Source of the DNA: an uncultured cyanobacterium
GTDB lineage: Bacteria; Cyanobacteriota; Cyanobacteriia; PCC-6307; Cyanobiaceae
Assembly: GCA_903871775.1 (NCBI GenBank)
Contig: CAIQIA010000011.1
Location: forward strand, 310,001-374,000
Length of the DNA: 64,000 nt
Direction of reading: 5' to 3'
In this document: positions 1-64,000 of the stretch, piece after piece
Layout of the letters: every line of letters begins with the position of its first letter
Numbering within the stretch: the stretch's first letter is position 1
Translations under genes and position numbers: made by a program
The notes under the pieces: generated by a model
Seen by the model: only the letters and a program-made list of their open reading frames with translations
Database searches by the model: none
What the model was told of the DNA's origin: nothing

Positions 1-47
1 TGTCGCCCCATCGGACAGCAGGTCGTGCCGGTGCGCTCGCAGGATCG

Positions 48-89
48 GTAGCGATGCTGACCTTCTGCGCCCCCCGGGCTCCATAAGGT
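48..89 (+). promoter_or_regulatory. NtcA-activated promoter of cynS
   Basis: GTA-N8-GAC lies at 48-61 (one base off the NtcA consensus GTAN8TAC). A TAAGGT hexamer at 84-89 fits the TAN3T -10 element exactly. The 22-base spacing is the one known for NtcA class II promoters. The predicted transcript start is near 96, about 16 bases before the cynS ATG. The 17-mer TCGGTAGCGATGCTGAC at 45-61 recurs exactly upstream of nirA. NtcA binding itself is inferred. Confidence 0.75.
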
Positions 90-111
90 CGCCGCTGCTG
101 TTTTGTCCCCC

Positions 112-555
112 ATGGCCTTGTCTTCGCTGGCCTCCACCCTGCTGGCCGCCAAGCAGCGGCTGGGTTTCAGCTTTGCTGATCTTGGGGAACGGCTCGGCCG
201 TGATGAGGTGTGGGTGGCGGCCCTGATCTACGGCCAGGCCACGGCCACCGGCGAGCAGGCCATGACCCTGCTGCAGACCCTGGAGCTCGACCCTGCCCTG
301 GCCACGGGGCTCACCACCTACCCGGTCAAGGGGGCCCTGGATCCGGTCATTCCCACCGATCCGCTGCTCTATCGCTTCTACGAGATCCTGCAGGTGTACG
401 GTCTGCCGCTCAAGGATGTGATCCAGGAAAAATTCGGCGATGGCATCATGTCAGCCATCGACTTCACCCTGCACGTCGACAAGGTCGAAGACCCGAAAGG
501 TGACCGCGTCAAGGTGACGATGAACGGCAAGTTTCTGCCCTACAAGGCTTGGTGA
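112..555 (+). CDS. cynS: Cyanate hydratase (cyanase)
   Basis: Decomposes cyanate with bicarbonate to ammonia and carbon dioxide, so cyanate can serve as a nitrogen source. The 147-residue product is close to the usual ~150. The N-terminal part is the helical POU-like domain with [22 protein letters not shown]. The C-terminal catalytic part holds the conserved Arg and Glu of [11 protein letters not shown] (about residues 87-97) and the Ser of GIMSAIDF, which are the family active-site residues. The ATG at 112 is preferred over an in-frame TTG at 103 because the family starts near it and an NtcA-type promoter ends just upstream. The last 47 bases overlap the convergent oxidase gene. Confidence 0.96.
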
Positions 556-1282
556 TGAACTGGTTGTAGAACTCATTCTTCAGCTGCCAGGCCAGTTCGG
601 CCTGCTCGATGGCGCATCGCAGGCCGATTTCATCGCTGATCAGGCTCGCTATGTGGCGGGCCAGTTCCTGGGCATGGGTAAGGCCCCCCAAGATGTGCTC
701 CTGTCCGATGTCGCACTGGCGCCGATCGTGGATCATGTGGTAGTAATAAAACTCTGAGCGCGGCTTCTTTTCGGCGCTTTCTTGTCCGATTTTTTCTGAT
801 AGCCTTGGCCACAGACATTCATACTCCACAGACACCAGAACTTCAGCCCAGAAGCGCAAGAAACTGATCAATGCAAGATCACTGTGGACGAGGCCAAGGC
901 ACAGCGTCATCTGTTCCATGCTCTGACGTCGGATCTTCTCCGTCGCTGTAGATTCGCTGGTCAGCAGAATCTGTTCACGGCTGGCTCCAAGATGCTGCAG
1001 GTCGCGAAACAGCAGTTCCCGGTGAGATGCCAGCGGTTGGCCTCGGCTGTTGCGAGGGTATTCTTCATGAAGTATCCGCCTCACCGTGTCTTTGATGGAG
1101 TGATCCTGAAGGGCATCAATTGCGTGTTCGTAGATATTGATGATCGACAGCGAAAGAAACCGCCTTTGGATTAGAATTGTTAACAAATCATCCCAGGGCA
1201 GGGTGGTGAGGCTGCTTATCAGTGGGTGCGCCCTGAAGCTGCTGACAAGAGCGCGTTCTTTGGCATTGAGTTGATCAAGCAT
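509..1282 (-). CDS. Haem-oxygenase-like di-iron oxidase (DUF3865-like)
   Basis: A 257-residue all-helical protein resembling the haem-oxygenase-like di-iron oxidase/oxygenase superfamily (relatives: UndA, BesC, CADD). Candidate metal ligands are visible in the expected order: Glu in an ILHEEYP segment, His in ASHRELL about 15 residues later, Glu in SVEYECLW, and a final helix [18 protein letters not shown] carrying the Asp and His residues. No signal peptide or membrane segment is seen. The ATG at 1282 is chosen because it follows the stop of the upstream regulator gene by only a few bases, suggesting one operon. Substrate unknown. Its 3' end overlaps cynS by 47 bases in convergent orientation. 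Codon use is less GC-rich than in the nitrogen genes. Confidence 0.7.
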
Positions 1283-1287
1283 GCTCG

Positions 1288-2181
1288 TCAGTCCGTGAAC
1301 AGAATTCTCAGGTTGTTGCGCCAGTTCGCCTCGGGGTCGGGGACGAACGGTCGAGCAACAGTCCACATCAATTCAAAATCCTGGAGCAGGGTGCCAGCAA
1401 CCAGTGCATTGCTCGCTTGCAGATCCAGTTCAAGTTGAAAGGTGTGAATGGCCAGCGCCCCATGCAGAAATGGAGCAGCCAGCAGCGTGTGACCTGCCTG
1501 GTAGAGCGCGAGGGAGGGCAAGGTGTCATAGAGCCTGATCTGAAGGTTTGCAGCGTGTTGATGGCCGCGGATCGTGGCTTCCAGGGTCTCTAGGTTGGCG
1601 ATCACGCTGCCCTGGATGCCAAAGTCGTCTGCCATGTGCTCGGACGCATACCGCTTGAGCACAGCTTCCCTCAGGCCCGCGGCCTGTGAGTAGGGCCAGG
1701 CCAGGAGAATGCGGATCCGTGCGCCTCGCTGCAGGCAGCGGATCAGCTGCGACTTGTATCGCTCCAGATTGGGGGCGAAGGTCTGCAGGATGGACACGTT
1801 CTTGTCGCCATCATCATCTGTGGCAATCAGCTCCTCAAGGGCTGAGGTAAAGCGATCATCGGGAAAGGCTGGGTGGATTTCCCGAAGACCCAGCGCAACG
1901 AAGCGCTGCTCACTCTGCAGAAAGCGCTGATGCAGGCACCGATGCAGCTGAGGCAGCTTGTGGCCTCGCCCAGTGATCCTGAATTTTCGGTAGATGGTTC
2001 GTAGCCGCTGGGTAAGGGCTTCTTCCTCTATCGGACCATGGAGGTTCTGATAGGTCTCGAGCAGGTCCTGCTTTGTCTGCCCAGGCGCTTGTCGCAGGCA
2101 CAGAATCACGTCCAGCTCATGGGGTGTCAAGGCATGGTCGTGGTGCTCTCCGATGGCTTGCAGAAACGTTGTCCAGCTCAT
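1288..2181 (-). CDS. Predicted winged-helix regulator with DUF5919-like domain
   Basis: A 297-residue soluble protein. The first ~85 residues are predicted helical and look like a DNA- or protein-binding winged helix (TPHELDVILCLRQAPGQTKQDLLE, then LTQRLRTIYRKFRITGRGHK). The C-terminal half (about 150-285) follows the pattern of DUF5919/phospholipase-D-like sensor domains: ARIRILLAWPYSQAAGLREAV, LQIRLYDTLPSLALYQAG, LLAAPFLHGALAIHTFQLEL, DFELMWTVARPF. In known proteins such domains are fused to DNA-binding or signalling modules. It is directly followed by the di-iron oxidase gene (6-base gap), so it probably controls or senses for that enzyme. The domain assignment is by eye only. Confidence 0.5.
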   Translation of the reverse strand: MSWTTFLQAIGEHHDHALTPHELDVILCLRQAPGQTKQDLLETYQNLHGPIEEEALTQRLRTIYRKFRITGRGHKLPQLHRCLHQRFLQSEQRFVALGLREIHPAFPDDRFTSALEELIATDDDGDKNVSILQTFAPNLERYKSQLIRCLQRGARIRILLAWPYSQAAGLREAVLKRYASEHMADDFGIQGSVIANLETLEATIRGHQHAANLQIRLYDTLPSLALYQAGHTLLAAPFLHGALAIHTFQLELDLQASNALVAGTLLQDFELMWTVARPFVPDPEANWRNNLRILFTD

Positions 2182-2350
2182 ATGGGCTCTTGCATGGGCC
2201 TCTGGCCGAAGAGGCCTGTAACGCGAACTCTATCGCGGATATCTCTCGATGGGTGTTATTTGCAGTGTCTTCCATCTTCTTCCATCTGGCCTTAATTGAC
2301 ATGACTGATCGACGACGGTCACTGTTGATGGAGCATCACCAGTCGTACCC

Positions 2351-3727
2351 ATGTCAGACGATCAGCGGCAGCTCTACCAACGTCTTCAGATGTATGAGCT
2401 GCATGACCCAGAACATGAGATCGGCTTTGTTGATCACCTGATGCGCAACAATGGCTGGAGCCATGGTTTTGCTCTGCGGGCAATTGAGGAGTACAAGAGG
2501 TTTGTCTTCCTGGCGATGGTGGCTGACCATCCGGTCACGCCTTCGGATCAGATTGACCAGGTCTGGCATCTTCATCTGCTCTACAGCGATGCCTACTGGA
2601 ATGACTTTTGCCCGCGGGTTCTGGGTCGGCCGTTGCATCACAACCCCACCCGTGGTGGACCTGATCAACGCCAGCACTTCCAGAGGCTTTATCGCGCCAC
2701 CATTGCCAGCTACCGCAGACACTTTGGAGATCCGCCCGTGGATCTCTGGCCGCCTGTTGATATACGCTTCGGGCGGGATTTGCAGATGCAGCGTCGCCGT
2801 ACCCGCCCCCCTGCTTGGTCATGGTTCCGGTTTCGTGGCTGGCCCGCGCTGCTGATCCTTGTGCTGATGCTGTTGGGTGCTGCCGCCGTGAGGGCGCAGG
2901 ATGCCTCGGAAGGGGGGAGCGGTGATGGCTATGGGCCTGTTTACTTCATTGTTTTTGTCTGTGTGGTCGTGGCGACATCCCTGCTGACTCGACAGTTCCT
3001 GCGGCCCTTGCTGCGCCGGCCTGCTCGGAAGGGCGTGCTGCCACATCTGAGCAATCATGAGCTTGCCTGTCTTGCCGGTGGTGCCGAGCGGGTTCTGTTG
3101 CTGACCCTGGCTGAACTGGTGAGACAGGGGTTGATCATCCCCGTGGTAGCCAGTCGTTCCCTGGTTCTGCTGCGTGATCGCATCGGCCCCTTGCAGGGTC
3201 TTGCCTTGGAGATGGTTACCCTGCATCGGGGTTTGACACGACAGAGTCATTCAGCGGTTAATTATGCTGATCTGATGAACGTACGTCGCTATCGGCTCGA
3301 GCCGTTGATGCGGTCTTTGCAGCAGCGGCAACTGATCCTGGCTTTTTTTCAGCGACATCTGACCGGCTTTCGCTGGTTGTCGCTTTCCTTCGGGGTCTGT
3401 ATGTATCTAGGGCCAGTGCTCCTGTTTTCAGCGGTGCCGAGCCTGGTGGGCTTTTACTCTCATCACCCTCATCAAGACTTCATCGATCTTGTGTCTTTAG
3501 CTTTTGTGCTGGGTTTTCATGCCGGCTTGTGGACGCCCAGTCGCCGCACCCTCTTGGGCGACGTTGTTCTCCAGCATGAAGAGGCAGCCGGTCACCATGG
3601 GGATGTGTTGCGGCGCATCGCCGTGATCGGTCCCACTGCCCTCACAGAGGGACGACTTGACAGCCTGAGGCTGCTGATTGAGGGGGTTCGGAGTGACAAC
3701 GCTTCGTCGTGTGGCTGCGGCTGTTGA
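2351..3727 (+). CDS. TIGR04222-type membrane protein with GRDP-like N-terminus
   Basis: A 458-residue protein. Residues ~40-110 hold VTPSDQIDQVWHLHLLYSDAYWNDFCPRVLG, the signature of the glycine-rich-domain-protein-like region (tryptophan-histidine 'WHxHLL' motif). A membrane segment follows at ~157-175, another at ~193-210, and two more around 340-400. The extreme C-terminus is SSCGCGC, a Cys/Gly tail typical of TIGR04222 membrane proteins. Function unknown in this family. It is divergent from the regulator/oxidase pair, with a 169-base spacer that holds no recognisable promoter. Base composition is visibly lower in GC than the nitrate cluster, like the two genes to its left. Confidence 0.7.
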   Translation: MSDDQRQLYQRLQMYELHDPEHEIGFVDHLMRNNGWSHGFALRAIEEYKRFVFLAMVADHPVTPSDQIDQVWHLHLLYSDAYWNDFCPRVLGRPLHHNPTRGGPDQRQHFQRLYRATIASYRRHFGDPPVDLWPPVDIRFGRDLQMQRRRTRPPAWSWFRFRGWPALLILVLMLLGAAAVRAQDASEGGSGDGYGPVYFIVFVCVVVATSLLTRQFLRPLLRRPARKGVLPHLSNHELACLAGGAERVLLLTLAELVRQGLIIPVVASRSLVLLRDRIGPLQGLALEMVTLHRGLTRQSHSAVNYADLMNVRRYRLEPLMRSLQQRQLILAFFQRHLTGFRWLSLSFGVCMYLGPVLLFSAVPSLVGFYSHHPHQDFIDLVSLAFVLGFHAGLWTPSRRTLLGDVVLQHEEAAGHHGDVLRRIAVIGPTALTEGRLDSLRLLIEGVRSDNASSCGCGC

Positions 3728-3734
3728 CCCTGCT

Positions 3735-6700
3735 TCAAAGCACGATCTGGACGTCGGCGGCGGTGACCAGCGCCGCCACCCCCAGTGGCAGCTGGGCGAA
3801 AGGGATCGAGGCCTTCTTTCCGCTGCCGTCGCTGTCGTAGGCCAGCACGCCGGTGCTGGTGTTGAGCAGGATCATGTCGTTGGCGTCGGCGCCATTGATG
3901 ACCCCCGGCCCCGCCAGGAACCGGTCGGCGGCCAGGGTGGAACCGACGGTGCCACTGCCGGGGAACAGGGAGGCCTTGAGCAGGAGGCGATCGATCCCAG
4001 GCTCGAAGTCGGTGATCACATCGCGGTTGGTGGTGCCGTTGAGGGCTGTATCGAAGACGAACAGGTCGGCACCGGCACCACCGGTGAGGCTGTCGTTGCC
4101 CAGCCGGCCCTGGAGGCGGTCGGCGAAGGCGGTGCCGATGATCACATTGTTGCCGTCGTTGCCGCTGAGCACCAGGGCATTGGCCACCGCAGCGGCGTTC
4201 ACCCCTGCGCTCCCCTTGCCCGTGGTCACCGCCGCCGTGGCGCTGCCGGTGCCCAGCACCACCTGCTCGAGGCCGGTGTCGCCGGCGAACAGGGTGAGAA
4301 GACCAGCATCGGCGGTGAATCGCAGCTCGTCGACACCGTTGATGCCGCCATCGCTGATCTCGGCTCCCGGATGATCACCCGCGACGGCCACCAGGTAGAC
4401 GTCGCCGCCTTCACCGCCCACCAGCAGATCAAGGCCACCGCTGCCGTTGAGCACATTGCGGGCCCCGTTGCCCGTGATGGTGTTGGCCAGGCCGTTGCCG
4501 CTGCCGTTGATGGCGGCGGTGCCCGTGAGCAGCAGCTCTTCAACGTTCGCTGGCAGGGTGAAGCTCACCGAGCTCTGCACCCGGTCGACTCCTCCGCCGA
4601 CTCCTTCGATGATTCCATCGCCGATGTTGTCGACGCTGTAAAAGTCGTCTCCGCCCCGGCCCTGCAGGTCGTCGGCGCCGGCACCACCGAGCAGCGAGTC
4701 GTTGAAATTGCTGCCCAGCAGCTGGTTGCGGCCGCCGTTGCCCACCAGGGTCAGCCCATTGGGGGCAGCGCTGGCATCGATGTTGAGGCTGGAGGTGCCG
4801 CTGCTGTTGGCGACGGCCGCGGTGCCGGTGCCGATCACCGCCCGCTCGAGCCCCACCTCGCCGGCGAAGATGGTGAGGGTGCCGGTCTTGCCGGGGTCGG
4901 CGAAGCGGATCTCGTCGACACCACTGGTGCCGAGGTCGCGCACCTCGGCGCTGGCGTGATCCTTGGCCAGCTCGATCAGGTACAGGTCGCTGCCGTCACC
5001 CCCCTGCAGGTCGTCGCTGCCGTCGCCACCGATCAGCAGGTCGTTGCCGGTGTAGCCGATCAGGCTGTCGTTGCCGAGGCCGCCCCGCAGGCTGTCGTTG
5101 AGGGCGTTGCCGGTCAGCAGGTCGTTGCCGATGGTGCCGGTGGCATTGACCACCACCGGCTGGCCCACGGCGGCGGTGGCACCGCTCACGACGGTTTCGA
5201 GCTGGCCATAGCCATCGGTGTAGCTCACCGCCACCGAGAGGGTCTTGCCGAGGTCGGCGGCGGCGATCATGTAGCTGGCCCCCGTCGCCCCGGGGATCGC
5301 CACCCCATTGGCGCGCCATGCGTAGCTGAAGACCCCGAGGCCATCGGCGTCGCTGAGGGTCGGCACCGCCAGCAGCGGGATGCCCACACTGGCCGGCCCC
5401 ACGATCGCCACGCTCCCCACTGGTGCGTCGTTCACGTTGAGGATTGGATCGGTCGGGGCGCTCGACACGCGCTCCACCGTGCCGAACCCGTCGGTGAAGA
5501 CCGCCACGGCGCGGATGCGCCGGCCCACATGCGACTGGTTGAGCAGCACCCCGGCCTTGCCGTTACCCAGGCCCGACAACAGCACATCGTCGGCGTACCA
5601 GTCGTAGCTGGGGGACGTGACCCCGTCGGGATCGACCAGCACGGCGCTGGCGCTGATCAGCTCGCCCTGGCTGGGGGTTGTCCCCGTGGGGCCGGTGATG
5701 GTCACGGTGCCGCCGGCGGGGTCGTTGATGTTGGCCACCGGTGCGGTGGGCAGGCTCTCGCTGGATTCGGCGTACTTCAGCCCGTCGAGGTAGCTGATGC
5801 GGGCGCGGATCACCTGGCCCACCTGGCCCTGGCCCGGGGTGAACGAGAAGCCGTAGGCACCGGCGATCGGCACGCCGTCGGCGCTCCAGCTCACGGTGAG
5901 CGGACCGAGGCCGTCGGCATCGGCGAGGGTGTGGCTGATGGTGAGCGGGGTGCCCTGCACCGCTGCGGCCGGGCTGCCGCCCGCTCCGATCACCACCGAA
6001 CCGCTGCCGGGGCTGTTGGGCGGCTTGACCACGATCAGCTGCTGGCCGCCGATCGAGAGGCCATGGCCGTCGTTGACCGTGTAGCTCAGCTCCACGGAAC
6101 CCACGAAGCCGGGGTCGGGGATGAACAGCCAGCTGCCATCGGCCTGGGCTGCGATCTGGCCGCCGCCGCTGGCCGTCAGACCGCTGATGCTCAGGGGGTC
6201 GAGGTCGTCGTCGCTGAAGCCCTGCAGCAGCGGAGCGGCGCCGATGGCGTAGGGCACGTCGCGCACCGCCGATGGCAGGGTGGCGGTGGCATAGCCGATC
6301 GGGGCCACGTTCTGATCGATCGTGAGCGCCGCGATCGAGGGGGCCACCACGCCCTGGTGCACGTTGAGGAAATCGAGCCAGATGGCGTTCATGCCCTCCC
6401 AGGTGCCGCCGCTCGCCTCCGACCCCATGGAGCTGGTGCTGTAGATGATGTCGGCCACCAGGGCCGGCACCCCCACCGATGGCATGGGGATGCCGAGCAG
6501 GTAGGCCACATCGGCCGCCAGCCCCAGGTCGAGGGTCCGGCCCTCCCCGGCGGCCTGGAGGATGCCCAGGGCCATGGTGCCGCCGGTGTCGTCGTTGGCG
6601 GCCGAACCGATGATGCCCAGCTGCAGGCTCACGGCCTCCACCAGCAGGGCCAGGGGGTCGGCCGCGGTGGCCGGGGTCTGCAGCACCTGCAGGGCGTTGA

Positions 6701-8324
6701 AGGTGTGCAGCTTCAGGCCAGCGGGCAGGCCCAGCACGGTGGCGAGGGTTAGGCCGGCCTGGGCCGGGGTGAGGCCCAGGTCGATCAGCCGCGTGAGCAC
6801 GGTGGTGAGGGGAGTCACCACGCCGGCACCGGCCGGGGCCTGCAGCTGCATCAGGTTGAGGATGCCGTCGCCGGTCTCGAGCTCCTGGATCGTCTTGGCG
6901 GCGCTCAGGGGCTGGCTGAGGGCCCCCTTGCCGTCGGTGTACTGGGCGCGGGCGCGCACATGGCCGCCCGCTTCGTTGGCGGTGACGGTGTAGGTGGCGC
7001 CGGTGGCGCCGCTGATCGTCTGCCAGCTGGCGCTGCCCTTCGCCTGTGCCTCCCAGCTCCAGCTGATGGCACCGCTGATGCCGTCGGCATCGCTCAGCTC
7101 GGCGGTGAGCACCTCCGCGTAGGCGCCGATGCCGGTCACCACCAGCACTCCGGGGGAGTTGACCACCGGCGGCGGTGGGGGTGGCACGGCCGGGCCCGCC
7201 GTGGAGCCGCCAAGGCTGATCACCCCGTCGTCGAAGCTGATGGCTTCGATGCCCAGCAGCTGATCGACGCTGCCATCGGCCAGCGACTGCACGCTGCAAC
7301 CGCCGCTGATCGAATCGACGCTGATCGTGTAGCCGCTGCTGGAGCCCGTGTACACGGCGGTGTCGTAGCCGGCACCACCGATCAGGCTGTCGTTGCCGAT
7401 GCCACCCTTGAGGTAGTCGTCGCCGCTGCCGCCGTCGATGGTGTCGTTGCCGCTGCCACCGTCGATGAGGTCGCTGCCCCCGCCGGAGAAGCAGTGGTCG
7501 TCACCCCCGAGCAGATCGAACGATTCGCCGCTGAGCCCACCGGAGACGTAGTCGCTGCTGTCGGTGCAGGGGGTGGTGGGCCGTGTCACCAGGCCCTGGC
7601 CCGGCGTGGTGCCGGCCCTGAGGCCGGCGATGAACAGCCCGCTGTCGTAGATGTGGTCGCCGGTGTCGGCGACGGCGATCTTGATCGTGTTGAGGGCGCC
7701 GCCGCCGTGGATCGGCGCCACGATGCGCAGCACCCGGCTGACACCGTCGTATTCGATCGGCAGCACGCTGCCGGCGTTGTTCTGGAAGTACCCCGCCGCC
7801 AGGTTGGGCGAGATCACCGTGAGCGGGCGGTAGGGGTTCTGTTCGAACAGGGCATGGTTCACCCCGTTCACCATCACGATGGCGGTGTCGACGAACAGAT
7901 CCACCCACTCGGGGTATTCATCCGAACCGAACACGAGATCGAAGCTGATCGACGTGGCCGTGGGATCGGTGATGCGGAAGTCGAACGACAGGGCGCTGGC
8001 GTCGTACGACGTGGTGTGAAAGACCGTGTTGACGACTGCATTGATGTCGGCGTCACCGTTCTGCCAGCCGCTGATGCCGGCGTTGCTCTGGCCGAACCAG
8101 CCGATGCTGTTGCTGGTGCCGGGGGTGGTGCCCGAGGTGAGCAGCAGGCCTGCGCCGATCCCCAGGGGCGCCAGGCTGCCGTCGTAGAGGCTGAAGGCCG
8201 ACGCCGCCGAAGCCTTGACGTGAACGCTGCCGGCCTCGACGGCCACCCCACCGTCCGGATCGACCAGGGCTGCCACCAGCTGGTCGGGATTGAGGCCGGC
8301 GGTGGGCAGGAAGGGGCCTGGCAT
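3735..8324 (-). CDS. Giant RTX / choice-of-anchor L surface protein
   Basis: A 1529-residue secreted or surface protein. The N-terminal ~200 residues match the choice-of-anchor L pattern (GAGLLLTSGTT, SFDFRITDP, FDLVFGSDEYPEW, VNGVNHAL). Then come RTX Ca2+-binding nonapeptides (about 270-320), Ig/cadherin-like repeats of the 'DADGL..SW....GVPIAGA' type (about 400-1050), more GGxGxDxL repeats, and a serralysin-type C-terminus with GGAGADLFVFDTALN. No Sec signal is visible, which fits type I secretion through a C-terminal signal. A helical region at ~480-640 (LTPAQAGLTLATVLG, AADVAYLLG) I do not recognise. It could serve adhesion, S-layer-like coating or motility. No type I exporter gene is in the window. 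Confidence 0.85.
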   Translation of the reverse strand: MPGPFLPTAGLNPDQLVAALVDPDGGVAVEAGSVHVKASAASAFSLYDGSLAPLGIGAGLLLTSGTTPGTSNSIGWFGQSNAGISGWQNGDADINAVVNTVFHTTSYDASALSFDFRITDPTATSISFDLVFGSDEYPEWVDLFVDTAIVMVNGVNHALFEQNPYRPLTVISPNLAAGYFQNNAGSVLPIEYDGVSRVLRIVAPIHGGGALNTIKIAVADTGDHIYDSGLFIAGLRAGTTPGQGLVTRPTTPCTDSSDYVSGGLSGESFDLLGGDDHCFSGGGSDLIDGGSGNDTIDGGSGDDYLKGGIGNDSLIGGAGYDTAVYTGSSSGYTISVDSISGGCSVQSLADGSVDQLLGIEAISFDDGVISLGGSTAGPAVPPPPPPVVNSPGVLVVTGIGAYAEVLTAELSDADGISGAISWSWEAQAKGSASWQTISGATGATYTVTANEAGGHVRARAQYTDGKGALSQPLSAAKTIQELETGDGILNLMQLQAPAGAGVVTPLTTVLTRLIDLGLTPAQAGLTLATVLGLPAGLKLHTFNALQVLQTPATAADPLALLVEAVSLQLGIIGSAANDDTGGTMALGILQAAGEGRTLDLGLAADVAYLLGIPMPSVGVPALVADIIYSTSSMGSEASGGTWEGMNAIWLDFLNVHQGVVAPSIAALTIDQNVAPIGYATATLPSAVRDVPYAIGAAPLLQGFSDDDLDPLSISGLTASGGGQIAAQADGSWLFIPDPGFVGSVELSYTVNDGHGLSIGGQQLIVVKPPNSPGSGSVVIGAGGSPAAAVQGTPLTISHTLADADGLGPLTVSWSADGVPIAGAYGFSFTPGQGQVGQVIRARISYLDGLKYAESSESLPTAPVANINDPAGGTVTITGPTGTTPSQGELISASAVLVDPDGVTSPSYDWYADDVLLSGLGNGKAGVLLNQSHVGRRIRAVAVFTDGFGTVERVSSAPTDPILNVNDAPVGSVAIVGPASVGIPLLAVPTLSDADGLGVFSYAWRANGVAIPGATGASYMIAAADLGKTLSVAVSYTDGYGQLETVVSGATAAVGQPVVVNATGTIGNDLLTGNALNDSLRGGLGNDSLIGYTGNDLLIGGDGSDDLQGGDGSDLYLIELAKDHASAEVRDLGTSGVDEIRFADPGKTGTLTIFAGEVGLERAVIGTGTAAVANSSGTSSLNIDASAAPNGLTLVGNGGRNQLLGSNFNDSLLGGAGADDLQGRGGDDFYSVDNIGDGIIEGVGGGVDRVQSSVSFTLPANVEELLLTGTAAINGSGNGLANTITGNGARNVLNGSGGLDLLVGGEGGDVYLVAVAGDHPGAEISDGGINGVDELRFTADAGLLTLFAGDTGLEQVVLGTGSATAAVTTGKGSAGVNAAAVANALVLSGNDGNNVIIGTAFADRLQGRLGNDSLTGGAGADLFVFDTALNGTTNRDVITDFEPGIDRLLLKASLFPGSGTVGSTLAADRFLAGPGVINGADANDMILLNTSTGVLAYDSDGSGKKASIPFAQLPLGVAALVTAADVQIVL

Positions 8325-8407
8325 GGCTGAGCGGAGCGGGCTCCACCTTCAAAATTCTCAGAATCAGCCTAGGTGCGGTGCACTGCCCGGCACACCCCAC
8401 GGATTCC

Positions 8408-8450
8408 GTAACAACGGTCACCGGGACCCTTGCCGGTGCCTTGGTCGAAT
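8408..8450 (+). promoter_or_regulatory. NtcA-type promoter of narB
   Basis: GTA-N8-CAC lies at 8408-8421. A TCGAAT hexamer at 8445-8450 follows after 23 bases and matches T1 and T6 of TAN3T, though its second base is C. The GTG start of narB is 25 bases beyond the hexamer. This is weaker than the cynS and urtA promoters but has the same architecture. Confidence 0.55.
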
Positions 8451-8475
8451 GGGCGCGCCATCGATGCAGTGATCT

Positions 8476-10620
8476 GTGGGCCCTGCCCCCACCGCCGCCC
8501 GCGCCCAGTGCCCCTACTGCGGTGTCGGCTGCGGCCTCGAGCTGCGGCCGCCGGCGGCCTCGGCCGCCGAGCCCGTCTGGGTGGCCCGGGGCGACCGGCA
8601 CCATCCGTCCTCCCTCGGGCAGGTGTGTGTGAAAGGAGCCACGGTCGGCGCCACGCTCCACGGCGGTCGCCTCACCACCCCCCTCTGGCGGGCCGACCGC
8701 CGCGAGCCCCTGCGGCCGGTGTCGTGGGACGAGGCCATGGAGCGGCTGGTGGACGGCATCCGCAGCACCCTGGCCAGCCGTGGCTCCGATGGGCTGGCGA
8801 TGTACGGCTCGGGCCAGTTTCTGAGCGAGGACTACTACCTGGCCCAGAAGCTGTTCAAGGGCTTCCTGGGCTGCAACCACTTCGACGCCAACTCACGGCT
8901 GTGCATGAGTGCGGCGGTGAGCGGTTATTCCCACAGCCTCGGCGCCGATGGTCCGCCCTGCTGCTACGACGACCTTGACCTGGCCGATGTGGTGGTGCTG
9001 ATCGGCACCAACACCGCCGAGTGCCATCCGGTGCTGTGGCAGCGGCTGCTCAAGCGCCGTCGCCGCGACCCCGGCGCCTGCCGCCTGATCGTCATCGATC
9101 CGCGCCGCACCGCCACCGCCGCCGCCGCCGACCTGCACCTGGCCCTCCAGCCCGGCACTGACCTGGCTCTGCTGCTGGGCCTCGGCCACCAGCTGCTGCG
9201 CCACGGCGCCGTCGACCGCGCCTTCGTCGCGGCCCACACCCACGGCGCCGAGGCCTGGACGGCCCTGGCGGAGGAATGGTCCGTGGCCCGCAGTGCCGCC
9301 GTCTGCGGTGTCGCCGAAGCCGACCTGCTGGCCGCCGCCGCCGCCTGGGCCCAGGGCCAGCGGGTGCTGAGCGCCTGGTCGATGGGGGTGAACCAGTCGT
9401 CCGAGGGCAGCGCCACCGTCAGCGGCATCATCAACCTGCATCTGCTCACGGGCCAGATCGGCCGCCCCGGCGCCGGGCCCTTTTCGCTCACCGGCCAGCC
9501 CAATGCCATGGGCGGCCGTGAGGCCGGCGGCCTGGCCCAGCTGCTGCCGGGTTACCGCGCCATCGCCGAACCGCAGCACCGGGCCGAGCTCGAGGCCCAC
9601 TGGGGCCTGGCCCCCGGGGCGATCGACCCGAAGCCGGGCCGCAGCGTCTGGGAGCAGGTGCTGGCGATGGAGCGGGGCGAGCTGGGCCTCTGGTGGGTGG
9701 CGGCTACCAATCCGCTGGTGAGCCTGCCCTGGCTCGACCGGGTGCGGCAGGCGGTCGAGCGCTGCCCGCTGGTGGTGCTCAGCGAGGCCTACGCCGGCAC
9801 CGAAACCGAAGCCGTGGCCCACCTGGTGCTGCCGGCGGCCCAGTGGAGCGAGAAGACGGGGGTGATGACCAATTCCGAACGGCGGGTGACCCTCTGCCCG
9901 GCCTTCCGGACGCCGCCGGGGGAGGCGCGGGCCGACTGGGCGATCCTGGCCGACCTGGGCCGGCGGCTGGGCTTCACCGACGCCTTCGCCTATTCCGAAG
10001 GTCCGGCGGGCGCCGCCGCCATCCATGCCGAGTTCGTGGCGATCACCGCCGGCCGCCCCTGCGACATGACGGGCCTGAGCCATGGCCTGCTGGCCGCCCA
10101 TGGGCCGCAGCAGTGGCCGTTCCCCGCCGGCACCGCCCCGGGGGGCGGGAGCGCCCGCCTCTACACCGACCACCGCTTCGCCACCCCCGACGGCCGCGCC
10201 CGCTTCTGGGCCGACGCCCCCGGCGGCGCCGCCGAACCCCCCTGCGACGACTACCCCCTGGTGCTGACGGTGGGCCGTTATCTGGGCCACTGGCACACCA
10301 TGACCCGCACCGGCCGGGTCGAGCGCTTGCGCCACGAGCACCCCGAGGCCCTGCTGGAGGTGCACCCGGGCGATGCCATCGCCGCCGGGTTGTGCGACGG
10401 CGGCTGGGCGCAGGTGTGTTCGCGGCGGGCGACGATCACGGCGCGGGTGCTGATCACCGACGGCATCCGCCCGGGCACCGTGTTTCTGCCGATGCACTGG
10501 GGGGCGTCACAACCCAACCCCTGCGAAGCCAACCGGCTGATGCACGACCTCTGCTGCCCCCGCTCTCGCCAGCCTGAGCTCAAGGGCGCCGCCGTGCGGC
10601 TGGCGCCCACGCTGCGCTGA
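8476..10620 (+). CDS. narB: Assimilatory ferredoxin-nitrate reductase
   Basis: Reduces nitrate to nitrite with electrons from ferredoxin; a cytoplasmic molybdenum bis-MGD enzyme with one 4Fe-4S cluster. The N-terminus carries CPYCGVGCGLEL (CxxCxxxC), with the fourth cysteine in GQVCVKG. Further molybdopterin-family motifs are SRLCMSAAVSGY, VLIGTNTAECHPVLW, WSMGVNQSSEG and GQPNAMGGREAGGL. The C-terminal molybdopterin dinucleotide-binding domain includes LTVGRYLGHWHTMTRTGR and FLPMHWG. Length 714 matches cyanobacterial NarB. The GTG at 8476 is the only start close before the cluster cysteines. It stands apart from nirA but shares the NtcA-type promoter layout. Confidence 0.97.
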   Translation: MGPAPTAARAQCPYCGVGCGLELRPPAASAAEPVWVARGDRHHPSSLGQVCVKGATVGATLHGGRLTTPLWRADRREPLRPVSWDEAMERLVDGIRSTLASRGSDGLAMYGSGQFLSEDYYLAQKLFKGFLGCNHFDANSRLCMSAAVSGYSHSLGADGPPCCYDDLDLADVVVLIGTNTAECHPVLWQRLLKRRRRDPGACRLIVIDPRRTATAAAADLHLALQPGTDLALLLGLGHQLLRHGAVDRAFVAAHTHGAEAWTALAEEWSVARSAAVCGVAEADLLAAAAAWAQGQRVLSAWSMGVNQSSEGSATVSGIINLHLLTGQIGRPGAGPFSLTGQPNAMGGREAGGLAQLLPGYRAIAEPQHRAELEAHWGLAPGAIDPKPGRSVWEQVLAMERGELGLWWVAATNPLVSLPWLDRVRQAVERCPLVVLSEAYAGTETEAVAHLVLPAAQWSEKTGVMTNSERRVTLCPAFRTPPGEARADWAILADLGRRLGFTDAFAYSEGPAGAAAIHAEFVAITAGRPCDMTGLSHGLLAAHGPQQWPFPAGTAPGGGSARLYTDHRFATPDGRARFWADAPGGAAEPPCDDYPLVLTVGRYLGHWHTMTRTGRVERLRHEHPEALLEVHPGDAIAAGLCDGGWAQVCSRRATITARVLITDGIRPGTVFLPMHWGASQPNPCEANRLMHDLCCPRSRQPELKGAAVRLAPTLR

Positions 10621-10623
10621 GCG

Positions 10624-11199
10624 TCACTTGCCGACGCTGGCCCCCTGGATCATGTCCGCATCGGCGGGCGCCAGGGAGAGGTAGCGCGCCGGCACCGCGG
10701 GATCGTTCGACACGCAGAGGTTGTAGTAGAGGTCTTCGGCCTGTCCGTATTGGTCCTTGTAGACGTTCTGCCAGGCGTAGCCGTCTCCGGTGACGTTGAA
10801 CGTCTTGTTGCTGCAGTTCATGGTCATCCAGGTGGCCCGTACCGCTTCGCCGTCTGATTTGAGTGCGCGGTTGAACAGCCCCAGGGTGACGATGTTGGCG
10901 GCGGTCGAGACGACGGGGATGTTGCGGGCGAATTCTTTGGCCGAGTCAGAGCCTGGCTTGATCATGCGCTTTACACGGATGATGAATCCGTCTTCGACCC
11001 GTCGGGCCGACTGCAGGTTGATGCCCGTGTTCTGGTAAGTGCCGTTCCAGTCGCCATACGACTTGGCCTCGGTGGTGCCGGTGGTGAGGGTCGCTCGTCC
11101 GGCGCTGCCGCCCCCTTCGGCGCCCTCGGCCATGGCCGCCCCCTGGTGCCCCAGGGCCAGGCCGAGGCTCAGGGCGAGCAGCAATTTACGGGTGGCCAT
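10624..11199 (-). CDS. Secreted hypothetical protein
   Basis: I do not recognise this 191-residue protein. It starts with a clear Sec signal (KLLLALSLGLALGHQGAAMAEG), probably cleaved after AMA. The mature part has a Gly/Thr-rich stretch, then SYGDWNGTYQNTGINLQSARRVEDGFIIRVKRMIKPG, a short hydrophobic segment near VSTAANIVTLGLF, and two cysteines (TMNCSNKT, YNLCVSND) that could form a disulphide. It ends 3 bases from the narB stop in convergent orientation. A role in the periplasm is the only inference. Confidence 0.7.
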   Translation of the reverse strand: MATRKLLLALSLGLALGHQGAAMAEGAEGGGSAGRATLTTGTTEAKSYGDWNGTYQNTGINLQSARRVEDGFIIRVKRMIKPGSDSAKEFARNIPVVSTAANIVTLGLFNRALKSDGEAVRATWMTMNCSNKTFNVTGDGYAWQNVYKDQYGQAEDLYYNLCVSNDPAVPARYLSLAPADADMIQGASVGK

Positions 11200-11379
11200 G
11201 CGTCAGCGATCCATGATGATTAAATCTTCCCGAACTTAATTGGCGGGACGGCTGGCGGGGGTTCGCGGGGGGACGGTGGGGCGTCCGGCGGAGCGGAAAT
11301 TATTGATCAGCAAACGTTAATTCGTCCTCCGCTGGAGCCCTTAAGATTCTCTTCAACGATTCGATAAGGCCCCACACCT

Positions 11380-12381
11380 ATGGGCGGATTCCCTTTCGAG
11401 TCGCAGAACACTTTTCTGCGCTGTGAACCCCTGCGGTCGGGGCTGCCCTTCGCCGTGGCCGGCCTGCCCTGGGACGGCGGCGTGACCAACCGCCCCGGCG
11501 CCCGTCTGGCCCCCCGCAGCATCCGCCAGGCGAGCCACATGCTCTGCGATGGCATCCATCCCTACTTTCAGATCGGCCTCGACGGCCAGCTGGGGGATGC
11601 GGGTGATCTGCCCCTGCCCAGCACCTGCCTCGAGGCGGTGCAGGAGGCCCTGCCCGACCTGCTGCAACCCCTGCTGGCCGGCCATCACATGGTCTGGCTC
11701 GGCGGCGACCATTCGCTCACCCTGCCCCTGCTGCGGGCCTACCGCACCGCCCTCGGCCGCCCCCTGGCGGTGCTGCACTTCGACGCCCACCCCGACACCT
11801 GGAGCGACCACTTCGGTGAGCCCAGCGGCCACGGCACCTGGGTGCACGAGGCGATGCAGGAAGGGCTGGTGCTGCCCGAGGTGTTCACCCAGATCGGCAT
11901 CCGCTCCTCCGGCCACCGGCTGGCCAGCGACTACGTGCACGACCGCGGCGGCCGCAGCTTCAGCGCCCGCGATCTGCGCGGCCTCGAGAACGAGAGCCAG
12001 CTGGAGCCGCTGCTCACCAGCGTGCGCGAACGCTGGGCGGCCGCCGGGCAGCCCCCCCTGTACCTCAGCCTCGACATCGACTGCCTCGATCCGGCCTTCG
12101 CCCCCGGCACCGGCACCCCCGAACCCGGTGGCCTCAGCAGCAACCAGGTGCTCACCATCCTCGAGGCCCTCGCCGATCTGCCCTTCGTGGGGATGGACTG
12201 CATGGAGGTGTCGCCGCCTTACGACCATGCCGAACTCACCAGCATGGCCGCCGCCCACTTCGTCTGGACCTACCTCTGCGGTCAGGTGAGCCGTCGGGCG
12301 AGCCGCCGGGCCCAGGCCCTGGTCCACGACATGGTCAGCGGCCGGCCGCGACGGCCTCCGCTGCCGCCGGCGCATCGCTGA
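11380..12381 (+). CDS. Ureohydrolase (agmatinase or guanidine hydrolase family)
   Basis: A 333-residue metal-dependent ureohydrolase. Metal-binding motifs are all present: GGDHSLTLP, LHFDAHPDTW and SLDIDCLDPAFAPGTGTPEPGG. The N-terminal GGVTNRPGARLAPRSIR is the substrate-loop region of the family. Because a second member (60665-61555) sits with speE and is the obvious SpeB, this copy in the nitrate cluster may act on another guanidino compound; cyanobacterial guanidine hydrolase (GdmH) belongs to this family. The substrate cannot be read from sequence alone. The AT-rich 180-base upstream region (11200-11379) shows no NtcA box and no recognisable guanidine riboswitch. The 3' end overlaps the acyltransferase gene by 47 bases, convergent. 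Confidence 0.85.
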   Translation: MGGFPFESQNTFLRCEPLRSGLPFAVAGLPWDGGVTNRPGARLAPRSIRQASHMLCDGIHPYFQIGLDGQLGDAGDLPLPSTCLEAVQEALPDLLQPLLAGHHMVWLGGDHSLTLPLLRAYRTALGRPLAVLHFDAHPDTWSDHFGEPSGHGTWVHEAMQEGLVLPEVFTQIGIRSSGHRLASDYVHDRGGRSFSARDLRGLENESQLEPLLTSVRERWAAAGQPPLYLSLDIDCLDPAFAPGTGTPEPGGLSSNQVLTILEALADLPFVGMDCMEVSPPYDHAELTSMAAAHFVWTYLCGQVSRRASRRAQALVHDMVSGRPRRPPLPPAHR

Positions 12382-13546
12382 CCGCCAGCACCATCTGCGG
12401 CGAGCGGCCGATCCGCCGGGACCATTGATGGCAGGGCTGTTCGATGCAGCGGTGGAACAGGGTGGCGGCCGCCACGATGAGCAGCACCACCAGGACGTCG
12501 AAGGCCACGTGCAGCGGCAGCTGCTCCAGTAGTGGCCCCTGACGCAGCCGCAGCAGCAGGTAGCAACCGATGGGCACGTGCAGCAGGTACACCGAGTACG
12601 AGATCTGGCCCAGGTGGGTGAGCATCGCCCCGACGCGGCTGGCCGCCAGGCCCTGCCCCAGGCCCCGCCCGCCCAGCAGCAGCAGCACAACCGTCGCGAG
12701 GGCCGCCACGGTGGCCATCAGCGCTTCGGGGCCCACATAGCTGCCGCCGGCCATGGCCTGGTTCTGGCCCACGGCCGCTCCGGCCACGGCCAGCAGGGCC
12801 GCCAGCCCTGCCGGCAGAGTCGCCAGCCGCCCCTGGCTCCATTGCTGACCGAACCAGCCCAGGGCGAAATGGGGGAACCACGGCAGCCAGAAGAGGGGGG
12901 TGGCGATCAGCCGCTGGCCCGTGAGGTTGACGACCAGGCTCAGCCCCAGCAGCAGCAGCAGCAGGCCCATCCCCGCCCGACGGCCCTGGCGCTGCTTCAG
13001 GATCAGCACGAGGCCCGTGAGCACATAGAACCCGAACTCCACGGGCAGTGACCAGTAGCTCCAGTTGATGGTCTTGACGGTGGTGACGGGTTTGGTGGCC
13101 AGCAGCAGAGTCGCGACCACGCTGCCGGGGCTTGAAGGCAGCGGTGTGATGTCGTTGTGACCCGTGGTCAGCTTGATGATCAGCAGGGCGGCAAGGGTCA
13201 CCCCCACCGAGGCCAGGTAAGGGGGGTGCAATCGCAGCAGCCGCGCCAGCAGGAAGCGTCCCGCGCCCTGGCAGCGCTCACTCAGGCCGGCCATGCACCA
13301 GCCGCTGATGGCGAAGAACACCGGCACCCCCAGCCAGCCCCCCTGGCACACCCAGGTGTAGGCGTCGTTCACGTCGCCCTTGACCACGTTCAGGTGAAAG
13401 AACACCACGGCCAGCGACGCCAGCCCGCGCAGCCAGTCCATCACCGGCAGATGGGCGACCGGACGCTGGGGCAGACGGGCTGCGGGCAACAGGACCACCT
13501 CGTCGGCTCTCGAAGACGATGATTCTTCCGGATTCCGACGGCTCAA
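12335..13546 (-). CDS. Acyltransferase 3 family membrane protein
   Basis: A polytopic membrane protein of the acyltransferase 3 (OafA/YrhL-like) family, which O-acylates extracytoplasmic sugars. It shows LPVMDWLRGLASLAVVFFH with the conserved His, then GGWLGVPVFFAISGW, RFLLARLLRLHPPYL, a WSLPVEFGFYVL segment, about ten hydrophobic helices, and LGQISYSVYLLHVPIG near the C-terminus. It directly follows nrtD; a TTG at 13546 overlaps the nrtD stop (TTGA), and a GTG at 13498 is an alternative start. A polysaccharide-modifying enzyme at the end of the nitrate transporter operon is unexpected. Confidence 0.85.
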   Translation of the reverse strand: MSRRNPEESSSSRADEVVLLPAARLPQRPVAHLPVMDWLRGLASLAVVFFHLNVVKGDVNDAYTWVCQGGWLGVPVFFAISGWCMAGLSERCQGAGRFLLARLLRLHPPYLASVGVTLAALLIIKLTTGHNDITPLPSSPGSVVATLLLATKPVTTVKTINWSYWSLPVEFGFYVLTGLVLILKQRQGRRAGMGLLLLLLGLSLVVNLTGQRLIATPLFWLPWFPHFALGWFGQQWSQGRLATLPAGLAALLAVAGAAVGQNQAMAGGSYVGPEALMATVAALATVVLLLLGGRGLGQGLAASRVGAMLTHLGQISYSVYLLHVPIGCYLLLRLRQGPLLEQLPLHVAFDVLVVLLIVAAATLFHRCIEQPCHQWSRRIGRSPQMVLAVSDAPAAAEAVAAGR

Positions 13547-14340
13547 TCGTTGCCGAAGAGCCGGTCCAGGGCCTGGTTGCGCAGCTGGCCGTAGCGGGGA
13601 TCGTGCAGCAGGGCGTCGCGGTTGCGGGGCCGGGAGAAAGGCACCGTCAGCACCGTGTCGATCGTGGCCCGTGGGCCGTTGCTGAGAATCACCACCCGGT
13701 CGGCCAGAAACAGAGCTTCGTCGATGTCGTGGGTGATCATCAGCACCGTGCAGCGCTGGCGCCGCCAGAGGGCGAGCAGCTCCTCCTGCAGGTCTTCCTT
13801 GGTGATCGGATCGAGGGCGCCGAAGGGTTCATCGAGGATCAGCACCGGTGGCTGGATCGCCATGGCGCGGGCGATCGCCACCCGCTGGCGCATGCCCCCC
13901 GACAGCTCGCCGGGCAGCTGCTGGGTGGCCTCCCCCAGGCCCACGGTCTCGAGCATCGCCCGCGCTTCTTCGGCCAGCACCGCCTTGGCGGTGTCGCGGC
14001 GGGTGGACCGCAGCCCCAGCAGCACGTTCTGCAGGGCCGTCTTCCAGGGCAGCAGGGCGTAGTTCTGGAACACCACCATCCGGTCGGGTCCAGGCCCCGT
14101 CACCGGTTCGCCCTCCACCAGCACCTGCCCCGCCGAGGGTGTCTCGAAGCCCGAGAGCATGTTCAGCAGGGTTGACTTGCCGCAGCCCGAATGGCCGATC
14201 AGGCAGACGAATTCGCCGGCGGCCACGTCGAGGTCGATGTCGCGCAGCACCTCCACCGGGGCGGAGCTGCCGGGGTAGGTCTTGGCGATCGCCTCGAACC
14301 GCACACGGCGGCCGGTCGGGATGAGAACGGGGTCAGGCAT
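13543..14340 (-). CDS. nrtD: Nitrate ABC transporter ATP-binding protein
   Basis: One of the two ATPases of the NrtABCD nitrate/nitrite importer. The 265-residue protein has a Walker A (GHSGCGKST), the Q-loop (VVFQNYALLPWKT), the signature LSGGMRQRVAIARA, a Walker B (VLILDEPFGALD) and the switch His (ITHDIDEAL). The ATG at 14340 (MPDPVLIP) overlaps the nrtC stop by 8 bases; upstream in-frame codons are Pro/Trp-rich and lie within nrtC. It lacks the C-terminal solute-binding-like domain found in NrtC, as expected for NrtD. Confidence 0.95.
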   Translation of the reverse strand: MPDPVLIPTGRRVRFEAIAKTYPGSSAPVEVLRDIDLDVAAGEFVCLIGHSGCGKSTLLNMLSGFETPSAGQVLVEGEPVTGPGPDRMVVFQNYALLPWKTALQNVLLGLRSTRRDTAKAVLAEEARAMLETVGLGEATQQLPGELSGGMRQRVAIARAMAIQPPVLILDEPFGALDPITKEDLQEELLALWRRQRCTVLMITHDIDEALFLADRVVILSNGPRATIDTVLTVPFSRPRNRDALLHDPRYGQLRNQALDRLFGND

Positions 14341-16297
14341 GGGGGGCCAGGGGGCGGGGGGCCAGGGAATAGGGCAGGCGGGCGGCATAGCCCGCCGGGT
14401 CATCCACGTCGAAGCGGTCGCCATCGGTGAAGGTCACCACCCGCTGGGTCGGTTCCTGGTCGCGGATGCCGGCCCGCTCGCAGGCCTCGAGGAACAGCCG
14501 TCGGCCGTAGACCCGCTCCAGCAGTTCGTCCTGGTGGTCGGGCAGGGGGGCCAGACCCCAGCGGGCCAGCTGGGTGAGCACCCACAGCCCTTCGGCGGGG
14601 TCGGGCCAGCAGGCCTGGCCCAGGAAATAGCGGTTGAAGCGCAGCAGCCCGGTGGCCTGGCTGAGCTCACCCCCGGCGGCCGGGTCACTCAGTCCTTCGT
14701 GCAGCGGTTCCCGCAGCTGCGGCCCGAAGCCCTCGGGGGCGGTGAGCACCTCGAGCAGCAATGGCCGTCGGCTCGGGTCGTCGCAGATGGCGGCGGCCCG
14801 CAGCAGTGCCGTGGTCAGTGCCACCGCCGCCTGGGGCTGGCCATCGACCCAGTCCTCGCGCAGGGCCAGCACCTTCTCGACGTGGTTCGGCCAGACGGCG
14901 GCGTCGGTGAGCACCGCCGTGCCGCTGCCCCGGTGCTGGGCGATGCAGGCCCGCAGCTTGCCGGCGGCGAAGCCGTCGATCAGGCCCCCTTCCATCGCCG
15001 CCTGCAACCCCAGGGGGCTGCGGCGCTGCCACTGCAGCCCCTGGGGGTCGATGCCGTTGGCGGCCAGCCAGTGGCGCAGCAGCAGCTCGGCCATCGACAA
15101 CCGGTCGGGCACCCCCAGCCGCAGGGTCTGTCCCTGCTGCAGGGCGGCCAGCAGATCGGCGCCGCTCCCCAGGCCCAGGTCGCGGTTGAGCACCAGGGCA
15201 TTGCCGTTGCGGCTGAGGGTCTGGGTCACGACCATCGGCAGCGGCGTGCTGCCCGCCACCCCCAAGCCCGCGGCCATCGCCAGGGGCTGGGCGGCGCTCA
15301 GGGCCGCCCCGTCGAGCCGCTGCAGCCGCAGCAGGTCGTCGATCTCCTCCCAGCTCTGGCAGCGCAGCAGCTGCACGTCCACCCCTTCGGCGGCGAACAG
15401 GCCCTGCTGCCGGGCCACCAGCAATGGCGCGGCATCGAGGCCGGGCAGGTAGCCCAGCCGCACCACCGGCACCGGCGCCGCCGGGGCCGCGATCGCGGTG
15501 GCGGGCCGGCGACGCACCACCCGCTTCTGGTCGTGGAGAAATTCGAGCAGCGTGTTGCGCAGCCCGTAGTAATCGGGGTGCTGCAGCACCCCCTTGCGGC
15601 AGCGGGGCCGCTCGAACGGCACCGCCACGATCCGCCCCACATGGGCCCGGGGGCCGTTGGTGAGCAGCACCACCCGGTCGCTCAGCAGCAGGGCCTCGTC
15701 GACGTCGTGGGTCACCATCACGGTGGTGATGCCCGCCTCCTGGCAGAGGCGCATCAGCTGCTCCTGCAGATGCCCGCGGGTGAGGGCATCGAGGGCCCCG
15801 AAGGGCTCATCGAGCAGCAGCAGCTTCGGCTGCAGCGCCAGGGCCCGGGCGATCGCCACCCGCTGGCGCATCCCCCCCGACAGCTCTCCGGGCAGCCGTT
15901 CGGCCACCGCCTCGAGGTTGACCATCTTCAGGGCCGCCGCCGTGCGCTCGGCCCGTTCGGCGGCGCTGAGGTCGCGCTTGACCTCCCGCAGGGCCAGCGA
16001 CACGTTGCCCCGCACGCTGCGCCAGGGCAGCAGCGAATAGTTCTGAAACACCACCATCCGGTCGGGGCCGGGTTCGGTGACCTGCCGCCCCTCGAGGATC
16101 ACGCCCCCGCGGCTGGGCTGGGTCAGGCCGGCGAGGATGTTCAGCAGGGTCGACTTGCCGCAGCCCGAGTGGCCCACAAGCGAGACGAATTCGCCGCGGT
16201 CGATGCTGAGGTTGATCGTGCTCAGGGCCTGCAGCACCGAGCCATCGGGTCTGGTGAAGCTCTGCTCCACCGAATCGAGTTGCAGAAAGGCGCTCAT
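14333..16297 (-). CDS. nrtC: Nitrate ABC transporter ATPase fused to NrtA-like domain
   Basis: A 654-residue NrtC. The N-terminal ~260 residues are an ABC ATPase (GHSGCGKST, VVFQNYSLLPWRS, LSGGMRQRVAIARA, LLLLDEPFGALD, VTHDVDEAL). From ~290 to the end is an NrtA-like solute-binding domain (VRLGYLPGLDAAPLLVARQQGLFAAEGVDVQLL ... ACWPDPAEGLWVL). In cyanobacteria this cytoplasmic domain mediates inhibition of uptake by ammonium/nitrogen status. The ATG at 16297 starts MSAFLQLDSVEQSF just downstream of nrtB. Length equals the family norm, so the regulatory domain is intact. Confidence 0.95.
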   Translation of the reverse strand: MSAFLQLDSVEQSFTRPDGSVLQALSTINLSIDRGEFVSLVGHSGCGKSTLLNILAGLTQPSRGGVILEGRQVTEPGPDRMVVFQNYSLLPWRSVRGNVSLALREVKRDLSAAERAERTAAALKMVNLEAVAERLPGELSGGMRQRVAIARALALQPKLLLLDEPFGALDALTRGHLQEQLMRLCQEAGITTVMVTHDVDEALLLSDRVVLLTNGPRAHVGRIVAVPFERPRCRKGVLQHPDYYGLRNTLLEFLHDQKRVVRRRPATAIAAPAAPVPVVRLGYLPGLDAAPLLVARQQGLFAAEGVDVQLLRCQSWEEIDDLLRLQRLDGAALSAAQPLAMAAGLGVAGSTPLPMVVTQTLSRNGNALVLNRDLGLGSGADLLAALQQGQTLRLGVPDRLSMAELLLRHWLAANGIDPQGLQWQRRSPLGLQAAMEGGLIDGFAAGKLRACIAQHRGSGTAVLTDAAVWPNHVEKVLALREDWVDGQPQAAVALTTALLRAAAICDDPSRRPLLLEVLTAPEGFGPQLREPLHEGLSDPAAGGELSQATGLLRFNRYFLGQACWPDPAEGLWVLTQLARWGLAPLPDHQDELLERVYGRRLFLEACERAGIRDQEPTQRVVTFTDGDRFDVDDPAGYAARLPYSLAPRPLAPHA

Positions 16298-16307
16298 CGT
16301 GATGTCC

Positions 16308-17129
16308 TCAGCGCCTCGGACCGCCGACCCGTTCGCCGATCCAGGCCACGAGTCGGTCAAGCAGCAGGCCCACCAGGCCCACGTACAGAATCGCCAGCAG
16401 GATCTGGCTGGTGCTCGAGTCGCCGCCGGCGTTGTAGGCGTCCCAGATGAAGAAGCCGATGCCGCCGTCGGCCTTGAGCATTTCGGCCGCCACGATCGCC
16501 AGCCAGGCCAGGCCGATGGCGATGCGCAATCCTGTGAACACATAGGGGGCCGTCGCCGGCACGACGATGTCCCACAGGAAGCTGCGCTTGCGCAGGCGCA
16601 GCACCCGGGCCACGTTCCGGTAGTCCTGGGGGATCTCGCGGATGCCGGTGGCGGTGTTGATCACGATCGGCCAGACCGCGGTGATGAAGATCACGAAGAT
16701 GGCCGCCGCATCGGCCTGCTGAAAGAGCAGCAGCGAGATCGGCAGCCAGGCCAGGGGCGGCACCGTGCGCAGCACCTGGATCATCGGATCGAAGCCCTGG
16801 CGCACGAAGCGGTTGAGCCCCAGGGCCAGGCCGGCGGCGATGCCCACCACCGCCGCCAGGCTGTAGCCCACCGCCACCCGCTGCAGCGAGATCAGGATCT
16901 GCCAGCCCAGCCCCTTGGCGGTGCCCCCGTCGTCATAAAAGGGCCTGGAGATGTAGGGATCCCAGGTCTGGCTGATCACCTGCAGGGGCCCTGGGAAATC
17001 GCTGTGGCCGGCGGTCACGAGCAGCTGCCAGAGCAGCAGCACGGCGCCGATGCAGATCAGCGGGGCCTTGAGGGGCCGCACCAGGGGATGGCGCAGCCAG
17101 TGGCGGGTGGGGGCTAAGGCGGTGGTCAT
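16308..17129 (-). CDS. nrtB: Nitrate ABC transporter permease
   Basis: A 273-residue integral membrane permease of the BPD type with about six helices. A first helix lies at LICIGAVLLLWQLLV; the conserved EAA-like cytoplasmic loop is seen as ARVLRLRKRSFLWDIVVPATAPYVFTGLRIAIGLAW; GIGFFIWDAYNAGG is typical of nitrate/sulfonate permeases. The gene lies between nrtA and nrtC, 10 bases upstream of the nrtC start. The ATG at 17129 is the natural start, preceding the basic N-terminal tail. Confidence 0.95.
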   Translation of the reverse strand: MTTALAPTRHWLRHPLVRPLKAPLICIGAVLLLWQLLVTAGHSDFPGPLQVISQTWDPYISRPFYDDGGTAKGLGWQILISLQRVAVGYSLAAVVGIAAGLALGLNRFVRQGFDPMIQVLRTVPPLAWLPISLLLFQQADAAAIFVIFITAVWPIVINTATGIREIPQDYRNVARVLRLRKRSFLWDIVVPATAPYVFTGLRIAIGLAWLAIVAAEMLKADGGIGFFIWDAYNAGGDSSTSQILLAILYVGLVGLLLDRLVAWIGERVGGPRR

Positions 17130-17193
17130 GGTACGTGCGCAGAGAAGCCTTGATGGTGGGGGAGGGAGGCCGAAGACCCCCCTCCGCTGGTCT

Positions 17194-18474
17194 TCACTTG
17201 AGGGCCTTGATCTTGAGGCTGTTGAGGTAACCCTGAGGATTGTTCGGATCGAACTTCACACCATCGAAGAAGGTCTCCACCCCGCGGGAATCGGAGGCCG
17301 GGCCGTTGCCGAAGCCGTTGGCCTTGGCCGCCGCCCGCCACAGATCGGCACGATTCACCTGGTTGACGAGGGCCTTGATGTTGGTGCCCTTGGGCAGATA
17401 GCCCCAGCGGATGTCTTCGGTCACGAACCAGGTGTCGTGGCTCTTGTAAGGGAAGGAGGCGTTGTTGCCCCAGAACTTCATCTTGTACGGGCTGTTGGTC
17501 ACCTTGCGGCCATCACCGTAGTCGACGGTTCCCTGCAGGCGGGGCAGAAGATCGTCGACGGTGGCCTTCACGTACTTGTCTTCAGCGAGAATGGTGGCCA
17601 GCTCCTTGGTGTTGGCCGGATCATCGGCCCACTTCTGGGCTTGCTGCACGGCCATCAGCAGCCGCAGGGCCGCGTTCGGATTCTTCTTCACCCAGTCGGC
17701 CCGCATGGAGAAGGCTTTTTCGGGATGCTCCTTCCAGATCTCACCGGTCTGGGTGATCGTGTAACCCAGCTTCTTGTTCACCAGCCGCTCGTTCCACGGT
17801 TCACCCACGCAGAACACATCCATGGTGCCGCTCTGCATGTTGGCCACCATCTGCGGCGGCGGAACCACCACCAGGTCGGCTTCCTTGTTGGGGTCGACAC
17901 CATTGGCGGCCAGCCAGTAGCGCATCCAGAGGTCGTGGGTGCCGCCCGGGAAGGTGACGGCGGCCTTGAACTTGTCGCCGCTCTTGTTCTTCTTCTCGAC
18001 CGTGGCCTCGAGGTTGGCCGCCTTGACCTTCAGTTTTTCATCCAGAAATTCCTTGGAGCCCGAGATGGCCTGCCCCTGGGTGTTGAGCCTTGCCAGAATC
18101 ACCATCGGCACCGGCTGCTTGCTCTTGCTGATGGCACCGGTGGTCAGCAGGTAGGGCATCGGCGAGAGGATGTGGGCGCCATCGATGCCGCCCTTGGCGC
18201 CACCCAGCTCGAGGTTGTCGCGGGTCACGGCCCACGAGGTCTGCTTCTTGAGCTCGACGCCGGTCATGCCCTGCTTGGCGAAGAACCCTTTTTCCTTGGC
18301 GATGATCAGCGGCGCAGCATCGGTCAGGGCAATGAAGCCCAGGTCGACGTCGGTGGTTTCGGGTTTGCCCGGTGCCGCCAGGGCCACCAGGGGCGACAGC
18401 AGCAGCGACGCCGAGAGGGCAGCCGCAGAGGTGACGGCGGTTCGCAGCACGAACCGGCGGGACAGCGCACGCAT
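17194..18474 (-). CDS. nrtA: Nitrate-binding protein of the ABC importer
   Basis: Periplasmic nitrate/nitrite-binding subunit (426 residues). The N-terminus is a twin-arginine signal (ALSRRFVLRTAVTSAAALSASLLL, ending LVALAAPGK). Family motifs follow: VDLGFIALTDAAPLIIAKEKGFF, GGAKGGIDGAHILSPMPYLLTTG, FPGGTHDLWMRYWLAANGVDP, FCVGEPWNERLV, TWFVTEDIRWGYLP. No lipobox cysteine follows the signal, unlike the lipoprotein NrtA of Synechococcus elongatus. The ATG at 18474 is chosen because it starts the signal; an upstream ATG at 18537 would add 21 unlikely residues. First gene of nrtABCD. Confidence 0.95.
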   Translation of the reverse strand: MRALSRRFVLRTAVTSAAALSASLLLSPLVALAAPGKPETTDVDLGFIALTDAAPLIIAKEKGFFAKQGMTGVELKKQTSWAVTRDNLELGGAKGGIDGAHILSPMPYLLTTGAISKSKQPVPMVILARLNTQGQAISGSKEFLDEKLKVKAANLEATVEKKNKSGDKFKAAVTFPGGTHDLWMRYWLAANGVDPNKEADLVVVPPPQMVANMQSGTMDVFCVGEPWNERLVNKKLGYTITQTGEIWKEHPEKAFSMRADWVKKNPNAALRLLMAVQQAQKWADDPANTKELATILAEDKYVKATVDDLLPRLQGTVDYGDGRKVTNSPYKMKFWGNNASFPYKSHDTWFVTEDIRWGYLPKGTNIKALVNQVNRADLWRAAAKANGFGNGPASDSRGVETFFDGVKFDPNNPQGYLNSLKIKALK

Positions 18475-18555
18475 GGGGGGGAAGATCAGGAACGCCCGGT
18501 GTCGAAAAGCAGCACCCGGGGATGGTTGACGGCGCAACAGCTGACCGCCGGTTCA

Positions 18556-18597
18556 AGAACACCACGCAGCCGCGCCCCGGCCTGTGGCGACCGTTAC
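18556..18597 (-). promoter_or_regulatory. NtcA-type promoter of nrtABCD
   Basis: On the minus strand GTA-N8-CAC spans 18597-18584, and TGTTCT at 18561-18556 follows after exactly 22 bases; it has T1 and T6 of TAN3T, with G in position 2. The nrtA ATG is about 80 bases further on. The box overlaps the last codons of the upstream gene (stop at 18594). Confidence 0.6.
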
Positions 18598-19055
18598 CGA
18601 ATCGGCCCCTGATCCGCGAGGCCGAACTCGGCCAGGGCCCGGGCCAGGTTGTGGCGACCGTGGCCCGGCAGCGACAGCTTCAGGAGCGCGAAGCGCTGCA
18701 GTTCATCCAGGCTGGCCCAGGCGCCCTCGTCCACGGCAAGGCCCAGCTCGGCGGTGGCGGCGGCCACCACCGGCGGCAGCGGCCCGCTGCCCTGCCAGGG
18801 CTCCCCGTGGGCGGGGGGCAGGGGGGTCGTTTCCTCCGCGAGGGCCTCGATCAGCGCCGCCAGGCCGGCGCCATCGTCGGGCCAGTGCAGCAGGGCGCGC
18901 CGCCGCGCCTCGCCCCAGCCCAGCCAGGTCTGCAGCCGCAGCTTGCGGCCGCAGAGGTCCAGCTTGCGCCGCACGGCCATGGGGATGCAGCGCAGGTCGC
19001 CGCCGAAGTCGCTCTCGAAGGCGAACAGGCGGTTGTGCAGGCCGGTGTCAGCCAT
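18594..19055 (-). CDS. Nitrate reductase associated protein
   Basis: A 153-residue soluble protein matching the cyanobacterial 'nitrate reductase associated protein' family (Nitr_red_assoc). It begins LFAFESDFGGDLRCIPMAVRRKLDLCGRKL, has a central Pro-rich linker and ends with LDELQRFALLKLSLPGHGRHNLARALAEFGL. The family is almost always found beside nitrate-assimilation genes; its biochemical role is not established. The start overlaps the end of the TrpD2-like gene by 8 bases, so the two are co-transcribed. Its 3' end contains part of the nrtA NtcA box. Confidence 0.85.
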   Translation of the reverse strand: MADTGLHNRLFAFESDFGGDLRCIPMAVRRKLDLCGRKLRLQTWLGWGEARRRALLHWPDDGAGLAALIEALAEETTPLPPAHGEPWQGSGPLPPVVAAATAELGLAVDEGAWASLDELQRFALLKLSLPGHGRHNLARALAEFGLADQGPIR

Positions 19056-20145
19056 CGCAGGCCCTCCGCAGCCGGCCCAGCCGCTGCAGCAGCTCCCCCC
19101 CGGCGATCAGGGCATCGGCCCGGCGCAGTCCGGCGGCCGCATCCTCCGCCTGGCCGCAGAGCCACAGCTGCACCCCCAGGTTCCAGCGCAAGGCCGGCGC
19201 CAGGGGGCCGTCGCCGCCGAGGGCCGCGAGGGCGGCGACGGTCCAGGCGTCGAGGCCCTCCCACGGGGCGTCGAGGGTGGGCAGGCCGTGGTCGCGGGGA
19301 TGCAGGATCAGCCGTTCGGTCTGGCCCCGGCGCCGCCGACCCACGATCGCGGCCCGGGCCAGGGGCAGGTCGGTGGACCCTTCCAGCCCCTTGACGGTGA
19401 TCACATCGTTTTCTCCGGCGAGATCGAGGGCCGCCCAGGCGCGGGCCTCGGTGGGGGGATGCACGAAGCCGCTCACCAGCAGGTGCTCCCCCCGGTGGGG
19501 GGTCCAGAGCAGTTCGAGGCTGGCCACCGGCGGCCGCTTGCCGATGGCGTCGCGCACGGGCAGCAGCCGTTGGGCTGCCGGAAAGTGGCGGGGCTGATGG
19601 CACAGGGCCAGGCCTTCGGCCGTCAGCAGCGCCTGCATCGCCGCCAGGTCGCAGCGGTCGAGGGGCAACCCCAGGGCCCGCCACAGTTCCGCCAGGGTGA
19701 TGCCGTACTTGACCGGCATCGGCTCGCCGCCGCTCAGCACCACGCAGTCGCCGGCCGCCAGCAGGCCCAGGGTCACCAGCGGCAGCAGCGGCGCCGTGCG
19801 GCTGCGGCCGTCGTAGGGCACCCCGAAGCAGAGGGCGCGGCGGCCGGGGGTGGTGAGCCCGGGGCCGTGGCGGCGGTAACTGGCCAGCATGCCCGCCAGC
19901 TCCTGGGGTTCGGGCCGGCGGATGCGGTGGGCGATCAGAAAGGCCCCCAGCTGGGCGTCCGACGCCTCCCCCAGCAGCATCGCGTCCATGGCCTCCTCGG
20001 CTTCGGCCAGGGTGAGCCCGCTGCTGGTGTGCTCGCCACTGCCGACCTTGCCCAGCAGTTCGCGGAAGCGGCGCTGGGCGGCGGTCAGCTGGGTGCCACG
20101 GGCGGTGGCCTGGGTCATCCGCAGGGCGATGGGTGCAGGTCCCAT
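19048..20145 (-). CDS. Anthranilate phosphoribosyltransferase-like protein (TrpD2-like)
   Basis: A 365-residue member of the glycosyltransferase family 3 / TrpD-like group. It shows an N-terminal helical domain (LTLAEAEEAMDAMLLGEASDAQLGAFLIAHRIR) and a phosphoribosyltransferase-like core (CFGVPYDGRSRTAPLLPL, VVLSGGEPMPVKYGITLAELWRALG, ENDVITVKGLEGSTDLPL). In canonical TrpD the diphosphate loop is GTGGD; here the region reads GVPYDGRSRT, so it is probably not tryptophan biosynthetic. Such proteins recur next to nirA and nitrate genes in cyanobacteria with unknown function. Starts: ATG 20145, or ATG 20118. Divergent from nirA. Confidence 0.75.
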   Translation of the reverse strand: MGPAPIALRMTQATARGTQLTAAQRRFRELLGKVGSGEHTSSGLTLAEAEEAMDAMLLGEASDAQLGAFLIAHRIRRPEPQELAGMLASYRRHGPGLTTPGRRALCFGVPYDGRSRTAPLLPLVTLGLLAAGDCVVLSGGEPMPVKYGITLAELWRALGLPLDRCDLAAMQALLTAEGLALCHQPRHFPAAQRLLPVRDAIGKRPPVASLELLWTPHRGEHLLVSGFVHPPTEARAWAALDLAGENDVITVKGLEGSTDLPLARAAIVGRRRRGQTERLILHPRDHGLPTLDAPWEGLDAWTVAALAALGGDGPLAPALRWNLGVQLWLCGQAEDAAAGLRRADALIAGGELLQRLGRLRRACDG

Positions 20146-20177
20146 TCAAGACGGGGGGCTGCAGGGCCGCCCGTTCG

Positions 20178-20219
20178 GTAGCGATGCTGACAGGCGGGTG
20201 CGGCGGCGGCCCTGAAAGT
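20178..20219 (+). promoter_or_regulatory. NtcA-type promoter of nirA
   Basis: GTA-N8-GAC lies at 20178-20191 inside the same 17-mer found before cynS (20175-20191). Exactly 22 bases on is GAAAGT (20214-20219), which keeps A2 and T6 of TAN3T. The predicted leader to the nirA ATG is about 95 bases. It lies between the divergent TrpD2-like gene and nirA. Confidence 0.65.
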
Positions 20220-20321
20220 GGTGCGACGCGAGTCCCCGGGATCGCTGCGACCCGGTCGCAATCCAGTTCCTGCCATCCGGGTTTTGTCGTCGTCTCAACG
20301 TCTTTCCCCCGCCTTCTGACC

Positions 20322-21845
20322 ATGACGTCCACCGCCAGCCGCCTGAGCAAGGTGGAGCAGGCCAAGGCCGACCGCTGTGGCCTCGAACTGGCCCCCGAGC
20401 TGGCCGACCTCGCCAGCCGCGGCTGGGAGCAGCTCGACGAGGCCGACCTGACCATCCGGCTCAAATGGCTCGGCATCTTCTTCCGACCGGTGACGCCGGG
20501 GCGGTTCATGGTGCGCCTGCGGCTGCCCAACGGTGTGCTGCAGGCCCGCCAGCTGGCCCTGCTGGCCGACACCGTCGACCGCTGCGGCGCCGAGGGCAGC
20601 GCCGACCTCACCACTCGCCAGAACATCCAGCTGCGGGGGTTGCTGCTGGATGACATGGCGCCGCTGCTGCGGGACCTGGAGGCGGTGGGTCTCACCAGCC
20701 ACCGCTCGGGCCACGACAATCCCCGCAACATCACGGGCCACCCCCTGGCCGGCATCGATCCCGATGAGCTGATCGACACCCGGCCCCTGGCCGATGCCAT
20801 CCAGGCCGCCGTGCTGGCGGCCGACGACATCGACAACCTGCCCCGCAAGTTCAACATCGCCGTCGGGGGGGCCTCCGACAGCTTTCTGCTGCACAACGAT
20901 CTCGCCTTTCTGCCGGCCGAACGGGACGGCGTGCTGGGCTTTGCGGTGCAGGTGGGGGGCTTCTTCTCGGGCCAGCGCAACGAACTGGCCGTGCCCCTGG
21001 GTCTCTGGCTCGCCCCCGCCGCCCTGCCGGCCTTCAGCCTGGCGGTGCTGCGGGTCTTCCACGCCGAAGGCGACCGCGGCAACCGCGGCAAGGCCCGGCT
21101 GATGTATGTGATCGACCGCCTCGGCCTGGCCGGCTTCCGCGAGGCGGTGCTGCAGCGGTTCGACGGCGAGGCCCATCCGTTCGACGGCGACCATCTGGTG
21201 ACCCGCGAGCCTCGCCCGCTGCTGGGGATTCATCCCCAGCGCCAGCCCGGCCTGCACTGGGTGGGGCTGCATGTGCCCCTGGGCCGCCTCGATGCCGAGG
21301 GCATGGCGGGTCTGGCACGGCTGGCCACCACCTACGGCAATGGTGAACTGCGGCTCACCGAGAACCAGAACGTGCTGCTGGTGGGTGTGCCGGCCGACCG
21401 CCTCGAGGCCCTTCAGGCCGAACCGCTGCTGCAGCGCTACGCGCCAGACCCGGGGCCGCTGCTGGCCGAGGCGGTGAGCTGCACCGGCAGCGCCTACTGC
21501 GGCTTCGCCCTGATCCCCACCAAGACCACCGCGGCCACGGTGCTCGAGGGGTTGCAGCAGCGGCTCGAGCTGCCCCATCCCGTGCGCACCCACTGGACCG
21601 GTTGCCCCAACTCGTGCGGCCAGGCCCAGCTGGGGGCCATTGGTCTGATGGGGGCCAAGGCCCGCCACGAGGGGGCGATGGTGCCGGCGGCGAAGCTGAT
21701 GGTGGGTGGTGCCACCGGGGGCGCCCCTGCCCTGGCGGAGGTGCGCCACAAGGGCATCCCGCTGCAGCAGCTGCCCGATGCCCTCGAGCAGCTGCTGGTG
21801 GACGAGTTCGGGGCCCGGCGGCGGCCCGGGGCAGGATCGGTGTGA
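20322..21845 (+). CDS. nirA: Ferredoxin-nitrite reductase
   Basis: Reduces nitrite to ammonium with six electrons from reduced ferredoxin. The 507-residue protein has both ferredoxin-like repeats and siroheme/4Fe-4S motifs: TTRQNIQLRG, HDNPRNITGHP, the first cysteine pair in SCTGSAYCGFALIPTK, and the second in HWTGCPNSCGQAQLG. The ATG at 20322 gives the usual length and lies 100 bases downstream of the NtcA-type promoter. Its stop overlaps the GTG of the CbiX-like gene (GTGA), linking the apoenzyme to siroheme synthesis genes. Confidence 0.97.
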   Translation: MTSTASRLSKVEQAKADRCGLELAPELADLASRGWEQLDEADLTIRLKWLGIFFRPVTPGRFMVRLRLPNGVLQARQLALLADTVDRCGAEGSADLTTRQNIQLRGLLLDDMAPLLRDLEAVGLTSHRSGHDNPRNITGHPLAGIDPDELIDTRPLADAIQAAVLAADDIDNLPRKFNIAVGGASDSFLLHNDLAFLPAERDGVLGFAVQVGGFFSGQRNELAVPLGLWLAPAALPAFSLAVLRVFHAEGDRGNRGKARLMYVIDRLGLAGFREAVLQRFDGEAHPFDGDHLVTREPRPLLGIHPQRQPGLHWVGLHVPLGRLDAEGMAGLARLATTYGNGELRLTENQNVLLVGVPADRLEALQAEPLLQRYAPDPGPLLAEAVSCTGSAYCGFALIPTKTTAATVLEGLQQRLELPHPVRTHWTGCPNSCGQAQLGAIGLMGAKARHEGAMVPAAKLMVGGATGGAPALAEVRHKGIPLQQLPDALEQLLVDEFGARRRPGAGSV

Positions 21846-23131
21846 CCCTCGCGTCTGGGTGTGTGGAGCCCGGTCTGTACCGCGCCCTGCGGGGCACCGA
21901 CCGCTGGCAGGCCCTGCAACAGCTGCGGCGCGGGGGGCTGGACCGTCCCCTCGACTGGCTCGAAGCCCTGGCCGACCCCGAGGGGGGCTGCGACGGCCCC
22001 CTGCTGAGGTTGATCGCCGAGACGGTCGACGCCGATGGCCCCGGGGCGTCGACCCTGCTGGCCTGGGTGCTGGCGGCTCCGTCCGCCGACTGGGCTGAGC
22101 CCCTGGCGGCCCTCACCCCCCTGCTGGTGCGGCGGCGGTCGGCCCTGGCGGCGGGTCTGCGGCGGGCCCTCGGCCGTGGCGGCGATGCCCTGCTGCTGCC
22201 GCTGCTGGGCAGCCAGCGCGAGCCCATCGATGCCGCGTTGCTGATCGATCGTGCCCGCCGGCCGGGTCCGGCCGATGAGCGGCGCGCGGCCCTCGAGGGC
22301 CTGGCCCGGGGCTTTTCGGCCTGGCCGCCGCGGCCCCTGCGGGCGCTGTTGCTGGAGCTGGCCCACGACCTCGACCCGCTCCTGGCGGCCGGGGCCGTTG
22401 ACCTGCTCGATCGCCTGCCCTGGCCCCTGCTCGGCCTCGACCGTCTCGACGGGGCCCGCCTCGAACCAAGCGTGGCGGCCCGGCTGGCCCGGCGGCGGGC
22501 CGGCCGCCGCCCGTCCGATCTGCTGCTGCTGGCCCACGGCCGCGCCGGTGGCGTGGCCCCCGCCGAGCTCACCTCGCTGGTCGATGAGCTGGCCCGCCGC
22601 CGGGGCGGACGGGTGGTGCTGCAGCTGCTCACCGCCGCCGACGGCGCCGCGGCCCCGGCCGCCAGCGGCGAGCCGGCGCCCATCACCCTGGTGCCGCTGT
22701 TTTTGCTGCCCGGCGAGCATGTGCGCCACGACGTGGCCGCCGTCGCCGCCGCCTGGCGTCACCGGGGCTGGCCCCTGCGGCGGTTGCCGTTCCTGGGGGC
22801 CTGGCCCGCCTGGCAGCAGGCCCTGGCCCAGGCCCTGGCCGAACGGCGGGCGATGGGCCACGACCCCCTGCTGCTGCACCATCCCCTCAGCGGACCCCTG
22901 GCCCATCGCCATGGCGCGGCCCTGACGCGCCGCCTGGGGGTGCCCTGCCGGGCCTGGGACGGGGCCGATGCCGATGGGGCGGCTGCTTACATGGAGGGTC
23001 AGCCGTCCCCGGTGCCCGTGCCCCTGGCCCTGGCGACGAACCGCCTCACCGAGGCCCTGGCCGCCTCCCCCCTGCTGCTGCAGCCCCGCTTCCGCAGCCT
23101 GCTGCTGGAGCAGCTTCTGCGTCTCCCCTGA
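21842..23131 (+). CDS. CbiX-like sirohydrochlorin chelatase with unknown N-terminal domain
   Basis: A 429-residue protein translationally coupled to nirA. The C-terminal ~200 residues resemble the CbiX/SirB chelatase fold: DLLLLAHGRAGG with the active-site His, VTLVPLFLLPGEHVRHDV with a second His, and LLLHHPLSGPLAHRHGAALTRRLG. The N-terminal ~220 residues are Leu/Ala/Arg-rich, helical and repeat-like (LLRLIAETVDADG, LLLPLLGSQREPIDAALLIDRA), perhaps HEAT-like. Between nirA and cobA, iron insertion into sirohydrochlorin for NirA is the likely job. The N-terminal half is unexplained. Confidence 0.75.
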   Translation: MTLASGCVEPGLYRALRGTDRWQALQQLRRGGLDRPLDWLEALADPEGGCDGPLLRLIAETVDADGPGASTLLAWVLAAPSADWAEPLAALTPLLVRRRSALAAGLRRALGRGGDALLLPLLGSQREPIDAALLIDRARRPGPADERRAALEGLARGFSAWPPRPLRALLLELAHDLDPLLAAGAVDLLDRLPWPLLGLDRLDGARLEPSVAARLARRRAGRRPSDLLLLAHGRAGGVAPAELTSLVDELARRRGGRVVLQLLTAADGAAAPAASGEPAPITLVPLFLLPGEHVRHDVAAVAAAWRHRGWPLRRLPFLGAWPAWQQALAQALAERRAMGHDPLLLHHPLSGPLAHRHGAALTRRLGVPCRAWDGADADGAAAYMEGQPSPVPVPLALATNRLTEALAASPLLLQPRFRSLLLEQLLRLP

Positions 23132-23156
23132 TCTCCCCTTCGTTTTCTCGCACCGC

Positions 23157-23936
23157 ATGAGCAGCGGCATCGTCTATCTGGTCGGGGCCGGCCCCGGCGA
23201 TCCCGACCTGCTCACCCTGCGGGCCCATCGGCTGCTGCAGCGCTGTGATGCCCTGGTGCACGACGCCCTGGTGCCCCTCGAACTGCTCGAGCTGCTGCCC
23301 GAGGGCTGTGCCGTGCATCCCGTCGGCAAGCGCCGGGGTCACCATTCGGTGCCCCAGCCCAGCACCAACGAGCTGCTGGTCGAGCTGGCGGGCCGCCATC
23401 GCTGCATCGTGCGCCTCAAGGGGGGGGATCCGTTCCTCTTCGGCCGCGGCGGCGAAGAAGCGGCCTACCTGGCCAGCCATGGCATCGCCGTTGAGGTGGT
23501 GCCCGGCGTCACCGCCGGCATCGCCGCCCCGGCCTATGCCGGCATCCCCGTGACCCATCGGCGGGCCGGTTCGTCGGTGACCTTCGTCACCGGCCATGAA
23601 GAGATCGACAAGGATCGGGCCGGGGTCGACTGGCGTGGCCTGGCCCGCAGCAGCGATGGGCTGGTGATCTACATGGGCCTGCATAACCTGCGCCGCATCG
23701 CCGAAGAACTGCTGGCGGGGGGGCTGGCGGCTGAGACCCCTGCGGCCGTGATCCAGCAGGGCAGCGTCAGCGGTCAGCGGCTGCTGATTGCCCCCCTCGC
23801 CGAGCTGGCCGACGCGGCCGACGCCCAGCAGATCAGCGCCCCGGCCATCGTGGTTGTGGGTCAGGTGGTGGCCGAACGGGTCGAAGCCTGTGCGCCGCTG
23901 CCGGCACCGGTCACGATGCCGCAGCCTCTGGGCTGA
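23157..23936 (+). CDS. cobA: Uroporphyrinogen-III C-methyltransferase
   Basis: Methylates uroporphyrinogen III at C2 and C7 with SAM to give precorrin-2, the branch point to siroheme and cobalamin. The 259-residue protein has all signatures: VYLVGAGPGDPDLLTLRA, the DALVHDALVP segment, GHHSVPQ, RLKGGDPFLFGRGGEE, VVPGVTAGIAAPAYAGIPVTHR and VIYMGL. It is a stand-alone methyltransferase, not a CysG fusion. Third gene of the nirA-cbiX-cobA unit. The 3' end overlaps the convergent cyclase-like gene by 26 bases. Confidence 0.96.
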   Translation: MSSGIVYLVGAGPGDPDLLTLRAHRLLQRCDALVHDALVPLELLELLPEGCAVHPVGKRRGHHSVPQPSTNELLVELAGRHRCIVRLKGGDPFLFGRGGEEAAYLASHGIAVEVVPGVTAGIAAPAYAGIPVTHRRAGSSVTFVTGHEEIDKDRAGVDWRGLARSSDGLVIYMGLHNLRRIAEELLAGGLAAETPAAVIQQGSVSGQRLLIAPLAELADAADAQQISAPAIVVVGQVVAERVEACAPLPAPVTMPQPLG

Positions 23937-24909
23937 GGGGCGGCAGCTGCCGGGCGGCGGCATAGACCATGTCGCCGCCGAGGATGGTGCCGTCGTAGCC
24001 CTCGATCTGCACGCAGTCGGGCTGGGGTTTCCACCAGCCATCGCGCAGGCCGGGATGGTCGGGGGCGGTCTCCTGCAGGCCGTCGAGCACCGCCTGGGTG
24101 AGCAGGATCGGGCTCGATTCTGCGGCGGTGGTGTTGATCAGCGTCCGTTCAAACCGCTGAAAGTGGCTGTTGCGGTGCTTGAGGTAGCAGGAGCTGGTGC
24201 TTTCGAGATCATCGAGGAAGTCTTCGTAGCTGCGCTCCCGCCACTTCCACTGGGTCGTGCCGGTGGTGACGTGGTGGCTGCCTTCCCGCACGCCCGCCTG
24301 CGACTGGCTGTGGCTGCGCTGGGCGGCCGCCGCCAGCCGTGCCGCCCGCCGCATGGGGCTGCCGAGCCAGATCAGGCTGTGCAGGCCTTCGCCGCCACCG
24401 TCGCCGCTGGCGGGCCGGGGATGGCAACGGCTGGCGACCACCGCTCCGTGGTCGATGCCGATGCCGGCGACCAGCGGCAGGCCGGGCAGGTGGCGCGCCA
24501 GCAGGCAGCGGCAGAGGCTGTGCAGCAGGATCGCCGTGTCGGTGGCCTTCTGGAAGCAGCCTGACCGGTCGAACAGCACCGAGAGGCCGTCGTCGCTGAG
24601 GGTGCGCAGATGGCCGCCGTGCTGGCGGGCGCCGGCCGTCAGCACCTGCATCACCGCCCCATGCACCTGCGGATAGCGGTCGGGTCCGAGCTGCTCCTCA
24701 AGGGTGTCGATGTCATGCAGGGTGAGATGCAGCACACAGGTCTGCAGCGTCTTGGCGTACTTGCGCCCCTCGTCGAGCTGGGCGTGGGTGATGTCTGGAT
24801 CGTTGATCAACGGCACATAGGCCGTGTCGAAGCAGCGCAGCTGGAACCCCTCGGCCAGGATCGCGCTCACCTGGCGGTCGAGCAGAGCCAGGATGTGGGA
24901 GAGAGCCAT
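23911..24909 (-). CDS. Degenerate class III nucleotide cyclase-like protein
   Basis: A 332-residue protein with the outline of a class III adenylate/guanylate cyclase catalytic domain: a first strand VLHLTLHDIDTLEEQLG, HGGHLRTLSDDGLSVLF, LCRCLLARHLPGLPLVAGIGIDHGAVVASR, then SLIWLGSPMRRAARLAAAAQ in place of the usual G..VN.AaRL helix. The first strand lacks the canonical FxDIxGFT metal-binding Asp. A partial Asp motif (LHDID) is offset, so activity is uncertain. The C-terminal ~130 residues (YEDFLDDLESTSSCYLKHRNSHFQRFERT) are not recognised. Such cyclases occur in Pycsar defence or signalling, but no effector gene is adjacent. Confidence 0.6.
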   Translation of the reverse strand: MALSHILALLDRQVSAILAEGFQLRCFDTAYVPLINDPDITHAQLDEGRKYAKTLQTCVLHLTLHDIDTLEEQLGPDRYPQVHGAVMQVLTAGARQHGGHLRTLSDDGLSVLFDRSGCFQKATDTAILLHSLCRCLLARHLPGLPLVAGIGIDHGAVVASRCHPRPASGDGGGEGLHSLIWLGSPMRRAARLAAAAQRSHSQSQAGVREGSHHVTTGTTQWKWRERSYEDFLDDLESTSSCYLKHRNSHFQRFERTLINTTAAESSPILLTQAVLDGLQETAPDHPGLRDGWWKPQPDCVQIEGYDGTILGGDMVYAAARQLPPLSPEAAAS

Positions 24910-25253
24910 GGGGGCCGGGGGGGACGGTATCGGGCCGGGGCATCGTCAACCTGCGCCGCACCTTACTGCGCGGCAGGCCGGCGGCAGATCTGCTTCTGGA
25001 CAGAAAAAAGGCGGTGCCGTCGACACCGCCCGCCTGTCCCATGCCCCAACCTTTTCAGGTCGGACCGCCATGATGCGCACAGCACCGTTGCGGCATGGTG
25101 GCTGATGACACCATTTCGCTGAGCCGTGTGGGACCCGTCACCGCGGGGCGGATCAGCGACTGAACTCCTGGATTCGGTAGCGGATGCGGCGATGGATGCC
25201 GGCGTCCCACGGCCTAATGGTTAACCCTTCACCAGCCCCCGCCACGGTCTGCC
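24910..25253. other. 344-base intergenic region
   Basis: No coding frame here looks real. It holds the upstream region of the cyclase-like gene, a strong hairpin with a poly-A tract (a minus-strand terminator at 25004-25030), and toward 25210-25230 an AT-richer stretch CCTAATGGTTAACCC that may be the promoter of the cupin gene. The ~180 bases between could encode a minus-strand small RNA ending at that terminator; I do not recognise a known RNA family. Confidence 0.5.
25004..25030 (-). terminator. Rho-independent terminator, minus strand
   Basis: On the minus strand a 7-bp stem GGCGGTG/CACCGCC (25030-25010) is followed by six Ts (25009-25004). The nearest minus-strand gene upstream is the transglutaminase gene ending at 25717, so a transcript would have to run antisense across the cupin gene, or a separate small RNA is terminated here. 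Confidence 0.7.
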
Positions 25254-25742
25254 ATGGCCACCGCCCCGATGTTCGAGCTCATTCCCTACGAGCGGTTCCG
25301 CGACACACCCGCGGTCCGGTTCTTCGACATCACCGTTCCCACCTCCAATGCCCGCGATCTGGTGATCCACCAGGGGCCGGCGGTCAGCCCCCCCGACGCC
25401 GATGACGGCAGCTGGCAGTTCTATCTGCATCCCCGCCAGGAGGACAACCTGCTGGCCCTGCACGGCGGCCGCACCTTCTACCTGGTGAATCTGGGCTGGA
25501 ACTACCCCTTCCACATCGTCCGGCTCGAGACCGGCGGCGACATCCTGCGCATTCCGCCGGGCACCTTCCACCGCTCGATCTCGGATCCCGACGGCTCGGT
25601 GGTGCTTAACCAGGCCGTGCGCGATCCGCAGACCAACGTGGTGCGCGAGTTCCGGGTGTACAACAGCGGCCGCATTCCCCGCCTCTTCGCCGTCACCAGC
25701 CGCACTGCCCCGCTGCCTAAGCTGCACGGTTGCTGCTGGTGA
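25254..25742 (+). CDS. Small cupin-like protein
   Basis: A 162-residue soluble protein, mostly beta-strand with a cupin-like course: YLHPRQEDNLLALHGGRTFYLVN, WNYPFHIVRLETGGDILRIPPGTFHRSISD (motif 1/2-type Pro-Gly-x-x-His) and VREFRVYNSG. Only one clear metal-type His (GTFHRS) stands in the expected motif, so binding is uncertain. The start ATG 25254 or 25269 (MFELIPYERF). No pathway assignment. The last 26 bases overlap the convergent transglutaminase gene. Confidence 0.7.
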   Translation: MATAPMFELIPYERFRDTPAVRFFDITVPTSNARDLVIHQGPAVSPPDADDGSWQFYLHPRQEDNLLALHGGRTFYLVNLGWNYPFHIVRLETGGDILRIPPGTFHRSISDPDGSVVLNQAVRDPQTNVVREFRVYNSGRIPRLFAVTSRTAPLPKLHGCCW

Positions 25743-26592
25743 GTTCCTCGGCGTCGATGCACCATTCGAGGGTGCTGGTGACCCCGCCGGGACCGTGGAA
25801 GGTGCCGCTCACCGCCGCCGTGAGTTCGGGATTCGAGGAGCTGGCCAGGGGGACGTAGCGGTCATCGACCGGCCCCTTGCCGCTGGGGTCGAAGCCCCGC
25901 CAGCCGGCCCCGGGGAGATACACCTCGGCCCAGGCGTGCAGGTCATAGCGCTGGGGTCGGGGTTCGACCAGGTGGTATCCGCTCACGAAGCGGGCGGGCA
26001 GGCCGATGCAGCGGCAGCATTCGATCAGCAGCACCGCCAGGTCGCGGCACGACCCCACCCGCTCCCGCAGGGTGCGACCGGCGGGCCAGGGGGGGCCATG
26101 GTGGCGTTGGGTGTAATTGACCCGTTCCTGGATCATCTCGACCAGTTGCTGCAGAAAGGTGAGGCCCTGGTGGTCGCTGCCGATGAGCGCCTCCTGGGCC
26201 AGGGCCACCGCCGCCGGGTCGTGCTGCCCGTTGGGCAGCCAGCCCTGCAGGTTGCTGAGCAGGTCGGCATTGAGTCGGCCGATCGGGTAAGGCAGCCGTG
26301 GTGGCTGGTCTTCGAGGCAGAGCTGCAACAGCGGCGGTGGGCGGGTGATCACCTCCGATTCCGCCACGATCTCGAAGCGGTCGGTGCTGCCGACGAAGCG
26401 GGCCCTGAGGATCTGGTCGCCTCCGGCGGCCAGCAGGTCGTACTGATGGCAGGGTTCCGGGTTGAAGTGCAGCCTGTGGCTGACCAGCGTCTGAAAGCCG
26501 ATGGTGCGCGGCATCAGGCAGAAGCGATGGGCACCCAGCTGAACCGGTTTGTCGTAGGTGTAGACGAACCGGTGACTCAGGCGGACGTGCAT
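25717..26592 (-). CDS. Transglutaminase-like cysteine protease family protein
   Basis: A 291-residue bacterial transglutaminase-like protein. The N-terminal beta domain (MHVRLSHRFVYTYDKPVQLGAHRFCLMPR) is typical of the 'transglutaminase N-terminal' family. The catalytic triad is visible: Cys in RVGSCRDLAVLLIE, His in YDLHAWAEVYLPGAGW, Asp in RGFDPSGKG. It overlaps the alpha-E gene by 16 bases and forms an operon with the permuted ATP-grasp gene. This three-gene set is known from comparative genomics as a predicted peptide-synthesis or modification system; product unknown. Confidence 0.92.
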   Translation of the reverse strand: MHVRLSHRFVYTYDKPVQLGAHRFCLMPRTIGFQTLVSHRLHFNPEPCHQYDLLAAGGDQILRARFVGSTDRFEIVAESEVITRPPPLLQLCLEDQPPRLPYPIGRLNADLLSNLQGWLPNGQHDPAAVALAQEALIGSDHQGLTFLQQLVEMIQERVNYTQRHHGPPWPAGRTLRERVGSCRDLAVLLIECCRCIGLPARFVSGYHLVEPRPQRYDLHAWAEVYLPGAGWRGFDPSGKGPVDDRYVPLASSSNPELTAAVSGTFHGPGGVTSTLEWCIDAEELTSSNRAA

Positions 26593-27533
26593 GACGGCGC
26601 AGCAAAATAACGGGCTTCGAGCTGCCCATGCAGTTGGTTGAGCTGGATCTGCAGATCGTCGATCACCTCGTGCAGGCCACTGTTGATCACATCGTCAACA
26701 CGGGCGTAGTTCCAGTGGGCGCGCAGGGGACCCAGCAGGTGGCTGACCCCGTTGTGCCCCTTGTGCAGCGGTTGCTGCTCGATCTCCTCAAGCGATGTTG
26801 CCAGGCCATTGAGGCAATAGCGCACCGACCGCGGAAAATCGGGGTCGAGCAGCAGGAACCCGGCGACGCCGCTGGGGGTGATCGGTTGCTGCGTGTGCTG
26901 CCGGTACATCTGATAGGCACTGGCGCAGCGCAGCAGGGCGATCCACTGCAGCTCATCGATGGCGCCGCCCACCGCTTCGGCCGAGGGCAGCAGCAGGAAG
27001 TACTTCACATCGAGGATGCGGGCGGTCTTGTCGGCTCGCTCCAGCAGGCGGCCGAGGTTGGCGAACTGCCAGCTCAGGTCGCGGCGCATGGTCGAATCCG
27101 CGATTCCGTACAGCTGCTGGCAGCCGCGGCGCACCTGCTGCAGCTGCTCCGGCAGGGCCTCCTGCCAGAAGGGCTCCCCCGGCTGCAGGTCGAGGTAGAG
27201 GGCATTGAGATCTTCGAAGAACTCGTTGGGGATCACCTCCCGGATCTGCCGTGCGTTCTCGCGGGCGATGGCGATGCAGTTGCGGATCGCATTGGGGTTG
27301 TCTTTCTGCGCCAGCAGGAACTGCACCACCTGCTGGGGTTGCCCCTCGGGATGCAGGCTTTCGAAGAGGCTGCGGTCGGCGCAGGCATCGATGAGCGGCA
27401 GCCACACCGAGGGGGCGTCGTTGGCCATGTCGAGGGCCACCGACTGGCTCACCTCAAGAAAGCGGGCCAGGTTCTCGGCCCGCTCCACGTACCGGAAGAT
27501 CCAGTACAGCTGTTCGGCTACGCGGCTGAGCAT
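26577..27533 (-). CDS. Alpha-E domain protein
   Basis: A 318-residue helical protein of the alpha-E family, always linked with permuted ATP-grasp and transglutaminase genes. It shows MLSRVAEQLYWIFRYVERAENLARFLEV at the N-terminus, REVIPNEFFEDLNALY, and SWQFANLGRLLERADKTARILDVKYFLLLP in the middle. The conserved Glu/Arg in YVERAEN and LERADKT recur as an internal duplication. The ATG at 27533 overlaps the ATP-grasp stop by 16 bases; upstream codons are inside that gene. Biochemical role not established. Confidence 0.93.
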   Translation of the reverse strand: MLSRVAEQLYWIFRYVERAENLARFLEVSQSVALDMANDAPSVWLPLIDACADRSLFESLHPEGQPQQVVQFLLAQKDNPNAIRNCIAIARENARQIREVIPNEFFEDLNALYLDLQPGEPFWQEALPEQLQQVRRGCQQLYGIADSTMRRDLSWQFANLGRLLERADKTARILDVKYFLLLPSAEAVGGAIDELQWIALLRCASAYQMYRQHTQQPITPSGVAGFLLLDPDFPRSVRYCLNGLATSLEEIEQQPLHKGHNGVSHLLGPLRAHWNYARVDDVINSGLHEVIDDLQIQLNQLHGQLEARYFAAPSCTSA

Positions 27534-28966
27534 GAGACCACCCAGGTGTCCTTGCTGCCCCCACCCTGGGACGAGTTCACCACCAGGGACCCGCGCTTGA
27601 GGGCCACGCGGGTGAGGCCCCCGGGGGTGACCCAGGTGTCGCGACCCCGCAGGATGTAGGGCCGCAGGTCCACATGGCACGGGTACAGCTCCCCATTGCT
27701 CAGGGAAGGGACCGTCGACAGTTCGAGGGTGGGCTGGGCGATGTAATTGCGGGGATTGGCCTCGATCAGCCCGCGGAAGGTCTCGATCTGCGCGGCATCG
27801 GCCTGGGGACCGATCAGCATGCCGTAGCCACCGGCTTCAGACACCGCCTTGACCACCAGCTCCGGCAGGTGCTCGAGCACGTAGCGACGGTCGTCATCGC
27901 GGGCGCAGAGGTAGGTGGCCACGTTCGGGATGATCGCCTCCTCACCGAGGTAGTACCTGATCATCTCAGGCACATAGGCGTAGATCAGCTTGTCATCGGC
28001 CACGCCGGTGCCCGGGGCGTTGGCGATGGCCACCTCGCCCTGGGCGAAGCAGCGCATCAGCCCCTTCACCCCCAGCATCGAATCGCGGCGGAAGCAGTCG
28101 GGGTCGATGAAATCGTCATCGATGCGGCGGTAGATCACATCGACCCGCTCGAGGCCCATGGTGCTGCGCATCCAGACCTTGCCGCCTTCGCAGACCAGGT
28201 CAGAGCCTTCAACCAGCTGGATGCCCATCAGCCGGGCCAGGTAGCTGTGCTCGAAGTAGGCGCTGTTGTAGACCCCGGGGGTGAGCAGCACCACCCGCGG
28301 CGACGAGGTCCAGGGGGCCATCTCCTGCAGGGTCTGCAGCAGCTGGGAGGCGTAGTCGTCGATCGGGGTGACCCGCTGGCTGTGGAACAGGTCTCCGAAG
28401 AGCTGCTTCATCACCCGCCGGTTCTCAAGGAAGTACGCCACGCCCGACGGGCAGCGCAGGTTGTCTTCCAGCACCCGCCAGGTCCCTTCGCCGTCGCGGA
28501 TCAGGTCGAGCCCCGAGATGTGGCACCAGCGGTTGAGCGGTGGCACCTGCCCGAGCATCTGCGGCCGCCAGCCCTGGCTGCTGAGCACGTCCTCCCTGGG
28601 GATGACGCCATCCTTCAGGATCATCTGATCGCCATAGACGTCGGCCAGGAAGCGGTCGATGGCCTCGAGCCGCTGCACGAGGCCGGCATCGAGGCGCTGC
28701 CACTCGTCGTGGTCGATCAGCCGCGGCAGCGGGTCGAAGGGCAGGATGCGCTCGCTGGCCTCGGCCTCGCCGTTGTAGAGGCGGAAGGTGGCACCGAGGC
28801 GCTTGAGCAGCTGTTCAGCGGCCCGGTGGTTGTGGTTGAGCCGGTGCAGACCCAGGGCCCCCAGCTGGTCCATCAGCGCCCCCATGGCCCGGCGCGGGGT
28901 GTGGCTGGGACTCATGTATTCGTCAAAGCCCGCACTGGGGGCGTAGGACTCGAACATGGGCCGCAT
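27518..28966 (-). CDS. Circularly permuted ATP-grasp protein
   Basis: A 482-residue circularly permuted ATP-grasp ligase-like protein (CP_ATPgrasp). It contains FDPLPRLIDHDEWQRLDAGLVQRLEAIDRFLADVYG, VIPREDVLSS, the WRVLEDNLRCPSGVAYFLENR segment, VYNSAYFEHSYLARLMGIQLVEG, VIYRRIDDDFIDP and the C-terminal VVKAVSEAGGYGMLIGP with HVDLRPYILRG. First gene of the three-gene operon. Starts: ATG 28966 or 28957 (MFESYAPSAGF, the more usual start). Predicted to activate a carboxylate for peptide-bond formation; substrate unknown. A perfect NtcA box lies about 95 bases upstream. Confidence 0.93.
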   Translation of the reverse strand: MRPMFESYAPSAGFDEYMSPSHTPRRAMGALMDQLGALGLHRLNHNHRAAEQLLKRLGATFRLYNGEAEASERILPFDPLPRLIDHDEWQRLDAGLVQRLEAIDRFLADVYGDQMILKDGVIPREDVLSSQGWRPQMLGQVPPLNRWCHISGLDLIRDGEGTWRVLEDNLRCPSGVAYFLENRRVMKQLFGDLFHSQRVTPIDDYASQLLQTLQEMAPWTSSPRVVLLTPGVYNSAYFEHSYLARLMGIQLVEGSDLVCEGGKVWMRSTMGLERVDVIYRRIDDDFIDPDCFRRDSMLGVKGLMRCFAQGEVAIANAPGTGVADDKLIYAYVPEMIRYYLGEEAIIPNVATYLCARDDDRRYVLEHLPELVVKAVSEAGGYGMLIGPQADAAQIETFRGLIEANPRNYIAQPTLELSTVPSLSNGELYPCHVDLRPYILRGRDTWVTPGGLTRVALKRGSLVVNSSQGGGSKDTWVVSCSAA

Positions 28967-29059
28967 ACCGCTGCTGCGCGCATGGTCCTCAATCGAGGGG
29001 GCGCCTGAGTGTGACGTTGGTTACAGAATGCGAGCCTGGCCCCGTAGCCCCTGATCTCT

Positions 29060-29101
29060 GTAGTAACGGCTACCCAAAGCGCCCCGCTCGCCCGGCATGA
29101 T
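29060..29101 (+). promoter_or_regulatory. Perfect NtcA box with weak -10
   Basis: GTA-N8-TAC at 29060-29073 matches the NtcA consensus exactly and is the only fully palindromic box found. On the plus strand CATGAT (29096-29101) follows after 22 bases and keeps A2 and T6 of TAN3T; the next gene starts at 29126. On the minus strand no good hexamer stands at 22-23 bases, so the box more likely serves the small plus-strand gene, or represses the ATP-grasp operon. The rest of the 28967-29125 spacer shows nothing else. Confidence 0.65.
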
Positions 29102-29125
29102 CCCATCATTCTCACTGGTATCGCA

Positions 29126-29329
29126 ATGGCAGACGACGGAGTTGGCGGGGCGGCGCCGGCCGTTCGGTTCCACGGCATCCGGGTGCGTCATCGTCAGCCC
29201 ACCGGCGCCTTCGATGGTCATCTGGTCTGTTACCAGCAGCTGCAGCAGGACCAGGGCCAGGGGGAAGGCCCCACCACCGCCCCGCAGTTGACCCGGCTGT
29301 CGCTGATCGAGGAGATCACCTGGCTCTGA
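29126..29329 (+). CDS. Small hypothetical protein, possibly NtcA-controlled
   Basis: A 67-residue protein I do not recognise. It has a conserved-looking core VRFHGIRVRHRQPTGAFDGHLVCYQQL, a Gln/Gly-rich linker and a C-terminal LTRLSLIEEITWL. It is accepted as a gene mainly because a perfect NtcA box with correctly spaced -10-like hexamer precedes it; no Shine-Dalgarno is visible before the ATG. Several known NtcA-regulated cyanobacterial regulators are of this size, but no similarity to IF7 is seen. The 3' end overlaps the convergent DUF723-like gene by 14 bases. Confidence 0.5.
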   Translation: MADDGVGGAAPAVRFHGIRVRHRQPTGAFDGHLVCYQQLQQDQGQGEGPTTAPQLTRLSLIEEITWL

Positions 29330-29540
29330 AGCGGTGGTCGCGCAGGCAGTAGCGGCAGCCCCCCATCGTCTCGAGGTGCCGTTCGGGCGTGATCACGATC
29401 TCGGCCACCGGATGCTCCCGGCAGCGGATGCGGATCGGCGAACGGAAACTGCGATAGACGATGCCGCTGTAGTCGTAGCGATCCCCGAACCGGGAGCGGG
29501 CCCGGGTGAGAAAGGTGGCGACATCGATGCGGCTGCCCAT
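29316..29540 (-). CDS. Small DUF723-like zinc-ribbon protein
   Basis: A 74-residue protein with the pattern F..RA..RFGDRYDYSGIVYRSFRSPIRIRCREH ... ERHLETMGGCRYC, which matches the YDYS / CxxH ... HL..GGCxxC motif of DUF723-type modules seen in phage endonucleases and VSR-like proteins. Putative zinc ligands: Cys and His of RCREH, and the CRYC pair. Here the module stands alone, without a nuclease domain. It lies 24 bases upstream of the ureC stop region in the same direction and could be the remnant of a larger gene. Confidence 0.6.
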   Translation of the reverse strand: MGSRIDVATFLTRARSRFGDRYDYSGIVYRSFRSPIRIRCREHPVAEIVITPERHLETMGGCRYCLRDHRFRAR

Positions 29541-29564
29541 GGCGGTGGTGGGGTCCCCAGGCCG

Positions 29565-31283
29565 TCAGAGCAGCTGGTAGAGCTGGGCCATGGGCAGCAC
29601 TGTGGCTGGTTCGCAGGTCAGCAGGGTGTCGTCGGCGAACACTTCGTAGGTTTCGGGATCCACGGCGATGCGCGGTCGTGCCGTGTTCAGGCGCATGGCT
29701 TCCTTGCCGATGCCACGGGTGTTGACCACCGGCACGCACGGTCGCCGCAGCCCCAGGCGCCGGGGCAGGTCGGCATCGAGGGCGGCCTGGGAGATGAAGG
29801 TGAGGCAGCTGGGGGCCAGGGCGGCGCCGAAGGCGGCGAACATCGGCCGGCCATGGACCGGTCCCGGTGTCGGAATCGAGGCGTTGGCATCGCCCATCTG
29901 CGCCCAGGCGATGCTGCCGGCCTTGAGCACCAGCTGCGGCCGCACCCCGAAGAACCCGGGCTTCCAGAGCACCAGGTCGGCGAGCTTGCCCACCTCGATC
30001 GAGCCCACCTGGCCATCGATGCCGTGGGCGATCGCCGGGTTGATGGTGACCTTGGCGATGTAGCGCTTGAGGCGGTGGTTGTCGTTGCGCCCGCCCGCCG
30101 CCGCATCTTCGGCGAGGGGGCCCCGCTGCAGCTTCATCTTGTGGGCCGTCTGGAAGGTGCGGGTGATCACCTCGCCCACCCGGCCCATCGCCTGGGAATC
30201 ACTGGCGATGATGCTGAAGGCGCCCAGGTCGTGGAGGATGTCTTCGGCGGCGATGGTCTCGCGGCGGATGCGGGATTCGGCGAAGGCCACATCTTCGGGA
30301 ATCGCCGCATCCAGGTGGTGGCACACCATCAGCATGTCGAGGTGTTCCTCGAGGGTGTTGCGGGTGTAGGGACGGGTCGGGTTGGTCGACGAGGGCAGCA
30401 CGTTGGCCTCGCCGCAGATGCGGATGATGTCGGGGGCATGGCCGCCGCCGGCCCCTTCGGTGTGGAAGGTGTGAATGGTGCGGCCGGCGATCGCCCGGAT
30501 CGTGTCCTCCACGAATCCGGCCTCGTTGAGGGTGTCGGTGTGGATGCACACCTGCACATCGAACCGGTCGGCCACCGACAGGCAGGCGTCGATGGCGGCC
30601 GGGGTGGTGCCCCAGTCTTCGTGCAGCTTGAGGCCGCAGGCACCGGCCACGATCTGCTCCTCCAGGGCGGCGGCGGTGCTGGCGTTGCCCTTGCCGAAGA
30701 AGCCGAGGTTCACCGGCAGGCCCTCGGCGGCCTGCAGCATCCGCGCCAGATGGAAGGCGCCGGGGGTGCAGGTGGTGGCGTTGGTGCCGGTGGCGGGGCC
30801 GGTGCCGCCCCCCAGCAGGGTGGTGGTGCCGGCGGCCAGGGCGGTCTCGACCTGCTGCGGACAGATGAAGTGGATGTGGGTGTCGATGACACCGGCGGTG
30901 AGGATGTGGCCCTCGCCGGCGATGGCCTCGGTGCCGGGGCCGATCACCACCGTCACGTCGTCGCTGATGTCAGGGTTGCCGGCCTTGCCGATGGCGCAGA
31001 TGCGTCCGTCGCGCAGGCCCACGTCGGCCTTGACGATGCCCCACCAGTCGAGGATGAGTGCATTGGTGATCACGGTGTCGACGGCGCCCTCGGCCCGGGA
31101 GGTCTGCCCCTGGCCCATGCCATCGCGGATCACCTTGCCGCCGCCGAACTTCACCTCATCGCCGTAGCGGGTGAAGTCTTTCTCGACTTCAAGAATCAGG
31201 TCGGTGTCGGCGAGGCGCAGGCGGTCACCGGTGGTGGGGCCATAGGTCTCGGCGTAGGCCCGTCGGTCCATCGGGTAGGCCAT
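29565..31283 (-). CDS. ureC: Urease alpha subunit
   Basis: Catalytic subunit of nickel urease, hydrolysing urea to ammonia and carbamate. 572 residues, normal length. Active-site signatures: [16 protein letters not shown] (Ni ligands), [11 protein letters not shown] with the carbamylated bridging Lys, [13 protein letters not shown], the flap region [20 protein letters not shown], and the [13 protein letters not shown] Asp. The ATG overlaps the ureB stop (ATGA). Although ureB-ureC are coupled, ureA lies 2 kb away beyond an opposite-strand gene. Confidence 0.98.
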
Positions 31284-31639
31284 CAGTGCACCTCCGCAGG
31301 GGTGGCGCCGCCGTCGCTGCCGCCGTCGAGGGACCCGTTGACCTGCCCCTGGAAGCCCACCACCCGGCGGGCACCGACGAAGGGCACCAGCCGCACCTCA
31401 CGGGCATCGCCGGGCTCGAAGCGGATGGCGGTCCCGGCAGGAATGTCGAGGCGCTGGCCCCGGGCGGCGGCCCGATCGAACACCAACGCCCCATTGGCCT
31501 CCATGAAGTGGAAGTGGGAACCCACCTGCACGGGGCGGTCGCCGCTGTTGGCAACGTGCACCACCGTTACCGGCAGGCCGGCATTGAGCGTGATCGTGCC
31601 GGGCTCGGGCAGCAGTTCGCCGGGGATGGGGGGGGGCAT
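31283..31639 (-). CDS. ureB: Urease beta subunit
   Basis: Structural beta subunit of urease, 118 residues. It begins [22 protein letters not shown] and contains [46 protein letters not shown] and [18 protein letters not shown], all diagnostic. The ATG at 31639 is chosen because the family begins at this point; codons further upstream show no homology. It is first in a ureB-ureC unit, which must have its own promoter in the 31640-31866 spacer shared with the divergent membrane protein. Confidence 0.97.
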
Positions 31640-31812
31640 GGCGACAACGGTGCTCTTGACCAGTGACTCTGCCAAAGCAAGGCGGAGTGGTGCTGTTCGG
31701 ATCGAACGCCGGACGGGACCCCAGCCGAGTCGCATCGAGATCCTGAGAGACGCTCAACAAAAAGCAAGGCAAAGGCCGGTGAATGAATCTTTTCTTAAGT
31801 TAAACTTGGCGC

Positions 31813-31844
31813 TGCCTGGCATTCTTCTTGGAACTGCCTTGGCA
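31813..31844 (+). promoter_or_regulatory. Tandem palindromes upstream of the 4Fe-4S membrane protein gene
   Basis: Two small inverted repeats, TGCC-T-GGCA (31813-31821) and TGCC-TT-GGCA (31835-31844), lie 22 bases apart start to start, i.e. two helical turns on the same DNA face, and end 22 bases before the ATG at 31867. An AT-rich stretch CTTTTCTTAAGTTAAAC just upstream is a plausible promoter. This looks like a dimeric operator for an unknown regulator. It could also influence the divergent ureB. Confidence 0.5.
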
Positions 31845-31866
31845 TTCGGTCTTTTTCTCTGCGCCG

Positions 31867-33360
31867 ATGGCCTTCAGCGAGCGTGTTGCCTTGCGGACCC
31901 GTCAGGGGTTGGCCGCCCTTTGGCTGGTCATCATCCTGTCGCTGTTCCACGACCCCTTCACGCCGGCACTGACCGTGCCGGATTCACCGCTGCCGTTGTT
32001 CGCCACCAGGACCGGGGCCTGCGTCACCGTGCAACATCACTGTGTCAGCGAGGGTGTTCACGCCCTCGGCACAACCCTGTACTGGGGCGTCCTGCTGCCG
32101 CTGCTCATCGCCGTCATCTTCCTGTTCGGCCATGAGTTCTGGCGACGGGTCTGTCCGCTGTCCTTCTTTTCTCAGTTCGCCCGTAGTCTCGGCATGGTGC
32201 GCCGCCGCAGGCCCTGGCAATCCACCGGATCAGTATCGGCGGCGCGGCCGACAAAAGTACGCCCCGACTCATTTCTGGCGCGTCACCATCTTCAGCTTCA
32301 GTTCGGTCTCTTTTACCTCGCTCTCTGTGCTCGAATCCTGTTCGTGAACTCCAGCAGGCTGGCCTTGGCGGTTTTTCTGCTCAGCTTCATTGCCGGTGCC
32401 GTGCTGGTGGGGTTTCTTTACGACGGCAAGACCTGGTGTCAATATTTCTGCCCGGTGGCGCCGGCCGAAGAGTTCTTCACCGGCCCCCGCGGCCTCTTCG
32501 CCAGTCAGGCCCACCAGCCTCGTGATCCTTCCCTGAGGATCAGCCAGTCAATGTGCCGCACCCTGGCCAGCGACATCGCCCCTGAAAAAAGCGCCTGTGT
32601 GGCCTGCAAGGCCAATTGTATCGACATCGATGCCGAGAAGACCTACTGGGCCAGTCTGATGGAACCCCGCCGCCAGCAGCTCACCTATGGCTACGCCGGT
32701 CTGGTGATCGGTTATTTCTTCTATTACTACCTTTACTCCGGCAACTGGCACTACTACCTGTCGGGAATCTGGACGTACGAACCCCACGCCCTGTCGCGGG
32801 CCTTCGCGCCGGGTCTTTACCTGGGGGGCGTGGCCCTTGGCCTTCCCAAGCTGCTGGCGGTTCCCCTGGTGCTTGGAGGGGTGGCGCTCCTCGTCTACAA
32901 GGGAGGTCAGACGGTGGAGGTGCTGCTCTGCCGCTGGCTGCAGCGTCGTGGCACCCCTCTGGAGCCCGAGGTGCTGCGCCATCGCTGCTTCACCCTGACC
33001 ACCTTTCTGATCTTCAACCTGTTCTTCGTTTTCGCCGGCTACAACGTTCGTCAACACCTGCCCCAGCCGTTGCCCACCTATCTGCCGGTGGCCCTCGGCG
33101 TGCTGAGTGCCTTCTGGCTGCAGCGCACTTGGCACCGCAGTGCCGCCACCTACACCCAGGAGGTGAAGTCCCAGAAGGGCAGCCGTCGTCCCGGCGCAGC
33201 CTTTGATCTGGTGGTGGAGCGCACGGCTGCAGGGTTTTCCGTGGCCACAGACAAGGGTTCTGCTGATGCCTCGAGCCCTGTGGGCAACCTCGACGAGCTG
33301 ATGCACACCCTCAGGACGTCCATCGAGACGCACCTCAGCCCTCGACGGCCGGAACCCTGA
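31867..33360 (+). CDS. Polytopic membrane protein with two 4Fe-4S motifs (NapH/NosR-like)
   Basis: A 497-residue membrane protein with about eight helices. Cytoplasmic loops carry RRVCPLSFFSQF and TWCQYFCPVAPAEEFF, the CxxxCP motifs of NapH/NosR/CcoG-type redox proteins, and CVACKANCIDIDAEKTYW, a ferredoxin-like cluster site with only three or so cysteines. Helices include VLLPLLIAVIFLFG, ALAVFLLSFIAGAVLVGF, GLVIGYFFYYYLYSG and FLIFNLFFVFAGYN. The C-terminal ~60 residues are soluble. It probably passes electrons across the membrane; partner unknown. It sits on the opposite strand between ureA and ureB and is less GC-rich than the urease genes. The ATG at 31867 is preferred over 31828. Confidence 0.75.
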   Translation: MAFSERVALRTRQGLAALWLVIILSLFHDPFTPALTVPDSPLPLFATRTGACVTVQHHCVSEGVHALGTTLYWGVLLPLLIAVIFLFGHEFWRRVCPLSFFSQFARSLGMVRRRRPWQSTGSVSAARPTKVRPDSFLARHHLQLQFGLFYLALCARILFVNSSRLALAVFLLSFIAGAVLVGFLYDGKTWCQYFCPVAPAEEFFTGPRGLFASQAHQPRDPSLRISQSMCRTLASDIAPEKSACVACKANCIDIDAEKTYWASLMEPRRQQLTYGYAGLVIGYFFYYYLYSGNWHYYLSGIWTYEPHALSRAFAPGLYLGGVALGLPKLLAVPLVLGGVALLVYKGGQTVEVLLCRWLQRRGTPLEPEVLRHRCFTLTTFLIFNLFFVFAGYNVRQHLPQPLPTYLPVALGVLSAFWLQRTWHRSAATYTQEVKSQKGSRRPGAAFDLVVERTAAGFSVATDKGSADASSPVGNLDELMHTLRTSIETHLSPRRPEP

Positions 33361-33364
33361 GCTG

Positions 33365-33667
33365 TCAGCGGATCGGCTGGTGCAGGGTCACGAGCTTGGT
33401 GCCGTCGGGGAAGGTGGCTTCGATCTGCACCTCGTCCACCAGCTCTGCCACGCCCTCCATCACCTGATCCCGGCCCAGCCAGGTGCTGCCCTCTTCCATC
33501 AGCTCGGCGACCGTGCGGCCATCGCGGGCCCCTTCGAGCACCAGAAAGCTGAGCCAGGCCACCGTTTCGGGGTGGTTGAGCTTCAGACCACGCTGCAATC
33601 GCCGCTCGGCGAGCAGCGCAGCGGTGACGATCAGCAGCTTGTCCTTCTCCTGGGGCGAGAGGTGCAT
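33365..33667 (-). CDS. ureA: Urease gamma subunit
   Basis: Structural gamma subunit of urease, exactly 100 residues as usual. It has [50 protein letters not shown] and ends with [21 protein letters not shown]. The ATG at 33667 gives the canonical N-terminus. It is separated from ureB by the convergent 4Fe-4S membrane protein gene, whose stop is only 4 bases away, so ureA must be transcribed independently from a promoter near or inside the divergent AEC transporter gene. Confidence 0.98.
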
Positions 33668-33746
33668 GGCCGGCGGGCATCCCGCTCCACTCAAGCAGCC
33701 CCGCCACGGCCCGGTCCACACTGGAGCCTGCGCCCAGGGGGCCCCG

Positions 33747-34658
33747 GTGCCGGTGCAGGTCCGACTGCTGCTGGATCTGCTGCCGGCCCTGGCGCTGGGA
33801 CTGTTGCTGCAGCGCCGCTGGCCGCAGCTGGCCGAACGGCTGGCGCCACCGCTGGTGCAGGGCGGGGTGCCCCTGGGCATCGCCGGCCTGCTGCTGCGGG
33901 CGGGCCTGCAGCCCCGCTTCGCCGGGGCCGGCCTGCTGGCCCTGGTGGCCTGCGGCGGTCTGCTGCTGCTGCTGCAAACCCAGCCGAGCCTGGGGCGGTT
34001 GCTGCCCGTCGGCAGCCTGCGGCTCGGCGCCGTGATGGGCAACACGGCCTACGTGGGTCTGCCGGTCGCCCTGGCGCTGCTGCCCCCCGAAGCCCTCGGT
34101 TACACCATCGCCTTCGACCTGGCCGGCACGGTGCTGTGCTGGACCGGCGGGCCGCTGGTGATTGCCGGCAGCCCGTTGCCCGGCGCCTGGTGGACGCTGC
34201 TCAGCAATCCGGCCGTGCACGGGGTGCTGCTGGCTCTGCTGCTCGGCTTCAGCCCCTGGGCCGCTCCGGCGGGGCAGCTGCTGTGGTGGCCGGCGCGGCT
34301 GCTGGTGCTGCTGGGGCTGGTGCTGCTGGGGGCGCGGCTGGGGGCCCTGCTGCGGACGGACGGCGGCCGCCGGGTGCCGCCGGGCCCGCTGCTGCTGGCG
34401 CTGCTGCTCAAGCTGCTGCTGCTGCCGTTGCTGCTGTGGTTGCTCTGCCGGCGCCTGGCCCTGGATCCCCTGGTGCTGCAGGCGGTGGTGCTGCAGGGCG
34501 CCACCCCACCGGCCCTGTCGGTGTTGCTGCAGGCCGAGAGGGCCGCTCAGGGGGCCGAGGCCGCCTCGGCCCTGGTGCTGCTGGGCACCCTGTTGTCGTT
34601 GGTCAGCCTGCCGGTGTGGGGCTGGCTGCTCACGGTTGCCGCTCGGGGTGCCACTTGA
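33747..34658 (+). CDS. AEC-family transporter
   Basis: A Leu/Ala-rich polytopic protein of about 303 residues with ten hydrophobic helices in two halves, resembling the auxin efflux carrier (AEC) family. Helix-breaking motifs expected for the family are seen: [18 protein letters not shown] in the first half and [18 protein letters not shown] in the second. Substrate unknown; organic acid or amino-acid-derived compounds are typical. The GTG at 33747 ([12 protein letters not shown]) is preferred; an in-frame ATG at 33666 would overlap the ureA start and add a polar tail. The 3' end overlaps the convergent peroxiredoxin-like gene by 29 bases. Confidence 0.8.
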
Positions 34659-35202
34659 TGTTGCAGCCGATCGAGGGGGTCTGCCCGGCGGCCACCGGTT
34701 CACCCGCCAGCACCGCGGCCACGGCGGCCCGCAGGTCGCGGCCGTCGAGGGGCTGGTCGTTGCCGGGGCGGCTGCCGTCGAGCTGGCCCCGGTAGACCAG
34801 CCGCTGGTCGCCGTCGAACAGGTACAGGTCGGGGGTGCAGGCGGCGCCGAAGGCCCGGGCCACGGTCTGGTCAGCGTCGTGCAGATACGGAAAGGTCCAG
34901 CCGCCGGCGGCGGCCTGGGCCCGCATGCCCTCCGGACCGTCCTGGGGATGGGTCAGCACACTGTTGCTGGCGATGGCGATGATCGCCACGCGATCGGCCA
35001 GGTCGACCCCCAGCCGCGACAGCTCGGGTTCGATGTGCTTCACGAAGGGGCAGTGGGCGCAGATGAACAGCACCAGCACGGGCCGACCGGCCAGGGCGTC
35101 GGCCTGCAGCGGGCCGCCGCAGACGGGGGTGAGGCCGGCCTGCATCGCCCCCAGGGGCAGGGGCGTGCCGAGGGGCAGCATCGTCGAGGCGGTGAGGGCC
35201 AT
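34630..35202 (-). CDS. Thioredoxin-fold peroxiredoxin-like protein
   Basis: A 190-residue thioredoxin-like protein of the PRX-like/AhpC-TSA type. It has VLVLFICAHCPFVKHIEPEL with a CxxC, IAIASNSVLTHPQDGPEGMRAQA, FPYLHDADQTVARAFGAACTPDLYLFD and YRGQLDGSRPGNDQPLDGRDLRAAV, all hallmarks of the family often annotated 'thioredoxin family protein' in cyanobacteria. Cytoplasmic; role probably in redox homeostasis. A TAGCCT hexamer stands 6 bases before the ATG, suggesting a leaderless transcript. Confidence 0.88.
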   Translation of the reverse strand: MALTASTMLPLGTPLPLGAMQAGLTPVCGGPLQADALAGRPVLVLFICAHCPFVKHIEPELSRLGVDLADRVAIIAIASNSVLTHPQDGPEGMRAQAAAGGWTFPYLHDADQTVARAFGAACTPDLYLFDGDQRLVYRGQLDGSRPGNDQPLDGRDLRAAVAAVLAGEPVAAGQTPSIGCNIKWHPERQP

Positions 35203-35208
35203 GGCGCC

Positions 35209-35255
35209 AGGCTAGGCAGCCCACGGCCGCAGCCGCCCCCTGCAGCACCTAGGCT
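35209..35255. promoter_or_regulatory. Divergent promoter pair with -10 boxes next to the start codons
   Basis: Two TANNNT hexamers face outward: TAGCCT on the minus strand (35214-35209), 6 bases before the ATG of the peroxiredoxin-like gene, and TAGGCT on the plus strand (35250-35255), 6 bases before the GTG of the desaturase gene. Transcription starting 6-8 bases downstream would give leaderless mRNAs on both sides. The plus-strand hexamer sits inside a TGCAGC-N6-GCTGCA inverted repeat. Confidence 0.45.
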
Positions 35256-35261
35256 GCACCA

Positions 35262-36371
35262 GTGCCGGACGGGTTCGCCCTTTCTGCCTGTCCCGCCGCT
35301 GCCTTCCGTCTGACCCTCACCGCTGCACCGGCTGCACCGCGCCGGGCCGACTTCGAACTCAGACCCTTTCTGGCTCGGTACGATCGCACCGCGGCCTGGC
35401 AGGTGGCCAACACCCTCGTGCCGTTCGCGCTGCTCTGGGTGGTGAACCTCTGGTGCCTGGATCACCGGCCGTGGCTGCTGCCGCCCTTGCTGTTGCTGCA
35501 GGTGCTGCTGTTGGCACGCTGCTTCTCGCTGATGCATGACTGCGGGCACGGCTCCCTGTTCCGCAGCCGCCGGGTCAACCGTTCGGTCGGGTTCCTGTTC
35601 GGCATCGTCGCCGGCATCCCGCAGCTGCCCTGGTCCCGCGGGCATGCCTTTCACCATCGCCACAATGGCGACTGGCAGAAGTACCAGGGCCCGTCGGCCC
35701 TGATCAGCACCGACGCCTTCGCCGACCTCAGCCCCGCCCGCCAGCGCCTGTACCGCTGGTTGCGCCATCCGCTGATGCTGTTTCCCGGCGGCTTTTTCTA
35801 TCTGGTGATCAAACCCCGGCTGGCCTTGCTGCTGGGCCTGGTGGACCTGGCTGTCGCCACGATCCAGCGCCGACCCCACCGCAGCCGCCACTGGCACAGC
35901 CCCGCCGAAGGCCGGGATCTGGCCCTGAACAACGTCGCCGTGCTGGCCTTCTGGCTGCTGATGGGCTCGCTGGTGGGTGCCGGCCGCTTCTGGATCCTCT
36001 ACACCCCGCTGATGACCGCTGCCGCGGCCCTGTTCATCTGCGTGTTCTTCGTGCAGCACAACTTCCCCGATGCCTACGCCCACCGCACCGACGGCTGGAG
36101 CCCCATGGCCGGGGTGCTCGAGGGCACCAGCGACCTCGACCTGCCCCCGTTGCTGCACTGGTTCACCGCCGACATCGGTTGCCATGCCATGCACCACCTC
36201 TGCGATGCGATTCCCAACTACCGCCTGCGGGAGGCCCAGGCCCGCAACGCCCACCTGCTGACGGGGGTGCGGCGCCTGGGGCTGGCCGATATCGCCGGCT
36301 GCTTCGACTACATCCTCTGGGATCCGGCCGCGGGCCGGCTGACCACCATCGCCGCTCAGCCGCCGGCCTGA
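35262..36371 (+). CDS. Fatty acid desaturase
   Basis: A 369-residue membrane-bound di-iron fatty acid desaturase. The three histidine boxes are present: HDCGH (about residue 89), HHRHN (about 129) and HAMHH near the C-terminus (GCHAMHHLCDAIPNYRLREAQ). Two hydrophobic hairpins flank the boxes. Regiospecificity cannot be read safely; the short first box and HAMHH third box resemble omega-3/delta-12-like plant and cyanobacterial enzymes less than carotenoid-type ones. GTG start at 35262. The 3' end overlaps the photolyase-like gene by 16 bases, convergent. Confidence 0.88.
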   Translation: MPDGFALSACPAAAFRLTLTAAPAAPRRADFELRPFLARYDRTAAWQVANTLVPFALLWVVNLWCLDHRPWLLPPLLLLQVLLLARCFSLMHDCGHGSLFRSRRVNRSVGFLFGIVAGIPQLPWSRGHAFHHRHNGDWQKYQGPSALISTDAFADLSPARQRLYRWLRHPLMLFPGGFFYLVIKPRLALLLGLVDLAVATIQRRPHRSRHWHSPAEGRDLALNNVAVLAFWLLMGSLVGAGRFWILYTPLMTAAAALFICVFFVQHNFPDAYAHRTDGWSPMAGVLEGTSDLDLPPLLHWFTADIGCHAMHHLCDAIPNYRLREAQARNAHLLTGVRRLGLADIAGCFDYILWDPAAGRLTTIAAQPPA

Positions 36372-37612
36372 CGCCACACCAGCGGCTCGGCCTGACGCCA
36401 GTAGCGCGAGAAGCGGCGCAGGTCAGGGGCGAAGGGCCCACTGTGGGGCAGCTCGACGAAGGGCTCGGGCTCCAGCACCTGCACCGGCAGCGTCGCCGCC
36501 AGCTCCCGGGCGATGGCCTGCGCCCGCCCATCCACCGCCCGGCTGGTGACGATGCCGTCGGCCCCGGCCGCCGCCGCCGCCGCCAGCAGGGTGGGCACCT
36601 CGTCCCCCTCCAGCACCGTCACGGGCAGCTCGGCCAGGCAGTCGTGCACGAACCGCCGGCGACCCTCCGCCAGGGGGACCCCGCCCCCCGTGCCCGGCGG
36701 CTCGGCGCTGGCCACGAACACCGCCAGGGCTTCGGGGTGGGCCTGCAGGGCGGGGTTGGCGGGCCCCAGGGCCTCGGCGTGCACCCACAGCAGCGGCCGC
36801 TGCGGCACTGCGGCCACGGTGCTTTCGGTGCTGCCGGCGCTGGCGGTGCTGCCGCGGCGTCCGGCTGCCGCTGCTGGCTCCCGGGGATCGTTGGTTGTGA
36901 ACAGGCGCTCCTGCAGCTGCTCGTAGCTGGCCGCGAAGGGGCAGCCCCGGTGCTGGCGCGGGCAGCCGTCGCAATGGCGGCCAGCGCCGTAGCGCTCGAG
37001 GTTGCCGCGGTTGAAGATGTAGGGCTTCTGGCTGAAGCTGCTGGCCACCCACTGCCAGCTGAGGTTGTTGCTGGCCGGATCGCCGTCGAGCAGGTGCTGC
37101 AGAAACCAGCGGGCCCCGGCCTGCCAGCGCACCCGCCGCCAGTGCACCACATAGGCCGCCAGCCACATGCGCGCATGGTTGTGCAGCCAGCCCGTCTCTT
37201 GCAGCTCGCCGGCGAAGGCATCGATGCAGGCCAGGCCCGTGGCGGCCGCCGCCAGATCGGCCGGCAGCTCAGGGGCGTAGGTGGACGGGTCGTGGCCGGT
37301 GCGGAGGGGTTCGCGGTCGTGCCAGATGCCTTCGCCCAGCTGGCGTCCCAGCCGCTGCCAGTAGTCGCGCCAGCCCAGTTCGGCGATCAGCCGTTCCCCG
37401 GTCCGCCGCCGCTGGGAGGCCGTCTCGAGGGGCGCGAGGCGGGCGAACACCGCATCCCGCACCTCGGCCAGGGTGAGCACCCCATGGCGGATGTAGGGCG
37501 ACAGGCGTGTCACCGCCCCGTCGAGGTGGTTGCGGCTGGCGCCGTAGCGGGCCGGGTCGATGGCGGCCAGCCGCTGCTCGGCGGCCCGACGGCCCCCAGG
37601 AAAGGTCGTCAT
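36356..37612 (-). CDS. Photolyase/cryptochrome-like protein with swapped domain order
   Basis: A 418-residue protein. Residues ~1-240 are the FAD-binding domain of the photolyase/cryptochrome family (SRNHLDGAVTRLSPYIRHGVLTL, LIAELGWRDYWQRLG, GCLHNHARMWLAAYVVHW-like WLHNHARMW, DGDPASNNLSWQWVAS, IFNRGNLERYG). A cysteine motif CDGCPRQHRGCPF follows. Residues ~270-415 are a Rossmann-like photolyase alpha/beta domain (PLLWVHAEALGPANPAL, ALAVFVASAEP, GADGIVTSRAVDG), normally N-terminal. The order is thus reversed. Its ATG overlaps the ureD stop (ATGA), so it is cotranscribed with ureD. Confidence 0.8.
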   Translation of the reverse strand: MTTFPGGRRAAEQRLAAIDPARYGASRNHLDGAVTRLSPYIRHGVLTLAEVRDAVFARLAPLETASQRRRTGERLIAELGWRDYWQRLGRQLGEGIWHDREPLRTGHDPSTYAPELPADLAAAATGLACIDAFAGELQETGWLHNHARMWLAAYVVHWRRVRWQAGARWFLQHLLDGDPASNNLSWQWVASSFSQKPYIFNRGNLERYGAGRHCDGCPRQHRGCPFAASYEQLQERLFTTNDPREPAAAAGRRGSTASAGSTESTVAAVPQRPLLWVHAEALGPANPALQAHPEALAVFVASAEPPGTGGGVPLAEGRRRFVHDCLAELPVTVLEGDEVPTLLAAAAAAGADGIVTSRAVDGRAQAIARELAATLPVQVLEPEPFVELPHSGPFAPDLRRFSRYWRQAEPLVWRQAGG

Positions 37613-38472
37613 GGCTCCTCCTGCAGCGGCCATTCCCGCAGGGGTTCCGGGGCCGCCAGCCCCCGCAGCATCCGGGTGCGGGCCCACAGGCGCCGAAACC
37701 AGCGGCGGGCCTCCTGGCTTGAGGGGCCCCGGTAACGGGCGATCAGCCCCTGCTCCAGGGCCCCCACGGCCCCCTGGCCCTGCAGGCCGGCGGCGTCGCG
37801 GCGGCCCTCGGCCAGCAGGGCCTGCAGGGCCTCCGCCGGCAGCGGCGCCGGGGCCGCCCACACCAGGGTCGCGACCACCGGCTGCCCCGCCAGCCCGTGC
37901 TCGTCGTCGAGGCTGTCGCCATCGAGCTGCAGCCGTTCCACCAGCTCCAGCCGTCCGCCCCGGCGCAGCTCGAGCCGGTTGCGCCAGCAGCCGTCGCCCA
38001 GGGTTTCGCCCCGGGCCGTGCGGCCCAGCCGCACCACGTCGATGCCAAGCCACGAGGCATCGGCCGCCAGCTGCAGCCGCTGCACCTGCTCCAGCAAGCC
38101 ACCGGCGAAGACCACGGTCTCCTGGGGCAGCCATTCCAGATCGGCCCCCGGCCCCAGCCGCACATCCAGCTCCAGCCGGGCCCAGCGCCCCTGGGGCTGC
38201 AATCGCGAGCGGCCGCGGCTGCCATAGACCTTCTGGGCCGCCACCGAGGTCAGCAGGGCCCGGCTGCCGGCCTCCAGCTCCGCGGCGATCGTCAGCCCAT
38301 CGCCCCCCACCAGCCCGCCGGCGGTGTGCAGCAGGGGCAAACCACAGCGGCCATCGGCGCCGCGCTGGCTGCGCTGCAAGCGCAGGGGTGCCGTGGCGCC
38401 CCCCTGCAGGGTCGTGGCGCCGGCCCCGTCGCGACGGAACCGCAGCCGTGCCGTGGCGCTCCAGCCCTCCAT
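37609..38472 (-). CDS. ureD: Urease accessory protein UreD
   Basis: Assembly chaperone that binds apo-urease with UreF and UreG for nickel insertion. The 287-residue product matches the family: MEGWSATARLRFRRDGAGATTLQGGATAPLRLQRS, CGLPLLHTAGGLVGGDGLTIAAELEAGSRALLTSVAAQKVYGS, LEWLPQETVVFAGGLLEQ, DVVRLGRTARGETLGDG and LARYRG-like LIARYRGPSSQEARRWF near the end. The ATG at 38472 is the only canonical start near the homology start. It is divergent from ureE with only 36 bases between start codons, and coupled to a photolyase-like gene downstream. Confidence 0.94.
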   Translation of the reverse strand: MEGWSATARLRFRRDGAGATTLQGGATAPLRLQRSQRGADGRCGLPLLHTAGGLVGGDGLTIAAELEAGSRALLTSVAAQKVYGSRGRSRLQPQGRWARLELDVRLGPGADLEWLPQETVVFAGGLLEQVQRLQLAADASWLGIDVVRLGRTARGETLGDGCWRNRLELRRGGRLELVERLQLDGDSLDDEHGLAGQPVVATLVWAAPAPLPAEALQALLAEGRRDAAGLQGQGAVGALEQGLIARYRGPSSQEARRWFRRLWARTRMLRGLAAPEPLREWPLQEEP

Positions 38473-38508
38473 GGCCCCATGCTGCAGCAGCGCGCCATCG
38501 TGGACCGC

Positions 38509-39006
38509 ATGGATGACCCCCAGCCCCTGCTGCTGAGCCACCGGTGGCCCGCCCCGGCCGCTGCCCACCTGCCCGAGCTGGCCCTCACCGCCGCCGAACG
38601 GCGGCAGCTGCGGGGCCGGCGCCACACCCGCTGCGGCCGCCCGCTGCTGCTGCAGCTGCCCCGCGGCGAGGCCCTGCGGCCCGGCGATGGCCTCGCCGCC
38701 GCGCCGGCGGGGCCAGCCCTGGTGCGGGTGGTGGCCGCCGAGGAGGAGCTGCTGCAGCTGCAGTCCGACGACCCCCTGGCCCTGCTGCAGGCGGCTTACC
38801 ACCTGGGCAACCGCCATGTGGCCCTGCAGATTTTTGCCGGTGAACTGCGGCTGCTGGCCGATCCGGTGCTGGAGCGGCTGCTGCGCGACCGGGGCCTGGC
38901 CCCGGTGCTGCTGCGGGCACCGTTCGCCCCCGAGGCCGGTGCCTACGACGACCCCGGCGCCGGCCACCACCATGGGCCGGAACACCACGATCACCATGGG
39001 CACTGA
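38509..39006 (+). CDS. ureE: Urease accessory protein UreE (nickel carrier)
   Basis: Nickel-binding metallochaperone delivering Ni to urease. The 165-residue product has an N-terminal peptide-binding-like domain (LALTAAERRQLRGRRHTRCGRPLLLQLPRGEALRPGD), a middle domain (DPLALLQAAYHLGNRHVALQIFAGELRLLADPVLERLL, with the conserved NRHV His) and a His-rich tail GAGHHHGPEHHDHHGH for nickel storage. The ATG at 38509 is favoured; an in-frame ATG at 38479 would add ten residues and nearly touch the ureD start. The stop is 4 bases before the preferred ureF ATG. Confidence 0.94.
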   Translation: MDDPQPLLLSHRWPAPAAAHLPELALTAAERRQLRGRRHTRCGRPLLLQLPRGEALRPGDGLAAAPAGPALVRVVAAEEELLQLQSDDPLALLQAAYHLGNRHVALQIFAGELRLLADPVLERLLRDRGLAPVLLRAPFAPEAGAYDDPGAGHHHGPEHHDHHGH

Positions 39007-39010
39007 CGCC

Positions 39011-39691
39011 ATGGGCACAGAACGCCTGCGCCTGCTGCAGCTGGCCAGTCCGGCCCTGCCAGTGGGGGGCTTCTCGTATTCCGAGGGGCTCGAGGTGCTG
39101 ATCCAGGGCGGCCGCCTGCGGGGGGCCGATGACCTCGAGGCCTGGCTGCGGGCCGAGCTCTGGCGGGGGCTGCTGCCCCTCGAGGCGGCGGCCCTGCGGC
39201 CCCTGGCTGAGGCCCTCGACCGCTGGCGCCAGCAGCCGGATCCGGCGGCCGAAGACGCGGTGCGCGATCTCGACGACTGGCTGCTGCTGCAGCGCGAGGC
39301 GGCGGAGCTGCGGGCCCAGCAGCGGCAGATGGGGCGCTCGCTGCTGCAGCTGCTGGCCGGCCTCGGCTGGCCCCTTCCGGGTGGCGGCCTCGACCTGGCC
39401 TGGCCGGCGGCCTGGGCCTGGGCCGGCCTCTGCGGCGGGCTGACGCCCCTGGCCCGCGTCGAGGGGTACCTGTCCAGCTGGCTGGCCAATCAGCTCAGCG
39501 CTGCCGTGCGCCTGCTGCCCCTGGGGCCGAGCGAGGCCCAGCGGCTGCAGTGGCAGCTGGCGCCGCTGCTGGCCGAGCGCGCCGAGGCGCTGCTGGCCGC
39601 TGACCCCCACGACCTGTGGAGCGGCGGCATCGGCGCCGGTCTGGCCCAGCTGGGCCATGGCGGCCTTTACTCGCGCCTGTTCCGCAGCTGA
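39011..39691 (+). CDS. ureF: Urease accessory protein UreF
   Basis: Accessory protein acting with UreD and UreG during urease activation. About 226 residues. Family motifs: LRLLQLASPALPVGGFSYSEGLE at the N-terminus, LLLQREAAELRAQQRQMGRSLLQLL, and YLSSWLANQLSAAVRLLPLGPSEAQRLQWQLAP in the C-terminal half. The ATG at 39011 gives the usual length; ATG 38996 would overlap ureE by 11 bases. Co-transcribed with ureE. Confidence 0.94.
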   Translation: MGTERLRLLQLASPALPVGGFSYSEGLEVLIQGGRLRGADDLEAWLRAELWRGLLPLEAAALRPLAEALDRWRQQPDPAAEDAVRDLDDWLLLQREAAELRAQQRQMGRSLLQLLAGLGWPLPGGGLDLAWPAAWAWAGLCGGLTPLARVEGYLSSWLANQLSAAVRLLPLGPSEAQRLQWQLAPLLAERAEALLAADPHDLWSGGIGAGLAQLGHGGLYSRLFRS

Positions 39692-39694
39692 GCC

Positions 39695-40420
39695 TCAGGC
39701 CAGATGCAGGGCGGGCAGCAGCCGCGCGAGGGCACCGGGATGGAGGCCCAGGCGCCAGCTGAAGCCCGCCACCTCGAGGCCCACCACCACCACCAGGCTG
39801 CGGAAGATCCACTGGGTGGCCTGGGGACCGAGGGCCAGCCGGGCGGCGATCCAGGCGCCGGCCATGCTCGAGAGGGCCAGGGGCAGGGCCCAGAGCCAGT
39901 CGATCGAGCCCCGCAGACCGAACACCGCCAGGGCGACGAGGCTGGAACTGAGCCGCACGAAACACTTGAGGATGTTGGCGGTCTTGAGGGGCAGCTTGCC
40001 CGCCAGCACCAGCACCAGCAGGGTCATCACCCCCGACCCCAGCGAGATGAAGCCGGCCCACAGCCCGGTGAGGGCCATCAGCAGATGGAAGACCGGTCCC
40101 AGACGCAGGGTCTCGAGGTCCACCGACCGGTCTTCGAGCAGCCGACCGGGCTGGGTGATGAGCGTGGCCAGCACGAACAGCAGCGACACCGCCACCGCCA
40201 GGGTGATCCAGGCGTCACTGACGGCGGTGGCGGCCAGGGACCCCAGCGTTGCCCCCAGCACCATCGGCGCCGTCGCCCGCAGGGTGAGCCCCCAGGGAAT
40301 GGCGCCGGCCTGCTGGAACCGCCAGGTGGCGGTGGCCAGCCCGGCCACGGCCGCCAGCCGGTTGGTGCCATTGGCCACCGCCGGTTCGAGGCCCATGGCG
40401 ATCATGCCGGGCAGGGTCAC
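39695..40420 (-). CDS. TauE/SafE family exporter, start codon problem
   Basis: A polytopic protein of the TauE/SafE (DUF81) anion-exporter family. From GTG 40420 it reads [24 protein letters not shown] with the family's first-repeat motif, then [41 protein letters not shown] for the second repeat. In-frame codons upstream (40421 to about 40525) encode [20 protein letters not shown], clearly the missing first helix, but no ATG, GTG or TTG lies between it and the in-frame stop at 40531-40533. Either a rare start codon (ATC or CTG) is used, or the start was lost. It lies between ureF and ureG on the opposite strand. Confidence 0.8.
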
Positions 40421-40567
40421 CGTGGCGCCGCTGGCGGCGATGGTGTTGATGAAGCCGCCTGCGAGGCCGCAGCCGATCAGCAGCAGCAGGATCCAGGGGT
40501 CGATGGGGACCGCACGGCGGATGCTCCCACGCTAGACAGTGGATCCCACGCACACAGGGGCAGCAGC

Positions 40568-41170
<603 letters not shown>

Positions 41171-41201
41171 TCCCGAAGCCCGTCAGCACCCTCTGCTGTC
41201 A

Positions 41202-41243
41202 GTCGCCGTTGCTACAGGCCGTGGTTCCGATCCCCCATACCTT
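41202..41243 (+). promoter_or_regulatory. NtcA-activated promoter of urtABCDE
   Basis: GTC-N8-TAC lies at 41202-41215 (on the other strand GTA-N8-GAC, the same variant as before cynS and nirA). TACCTT at 41238-41243 fits TAN3T exactly and follows after 22 bases. The urtA ATG is 40 bases further on. This is the textbook layout of an NtcA-dependent promoter. Confidence 0.75.
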
Positions 41244-41283
41244 CCCGGGACCGCGTCCTGCGGCCACACCCTGAAGGTCCCCC

Positions 41284-42585
41284 ATGGCGAACGCCCCTTC
41301 CCAACCGCTCTTCCGTGTGCTGTCCGGAGCAGCGGCCTTGGCCACCACCCTGTCCCTCGTCGCCTGCGGCGGCGGTGGCGGCGAAACCGGCGGAGCCGGC
41401 GGTGGTTTTGACGGCGAGGTGAAGGTCGGCATCCTGCATTCCCGCAGCGGCACCATGGCCATCTCCGAGAACACGGTGGCCGAGGCCGAGCTGATGGCCA
41501 TCGACGAGATCAACAAGGCCGGCGGCGTCACCGTTGACGGCAAGAAGCTGAAGATCGTTCCGGTCGAAGAAGACGGAGCCTCCGACTGGCCCACCTTCGC
41601 CGAGAAGTCGAAGAAACTGATCGATCAGGACAAGGTGGCCGTGGTCTTCGGCGGCTGGACCTCCGCCAGCCGCAAGGCGATGCTGCCGGTGTATGAAGCC
41701 AAGGATCACTTCCTCTTCTATCCGATCCAGTACGAGGGCCAGGAGTGTTCGAAGAACATCTTCTACACCGGTGCCACCCCCAACCAGCAGGCCGAGCCTG
41801 CCGTGGAGTGGCTGCTGAAGAACAAAGGCAAGGACTTCTTCCTGGTGGGCTCGGATTACGTCTATCCGCGGACGGCCAACACCATCATCAAGGAGCAGCT
41901 CAAGGCCCAGGGCGGCAAGCTGGTGGGTGAAGACTACCTGCCCCTCGGCAACACCGAGGTGGCTCCGATCATCGCCAAGATCAAGCAGGCTCTGCCCAAG
42001 GGCGGCGTGATCGTCAACACCCTCAACGGGGACAGCAACGTTGCCTTCTTCAAGCAGATGAAGGCCGCTGGCATCACCCCGGCGAATGGCTACGCGATCA
42101 TGAGCTTCTCGATCGCTGAAGAAGAGATCGCCGCCATCGGCCCCGAGTACCTCGAGGGCACCTACGCCGCCTGGAACTTCTTCCAGAGCCTCGACACCCC
42201 CGCCTCCAAGAAGTTCACGGCCGACTTCAAGGCCAAGTACGGCGATAAGCGGGTCACCAATGACCCCGCCGAAGCCGCCTACAACATGGTCTATCTCTGG
42301 AAGGCCGGTGCCGAGAAGGCCAACAGTGTTGACGACAACAAGGTGCGTGAAGCCCTGATCGGCGTCAGCTTCGATGCCCCCGAGGGCAAGGTGACCGTGC
42401 AGCCCAACCACCACATCGAGAAGCTTGTGCTGATCGGTGAGGTGCAGAAGGACGGCATGTTCAAGATCCTCGAGAACAAGGGCTTCGTGAAGCCCGTGGC
42501 CTGGAACCAGTTCGTGCCCGAAACCAAGGGTTACACCTGCGACTGGACCCAGAAGCGTCCTGACGCCGGCAAGTTCAAGATGTGA
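41284..42585 (+). CDS. urtA: Urea ABC transporter substrate-binding lipoprotein
   Basis: High-affinity urea-binding protein (433 residues) of the branched-chain-amino-acid-type family. A lipoprotein signal ends LSLVACGGGGG with the lipidated Cys. Family motifs: VKVGILHSRSGTMAISE, AVVFGGWTSASRKAMLPVYE, LFYPIQYEGQECSKNIFYTGATPNQQ, VGSDYVYPRTANTIIKE, VTVQPNHHIEK and the C-terminal TCDWTQKRPDAGKFKM. Led by an NtcA-type promoter. A terminator-like hairpin follows it, which would favour excess binding protein over the membrane subunits. Confidence 0.98.
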   Translation: MANAPSQPLFRVLSGAAALATTLSLVACGGGGGETGGAGGGFDGEVKVGILHSRSGTMAISENTVAEAELMAIDEINKAGGVTVDGKKLKIVPVEEDGASDWPTFAEKSKKLIDQDKVAVVFGGWTSASRKAMLPVYEAKDHFLFYPIQYEGQECSKNIFYTGATPNQQAEPAVEWLLKNKGKDFFLVGSDYVYPRTANTIIKEQLKAQGGKLVGEDYLPLGNTEVAPIIAKIKQALPKGGVIVNTLNGDSNVAFFKQMKAAGITPANGYAIMSFSIAEEEIAAIGPEYLEGTYAAWNFFQSLDTPASKKFTADFKAKYGDKRVTNDPAEAAYNMVYLWKAGAEKANSVDDNKVREALIGVSFDAPEGKVTVQPNHHIEKLVLIGEVQKDGMFKILENKGFVKPVAWNQFVPETKGYTCDWTQKRPDAGKFKM

Positions 42586-42608
42586 TCCACGGCCGGGCCG
42601 GCCACCGG

Positions 42609-42633
42609 GGGGGGAGTGCTCTCCCCCCTTTTT
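42609..42633 (+). terminator. Terminator-like hairpin after urtA
   Basis: An 8-bp perfect stem GGGGGGAG/CTCCCCCC with a TGCT loop (42609-42628) is followed by TTTTT (42629-42633). It lies between urtA and urtB in the same operon, so it is probably a partial terminator that sets a high UrtA to UrtB ratio. Confidence 0.75.
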
Positions 42634-42680
42634 CTGTTTCTGACCCGTGCGCCGTCCTGGCTTTTTCCTGCCCAGTCACC

Positions 42681-42725
42681 GTCCGCAAAAGCGGACTCCA
42701 TAACCCACCGTCCGCGGAGGCGGAC
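42681..42725 (+). promoter_or_regulatory. Twin hairpins ahead of urtB, second masks the Shine-Dalgarno
   Basis: Two identical stems, GTCCGC-AAAA-GCGGAC (42681-42696) and GTCCGC-GGAG-GCGGAC (42710-42725), lie 29 bases apart and 3 bases upstream of the urtB ATG (42729). The loop of the second is GGAG, the Shine-Dalgarno sequence at a proper 9-base distance. The first hairpin's strands could pair with the second's, giving alternative folds. Confidence 0.6.
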
Positions 42726-42728
42726 CGC

Positions 42729-43886
42729 ATGACTCTTTTTCTGGACACCCTCTTCAACGGCCTGGCCATCGGCTCGGTGCTGATGCTGGCCGCCCTCGGT
42801 CTCGCCGTTGTCTTCGGCCTCATGGGCGTCATCAACATGGCCCATGGGGAGCTGATGATGGTGGGCGCCTACACCACCTATGTGGTGCAGAACCTGCTCA
42901 AGGACGGCCCCCTTGAAGCGCTCTTCCCCGTCTACATCCTCCTGGCCATTCCCTGCGCCTTCCTGGTCAGCGGCCTGGCAGGCCTGCTGCTCGAGAAGAC
43001 AGTCATCCGCCGCCTTTATGGCCGCCCCCTGGAAACCCTGCTGGCCACCTGGGGCGTGAGCCTGATCCTGCAGCAGTTCGTGCGATCGGTCTCCAGCGCC
43101 TTCATCATCGGCCTGCTGCTGGCGGTGGCGGTGGGTCTGCTGGCCCCTCGCTTCACGCCGGCCGTCTGGTGGCGCCAGACCTGGACCCCGCTGCTGCGGG
43201 CCGGCAGCTGGGTGGTGGCGGTGGCCGCCGGCGTCATCGTCGGCAGCGGCCTCGGGGCGGTGCGGGCGCTGCACCAGCCCTGGTTCAGTGCCCGCAACAT
43301 CGATGTCACCGCCCCCCAGTGGCTGCGGGGCTCCATCGATCTGGCGGGGGTCACCATGCCCAGCGCCCGCCTGTTCATCCTCGCCCTCACCGCCCTGGCG
43401 CTGGTGGCGGTCAACTGGTTCCTGCAGAAGAGCGCCTGGGGCATCCGCATCCGTGCCGTGACCCAGAACCGTTCGATGAGCAGCTGCCTCGGCATTCCCA
43501 CCGAGACCGTGGATGCCCTCACCTTCTTCGTCGGTTCGGGGCTGGCGGGCATCGCCGGCGTCGCCGTCACCCTGCTCGGCTCGGTGGGACCGAACCTCGG
43601 CGGCAACTACATCGTGCTCGCCTTCATGGTCGTGGTGCTCGGCGGTCTGGGCAAACTCTGGGGCACCGTGGTCGCGGCCTTCCTGCTGGGCATCGTTGAT
43701 TACGTGATCGGCTCCGGATCACTGCTGCTGATCTGGCCGACGATGCCGGCGGCACTCAATTCCACCATCACCTTCTTCGCCACCACCTCGATGGCGAAGG
43801 TGCTGGTCTTCATCCTCATCATGGTGTTTCTGCAATTCCGTCCCGCGGGTCTGTTCCCGCAGAAGGGCCGCATGGTGGAGGCCTGA
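42729..43886 (+). CDS. urtB: Urea ABC transporter permease UrtB
   Basis: Membrane subunit of the urea importer (385 residues, LivH-like). It begins TLFLDTLFNGLAIGSVLMLAALGLAVVFGLMGVINMAHGELMMVGAY, typical of the family, and shows the cytoplasmic EAA-type loop SAWGIRIRAVTQNRSMSSCLGIPTETVDALTFFVGSGLAG. About eight helices; a stretch at ~125-210 (SSAFIIGLLLAVAVGLLAP ... LRAGSWVVAVAAGVIVG) is longer than in LivH. The ATG at 42729 is fixed by the GGAG in the preceding hairpin loop. Confidence 0.97.
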   Translation: MTLFLDTLFNGLAIGSVLMLAALGLAVVFGLMGVINMAHGELMMVGAYTTYVVQNLLKDGPLEALFPVYILLAIPCAFLVSGLAGLLLEKTVIRRLYGRPLETLLATWGVSLILQQFVRSVSSAFIIGLLLAVAVGLLAPRFTPAVWWRQTWTPLLRAGSWVVAVAAGVIVGSGLGAVRALHQPWFSARNIDVTAPQWLRGSIDLAGVTMPSARLFILALTALALVAVNWFLQKSAWGIRIRAVTQNRSMSSCLGIPTETVDALTFFVGSGLAGIAGVAVTLLGSVGPNLGGNYIVLAFMVVVLGGLGKLWGTVVAAFLLGIVDYVIGSGSLLLIWPTMPAALNSTITFFATTSMAKVLVFILIMVFLQFRPAGLFPQKGRMVEA

Positions 43887-43889
43887 GGC

Positions 43890-45071
43890 ATGTTGCCGTC
43901 TTCCAGCGACTCTTCCACCGCATCGTTTGCCGGCCGATCCCTGCGGCGCTGGGCCCCGTGGGTGCTGATCGTCGCCGCCAGCCTCATTCTGCCGGCCGTG
44001 CTGCCCCCCTTCAGGCTCAACCTCCTCGGCCGCTTCCTCTCCCTTGGCATTGTCGCCCTGGGTGTTGATCTGATCTGGGGTTACACCGGCCTGCTCAGCC
44101 TGGGGCAGGGCATCTTCTTTGCCCTCGGTGGCTATGCCATCGGCATGCATCTCTCGCTCAATTCGCTTGAGCCCGGGCAGTTGCCTGAATTCTTCGGGCT
44201 CTATGGCGTCAAGGAGCTGCCGGCCTTCTGGCAGCCCTTTGCCTCGCCGGTCTTCACCCTGATCGCCCTTTGGACCATCCCGGCCCTCGTCGCCGGGCTG
44301 CTGGGTTATCTGGTGTTCCGCAATCGCATCAAGGGGGTTTATTTCTCGATCCTCACCCAGGCGGCGCTGCTGGTGTTCTTCAACTTCTTCAACGGCCAGC
44401 AGCGGCTGATCAACGGCACCAACGGCCTCAAGACCGACACGGCCCGCCTCTTCGGCGAGCTGGTGGGATCAGATGCCATGCAGCGCAACCTCTTCTGGCT
44501 CACGGTGCTGCTGGTGGTGGCGGCCTGGCTGCTCTGTCGCTGGCTCACCCGGGGCCGCTTCGGTGATGCCCTGGTGGCGATCCGCGATGACGAGCCCCGC
44601 ATGCGCTTCACCGGTTACAACCCCACGGCCTACAAGACCCTGGTGTTCACCGTCGCCGGTGCCCTTGCCGGCATCAGTGGAGCGCTCTACACCGTGCAGT
44701 CGGGCATCGTCAGCCCCCAGTACATGGCTGTGCCGTTCTCGATCGAGATGGTGATCTGGGTGGCGGTGGGTGGTCGCGGCACCCTCATCGGTGCGGTGCT
44801 GGGTGCCGTGCTGATCAATTACGCCAAGAGCCTGATCAGCGAGCAGCTGCCGGAGACCTGGTTGTTCGTGCAGGGGGCCCTGTTTTTGCTGGTGGTGACG
44901 GGTCTTCCCGACGGTCTGGTGGGCTGGTGGCGCCAGGGTGGCCTGCAGCAGCTGCTGGCGATGCTGGGCCGGGCGCCGCGGGCCAGCACCTATCCCGGCC
45001 TCGATCTCGATCCTGCGGTGCAGGCCGAGAAGTCGAGCTTCCTGTCCCAGCGTCCTGGAGGTGAGCCATGA
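43890..45071 (+). CDS. urtC: Urea ABC transporter permease UrtC
   Basis: Second membrane subunit (393 residues, LivM-like). It has a polar start, a first helix WVLIVAASLILPAVL, LLGRFLSLGIVALGVDLIWGYTGLLSLGQGIFFALGGYAIGMHL, and the cytoplasmic loop RGRFGDALVAIRDDEPRMRFTGYNPTAYKTLVFTVAGALAGISGALY with GTLIGAVLGAVLINY. Starts 3 bases after the urtB stop. Its stop overlaps the urtD ATG (ATGA), so translation is coupled. Confidence 0.97.
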   Translation: MLPSSSDSSTASFAGRSLRRWAPWVLIVAASLILPAVLPPFRLNLLGRFLSLGIVALGVDLIWGYTGLLSLGQGIFFALGGYAIGMHLSLNSLEPGQLPEFFGLYGVKELPAFWQPFASPVFTLIALWTIPALVAGLLGYLVFRNRIKGVYFSILTQAALLVFFNFFNGQQRLINGTNGLKTDTARLFGELVGSDAMQRNLFWLTVLLVVAAWLLCRWLTRGRFGDALVAIRDDEPRMRFTGYNPTAYKTLVFTVAGALAGISGALYTVQSGIVSPQYMAVPFSIEMVIWVAVGGRGTLIGAVLGAVLINYAKSLISEQLPETWLFVQGALFLLVVTGLPDGLVGWWRQGGLQQLLAMLGRAPRASTYPGLDLDPAVQAEKSSFLSQRPGGEP

Positions 45072-45823
45072 CCGCCCTGCTTGAACTGCGGGGTGTGACC
45101 GTCAGCTTTGATGGTTTCCGTGCCCTCAACGATCTCAACCTCAGCCTCCAGCCCGGTGAGCTGCGGGCGGTGATCGGTCCCAACGGTGCCGGCAAGACCA
45201 CCTTTCTCGATGTCATCACCGGCAAGGTGCGTCCCACCGCCGGCGAGGTGATCTTCCGCGGCCGTTCGCTGGTGGGCATCAGTGAACACCGCATCGCCCG
45301 CCTCGGCATCGGCCGCAAGTTCCAGACCCCGCGGGTGTACGAGAACCTCAGCGTGCGGCGCAACCTCGAGCTGGCGGTGAGCCGCCGCTCACCCTTTGCG
45401 CTGCTGTTCGGCCGACTGGACGGCTCGGCCCAGGACCGGGTGCAGCACCTGCTGCGGGTGGTGGGGCTCGACCCCCAGGCCCAGCAGCTGGCTGGTGGCC
45501 TGGCCCACGGCCAGAAGCAATGGCTCGAGATTGCGATGCTGCTGGCCCAGGATCCCGACCTGCTGCTGGTGGACGAACCCGTCGCCGGCCTGTCGGACGA
45601 AGAGACCGACCGCACCGGTCAGCTGCTGCGCAGCCTCGCCGGTGATCACACCGTGATCGTGATCGAGCACGACATGGACTTCATCCGCAATCTCGACAGC
45701 CCCGTCACCGTGCTGCATGAGGGCCATGTGCTCTGCGAGGGCAGCATGGATTCGGTGCAGAAGGATCCGCGGGTGATCGAGGTGTACCTCGGCGTCGACG
45801 ACGACCACCAGAGCCAGCCATGA
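45068..45823 (+). CDS. urtD: Urea ABC transporter ATPase UrtD
   Basis: LivG-like ATPase of 251 residues: Walker A GPNGAGKTT, Q-loop RKFQTPRVYENLSVRRNLELAV, a signature region reading LAGGLAHGQKQWLEIAMLLA (the usual LSHGQKQWLEI form of UrtD), Walker B LLLVDEPVAGLSDEE and the H-loop VIEHDMDFI. Translation-coupled to both urtC and urtE by 4-base overlaps. Partners with UrtE as a heterodimer. Confidence 0.97.
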   Translation: MTALLELRGVTVSFDGFRALNDLNLSLQPGELRAVIGPNGAGKTTFLDVITGKVRPTAGEVIFRGRSLVGISEHRIARLGIGRKFQTPRVYENLSVRRNLELAVSRRSPFALLFGRLDGSAQDRVQHLLRVVGLDPQAQQLAGGLAHGQKQWLEIAMLLAQDPDLLLVDEPVAGLSDEETDRTGQLLRSLAGDHTVIVIEHDMDFIRNLDSPVTVLHEGHVLCEGSMDSVQKDPRVIEVYLGVDDDHQSQP

Positions 45824-46551
45824 CCATGACGCCCATCGACGACCAGGAGCTTCTCGCCGTTCGTGGCCTGAACGTCTACTACGGCGAAAGTCACATCCTC
45901 CGGGATGTGGACATCAGCGTCAGGCCAGGCCAGATGGCCTGCCTGATCGGCCTCAACGGTGTCGGCAAGACGACGCTGCTCAAGACGATCATCGGTCTGC
46001 TGCGCCAGCGCAGCGGCAGCATCCACCTTGATGGCCACGATCTGTCGGCCCAGCCCCCCCATGAGCGGGCCCGGGGGGGCATCGGCTACGTGCCCCAGGG
46101 TCGCGAGATCATCCCGCAGCTGACGGTGCGCGAGAACCTGCTGCTGGGTCTTGAGGCCCGCGAGGGCGGCATCCGCCGCCATCGTCACATCGACCCGCTG
46201 GTCTTCGAGCTGTTCCCGATCCTCGAGCGTTTCCTCAACCGCCGCGGCGGCGATCTGTCGGGGGGTCAGCAGCAGCAGCTGGCGATCGCCCGGGCGCTGC
46301 TGGGGCAACCCCGCCTGCTGCTGCTCGACGAACCCACCGAAGGCATCCAGCCGTCGGTGGTGCTCGACATTCAGCGGGCCGTCGCCCGCATCCTGCGGGA
46401 GACCGGCATCGGGGTGCTGCTGGTGGAGCACCATGCCAGCTTCGTGCGCCAGTCAGACTGGTACTACGCCATGCAGAAGGGGGGAGTGGTGGCCAGTGGG
46501 GCCACCACGCAACTCAGCCAGGAAACCCTGCACCGGTTCCTGAGCGTCTGA
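45820..46551 (+). CDS. urtE: Urea ABC transporter ATPase UrtE
   Basis: LivF-like ATPase of 243 residues: Walker A GLNGVGKTT, IGYVPQGREIIPQLTVRENLLLGL, signature DLSGGQQQQLAIARALLGQ, Walker B LLLLDEPTEGIQPS, H-loop LLVEHHASFV. Last gene of urtABCDE. The ATG at 45820 overlaps the urtD stop; an ATG at 45826 is also possible. No terminator is seen before the convergent DUF1830 gene, which ends 3 bases away. Confidence 0.97.
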   Translation: MTMTPIDDQELLAVRGLNVYYGESHILRDVDISVRPGQMACLIGLNGVGKTTLLKTIIGLLRQRSGSIHLDGHDLSAQPPHERARGGIGYVPQGREIIPQLTVRENLLLGLEAREGGIRRHRHIDPLVFELFPILERFLNRRGGDLSGGQQQQLAIARALLGQPRLLLLDEPTEGIQPSVVLDIQRAVARILRETGIGVLLVEHHASFVRQSDWYYAMQKGGVVASGATTQLSQETLHRFLSV

Positions 46552-46554
46552 CCT

Positions 46555-46830
46555 TCAGGCCGGCACCGCCAGCCGGTCCAGCTCCTGGGGCTGGTCCTGG
46601 AGCTGCTCCTGCCCCTCGCTGGTCAGCTCGCTGACCGGCAGGGTCTCGAGCAGTTCAGGGCCTCCCAGGCCATGGGTCCAGATCTCGATCTCGGCGTCGG
46701 TGGGGGCGCTGAAACTGAGAATCTCGAAGGGGAACACCACTCGCTCGAGATAGAACTGCTGAGCCCCGAAGCAGCGCACGATCACCATGCGGTCCTGGCT
46801 GTTGCGGTAAGTGCAGGGAGAGGGGGCCAT
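46555..46830 (-). CDS. DUF1830 protein
   Basis: A 91-residue cyanobacterial DUF1830 protein: CTYRNSQDRMVIVRCFGAQQFYLERVVFPFEILSFSAPTDAEIEIWTHG carries the family core (CxYxN near the start, ERVVFP and the acidic strand). Function unknown; the family is confined to cyanobacteria. ATG 46830 gives the usual start just before CTYRN. The 131-base spacer to pabC (46831-46961) holds no visible promoter or terminator in the minus direction, only a plus-strand T-rich tract at about 46930-46942. Confidence 0.9.
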   Translation of the reverse strand: MAPSPCTYRNSQDRMVIVRCFGAQQFYLERVVFPFEILSFSAPTDAEIEIWTHGLGGPELLETLPVSELTSEGQEQLQDQPQELDRLAVPA

Positions 46831-46961
46831 CGAAGGGCAGCGGAGGACAACGGGGTAAAGCCATGAAGCCACGGGGGCGCCAGGGCGTTGGTCGCGAAGG
46901 TCACGAAATCACGATCGGTGCTGGAACTTTCTTTTTTCTTTCGGTAAGGCTGCGCCATCCG

Positions 46962-47789
46962 TCAGGGGCCGGCGGCCAGCAGCCGCTCGAACAGCTCCCG
47001 GGCCTCGTCGCTGCCGTCGGGCTGCAGCGGCCGGCAGTCGAGGCTGTTGAGCAGCAGGGCCGGCCTGTCGCCGGGCAGCGCGGGTGGCAGCACGGCTTCT
47101 CGCACCAGCCCCAGGGCGAGCCCACGGCCACGCATGATGCCGGGCAGGCAGCCGCTGGACAGGGGGGGCGTCAGCCAGCCGCCGGCCGGGTCGGCCAGCA
47201 GCAGGTTGGCGCTGCTGCCGCAGCAGAGGCTGCCGTCGCTGCTCTGCAGCAGGGCGTCGTCGGCACCGCGCTGGCGGGCTTCGAGCCGCGCCAGCACGGA
47301 TTGGGTGTAGGCCAGGGTCTTGCAGGCCCCCAGGGGATCGCCGGCCTGCCGTCGCAGCTGGTGGCTCACCACCACCCGCAGGGGGCGGTGGGCAGGGCGG
47401 TGGGGATGCAGGCCGAACCAGAAGCGTCCGGTGCAGGGGGTCGGCCGGTCGAGTCCGCGGCCGCCGCCGCCGGCACTCCAGTTGAGGCGCACGGCTCCGG
47501 CCCGCAGGCCGCTGCGGTCCACCGCCTCCGCGACCAGGGGCCGCAGCCGCTGGGCGTCTGGTGGGGGCGGCAGCTGCAGCAGCCGGGCCCCGGCCTGCCA
47601 GCGCAGCAGATGCTCGTCGAGGGCGCGGGGGGCGCCGTCGCGCAGCAGCAGCGTCTCGAACACACCGTCCCCCAGGCTGAGCCCCCGGTCATCGAGGGGC
47701 AGGCGGAGGGCGCCGGGGGCCCCCCACTGCCCCTCGACCCAGGCGATGGCGCCAGGCATGTCGTTGTGTTCCATCGGGTCGTGATCCAT
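46962..47789 (-). CDS. Aminotransferase class IV, probable aminodeoxychorismate lyase
   Basis: A 275-residue PLP enzyme of fold type IV: AWVEGQWGA, LPLDDRGLSLGDGVFETLLLRDG (family hallmark), CKTLAYTQSVLARLEARQRGADDALL carrying the PLP lysine, and CCGSSANLLLADPAGGWLTPPLSSGCLPGIMRG. Right behind a pabB-like gene (5-base gap), so it most likely releases pyruvate from aminodeoxychorismate to form p-aminobenzoate for folate (PabC). A branched-chain or D-amino acid aminotransferase is the alternative for the family. Confidence 0.88.
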   Translation of the reverse strand: MDHDPMEHNDMPGAIAWVEGQWGAPGALRLPLDDRGLSLGDGVFETLLLRDGAPRALDEHLLRWQAGARLLQLPPPPDAQRLRPLVAEAVDRSGLRAGAVRLNWSAGGGGRGLDRPTPCTGRFWFGLHPHRPAHRPLRVVVSHQLRRQAGDPLGACKTLAYTQSVLARLEARQRGADDALLQSSDGSLCCGSSANLLLADPAGGWLTPPLSSGCLPGIMRGRGLALGLVREAVLPPALPGDRPALLLNSLDCRPLQPDGSDEARELFERLLAAGP

Positions 47790-47793
47790 GGCG

Positions 47794-49107
47794 TCAGGCC
47801 AGGGCCTCCAGGATCGGCTGCACCTTCCAGCCCAGTTCGGCCGCCTCCAGGGCCGGGTTTGAATCGGCGACGATGCCGCCACCGCCATGCAGGCGCAGGC
47901 GCCGGCCCCGCTGCAGCACACTGCGGATGAGGATGCTGCTGTCGAAGCTGCCGTCGGCCCCCAGGCGGAACAGCGAGCCGCAGTAGGGCCCGCGGGGCAC
48001 CGGTTCGAGGGAGGCCAGCCGCTGGCAGGCCCGCACCTTGGGGGCACCGCTGATCGACCCCCCCGGCCAGCAGGCCCGCAACAGATCCACCACCCCCAGC
48101 CCCGATCGCAGCCGGCCGGTCACCACCGAGGTGAGGTGGTGCACCTGGGCATAGCTTTCCAGCCCCAGCAGCTGCGTCACCTCGATCGACCCGGGTCGAC
48201 AGACGCGGCCCAGGTCGTTGCGCAGCAGGTCGACGATCATCACGTTCTCGGCCCGGTCCTTGGGGTCGCAGACCAGCTCGGCGGCGCTGGCGGCGTCGGT
48301 GGCGGCGTCGCGATGGCGCGGCCGGGTGCCCTTGATCGGCCGGGTCTCGATGGCACCGTCGGGCTGCAGCCTCAGGAACCGCTCCGGTGAGGCCGACAGC
48401 ACCGCTTCCCCCTCCGGCCCCAGGGCCAGGCCGGCGAACGGGGCCGGGCAGTGGCGCCGCAGGCAGCCGTAGAGGGCCAGCGGATCGGCCGGTGCGGGCA
48501 GCAGGGCCTCGCAGCAGGCGGTGAGGTTGGCCTGGAACAGATCACCGGCGGCGATCCATTCCTGCAGGGTGCGCACGTGGTCGGCGTAGCGCTCCGCTGG
48601 GGTGTGCCAGTGCCAGCGGTCGATCGCCAGGCCCGGCCACGGCGGGTCGGCCGGCGGGTCGATCGGTAGCTGCGCGATGCGGGCGGCCAGCCGCCGCAGC
48701 CGGTCGCCGTCGTGGCCTTCGAGCCACAGCTGCCGTTCTGAGCGGCGGAAGCGCAGCAGCGGATCGTGGCGCACGGCCCAGAGCACCGCCATGTCGCTGG
48801 AGGGCCAGTGGTCACCGGGTTCGACCCAGGCGCCGGCTTCGTAGCCCAGCCAGCCCAGCCAGTGCCCCCCCACCGCCGCCGCCCGGCCCACCGCCTGCTC
48901 GAGGGCCGCGAAGGGATCGCGGGCGCCGGCGTCCTGGGGCCGGCCCCGGCAGCAGAGCACCTCCAGCGGCGCCACCCCCAGCACGCCGCCGTCGCCGAGG
49001 GGGCTGTCGTCGCCTTCGAGCAGCACCAGCCCCTCGCGGCCCTGGTCGTCGGCCAGGGCCAGGGCCAGGGACCAGGGATCCCGCCAGGCCAGGGGAAGCC
49101 GTTCCAT
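47794..49107 (-). CDS. pabB: Aminodeoxychorismate synthase component I
   Basis: A 437-residue chorismate-binding enzyme. The N-terminal half is the anthranilate-synthase-I-like domain (GWLGYEAGAWVEPGDHW); the C-terminal half has the active-site motifs AGDLFQANLTACCEA, SPERFLRLQPDGAIETRPIKGTRPR (with the catalytic Lys of PIKGT), DRAENVMIVDLLRNDLGRV, SYAQVHHLTSVVTG and CWPGGSISGAPKVRA. PIKGTRPR is typical of PabB rather than TrpE. The ATG 49107 follows queC by 1 base. Operon queC-pabB-pabC. Confidence 0.92.
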   Translation of the reverse strand: MERLPLAWRDPWSLALALADDQGREGLVLLEGDDSPLGDGGVLGVAPLEVLCCRGRPQDAGARDPFAALEQAVGRAAAVGGHWLGWLGYEAGAWVEPGDHWPSSDMAVLWAVRHDPLLRFRRSERQLWLEGHDGDRLRRLAARIAQLPIDPPADPPWPGLAIDRWHWHTPAERYADHVRTLQEWIAAGDLFQANLTACCEALLPAPADPLALYGCLRRHCPAPFAGLALGPEGEAVLSASPERFLRLQPDGAIETRPIKGTRPRHRDAATDAASAAELVCDPKDRAENVMIVDLLRNDLGRVCRPGSIEVTQLLGLESYAQVHHLTSVVTGRLRSGLGVVDLLRACWPGGSISGAPKVRACQRLASLEPVPRGPYCGSLFRLGADGSFDSSILIRSVLQRGRRLRLHGGGGIVADSNPALEAAELGWKVQPILEALA

Positions 49108-49108
49108 G

Positions 49109-49804
49109 TCAGGCCGGACCGGCACCGGCCAGGTCGGCGCGGCCGGCGGCGACCAGGGCCCCGTCGCGGATGCGGCAGCTGTCGCAGACCCCGCAGGGGC
49201 GCGCGCCGCCGCCATAGCAGCTCCACGTCTCGCCGATCGGCACCCCCAGCCGCAGGGCCTCGCGCACGATCTGCACCTTGTCCCAGGCCACCAGCGGTGC
49301 CCACAGCTGTGTTCCGCGGCCTTCGCGACCGCTGCGGCTGGCCAGGTCGGCGAGGGTCTGGAAGGCATCGAGGTAATCGGGTCGGCAGTCGGGATAGCCC
49401 GAGTAGTCGACGGCGTTCACCCCCAGCACGAGCCGGCCGGCCCCGCGGGCCTCCGCCAGGCTCAGGCCCAGGGCGATGAAGACCGTGTTGCGGCCGGGCA
49501 CATAGGTGCTGGGAATCACACCGGGCTGCACGCCATCGGCGGGCAGGTCGAGGTCAGGGTCGGTGAGGGAGGAGCCGCCCCAGGCCGCCAGGTTCACCGC
49601 GATCACATGGTGTTCAATCAGGCCAAGGGCGCTGGCCAGCCGCCCGGCGGCCGCCAGTTCGCGCCGGTGGCGCTGGCCGTAGTCGAATGACAGGCCGATC
49701 ACCCGGTGACCGGCTTCGATCGCCAGGGCCGCCGCCGTGGCCGAATCAAGCCCACCGGAGAGCAGGGCGACGGCCAGCGGCTCAGTGCGGCGCAGGTCTT
49801 CCAC
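49109..49804 (-). CDS. queC: 7-cyano-7-deazaguanine synthase
   Basis: Makes preQ0 for queuosine from carboxy-deazaguanine with ATP and ammonia. The 231-residue protein has the PP-loop [73 protein letters not shown] and the zinc site [18 protein letters not shown]. queE, its pathway partner, lies 3 kb away beyond ecotin and an RTX gene. First gene of an apparent queC-pabB-pabC operon; divergent from ecotin. Confidence 0.96.
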
Positions 49805-49891
49805 GCAGACCGTTGGGGCTGCCGGTCACTCTGGCCGATGGCGGTGGCCGCCGCTGGCACCAGGATGCAGGCAGTCCCCTGGGGTCGCTGC

Positions 49892-50407
49892 ATGGGCCAA
49901 CCCACCGCCACCACCACAGCCACCATTGCCGTTCTGCTGGCCGCTGCCCTGCCGGCGTCCGCCGTGCCCTACCTCGATCTGACGCCGTATCCGCCGGCAC
50001 CGGCCGGTCAGCAGCGCTGGGTGTTCCAGCTCAATCCGCTGCTGCGGCCCTCCCCCGACCCGGCCATCAGCGGCAATCCCGCCGACTGGCGGGTGCAGCT
50101 GATCGTCGGCCGTGAGATCGAGGTCGACTGCAACACCCAGCACTTCGGCGGGCAGCTGCGGCGCGACAGTGTGCCGGGCTGGGGCTATCCGGTGGTGCGG
50201 CTCGACAAGGTCGGTCCGCTGATCGCGACCCGTCGGGCCTGCCCCGATCAGGCTCCTGAACGGCGTTTCGTCGGCCTTGGCGGTGAGCCGTTCCTGCTGC
50301 CTTACAACGTGAGCCTGCCCGTGGTGGTCTACGTGCCGGAGGGTTTCCAGGTGCGTTGGCGCCTCTGGAAGGCCGAAAGCGAGAGCCGCGAGGCCGCGGT
50401 GCGCTGA
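49892..50407 (+). CDS. Ecotin-like periplasmic serine protease inhibitor
   Basis: A 171-residue ecotin homologue. A signal peptide (TIAVLLAAALPASA) is followed by LDLTPYPPAPAGQQRWVFQLNPLL, WRVQLIVGREIEVDCNTQHFGG, GWGYPVVRLDKVGPLIATRRACPD, FLLPYNVSLPVVVYVPEGFQVRWRLWKAE, aligning with E. coli ecotin along its length, including the Cys pair (VDCN, ACPD). The reactive P1-P1' position, Met-Met in E. coli, reads Arg-Arg, suggesting trypsin-like targets. It probably protects against external proteases. The ATG at 49892 best fits the signal. Placed between queC and a large RTX gene. Confidence 0.88.
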   Translation: MGQPTATTTATIAVLLAAALPASAVPYLDLTPYPPAPAGQQRWVFQLNPLLRPSPDPAISGNPADWRVQLIVGREIEVDCNTQHFGGQLRRDSVPGWGYPVVRLDKVGPLIATRRACPDQAPERRFVGLGGEPFLLPYNVSLPVVVYVPEGFQVRWRLWKAESESREAAVR

Positions 50408-50427
50408 GGGCGTCAAGGGGTCACCGC

Positions 50428-52458
50428 TCAGGCCAGCGAGCGGATCAGCCCTTCACTCCAGGTGCTCAGGCTGCCGCCGGTGAGCTGCAGCTCCTGGCTC
50501 GCGTCGGCGCTGAACCCCACGGTCAGCAGATTGCTGCCGATGCCTGTCAGCACCCGGATGCCATCGGCGAGCACCAACCGGTCCTCGCTGCTGAAATCGA
50601 GCAGCAGGTCGCGACCCGAGAGCTGATCGCGGGTGATCAGCAGCTGATCGGCACCGGCACCGAGGGCGACCCGGTCGTTGCCACTGCCGCTGCGCACCAC
50701 GTCGTCACCGGCCCTGGCATCGATGAGGTCGTCGCCGGCACCGGCACGGATGAAATCGCTGCCGGCCGAACCGATGATCGTGTCGTTGCCGCCGCGGGTG
50801 TGGATGTAGTTGTCGATGTCGCCGGGCAGGCAGTCTCTGCCTGCCTGCTCGATGGTTTCGCTGGACCCGTCAGCAGCCTCCACATGCTGGGAACGGTCAA
50901 CACGGCTGAGGTCCGGTCCTGAGCCCATGCCCAGCATCACCACATCCGAAGATTCCGATCGGCTGGGGAAGTCGGCACTGAAGCCGCCATCGTTCATCCG
51001 GCAGGTGAAGGTCCCGTTCTGCGGCAGGCGGGACTGTTCCACCAGCTGGCCGGGAAGCGCATCAAGATCATCGGCCGACACGCTGGCCGGGGCCTCGTAA
51101 CCCCAGCGGAACCGGGCCGAATCGAGGGTCAGACCGATGGCGCCGGATCCCTGCACAACGGCCACCAGATCATCGCCGCTGCCGATGCCAGGCTGGCCGT
51201 CGCGATCGGCGTAGATGCAGGTGGCATCAGAGAGACCGACGCTGCAGGATTGCAGCTCGTAATCCCCCTGTTCGCCGGCCAGGGCGATGAAATCGTTGTC
51301 GCCAAAATCCTGGATGGCCGCATAGCCCAGGCCACTGGCTGTTCCAAAATCCAGGTAGTAATCTTTCAGGCCGCTGCCGAGCACAAAGGTGTCGGCGCCG
51401 GGAGCGCCGATGAGCACATCGGTCTCTCCCTGCCCCGGGAGGGGAGCTTCGGGATCCACGCCGATCAGGCTGTCATCGCCGAGGCCGCCGATCAGCACAT
51501 CGGTACCCCCACGGCCGATCAGCACATCGTCGTCGTCGCTGCCCATCAGAATGTCGTTGGCGGCTCCGCCCACAGCATCAATGGCTTCAGGATCGATGAA
51601 CCACTGGAAGGTGGTGGCATCCATCAGGTCGAGGCTGCGGGCCGCCGGGCCCTGCACCACGCTGATCAGGTCGTCGTAGTCACTGATGCCCGATTTGCCA
51701 TCACGATTGTAGTAGATGCAGGTGGCAGCTGACAGGCCGACGGTCGATTCGACAAGCACATAATTGCCCATCTGATCGCACTCAAGCACGATCTGATCAC
51801 CCTTTTCAAAGTCCTGGATGGCGGCGTAGCTGTCTGTGTCCCGGCCAACAACGTCTTTGTAGTAAATGCCGTGCTGGCCCCCGAGCACAAGGCGATCCAG
51901 CCCCGGTCCGCCAATCAGCACATCAATTTCACCACGCCCGGGCAGAGGCATTTCGGTGTGCACTCCCGAAATCACGTCATCACCCGCCCCGCCGATGACC
52001 ACATCGCTGCCCATGCAGCCCGACAGCACGTCACTGGCGTCGGTGCCGATGACGATGTCGTTGGATGGCAGGCCCACCGAGATGGCCACGCCTTCGGGAA
52101 TCTTCCAGACGAATGTGGCGGCATCCATGAGATCCAGGCTGCCCGCCGCCGGGCCTGAGATCTCGGCGATCAGGTCGCCGGCATCGCTGCTGCGATGTTC
52201 GCCGACATAGAAGATGCAGAAGCCGCCGTTGGCGCCCCCGTGGTGGTTGCCGGGGATGAGCTGATAGTCACCCAGCTCATCACAGTCGAGCTGAATGCGA
52301 TCACCGGCCTGAAAATCGGTGATGACGGCGTAGCCGTCGGTTGCATCAAGACTGACCACGAACGTCCTTGCGGCCGCGTCCTGGGAGACCGGGGGTTCGT
52401 AGGACGTGCGGGTGGCCCCGTCAGCCAGCGGCTTGGTGGTGTGGCTATGGACAGCCAT
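50428..52458 (-). CDS. RTX calcium-binding protein with three repeated modules
   Basis: A 676-residue acidic protein without a Sec signal. It contains three tandem modules of about 155 residues, each with an ITDF/IQDF strand followed by GD.I.L.C....G.Y.L, a cysteine-containing CI(F)Y segment, an acidic DLI..V.GPAA.SLDLMDA.TF.W block and RTX nonapeptide repeats (GGAGDDVISG, GGLGDDSLIG); the third is incomplete. The C-terminal ~180 residues are canonical GGxGxD repeats (GGNDTIIGSAGSDFIRAGAGDDLIDARAGDD). Type I secretion is likely; function unknown. A perfect palindrome precedes the start at 52458. Confidence 0.82.
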   Translation of the reverse strand: MAVHSHTTKPLADGATRTSYEPPVSQDAAARTFVVSLDATDGYAVITDFQAGDRIQLDCDELGDYQLIPGNHHGGANGGFCIFYVGEHRSSDAGDLIAEISGPAAGSLDLMDAATFVWKIPEGVAISVGLPSNDIVIGTDASDVLSGCMGSDVVIGGAGDDVISGVHTEMPLPGRGEIDVLIGGPGLDRLVLGGQHGIYYKDVVGRDTDSYAAIQDFEKGDQIVLECDQMGNYVLVESTVGLSAATCIYYNRDGKSGISDYDDLISVVQGPAARSLDLMDATTFQWFIDPEAIDAVGGAANDILMGSDDDDVLIGRGGTDVLIGGLGDDSLIGVDPEAPLPGQGETDVLIGAPGADTFVLGSGLKDYYLDFGTASGLGYAAIQDFGDNDFIALAGEQGDYELQSCSVGLSDATCIYADRDGQPGIGSGDDLVAVVQGSGAIGLTLDSARFRWGYEAPASVSADDLDALPGQLVEQSRLPQNGTFTCRMNDGGFSADFPSRSESSDVVMLGMGSGPDLSRVDRSQHVEAADGSSETIEQAGRDCLPGDIDNYIHTRGGNDTIIGSAGSDFIRAGAGDDLIDARAGDDVVRSGSGNDRVALGAGADQLLITRDQLSGRDLLLDFSSEDRLVLADGIRVLTGIGSNLLTVGFSADASQELQLTGGSLSTWSEGLIRSLA

Positions 52459-52477
52459 GGTAGGAGTTGACTTAGAG

Positions 52478-52495
52478 TAAGCTGAAATCAGCTTA
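52478..52495 (-). promoter_or_regulatory. 18-base perfect palindrome upstream of RTX gene
   Basis: TAAGCTGA-AA-TCAGCTTA lies 20 bases upstream of the RTX gene ATG (52458) and 16 bases beyond the queE stop. No T-run follows it, so it is unlikely to be the queE terminator. It fits a dimeric repressor operator in the leader or promoter of the RTX gene. The surrounding AT-rich bases are the only such stretch nearby. Confidence 0.55.
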
Positions 52496-52511
52496 GCTCG
52501 TTCTGCGCTTT

Positions 52512-54739
<2,228 letters not shown>

Positions 54740-54765
54740 CTACCGAGACCCTCCAGGGGGGGGCC

Positions 54766-55251
54766 TCAGGATTCGAGCAGGCTGCGCAGCATCCAGGCGG
54801 TCTTCTCGTGGACCAGCAGGCGGGCGTTGATCAGGTCAGCGCTGGGGCCGTCCTTGGCGTCTTCGGCCAGGGGCAGGATCGCCCGGGCCGTGCGCACCAG
54901 CGCCTCATGCCCCTGCACCAGTTCGGCCACCATCGCCAGGGCCGCCGGCACCTGGGCGCTCTCGGGGATGCTGGAGAGCTCGGCGATGCGGCGGTAGCCG
55001 AAGGGGGCCGGATGGCCGAGGGCGCGGATGCGTTCGGCGATCTCGTCGAGGGCGGTCCAGAGTTCGGTGTACTGCTCCATGAACATCAGGTGCAGGGTGT
55101 TGAACATCGGCCCGGTCACGTTCCAGTGGAAGCCGTGGGTCTTGGCGTACAGCACCGTGCTGTCGGCCAGCAGCCGGCCCAGGGCTTCGGCGATGCCGGC
55201 GCGCTGGTCGGCGGGGATGCCGATGTCGATCACAGGGACGGTGCTGGTCAT
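54766..55251 (-). CDS. Dps-family DNA-protecting ferritin
   Basis: A 161-residue Dps/ferritin-like protein: LLADSTVLYAKTHGFHWNVTGPMFNTLHLMFMEQYTELWTALDEIAERIRALG holds the His, Asp and Glu of the inter-subunit ferroxidase site, and LVHEKTAWMLRSLL ends the four-helix bundle. It forms dodecamers that store iron and protect DNA under oxidative stress. A TAGCCT hexamer on the minus strand (55295-55290) 38 bases before the ATG is a plausible -10. Confidence 0.95.
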   Translation of the reverse strand: MTSTVPVIDIGIPADQRAGIAEALGRLLADSTVLYAKTHGFHWNVTGPMFNTLHLMFMEQYTELWTALDEIAERIRALGHPAPFGYRRIAELSSIPESAQVPAALAMVAELVQGHEALVRTARAILPLAEDAKDGPSADLINARLLVHEKTAWMLRSLLES

Positions 55252-55335
55252 GGTGGCGCGATCCTGGCGATGGGGAGGGGACTGCCCGCAGGCTAGGAAC
55301 GGCGGTGGCCGACGACCGTCCCCGGGCGACGGGCG

Positions 55336-56454
55336 TCAGTCCAGATCCTCGAGGTAGTCGCGCACGCGGCTGCGCCGCTCGGGCAGCCGCAGCTTGTGCA
55401 GCGCCCGCGATTCGATCTGCCGCACCCGTTCCCGCGAGAGGTCGAGGCAGCGGCCGATCTCGGCCAGGGTCTGGGGGGTGTCGTCGTCGAGGCCGTAGCG
55501 CAGGCGGATGACGCTGGCCTCCCGGCCGCTCAGTTCCGCCAGCAGCTCCTCCAGGTCGTCGTGCAGCTTTTCGCGGGTGAGCCGCTGCTCCGGTGTCGGC
55601 AGGCCGTCCTCCAGCAGATCCCCCAGTTCGGTGTCCTGGTCGTGGCCCACCCGCGTGTCCAGCGACACCGAGCGCGGCACCCGCATCAGCGTCTGCCGCA
55701 CCACCTCCTCGCTCAGCCCCAGCTCCCTGGCCAGGTCCTGCAGGGTGGCGGTGCGGCCGAGGCGGCCGGCGATCTCACGCTGGGCCTTCTTGATCCGGTT
55801 CAGCTTCTCGGTCACGTGCACCGGCAGGCGGATCGTTCGGCTCTGGGTCGCGATCGCCCGGGTGATGCCCTGGCGGATCCACCAGTAGGCGTAGGTGCTG
55901 AAGCGGAAGCCGCGGGTGGGGTCGTACTTCTCGACGCCCCGCTCGAGGCCGAGGGTGCCCTCCTGCACCAGATCGAGCAGCTCCATGCCGCGGTTCTGGT
56001 ACTTCTTGGCCACGGCCACCACCAGCCGCAGGTTGGCCTGGATCATCCGTTCCTTGGCCCGCCGGCCCCGGTGCAGCTGCTGCTGCAGCTCGGTGGCCGT
56101 CACCCCCAGCTGTTCGGCCCAGGCGGCCGTGCCCTGCTGCAGGGTGTGGCGCAGGGCCGCCACATCCAGGTCGGCGGCGGCGGCCCACTGGCTCTGGTTC
56201 GGCTGATGGCCCAGGCGGCTGGTCTCCCGCTGCCGCGCCTCTTCGAGCGCTTCGAGCGCAGCGATGGCCGGGTTCGCTTCGGCCAGCTGCCGCCGCTCCT
56301 GCAGCAGCGCCTCACGCCGCTGCACCAGCCGGGCCAGGGTCAGCTCCTCCTCATGGGTGAGCAGGTCGACCCGGCCGATGTCCTGCAGGTACAGGCGCAC
56401 CAGATCAGCCGAGGAGCGGCGCTGCTGTGGGGCCGGCGGCTGGGACAACGGCAT
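55336..56454 (-). CDS. Group 2 sigma-70 factor (RpoD-like)
   Basis: A 372-residue sigma factor with region 1.2 (SADLVRLYLQDIGRVDLLTHEEELTLARLVQ), region 2 (RMIQANLRLVVAVAKKYQNRGMELLDLVQEGTLGLERGVEKYDPTRGFRFSTYAYWWIRQGITRAI), region 3 and region 4 (RLRYGLDDDTPQTLAEIGRCLDLSRERVRQIESRALHKLR). The spacer between 1.2 and 2 (about 60-130) is short and Gln-rich. Length and lack of an extended region 1.1 fit a cyanobacterial group 2 (SigB-E type) factor rather than the essential SigA. Confidence 0.93.
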   Translation of the reverse strand: MPLSQPPAPQQRRSSADLVRLYLQDIGRVDLLTHEEELTLARLVQRREALLQERRQLAEANPAIAALEALEEARQRETSRLGHQPNQSQWAAAADLDVAALRHTLQQGTAAWAEQLGVTATELQQQLHRGRRAKERMIQANLRLVVAVAKKYQNRGMELLDLVQEGTLGLERGVEKYDPTRGFRFSTYAYWWIRQGITRAIATQSRTIRLPVHVTEKLNRIKKAQREIAGRLGRTATLQDLARELGLSEEVVRQTLMRVPRSVSLDTRVGHDQDTELGDLLEDGLPTPEQRLTREKLHDDLEELLAELSGREASVIRLRYGLDDDTPQTLAEIGRCLDLSRERVRQIESRALHKLRLPERRSRVRDYLEDLD

Positions 56455-56520
56455 GGGACTGCACCAGTCTCAGCCTGGACTCCGGCGCCATCCAGGCGAT
56501 CTTTTGTCTGGTTGTCTTCG

Positions 56521-58344
56521 CTATCGCGGCTCAGGCTCCTCCCAGGTGCTGGCCACATGCAGCTCGTCGAGCTGGCGGGGGCTGACGCCGGCCGGCGCCT
56601 GGGTCAGCAGGCAGCGGGCCTGCTGGGTCTTGGGGAAGGCGATGGTGTCGCGGATCGACTCCTCCCCCGCCAGCAGCATCACCATCCGGTCGAGGCCGAA
56701 GGCGATGCCGCCGTGGGGTGGGGCCCCCAGGTCGAGGGCTTCCATCAGGAAGCCGAACTGGGCCTCGGCCTCCTCGAGGGGCAGGCCGATGGTCTGCAGC
56801 ACCTGCCGCTGCAGGGCCGAATCGTGGATGCGCAGGGAGCCGCCGCCGAGTTCGAGGCCGTTGAGCACCAGGTCATAGGCCTGGGCGCGGGCCGTGGGCA
56901 GCCGTTCGGCCCAGGCGGCCGGATCATCGCCCAGGTCATCGCGGTTGGGGGCGCAGAACGGATGGTGCAGAGCCTCGAGCCGGTTCTCGTCGGCGTTGAA
57001 CTCGAACATCGGAAAGTCGACCACCCAGAGGAAGTTCCAGGTGCTGTTCTCGCGGTCAGACGGCACCAGGCCGAGGTCGCGCGCCAGAAACTGGCGCACC
57101 CGGTCGAGGGCCTTGTTGACCGTGGCGGTGTCGCCCGCACCGAAGAGCAGCAGGGTGCCGGGCTGGGCGCCGGTGCGGGCCAGCAATTCGGCCTTCTTTT
57201 CTGCGCTCAGGTTGTCCTTGATCGCACCGATGGTGTCGATCTCGCCCCCCTCGCGCACGCGGATGAAGGCGAGGCCACCGGCACCGGCTTTCTGCGCCTC
57301 GCTGAACACATCACCGCCAGGTTTGATGCGCACGTTGCTGATGGCGTCGTTGCCGCCGGGCACGGCGATCACCTTGACGCTGCCGCCGGCGGCCACGGCC
57401 CCGCTGAACACCTTGAAGCCCATGTCGGCCACCAGGTCGCTGACGTTGACCAGCTCGAGCCCGTAGCGGGTGTCGGGCCGGTCGGTGCCGTAGCGCTCCA
57501 TCGCCTCGTGCCAGGTGAGGCGGGGGAAGGGCCGCGGCAGCTCGACACCTCTGACGGCCTTCCAGATCGTGGCGATCAGGTCTTCGTTGAGCGCCAGGAT
57601 CTGCTCCTGGTCGAGGAAGCTCATCTCCATGTCCAGCTGGGTGAACTCCGGCTGGCGATCGGCCCGCAGGTCTTCATCGCGGAAACAGCGGGCGATCTGG
57701 TAGTAGCGCTCGATGCCGCCCACCATCAGCAGCTGCTTGAACAGCTGTGGCGACTGGGGCAGGGCGAACCATTCCCCGCCACACACGCGCGAGGGCACCA
57801 GGTAGTCGCGGGCGCCTTCGGGGGTCGAGCGGGTGAGCACGGGGGTCTCGACCTCGAGGAAGCCCTCGCCTTCAAGGCAGTTGCGGATCGCCCGCACGGT
57901 GCTGTGGCGCAGCTGCAGGTTGCGGGCCATGCGGGCCCGGCGCAGGTCGAGGTAGCGATGGCGCAGCCGCAGCTCTTCGCGGGTGTTCTCCTCGTCGTGC
58001 ACCGACACCGGAAAGGGCAGGGTGCCCCTGACCTCATTGAGCACCACCAGCCCGCCGGCCAGCACCTCGACGGCCCCCGTCGCCAGGCGATCGTTCACCG
58101 ATTCGGCGGGCCGCGGCCGCACGCGGCCGCTCACCTGCAGCACCGTTTCGTTGCGCAGGTGCTCGGCCACCGCGAAGGCCTCGGCCCGGTCGGGATCGAC
58201 CGTGATCTGCACCGTGCCGCTGCGGTCGCGCAGGTCGATGAAGATGACGCCGCCGTGGTCGCGCCGGCGGTCCACCCAACCGCACAGCTGCACGTCGTGG
58301 CCGGCATGGTCGGCGCGCAGGTCGCCGCACCCGTGGCTGCGCAT
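56521..58344 (-). CDS. aspS: Aspartyl-tRNA synthetase
   Basis: Charges tRNA-Asp; a class IIb synthetase of 607 residues. It shows the OB-fold anticodon-binding domain ([30 protein letters not shown]), motif 1-2 ([56 protein letters not shown]), the GAD insertion domain (about 300-420), and motif 3 [27 protein letters not shown]. The full GAD domain marks the bacterial type. The ATG at 58344 starts [15 protein letters not shown], as in relatives. Confidence 0.98.
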
Positions 58345-58435
58345 GGTGAACCGCTTCTGAATGGCGGATTTTCCCACGGCGCCGCCTGGGGCTCGAGGCA
58401 CCGACGATGGACCCGATGCCGCCACCCCTGCTGCC

Positions 58436-59179
58436 ATGAACCGACGGCCCCTGCTGCTGGCTGCCGCCCTTGCCTGCGTCGGCGGTGCCGCGGCCCTGGC
58501 CGCCCCCGCTGCGGCCCAGGCCGAGGAGGGAGGGGGCGATCCCGCCGACCTCGAGACCCGGCTGCAGGTGTGCACCCCCGGTGATGCTCTCAGCTGGTTG
58601 CAGCAGGGCAACGACCGTTTCGTGCAGGCCTGGGCCGCCGCCCGCGCCGCCGTTGACCCGGCCCAGCGGATGCAGCGGCTCGCCCGCCTCTGGCAGAACA
58701 ACTGCCAGATCGATCCGCTGGCGCTGGCGGAAGGCCAGCGGCCCTTCGCCGCCGTGCTTGCCTGCGCCGATTCGCGGGTCGACCCCGGCTGGTTGTTCGC
58801 CTGCGGGTCGGGTGAGCTGTTCCAGGTGCGCAGCGCCGGCAACACCGCCTTCGCCGAAGCGGTGGCATCGCTCGACTATGCGGTGGGGCTGCTGACGATC
58901 CCCCTGGTGGTGGTGCTGGGCCACAGCGACTGCGGCGCCGTCAAGGCGGCCCTGGGCCACGAGCTGCTCACGCCGTCGTTGGAGGAGCTGCTGGCGCCGA
59001 TCCGGGCCGGGCTGCCCGCCGGTGACGACCTCACCCTGGCGGTGCAGGCCAACGTGCGCCGGGTCGCCGGGGATCTGAGCCGCCGCAGTGACCTGCTGGC
59101 GGCGGCCGTCGCCGCCGGCCGTCTGCAGATCGTCGGCGCCTATGCCGACATCGCCAGCGGCCGGGTGACCCTGCTCTGA
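58436..59179 (+). CDS. Exported beta-carbonic anhydrase
   Basis: A 247-residue beta-class carbonic anhydrase with a signal peptide ([27 protein letters not shown]), so it acts outside the cytoplasm. Zinc and catalytic residues: Cys, Asp and Arg in [10 protein letters not shown], His and Cys in [15 protein letters not shown]; also the [22 protein letters not shown] segment. It resembles the periplasmic EcaB type and not the carboxysomal CsoSCA. It may help supply bicarbonate or CO2 at the cell surface. ATG 58436 gives the signal peptide. Divergent from aspS by 91 bases. Confidence 0.9.
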
Positions 59180-59189
59180 ATCCGACGCC

Positions 59190-60278
59190 TCAGGCGCGGC
59201 GGTAGAAGGGCCGCCGCACCACCGTCGCAGGTTCCTGGCGGCCGCGGATCTCGACCGCCACGGTGCTGCCGAGGCGGGCGAGGGCCGTGGGCACGTAGGC
59301 CAGGGCGATGGGGCGCTCGAGGGTGGGCGACCAGCCCCCGCTGGTCACCTCGCCCACCACGGCGCCGTCGTGCAGCACCGGATAGCCGTGGCGGGCGATG
59401 GCGCGACCCTCCAGCTGCAGCCCCACCAGCCTGCGGCTGACGCCAGCGGCGGTCTGCCCTTCGAGCACCTCGCGGCCGATGAAGTCATGGGGCATCTCGA
59501 GGTGCACCAGCCAGCCCAGGCTGGCCTCGAGGGGGCTGGTGGCGGCATCCATGTCGCTGCCGTACAGGTGCATCGCCGCATCCAGCCGCAGGCTGTCGCG
59601 GGCCCCCAGGCCGCAGGGGGCAACGCCCTCGATCAGCAGCCGCTGCCAGAGGGCAATGCCCGCCTCGCGGGCCAGCAGCAGTTCGAAGCCGTCTTCGCCG
59701 GTGTAACCGGTGCGGGCGGCGAACACCGGCGCCCCGTCGATCGTGAGGTCGCGATGGCCGAAGCGCGGCAGCCCCGCCAGGCTCTCGCCGCAGAGGCGTT
59801 CGAGCAGGGCCGGCGCCTCGGGGCCCTGGAGGGCCAGCAGCACCCCATCGCCCTTGCGGTCGTCGATGGTGATGCCCTGGGGTTCGAGCTGCTGCCGCAG
59901 CCAGGCGGTGTCGGCCTCGGCGCAGGCGGCGTTGATCACGGTCACCACCTCGGCGGTGCCATCGATCACGCCCCGGTCGTAGATGATCAGGTCGTCGCGG
60001 ATGCCGCCGGCGTCGTTGAGCAGCACCGTGTATTGGGCCTCGCCGGGGCCGATGCGCTGCAGGTCGCTGGGCACCAGGCCCTGCAGAACACCCTTGACGT
60101 CGTCGCCCCGCAGCCGCAGCACCCCCATGTGGGAGATGTCGAACATGCCGACCCGTTCACGCACGGCCCGGTGTTCGGCGATCACGCCGGCGAACTGCAC
60201 CGGCATTTCCCAGCCGGCGAAGGGCACCAGGCGGCCGCCGGCGTCGCGGCAGGCCTCATGCAGGGGGGTGCGGCGCAT
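59190..60278 (-). CDS. gcvT: Glycine cleavage T-protein (aminomethyltransferase)
   Basis: Tetrahydrofolate-dependent T-protein of photorespiratory glycine cleavage (362 residues). Motifs: MRRTPLHEACRDAGGRLVPFAGWEMPVQFAGVIAEHRAVRERVGMFDISHMGVLRLRG, YTGEDGFELLL, PCGLGARDSLRLDAAMHLYGSDMDAATSPLEASLGWLV. The upstream region carries 19-base tandem repeats but no recognisable glycine riboswitch. Confidence 0.97.
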   Translation of the reverse strand: MRRTPLHEACRDAGGRLVPFAGWEMPVQFAGVIAEHRAVRERVGMFDISHMGVLRLRGDDVKGVLQGLVPSDLQRIGPGEAQYTVLLNDAGGIRDDLIIYDRGVIDGTAEVVTVINAACAEADTAWLRQQLEPQGITIDDRKGDGVLLALQGPEAPALLERLCGESLAGLPRFGHRDLTIDGAPVFAARTGYTGEDGFELLLAREAGIALWQRLLIEGVAPCGLGARDSLRLDAAMHLYGSDMDAATSPLEASLGWLVHLEMPHDFIGREVLEGQTAAGVSRRLVGLQLEGRAIARHGYPVLHDGAVVGEVTSGGWSPTLERPIALAYVPTALARLGSTVAVEIRGRQEPATVVRRPFYRRA

Positions 60279-60311
60279 GGAAGGCGGGCAGCTCGCGGGA
60301 TCCTATGGGGA

Positions 60312-60368
60312 TTCGGAACCCAACCGGAGATGCGGGACCCAACCGGAGATTCGGAACACAACGGGTAG
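60312..60368. repeat. Three tandem 19-base repeats upstream of gcvT
   Basis: Units TTCGGAACCCAACCGGAGA (60312-60330), TGCGGGACCCAACCGGAGA (60331-60349) and TTCGGAACACAACGGGTAG (60350-60368) follow one another without gaps; the first two differ at 2 positions. They sit between the divergent gcvT and a small Cys-rich gene. The CCGG core reads similarly on both strands. Role unknown. Confidence 0.8.
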
Positions 60369-60459
60369 GGAATCGATCGAGAACCTGCTGATTCGGTGCT
60401 CCACCCTTGGCCCCGTCGCCGGCGCTCCCTACGTTGGGCGCCACCCCGCGGCCTCCGCC

Positions 60460-60693
60460 ATGGCCCTGCGACCCAGCTGTCGCTCGTGTCGCCACTGCCA
60501 GCCCGCCGGTTCCCTCGCCTGGTGCCGGTTGCGGCGGCTGGCGCTGCATCCTGACCTCACCGCCGACCTGAGCTGCCACCACTGGACGGCCAGCGCCCCG
60601 CGGCTGCCGCAGCTGCCCGACGACGGCACCACCGCTGAACCCCCCGAGGGGTCCCAGCTGCCGCTCATGGGCCTGGGGCTGCCGCGAGGCTGA
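60460..60693 (+). CDS. Small cysteine-rich hypothetical protein
   Basis: A 77-residue protein: SCRSCRHCQPAGSLAWCRLRRLALHPDLTADLSCHHWTA places six cysteines and two histidines in the first 45 residues, in a pattern able to bind zinc or an iron-sulphur cluster. The C-terminal part (APRLPQLPDDGTTAEPPEGSQLPLMGLGLPRG) is Pro-rich and likely disordered. I do not recognise the family, but the regular Cys spacing argues for a real gene. Its last 29 bases overlap the convergent speB. Confidence 0.6.
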   Translation: MALRPSCRSCRHCQPAGSLAWCRLRRLALHPDLTADLSCHHWTASAPRLPQLPDDGTTAEPPEGSQLPLMGLGLPRG

Positions 60694-61555
60694 GGATCAG
60701 GCTGCGCACCACCTTGGCCGCCAGCACGCTGCTCACGTCGCTGGGATCAAGGGCGGGGGCGAGCTCGACCACATCGGCCGCCACCAGCCGCTGCCCCCGC
60801 AGGGCCTCCACGACCCGGGCGAAATCGCTCCAGACGTAGCCGCCGGGCTCGGGGGTGCCGGTGCCCGGCAGCACCGACGGGTCGAACCAGTCGAGGTCGA
60901 CTGTGAGGTAGATGGGGCGGCCGGCGAGGGCGGCGAGGGAAGCCGGCAGCTGCTCCAGCTGCAGCAACCGCTGCTCGCGGCGCAGTTCGCTGAATTCGTC
61001 GCGGGTGCCGCTGCGGATCGCGAGCTGCAGCAGGGTGCCGCTGGGCAGCACCTCGAGGCAGCGGCGCATGGCGCAGGCATGGCTGTGGCGGCTGCCCAGC
61101 CAGCTGTCGCGCAGGTCGGCGTGGGCATCGAGCTGCAGCAGCACCAGGTCGGGATGGCGGGCCGCCACCGCCGCCACGGCACCGCTGCTGATCGAGTGTT
61201 CACCGCCGAGCATCAGCGGCCGCAGCTGCAGGTCAAGCACCGCGTCGGTGGCGTGGCGCACCGCCTCGACCACGGGTTCGGGGGCGCCGTGGGGGCAGTC
61301 GACCGCCCCCAGATCGGCGTAGGCCACATCGGCCAGGTCGCGGTCGAGCTGCGGGTCGTAGGTCTCGAGCCCTTCGCTCACCGCCCGGATGGCGGCGGGC
61401 CCGAAGCGGGTGCCAGGCCTGAAGGAGGTGGTGCCGTCGTAGGCGACGCCGAACAGGCCGACGCTGCAGCCGGCGGGGTCGCGGCGGGCACCCATGAACA
61501 CACCGCCGTCATCGAGAAAACCACCGCCATGGTCCACCGGAGCGTGGGAGCCCAT
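60665..61555 (-). CDS. speB: Agmatinase
   Basis: A 296-residue ureohydrolase that converts agmatine to putrescine and urea. Metal ligands: LMLGGEHSISSG, LLQLDAHADLRDSWLG with SHACAM, and LTVDLDWFDPSVLPGTGTPEPGG. The neighbour speE (spermidine synthase, 3 bases upstream) makes polyamine synthesis the role; the urea produced could feed the urease encoded nearby. Compare the second ureohydrolase at 11380-12381. Confidence 0.92.
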   Translation of the reverse strand: MGSHAPVDHGGGFLDDGGVFMGARRDPAGCSVGLFGVAYDGTTSFRPGTRFGPAAIRAVSEGLETYDPQLDRDLADVAYADLGAVDCPHGAPEPVVEAVRHATDAVLDLQLRPLMLGGEHSISSGAVAAVAARHPDLVLLQLDAHADLRDSWLGSRHSHACAMRRCLEVLPSGTLLQLAIRSGTRDEFSELRREQRLLQLEQLPASLAALAGRPIYLTVDLDWFDPSVLPGTGTPEPGGYVWSDFARVVEALRGQRLVAADVVELAPALDPSDVSSVLAAKVVRSLILSLAAAPGP

Positions 61556-61558
61556 CGG

Positions 61559-62410
61559 TCAGTCCTCCAGATCGCGTTCGATGGCGGCCGGCACCGCCTC
61601 GAAGCCGCCGTGCTGCCAGCGGGGGCTCCAGATCTCGCAGCCGGCAGCCACGGCGGCGGCCCGTTCGGGACGGGGCTGGCGGTAGCGGGGACCATCGACG
61701 GCGGCGAAGGTCCAGCTCCACCAGCCGCTGGGATACATCGGCACCCAGCCGTAGAGCGGATCGGCGTGGCCGAACACCTGGCGCAGCAGCCGCACGGTGT
61801 CGAGGTGCACCTGCCGAAAGGCTTCGGGCGATTCGCTCTGGGTGGCGAAGACACCGCCGGGCCGCAGGATGCGGCGGCAGTGCTCGAAGAAGGTGCGGTT
61901 GAACAGGCCTTCGGCGGGGCCGGCGGGGTCGGATCCGTCGACCAGCACCACGTCGTAGCTGGCGTCGGCCGCGGCGGCGACCCAGGCGATGCCGTCACCG
62001 ACCGTGAGCTGCAGCCGCGGATCGCTCCAGGCGCTGCCGCCGATGGACGGCAGGTGTTCGCGGCAGAGCTCGACCACCCGCCCGTCGATCTCGACCATGT
62101 CGAGGTGCTGCACCTCACCATGGCGCAGGCATTCGCGGGCGGTGCCGCCGTCGCCACCGCCGACCACCAGCACCCGCTCGAGCCGTTCGGCGCTGCAGAG
62201 GGCCGGATGCACCAGCGATTCGTGGTAGTGCCGCTCCTGCCGTTCGGCGGTCATCCAGCAGCCATCGAGCAGCAGCCCCTTGCCGTAGCGGTCGCTGTCG
62301 ATCAGGGTGATGCGCTGGAACGGGCTCGTCTCTTCGAGCAGCACCCGGCCGGCCAGGCCATAGCGCATGCCGTCGTGGTCTTCGTTGATCCAGCCGTCGG
62401 TGGTGGTCAT
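61559..62410 (-). CDS. speE: Polyamine aminopropyltransferase (spermidine synthase)
   Basis: A 283-residue SpeE: transfers aminopropyl from decarboxylated SAM to putrescine. Motifs: [108 protein letters not shown], and [19 protein letters not shown]. Its ATG overlaps the mazG stop (ATGA). Operon mazG-speE-speB. Confidence 0.95.
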
Positions 62411-63303
62411 CCCGGATGCTCCGCAGGCCCTTCGGGGGGCATGGGGTCAGCATGGAGGTCGGTGGTGGCGGCCTGTTTAAGGGCCCGTTTCGCCTCCTGC
62501 CAGTGGCCTTCGAGTTCGGCGATCGAGCGGCCCGCCAGGTCGCCGTCGAGGGCGGCCTCGACCCGGGCGAACCGCTGCAGAAAGCGGCGGTTGGTGCCCG
62601 CCAGACCCTCCTCAGGGCTGAGGTCACACCAGCGGGCCACATTCACCAGGGTGAACAGCACATCCCCCAGTTCGGTCTCGGCGTGGGCCCGGTCACCGCT
62701 GGCAACGGCCTCCTTGAGTTCATCGAGCTCTTCGTGCACCTTGGCCCAGACGCCAGCGAGGTCGTCCCATTCGAAGCCGGCCCCGGCGGCCCGGCGCGAG
62801 ATGGCCATGGCTCCGGCGAGGGCCGGCTGACCCCGCACCTCGGCCGCCAGCCGGTCGCTCAACGGGCTGGCCGAAGCGGAGCGATCTTCACCCCTGGCGG
62901 CCCGTTCCTCGGCCTTGATCGCCTCCCAGCTGCGGGCCGGTTCGTGGGGGGCGAAGACATGCGGATGGCGCCGCACCAGCTTGGCGTTGATCGTTTCGGC
63001 GACGGCCGCCAGGTCGAAGGCGCCGCGGTCGCTGGCCAGCTGGGCGTGCAGCACCACCTGCAGCAGCAGGTCGCCCAGTTCGTCGCAGAGGTGATCGTCG
63101 TCGCCCTGGCGGATGGCATCGGCCACCTCATGGGCTTCTTCGAGCACATGGGGGATGAGGCTCGCGTGGGTCTGGGCCAGGTCCCAGGGGCAGCCGCCGT
63201 CGGGGTCCCGCAGGCGGGCCACCACCGCGGCGAGGGCCGCCAGGGCCGTGGTGGCCCGGGGGTCGGGGGGCAGGTCGGTCACCGGTCGGACGGGCAGCGG
63301 CAC
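62407..63303 (-). CDS. mazG: Nucleoside triphosphate pyrophosphohydrolase MazG
   Basis: A 298-residue tandem-domain MazG. The first domain has [60 protein letters not shown], with the EExxE/ExxD metal site; the second has [22 protein letters not shown] and [18 protein letters not shown]. It hydrolyses NTPs to NMP and pyrophosphate (house-cleaning). Its start lies 11 bases from the divergent tRNA-Val gene. Confidence 0.94.
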
Positions 63304-63314
63304 AATGGAATCAC

Positions 63315-63386
63315 GCCCGGTTAGCTCAGGGGTAGAGCGCCTGCTTTACACGCAGGATGTCGCTGGTTCGAAACCGGCACCGGGCA
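63315..63386 (+). tRNA. tRNA-Val (anticodon UAC)
   Basis: A 72-base cloverleaf: acceptor GCCCGGT pairs with ACCGGGC (63379-63385) and discriminator A63386; the D arm contains TTAGCTCAGGGGTAGAGC; the anticodon arm CCTGC-TTTACAC-GCAGG gives anticodon TAC; the T arm is CTGGTTCGAAACCGG. No CCA is encoded. The 3' half is a typical attB for tyrosine integrases, and an integrase gene begins 148 bases downstream. Confidence 0.97.
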
Positions 63387-63503
63387 TCGCCAGAAACCAA
63401 GCGGGATCTAGGGTCTGAGCCAGTCTGGGCCTGGATTCTCGCGGTCGGGCGATTCGGCCCCAAGTGGCCCAGAACGGCCTAAAACCGCCAAGGTCCACCT
63501 AGA

Positions 63504-63532
63504 TTTCACGCAGATTTTCACGCGGCGTGAAA
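63504..63532. promoter_or_regulatory. TTTCACGC direct and inverted repeats before the integrase gene
   Basis: TTTCACGC occurs at 63504-63511 and 63516-63523, and its reverse complement GCGTGAAA at 63525-63532. The last two form a 17-base palindrome with a single central G, ending 2 bases before the GTG start of the integrase. This looks like an operator or integrase arm-type site controlling the gene. The rest of the 63387-63534 spacer holds only GC-rich sequence. Confidence 0.6.
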
Positions 63533-63534
63533 CC

Positions 63535-64000
63535 GTGGCCCTTTCCCGCCCGCAGTGGCTGGCCGACCTGTCCCGCAGCTTCAGGCGGCACCGGCAAGGC
63601 CGGCCCGGCTGGACCATCGAGGTGAACCGCGACCGGCTGCGGGTGGTCTCAGACGAGCTCCCGGTCAGGCCGGGCGAAGCGCATGGATCCGGTCCGAAGC
63701 GCCGCGCCGTGTCCCTGGCCACCCCGCCTGGCCCGTCGACCTCGACGGCCGCACTCGTTGAGGCGTGCAACCTGTATGACCTGGTGCTGGCCGGCACCTG
63801 GCGCTGGCCAGACCCCGATGGTGTGCCCGCGGTTGGGGAGCGCGATCGACTGAGCCCTGCAGCCCTGCAGCGGCTGGTTGCGCGGCTGGAGACGGCGCTC
63901 GTGGGCGAGGTGATCGCCAGCGACACCTGGGCGCGCACCTATGCCCCCTATCTGGGCCGTCTGATCGCCATGGCCGGCAAAGATGCCTGGAGCGAAGACC
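63535..64000 (+). CDS. Tyrosine recombinase/integrase, N-terminal part (runs off window)
   Basis: An open frame from GTG 63535 continues past the right edge. The first 155 residues start MALSRPQWLADLSRSF, with an Arg-rich segment WTIEVNRDRLRVVSDE typical of an AP2-like/arm-binding N-terminus, a linker, and then LVARLETALVGEVIASDTWARTYAPYLGRLIAMAG, which resembles the SAM-like core-binding domain of phage integrases. The catalytic domain would lie beyond the window. Its position next to tRNA-Val strongly supports the call. The upstream frame has no ATG; GTG is the likely start, directly after the TTTCACGC palindrome. Confidence 0.75.
   Translation, partial: MALSRPQWLADLSRSFRRHRQGRPGWTIEVNRDRLRVVSDELPVRPGEAHGSGPKRRAVSLATPPGPSTSTAALVEACNLYDLVLAGTWRWPDPDGVPAVGERDRLSPAALQRLVARLETALVGEVIASDTWARTYAPYLGRLIAMAGKDAWSED

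Follow-up and report, generated by a model that had tools for sequence, protein, structure and literature searches.

A predicted divergent NtcA-controlled region between a CP_ATPgrasp operon and a small open reading frame in a cyanobacterium of the family Cyanobiaceae

Gene layout around the intergenic region

The window analysed here is the whole stretch of 64,000 nucleotides. Within it, the genes ureB and ureC on the minus strand were followed by an open reading frame (ORF) of 74 residues, then by an intergenic gap, and beyond the gap by the genes for CP_ATPgrasp, Alpha-E and transglutaminase-like proteins, the three domains being present in one operon according to Pfam (Table 1). The gap housed a small ORF on the opposite strand. 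The ATG at 28957–28955 is a more likely start for CP_ATPgrasp than the ORF start at 28966. The same gene order was observed in a second genome of the genus, the sister genome (G001, also L193), which is a MAG deposited under the name Synechococcus sp. UW140; the comparison within the genus consists of these two genomes, one of them an incomplete MAG. An ntcA gene was present in the genome (367 bits, for a cut-off of 245).

In a synteny survey of 80 ATP-grasp loci, Alpha-E was downstream of ATP-grasp in every case, and transglutaminase was present in 65, the flanks surveyed being limited. The upstream neighbour was ureC in 40 of the 80 family loci, many of which have short flanks. The 74-aa ORF was present in 11 family genomes, counting this one, and among the 80 ATP-grasp loci it adjoined ATP-grasp only in the sister genome. 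Its relatives in the family measured approximately 77–120 aa, most of them with longer C-terminal tails, and it gave a weak PHROG match to a phage endonuclease-like profile. Two contigs filed under Bifidobacterium breve and Rhodopirellula MAGs (L199 and L234) carried picocyanobacterial ATP-grasp loci, with 73–75% identity to the window protein, and are probably mis-binned. ATP-grasp sequences 57–58% identical to that of the window were seen in L260, L261, L262, L266 and L268, labelled Planctomycetaceae, Acidobacteria and Terriglobia.

Table 1. Position of the genes and predicted regulatory elements in the window.
Feature	Position	Strand	Remarks
Transglutaminase-like protein	25717–26592	−	Pfam PF01841 and PF08379
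Alpha-E protein	26577–27533	−	Pfam PF04168, E 6e-96; match begins at residue 50 of a longer ORF
CP_ATPgrasp protein (circularly permuted; CP_ATPgrasp_2/1)	27518–28966	−	Pfam PF14403, E 3e-162; PDB 3n6x, E 1e-154
−10-like hexamer GACCAT	28982–28987	−	23 nt after the proximal site; hexamer and spacing identical in L193
Proximal NtcA-type site GTAACCAACGTCAC	29011–29024	−	GTAN9AC form; at −67 of the ATG-MF start
Distal NtcA box GTAGTAACGGCTAC	29060–29073	+	Exact match to the palindromic consensus GTAN8TAC
−10-like hexamer CATGAT	29096–29101	+	22 nt after the distal box
Small ORF, 67 aa	29126–29329	+	ATG start; lineage-specific; predicted transcription start at about 29108
74-aa ORF	29316–29540	−	Between ureC and the small ORF; 14-nt tail-to-tail overlap with the small ORF
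ureC (urease alpha)	29565–31283	−	Pfam PF00449/PF01979

The NtcA-type site upstream of the ATP-grasp operon

In canonical NtcA promoters, a GTAN8TAC box precedes the start by about 41.5 nt and the −10 element is TAN3T (PMC3898017). The operon side of the gap contained a second, imperfect site, missed by the preliminary description of this DNA, which appears to serve the divergent operon. This proximal site departs from the full GTAN8TAC consensus, its right half-site being CAC instead of TAC; the corresponding sequence in L193 is GTAACCGTCGTCAC, at −64. Sites of the GTAN8nAC kind are present in the NtcA ChIP list, for example that of furC, GTAGCATAGACAAC (PMC3898017). The hexamer GACCAT makes a poor −10 element for the site, and relatives show CATGAT or CAGGAT at 22–23 nt.

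Upstream regions of the ATP-grasp gene were compared across cyanobacteria, using one sequence per genus for 78 genera. An exact GTAN8TAC was observed within 400 nt upstream of ATP-grasp in 46 of them, mostly at 50–190 nt, while other spacings of the half-sites gave 1–11 genera, the best other inverted triplet 20, and a Markov simulation a mean of 2.8. TAN3T was enriched 23–25 nt downstream of the box in the direction of ATP-grasp and not in the opposite direction. Within the family, GTAN9AC occurred between −90 and −40 in 52 of 53 non-redundant loci (0–5 for other spacings). The family site, mostly in the GTAN9AC form, lay at approximately −61 to −78 of the ATP-grasp ATG, and 51 of the 66 family ATP-grasp promoters had CATGAT or CAGGAT at 22–23 nt. 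Exact GTAN8TAC boxes occupied this site in Prochlorococcus, as in many other genera. Since the site is kept in 52 of the 53 family loci and in 46 of the 78 genera, the CP_ATPgrasp/Alpha-E/transglutaminase operon would seem to belong to the core targets of NtcA in cyanobacteria. The operon-side site is probably ancient and likely activates the operon in most cyanobacteria, and the proximal site of the window is very probably a true NtcA site. This conserved NtcA-type promoter is the strongest result of the analysis, the small ORF being a plausible but unproven genus-specific gene.

The distal box and the small ORF

The distal box had been reported in the preliminary description as the sole exact GTAN8TAC of the window, followed at 22 bases by a −10-like hexamer and then by a tiny ORF on the plus strand. 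A motif search confirmed that the box is the only one, and both the hexamer CATGAT and an ATG-started frame of 67 codons were found where they had been announced. A lone exact box is not significant and is no evidence in itself, because 0.35 are expected per window; at least one was present in 30 of 100 shuffles. The complete genome contains 24 such places, many of them within long ORFs.

Comparison with the sister genome was more informative. The distal box is exact there too (GTAATATCGGCTAC on the plus strand, GTAGCCGATATTAC on the minus strand) and the 22-nt spacing is kept, with the hexamer CAGGAT; in neither genome does the hexamer have the first T of TAN3T. The gap has otherwise diverged between the two genomes. 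The conserved islands correspond to the box, a CAAAGCG flank and CA[TG]GATCCCAT at 22 nt, and, on the other side of the gap, to CATTCnGTAACCnnCGTCACACT...GATTGAnGACCAT. The signature GTAN9AC-(20–23)-CA[TG]GATC had a single occurrence in the 2.57 Mb genome, at the distal box and facing the small ORF, and the sister genome carries it likewise inverted relative to ATP-grasp. Because the box, the spacing, the −10 hexamer and the ORF are all kept in the sister genome, and because the signature is unique in the genome, the distal box is raised above the chance expectation. It is probably a true NtcA site, and there is a reasonable case that the plus-strand transcript is activated by NtcA. The plus promoter, made up of the box and CATGAT, appears to exist only in this genus and is likely newer than the site of the operon.

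The arrangement of box, 22 nt and CATGATC on the plus strand is the signature of the relatives' ATP-grasp promoters, here pointing away from ATP-grasp. The spacer of the plus promoter in the window was closest to that of one relative's ATP-grasp promoter (15 of 22 positions, shuffle P of about 0.01); the spacer of the sister genome did not show this likeness. It is possible that the plus promoter is an inverted copy of an ATP-grasp promoter.

From the start point predicted by adding 41.5 to the box centre, it is 18 nt to the ATG of the small ORF, which itself comes 52 nt after the box (55 nt in the sister genome). Counted from the start of the box, these distances are 66 and 69 nt, and match those of ATP-grasp in the relatives (mostly 61–78). 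The homologue in L193 has 58 aa and the same stop. Upstream of the last 35 codons the net length change between the two genomes is 24 nt, so the frame holds. Over these 35 codons, dN was 0.105 and dS 0.476 (dN/dS of about 0.22), and third positions accounted for 10 of the 17 differences. The first 14 of the compared codons showed a single difference, a silent one, and the 41 nt from 29222 to 29262 were identical in both genomes, silent sites included, for which ordinary coding constraint is an inadequate explanation. The observed substitutions would suit one minus-strand frame of these bases about equally well. Owing to this minus-strand frame and to the near-invariant first 14 codons, the evidence for coding is only moderate: the small ORF bears moderate signs of purifying selection, and the chance that it is a translated, selected protein is put at slightly under even.

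Homologues of the small protein were searched for in 60 relatives, in 400 family genomes (with the C-terminal half) and in 291 class genomes (with a two-sequence profile), and the only convincing one was that of the sister genome; the remaining matches, with E values of 0.02–1, were scattered over unrelated places. Pfam, NCBIfam and PHROGs, like the phage records, contained nothing that matched the protein. A similar ORF as convergent partner of the 74-aa gene was not found in the relatives, and a search for a source of the small ORF at the DNA level returned, the sister genome apart, only matches that were short and dispersed, mostly in the glutamine/leucine-rich part. An AlphaFold model computed from the two sequences contained three strands at low confidence (mean pLDDT 66.6, pTM 0.42) and was rejected as too weak for a fold search. 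The proposal of a new nitrogen-status regulator was left unsupported by these searches, with no family match and one homologue in one sister genome. What stands of the preliminary reading is the NtcA box in front of a small ORF, likely real, with its matching −10 hexamer, and kept in the sister genome. The lack of homologues and of box conservation that would have refuted that reading was not observed, since there is one homologue and the box is conserved.

Elsewhere in the genome (L278:756-1014; G000:C8:7976-7989), another exact box, GTAACCGTAACTAC, has TACGAT at a distance of 21 nt, and a 64-codon ORF (MDQAISLSLGQQFEVERMSRAID...) devoid of Pfam match follows 50 nt beyond the box. This ORF is the cleaner of the two candidates for a small protein under NtcA control.

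Proposed organization and comparison with known systems

We propose that the gap at 29.0–29.1 kb is a divergent NtcA-controlled regulatory region with two back-to-back promoters, and we give this model as a whole, drawn from sequence comparison, a probability of about 0.6. On the minus strand, NtcA would bind GTAACCAACGTCAC, whose centre precedes by about 41.5 nt the start predicted near 28976, and would activate the CP_ATPgrasp–Alpha-E–transglutaminase operon when nitrogen is short. This proximal promoter would represent, in this genus, one that is preserved across the family and that most of the genera sampled carry with exact boxes. Facing the opposite way, on the plus strand, the distal box and CATGAT at 22 nt would constitute a second class II NtcA promoter, restricted to this genus. 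The transcript starting at about 29108 would be short, would encode the 67-aa ORF and would be directed at the genes on the urease side, towards their 3′ end. The plus promoter may have originated as an inverted copy of the ATP-grasp promoter, and the ORF may be translated. The preliminary description had suggested that the divergent operon could share the distal box; nitrogen control of the operon is indeed predicted here, but the operon has no need of this box, having a conserved site of its own 49 bp closer. A more ambitious version, in which the operon is a core NtcA-driven starvation function and the inverted promoter copy made a young nitrogen-responsive small gene acting in nitrogen metabolism, is improbable.

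Both sites might instead serve the ATP-grasp operon only; the distal box would then act as an upstream activator site, 49 bp beyond the proximal one, and the small ORF would be no gene. The ATP-grasp-oriented logo GTA[TG]C...TACAG, drawn from the boxes across genera, is likewise matched by the distal box in its minus-strand reading (GTAGC...CTACAG, with agreement in the flank TACAG), so that the box may be a mere upstream activator site. A second upstream site is present in a few other genera with no small ORF beside it, exact in g10 (−114) and g79 (−126) and imperfect in g5/g34 (about −125), at 49–51 or 60–61 bp from the proximal site, two clusters separated by approximately one helical turn; the lack of a homologue of the small ORF outside the genus, among the 400 family and 291 class genomes, points the same way. 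Against this organization stand CATGAT/CAGGAT at exactly 22 nt on the plus strand of both genomes in a signature unique in the genome, as well as the dN/dS of the small ORF and the preservation of its start distance and stop, and we regard it as rather unlikely.

Alternatively, the plus promoter could be real and its product a small regulatory or antisense RNA targeting the urease/74-aa mRNA at its 3′ end, with the ORF only incidental. The convergent layout with its 14-nt overlap and the invariant 41-nt stretch would suit such an RNA, for which a precedent exists in NsiR4 of Synechocystis, an sRNA highly expressed under nitrogen limitation (PMC9196836). On the other hand, RNA folding was not unusual (z of 0.8 to 1.4), and neither a terminator nor an Rfam match at the gathering level was found; we consider this product unlikely. 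As for an isolated GTAN8TAC arising by chance in an intergenic region, next to an open frame in GC-rich DNA, the expected frequency of exact boxes and their presence inside long ORFs speak for it; the box is nevertheless kept in the sister genome within a diverged gap, and conserved NtcA-type sites occupy this region across cyanobacteria; such a coincidence is very unlikely.

The divergent two-promoter organization may illustrate the way in which regulated promoters are gained by young small genes. On the operon side, a deeply conserved NtcA-type site, together with the reported NtrC dependence in Burkholderia cenocepacia of the DUF404/407-DUF403-transglutaminase cluster and of the urease genes (PMC5491218), suggests that two unrelated nitrogen regulators, NtcA and NtrC, control the ATP-grasp/Alpha-E/transglutaminase operon. 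The product of the operon should therefore be sought under nitrogen starvation, and the role of this widespread operon becomes a directly testable question in laboratory cyanobacteria. Among the papers searched, none linked NtcA to the operon, which may nevertheless already be listed in the main regulon papers.

The operon is a proposed peptide synthesis or modification system, often accompanied by Anbu in other bacteria (PMC3597751, PMC5666114), with the same three genes in one operon as here. It is reported to co-occur with urea-metabolism domains in marine metagenomes (PMC3597751), and Anbu to be raised in nitrogen-limited Pseudomonas putida (cited in PMC5666114). NtcA control in cyanobacteria would fit the reported nitrogen links of the operon. 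In contrast to the NtrC-dependent cluster of B. cenocepacia, the likely regulator here is NtcA, and the operon follows the urease genes. As in the class II NtcA promoters of glnA and nirA (PMC3898017), GTAN8TAC is located about 22–23 nt before a −10-like hexamer, the neighbouring urease genes are nitrogen-related and the genome contains ntcA; the differences are a −10 element CA[TG]GAT(C) instead of TAN3T, and two sites placed back to back, that of the operon with a degenerate right half. The short ORF behind an NtcA box resembles the small NtcA-controlled regulators GifA/GifB, PirA and NirP1, from which the 67-aa protein differs in being confined to one genus and in lacking a match in Pfam, NCBIfam and PHROGs.
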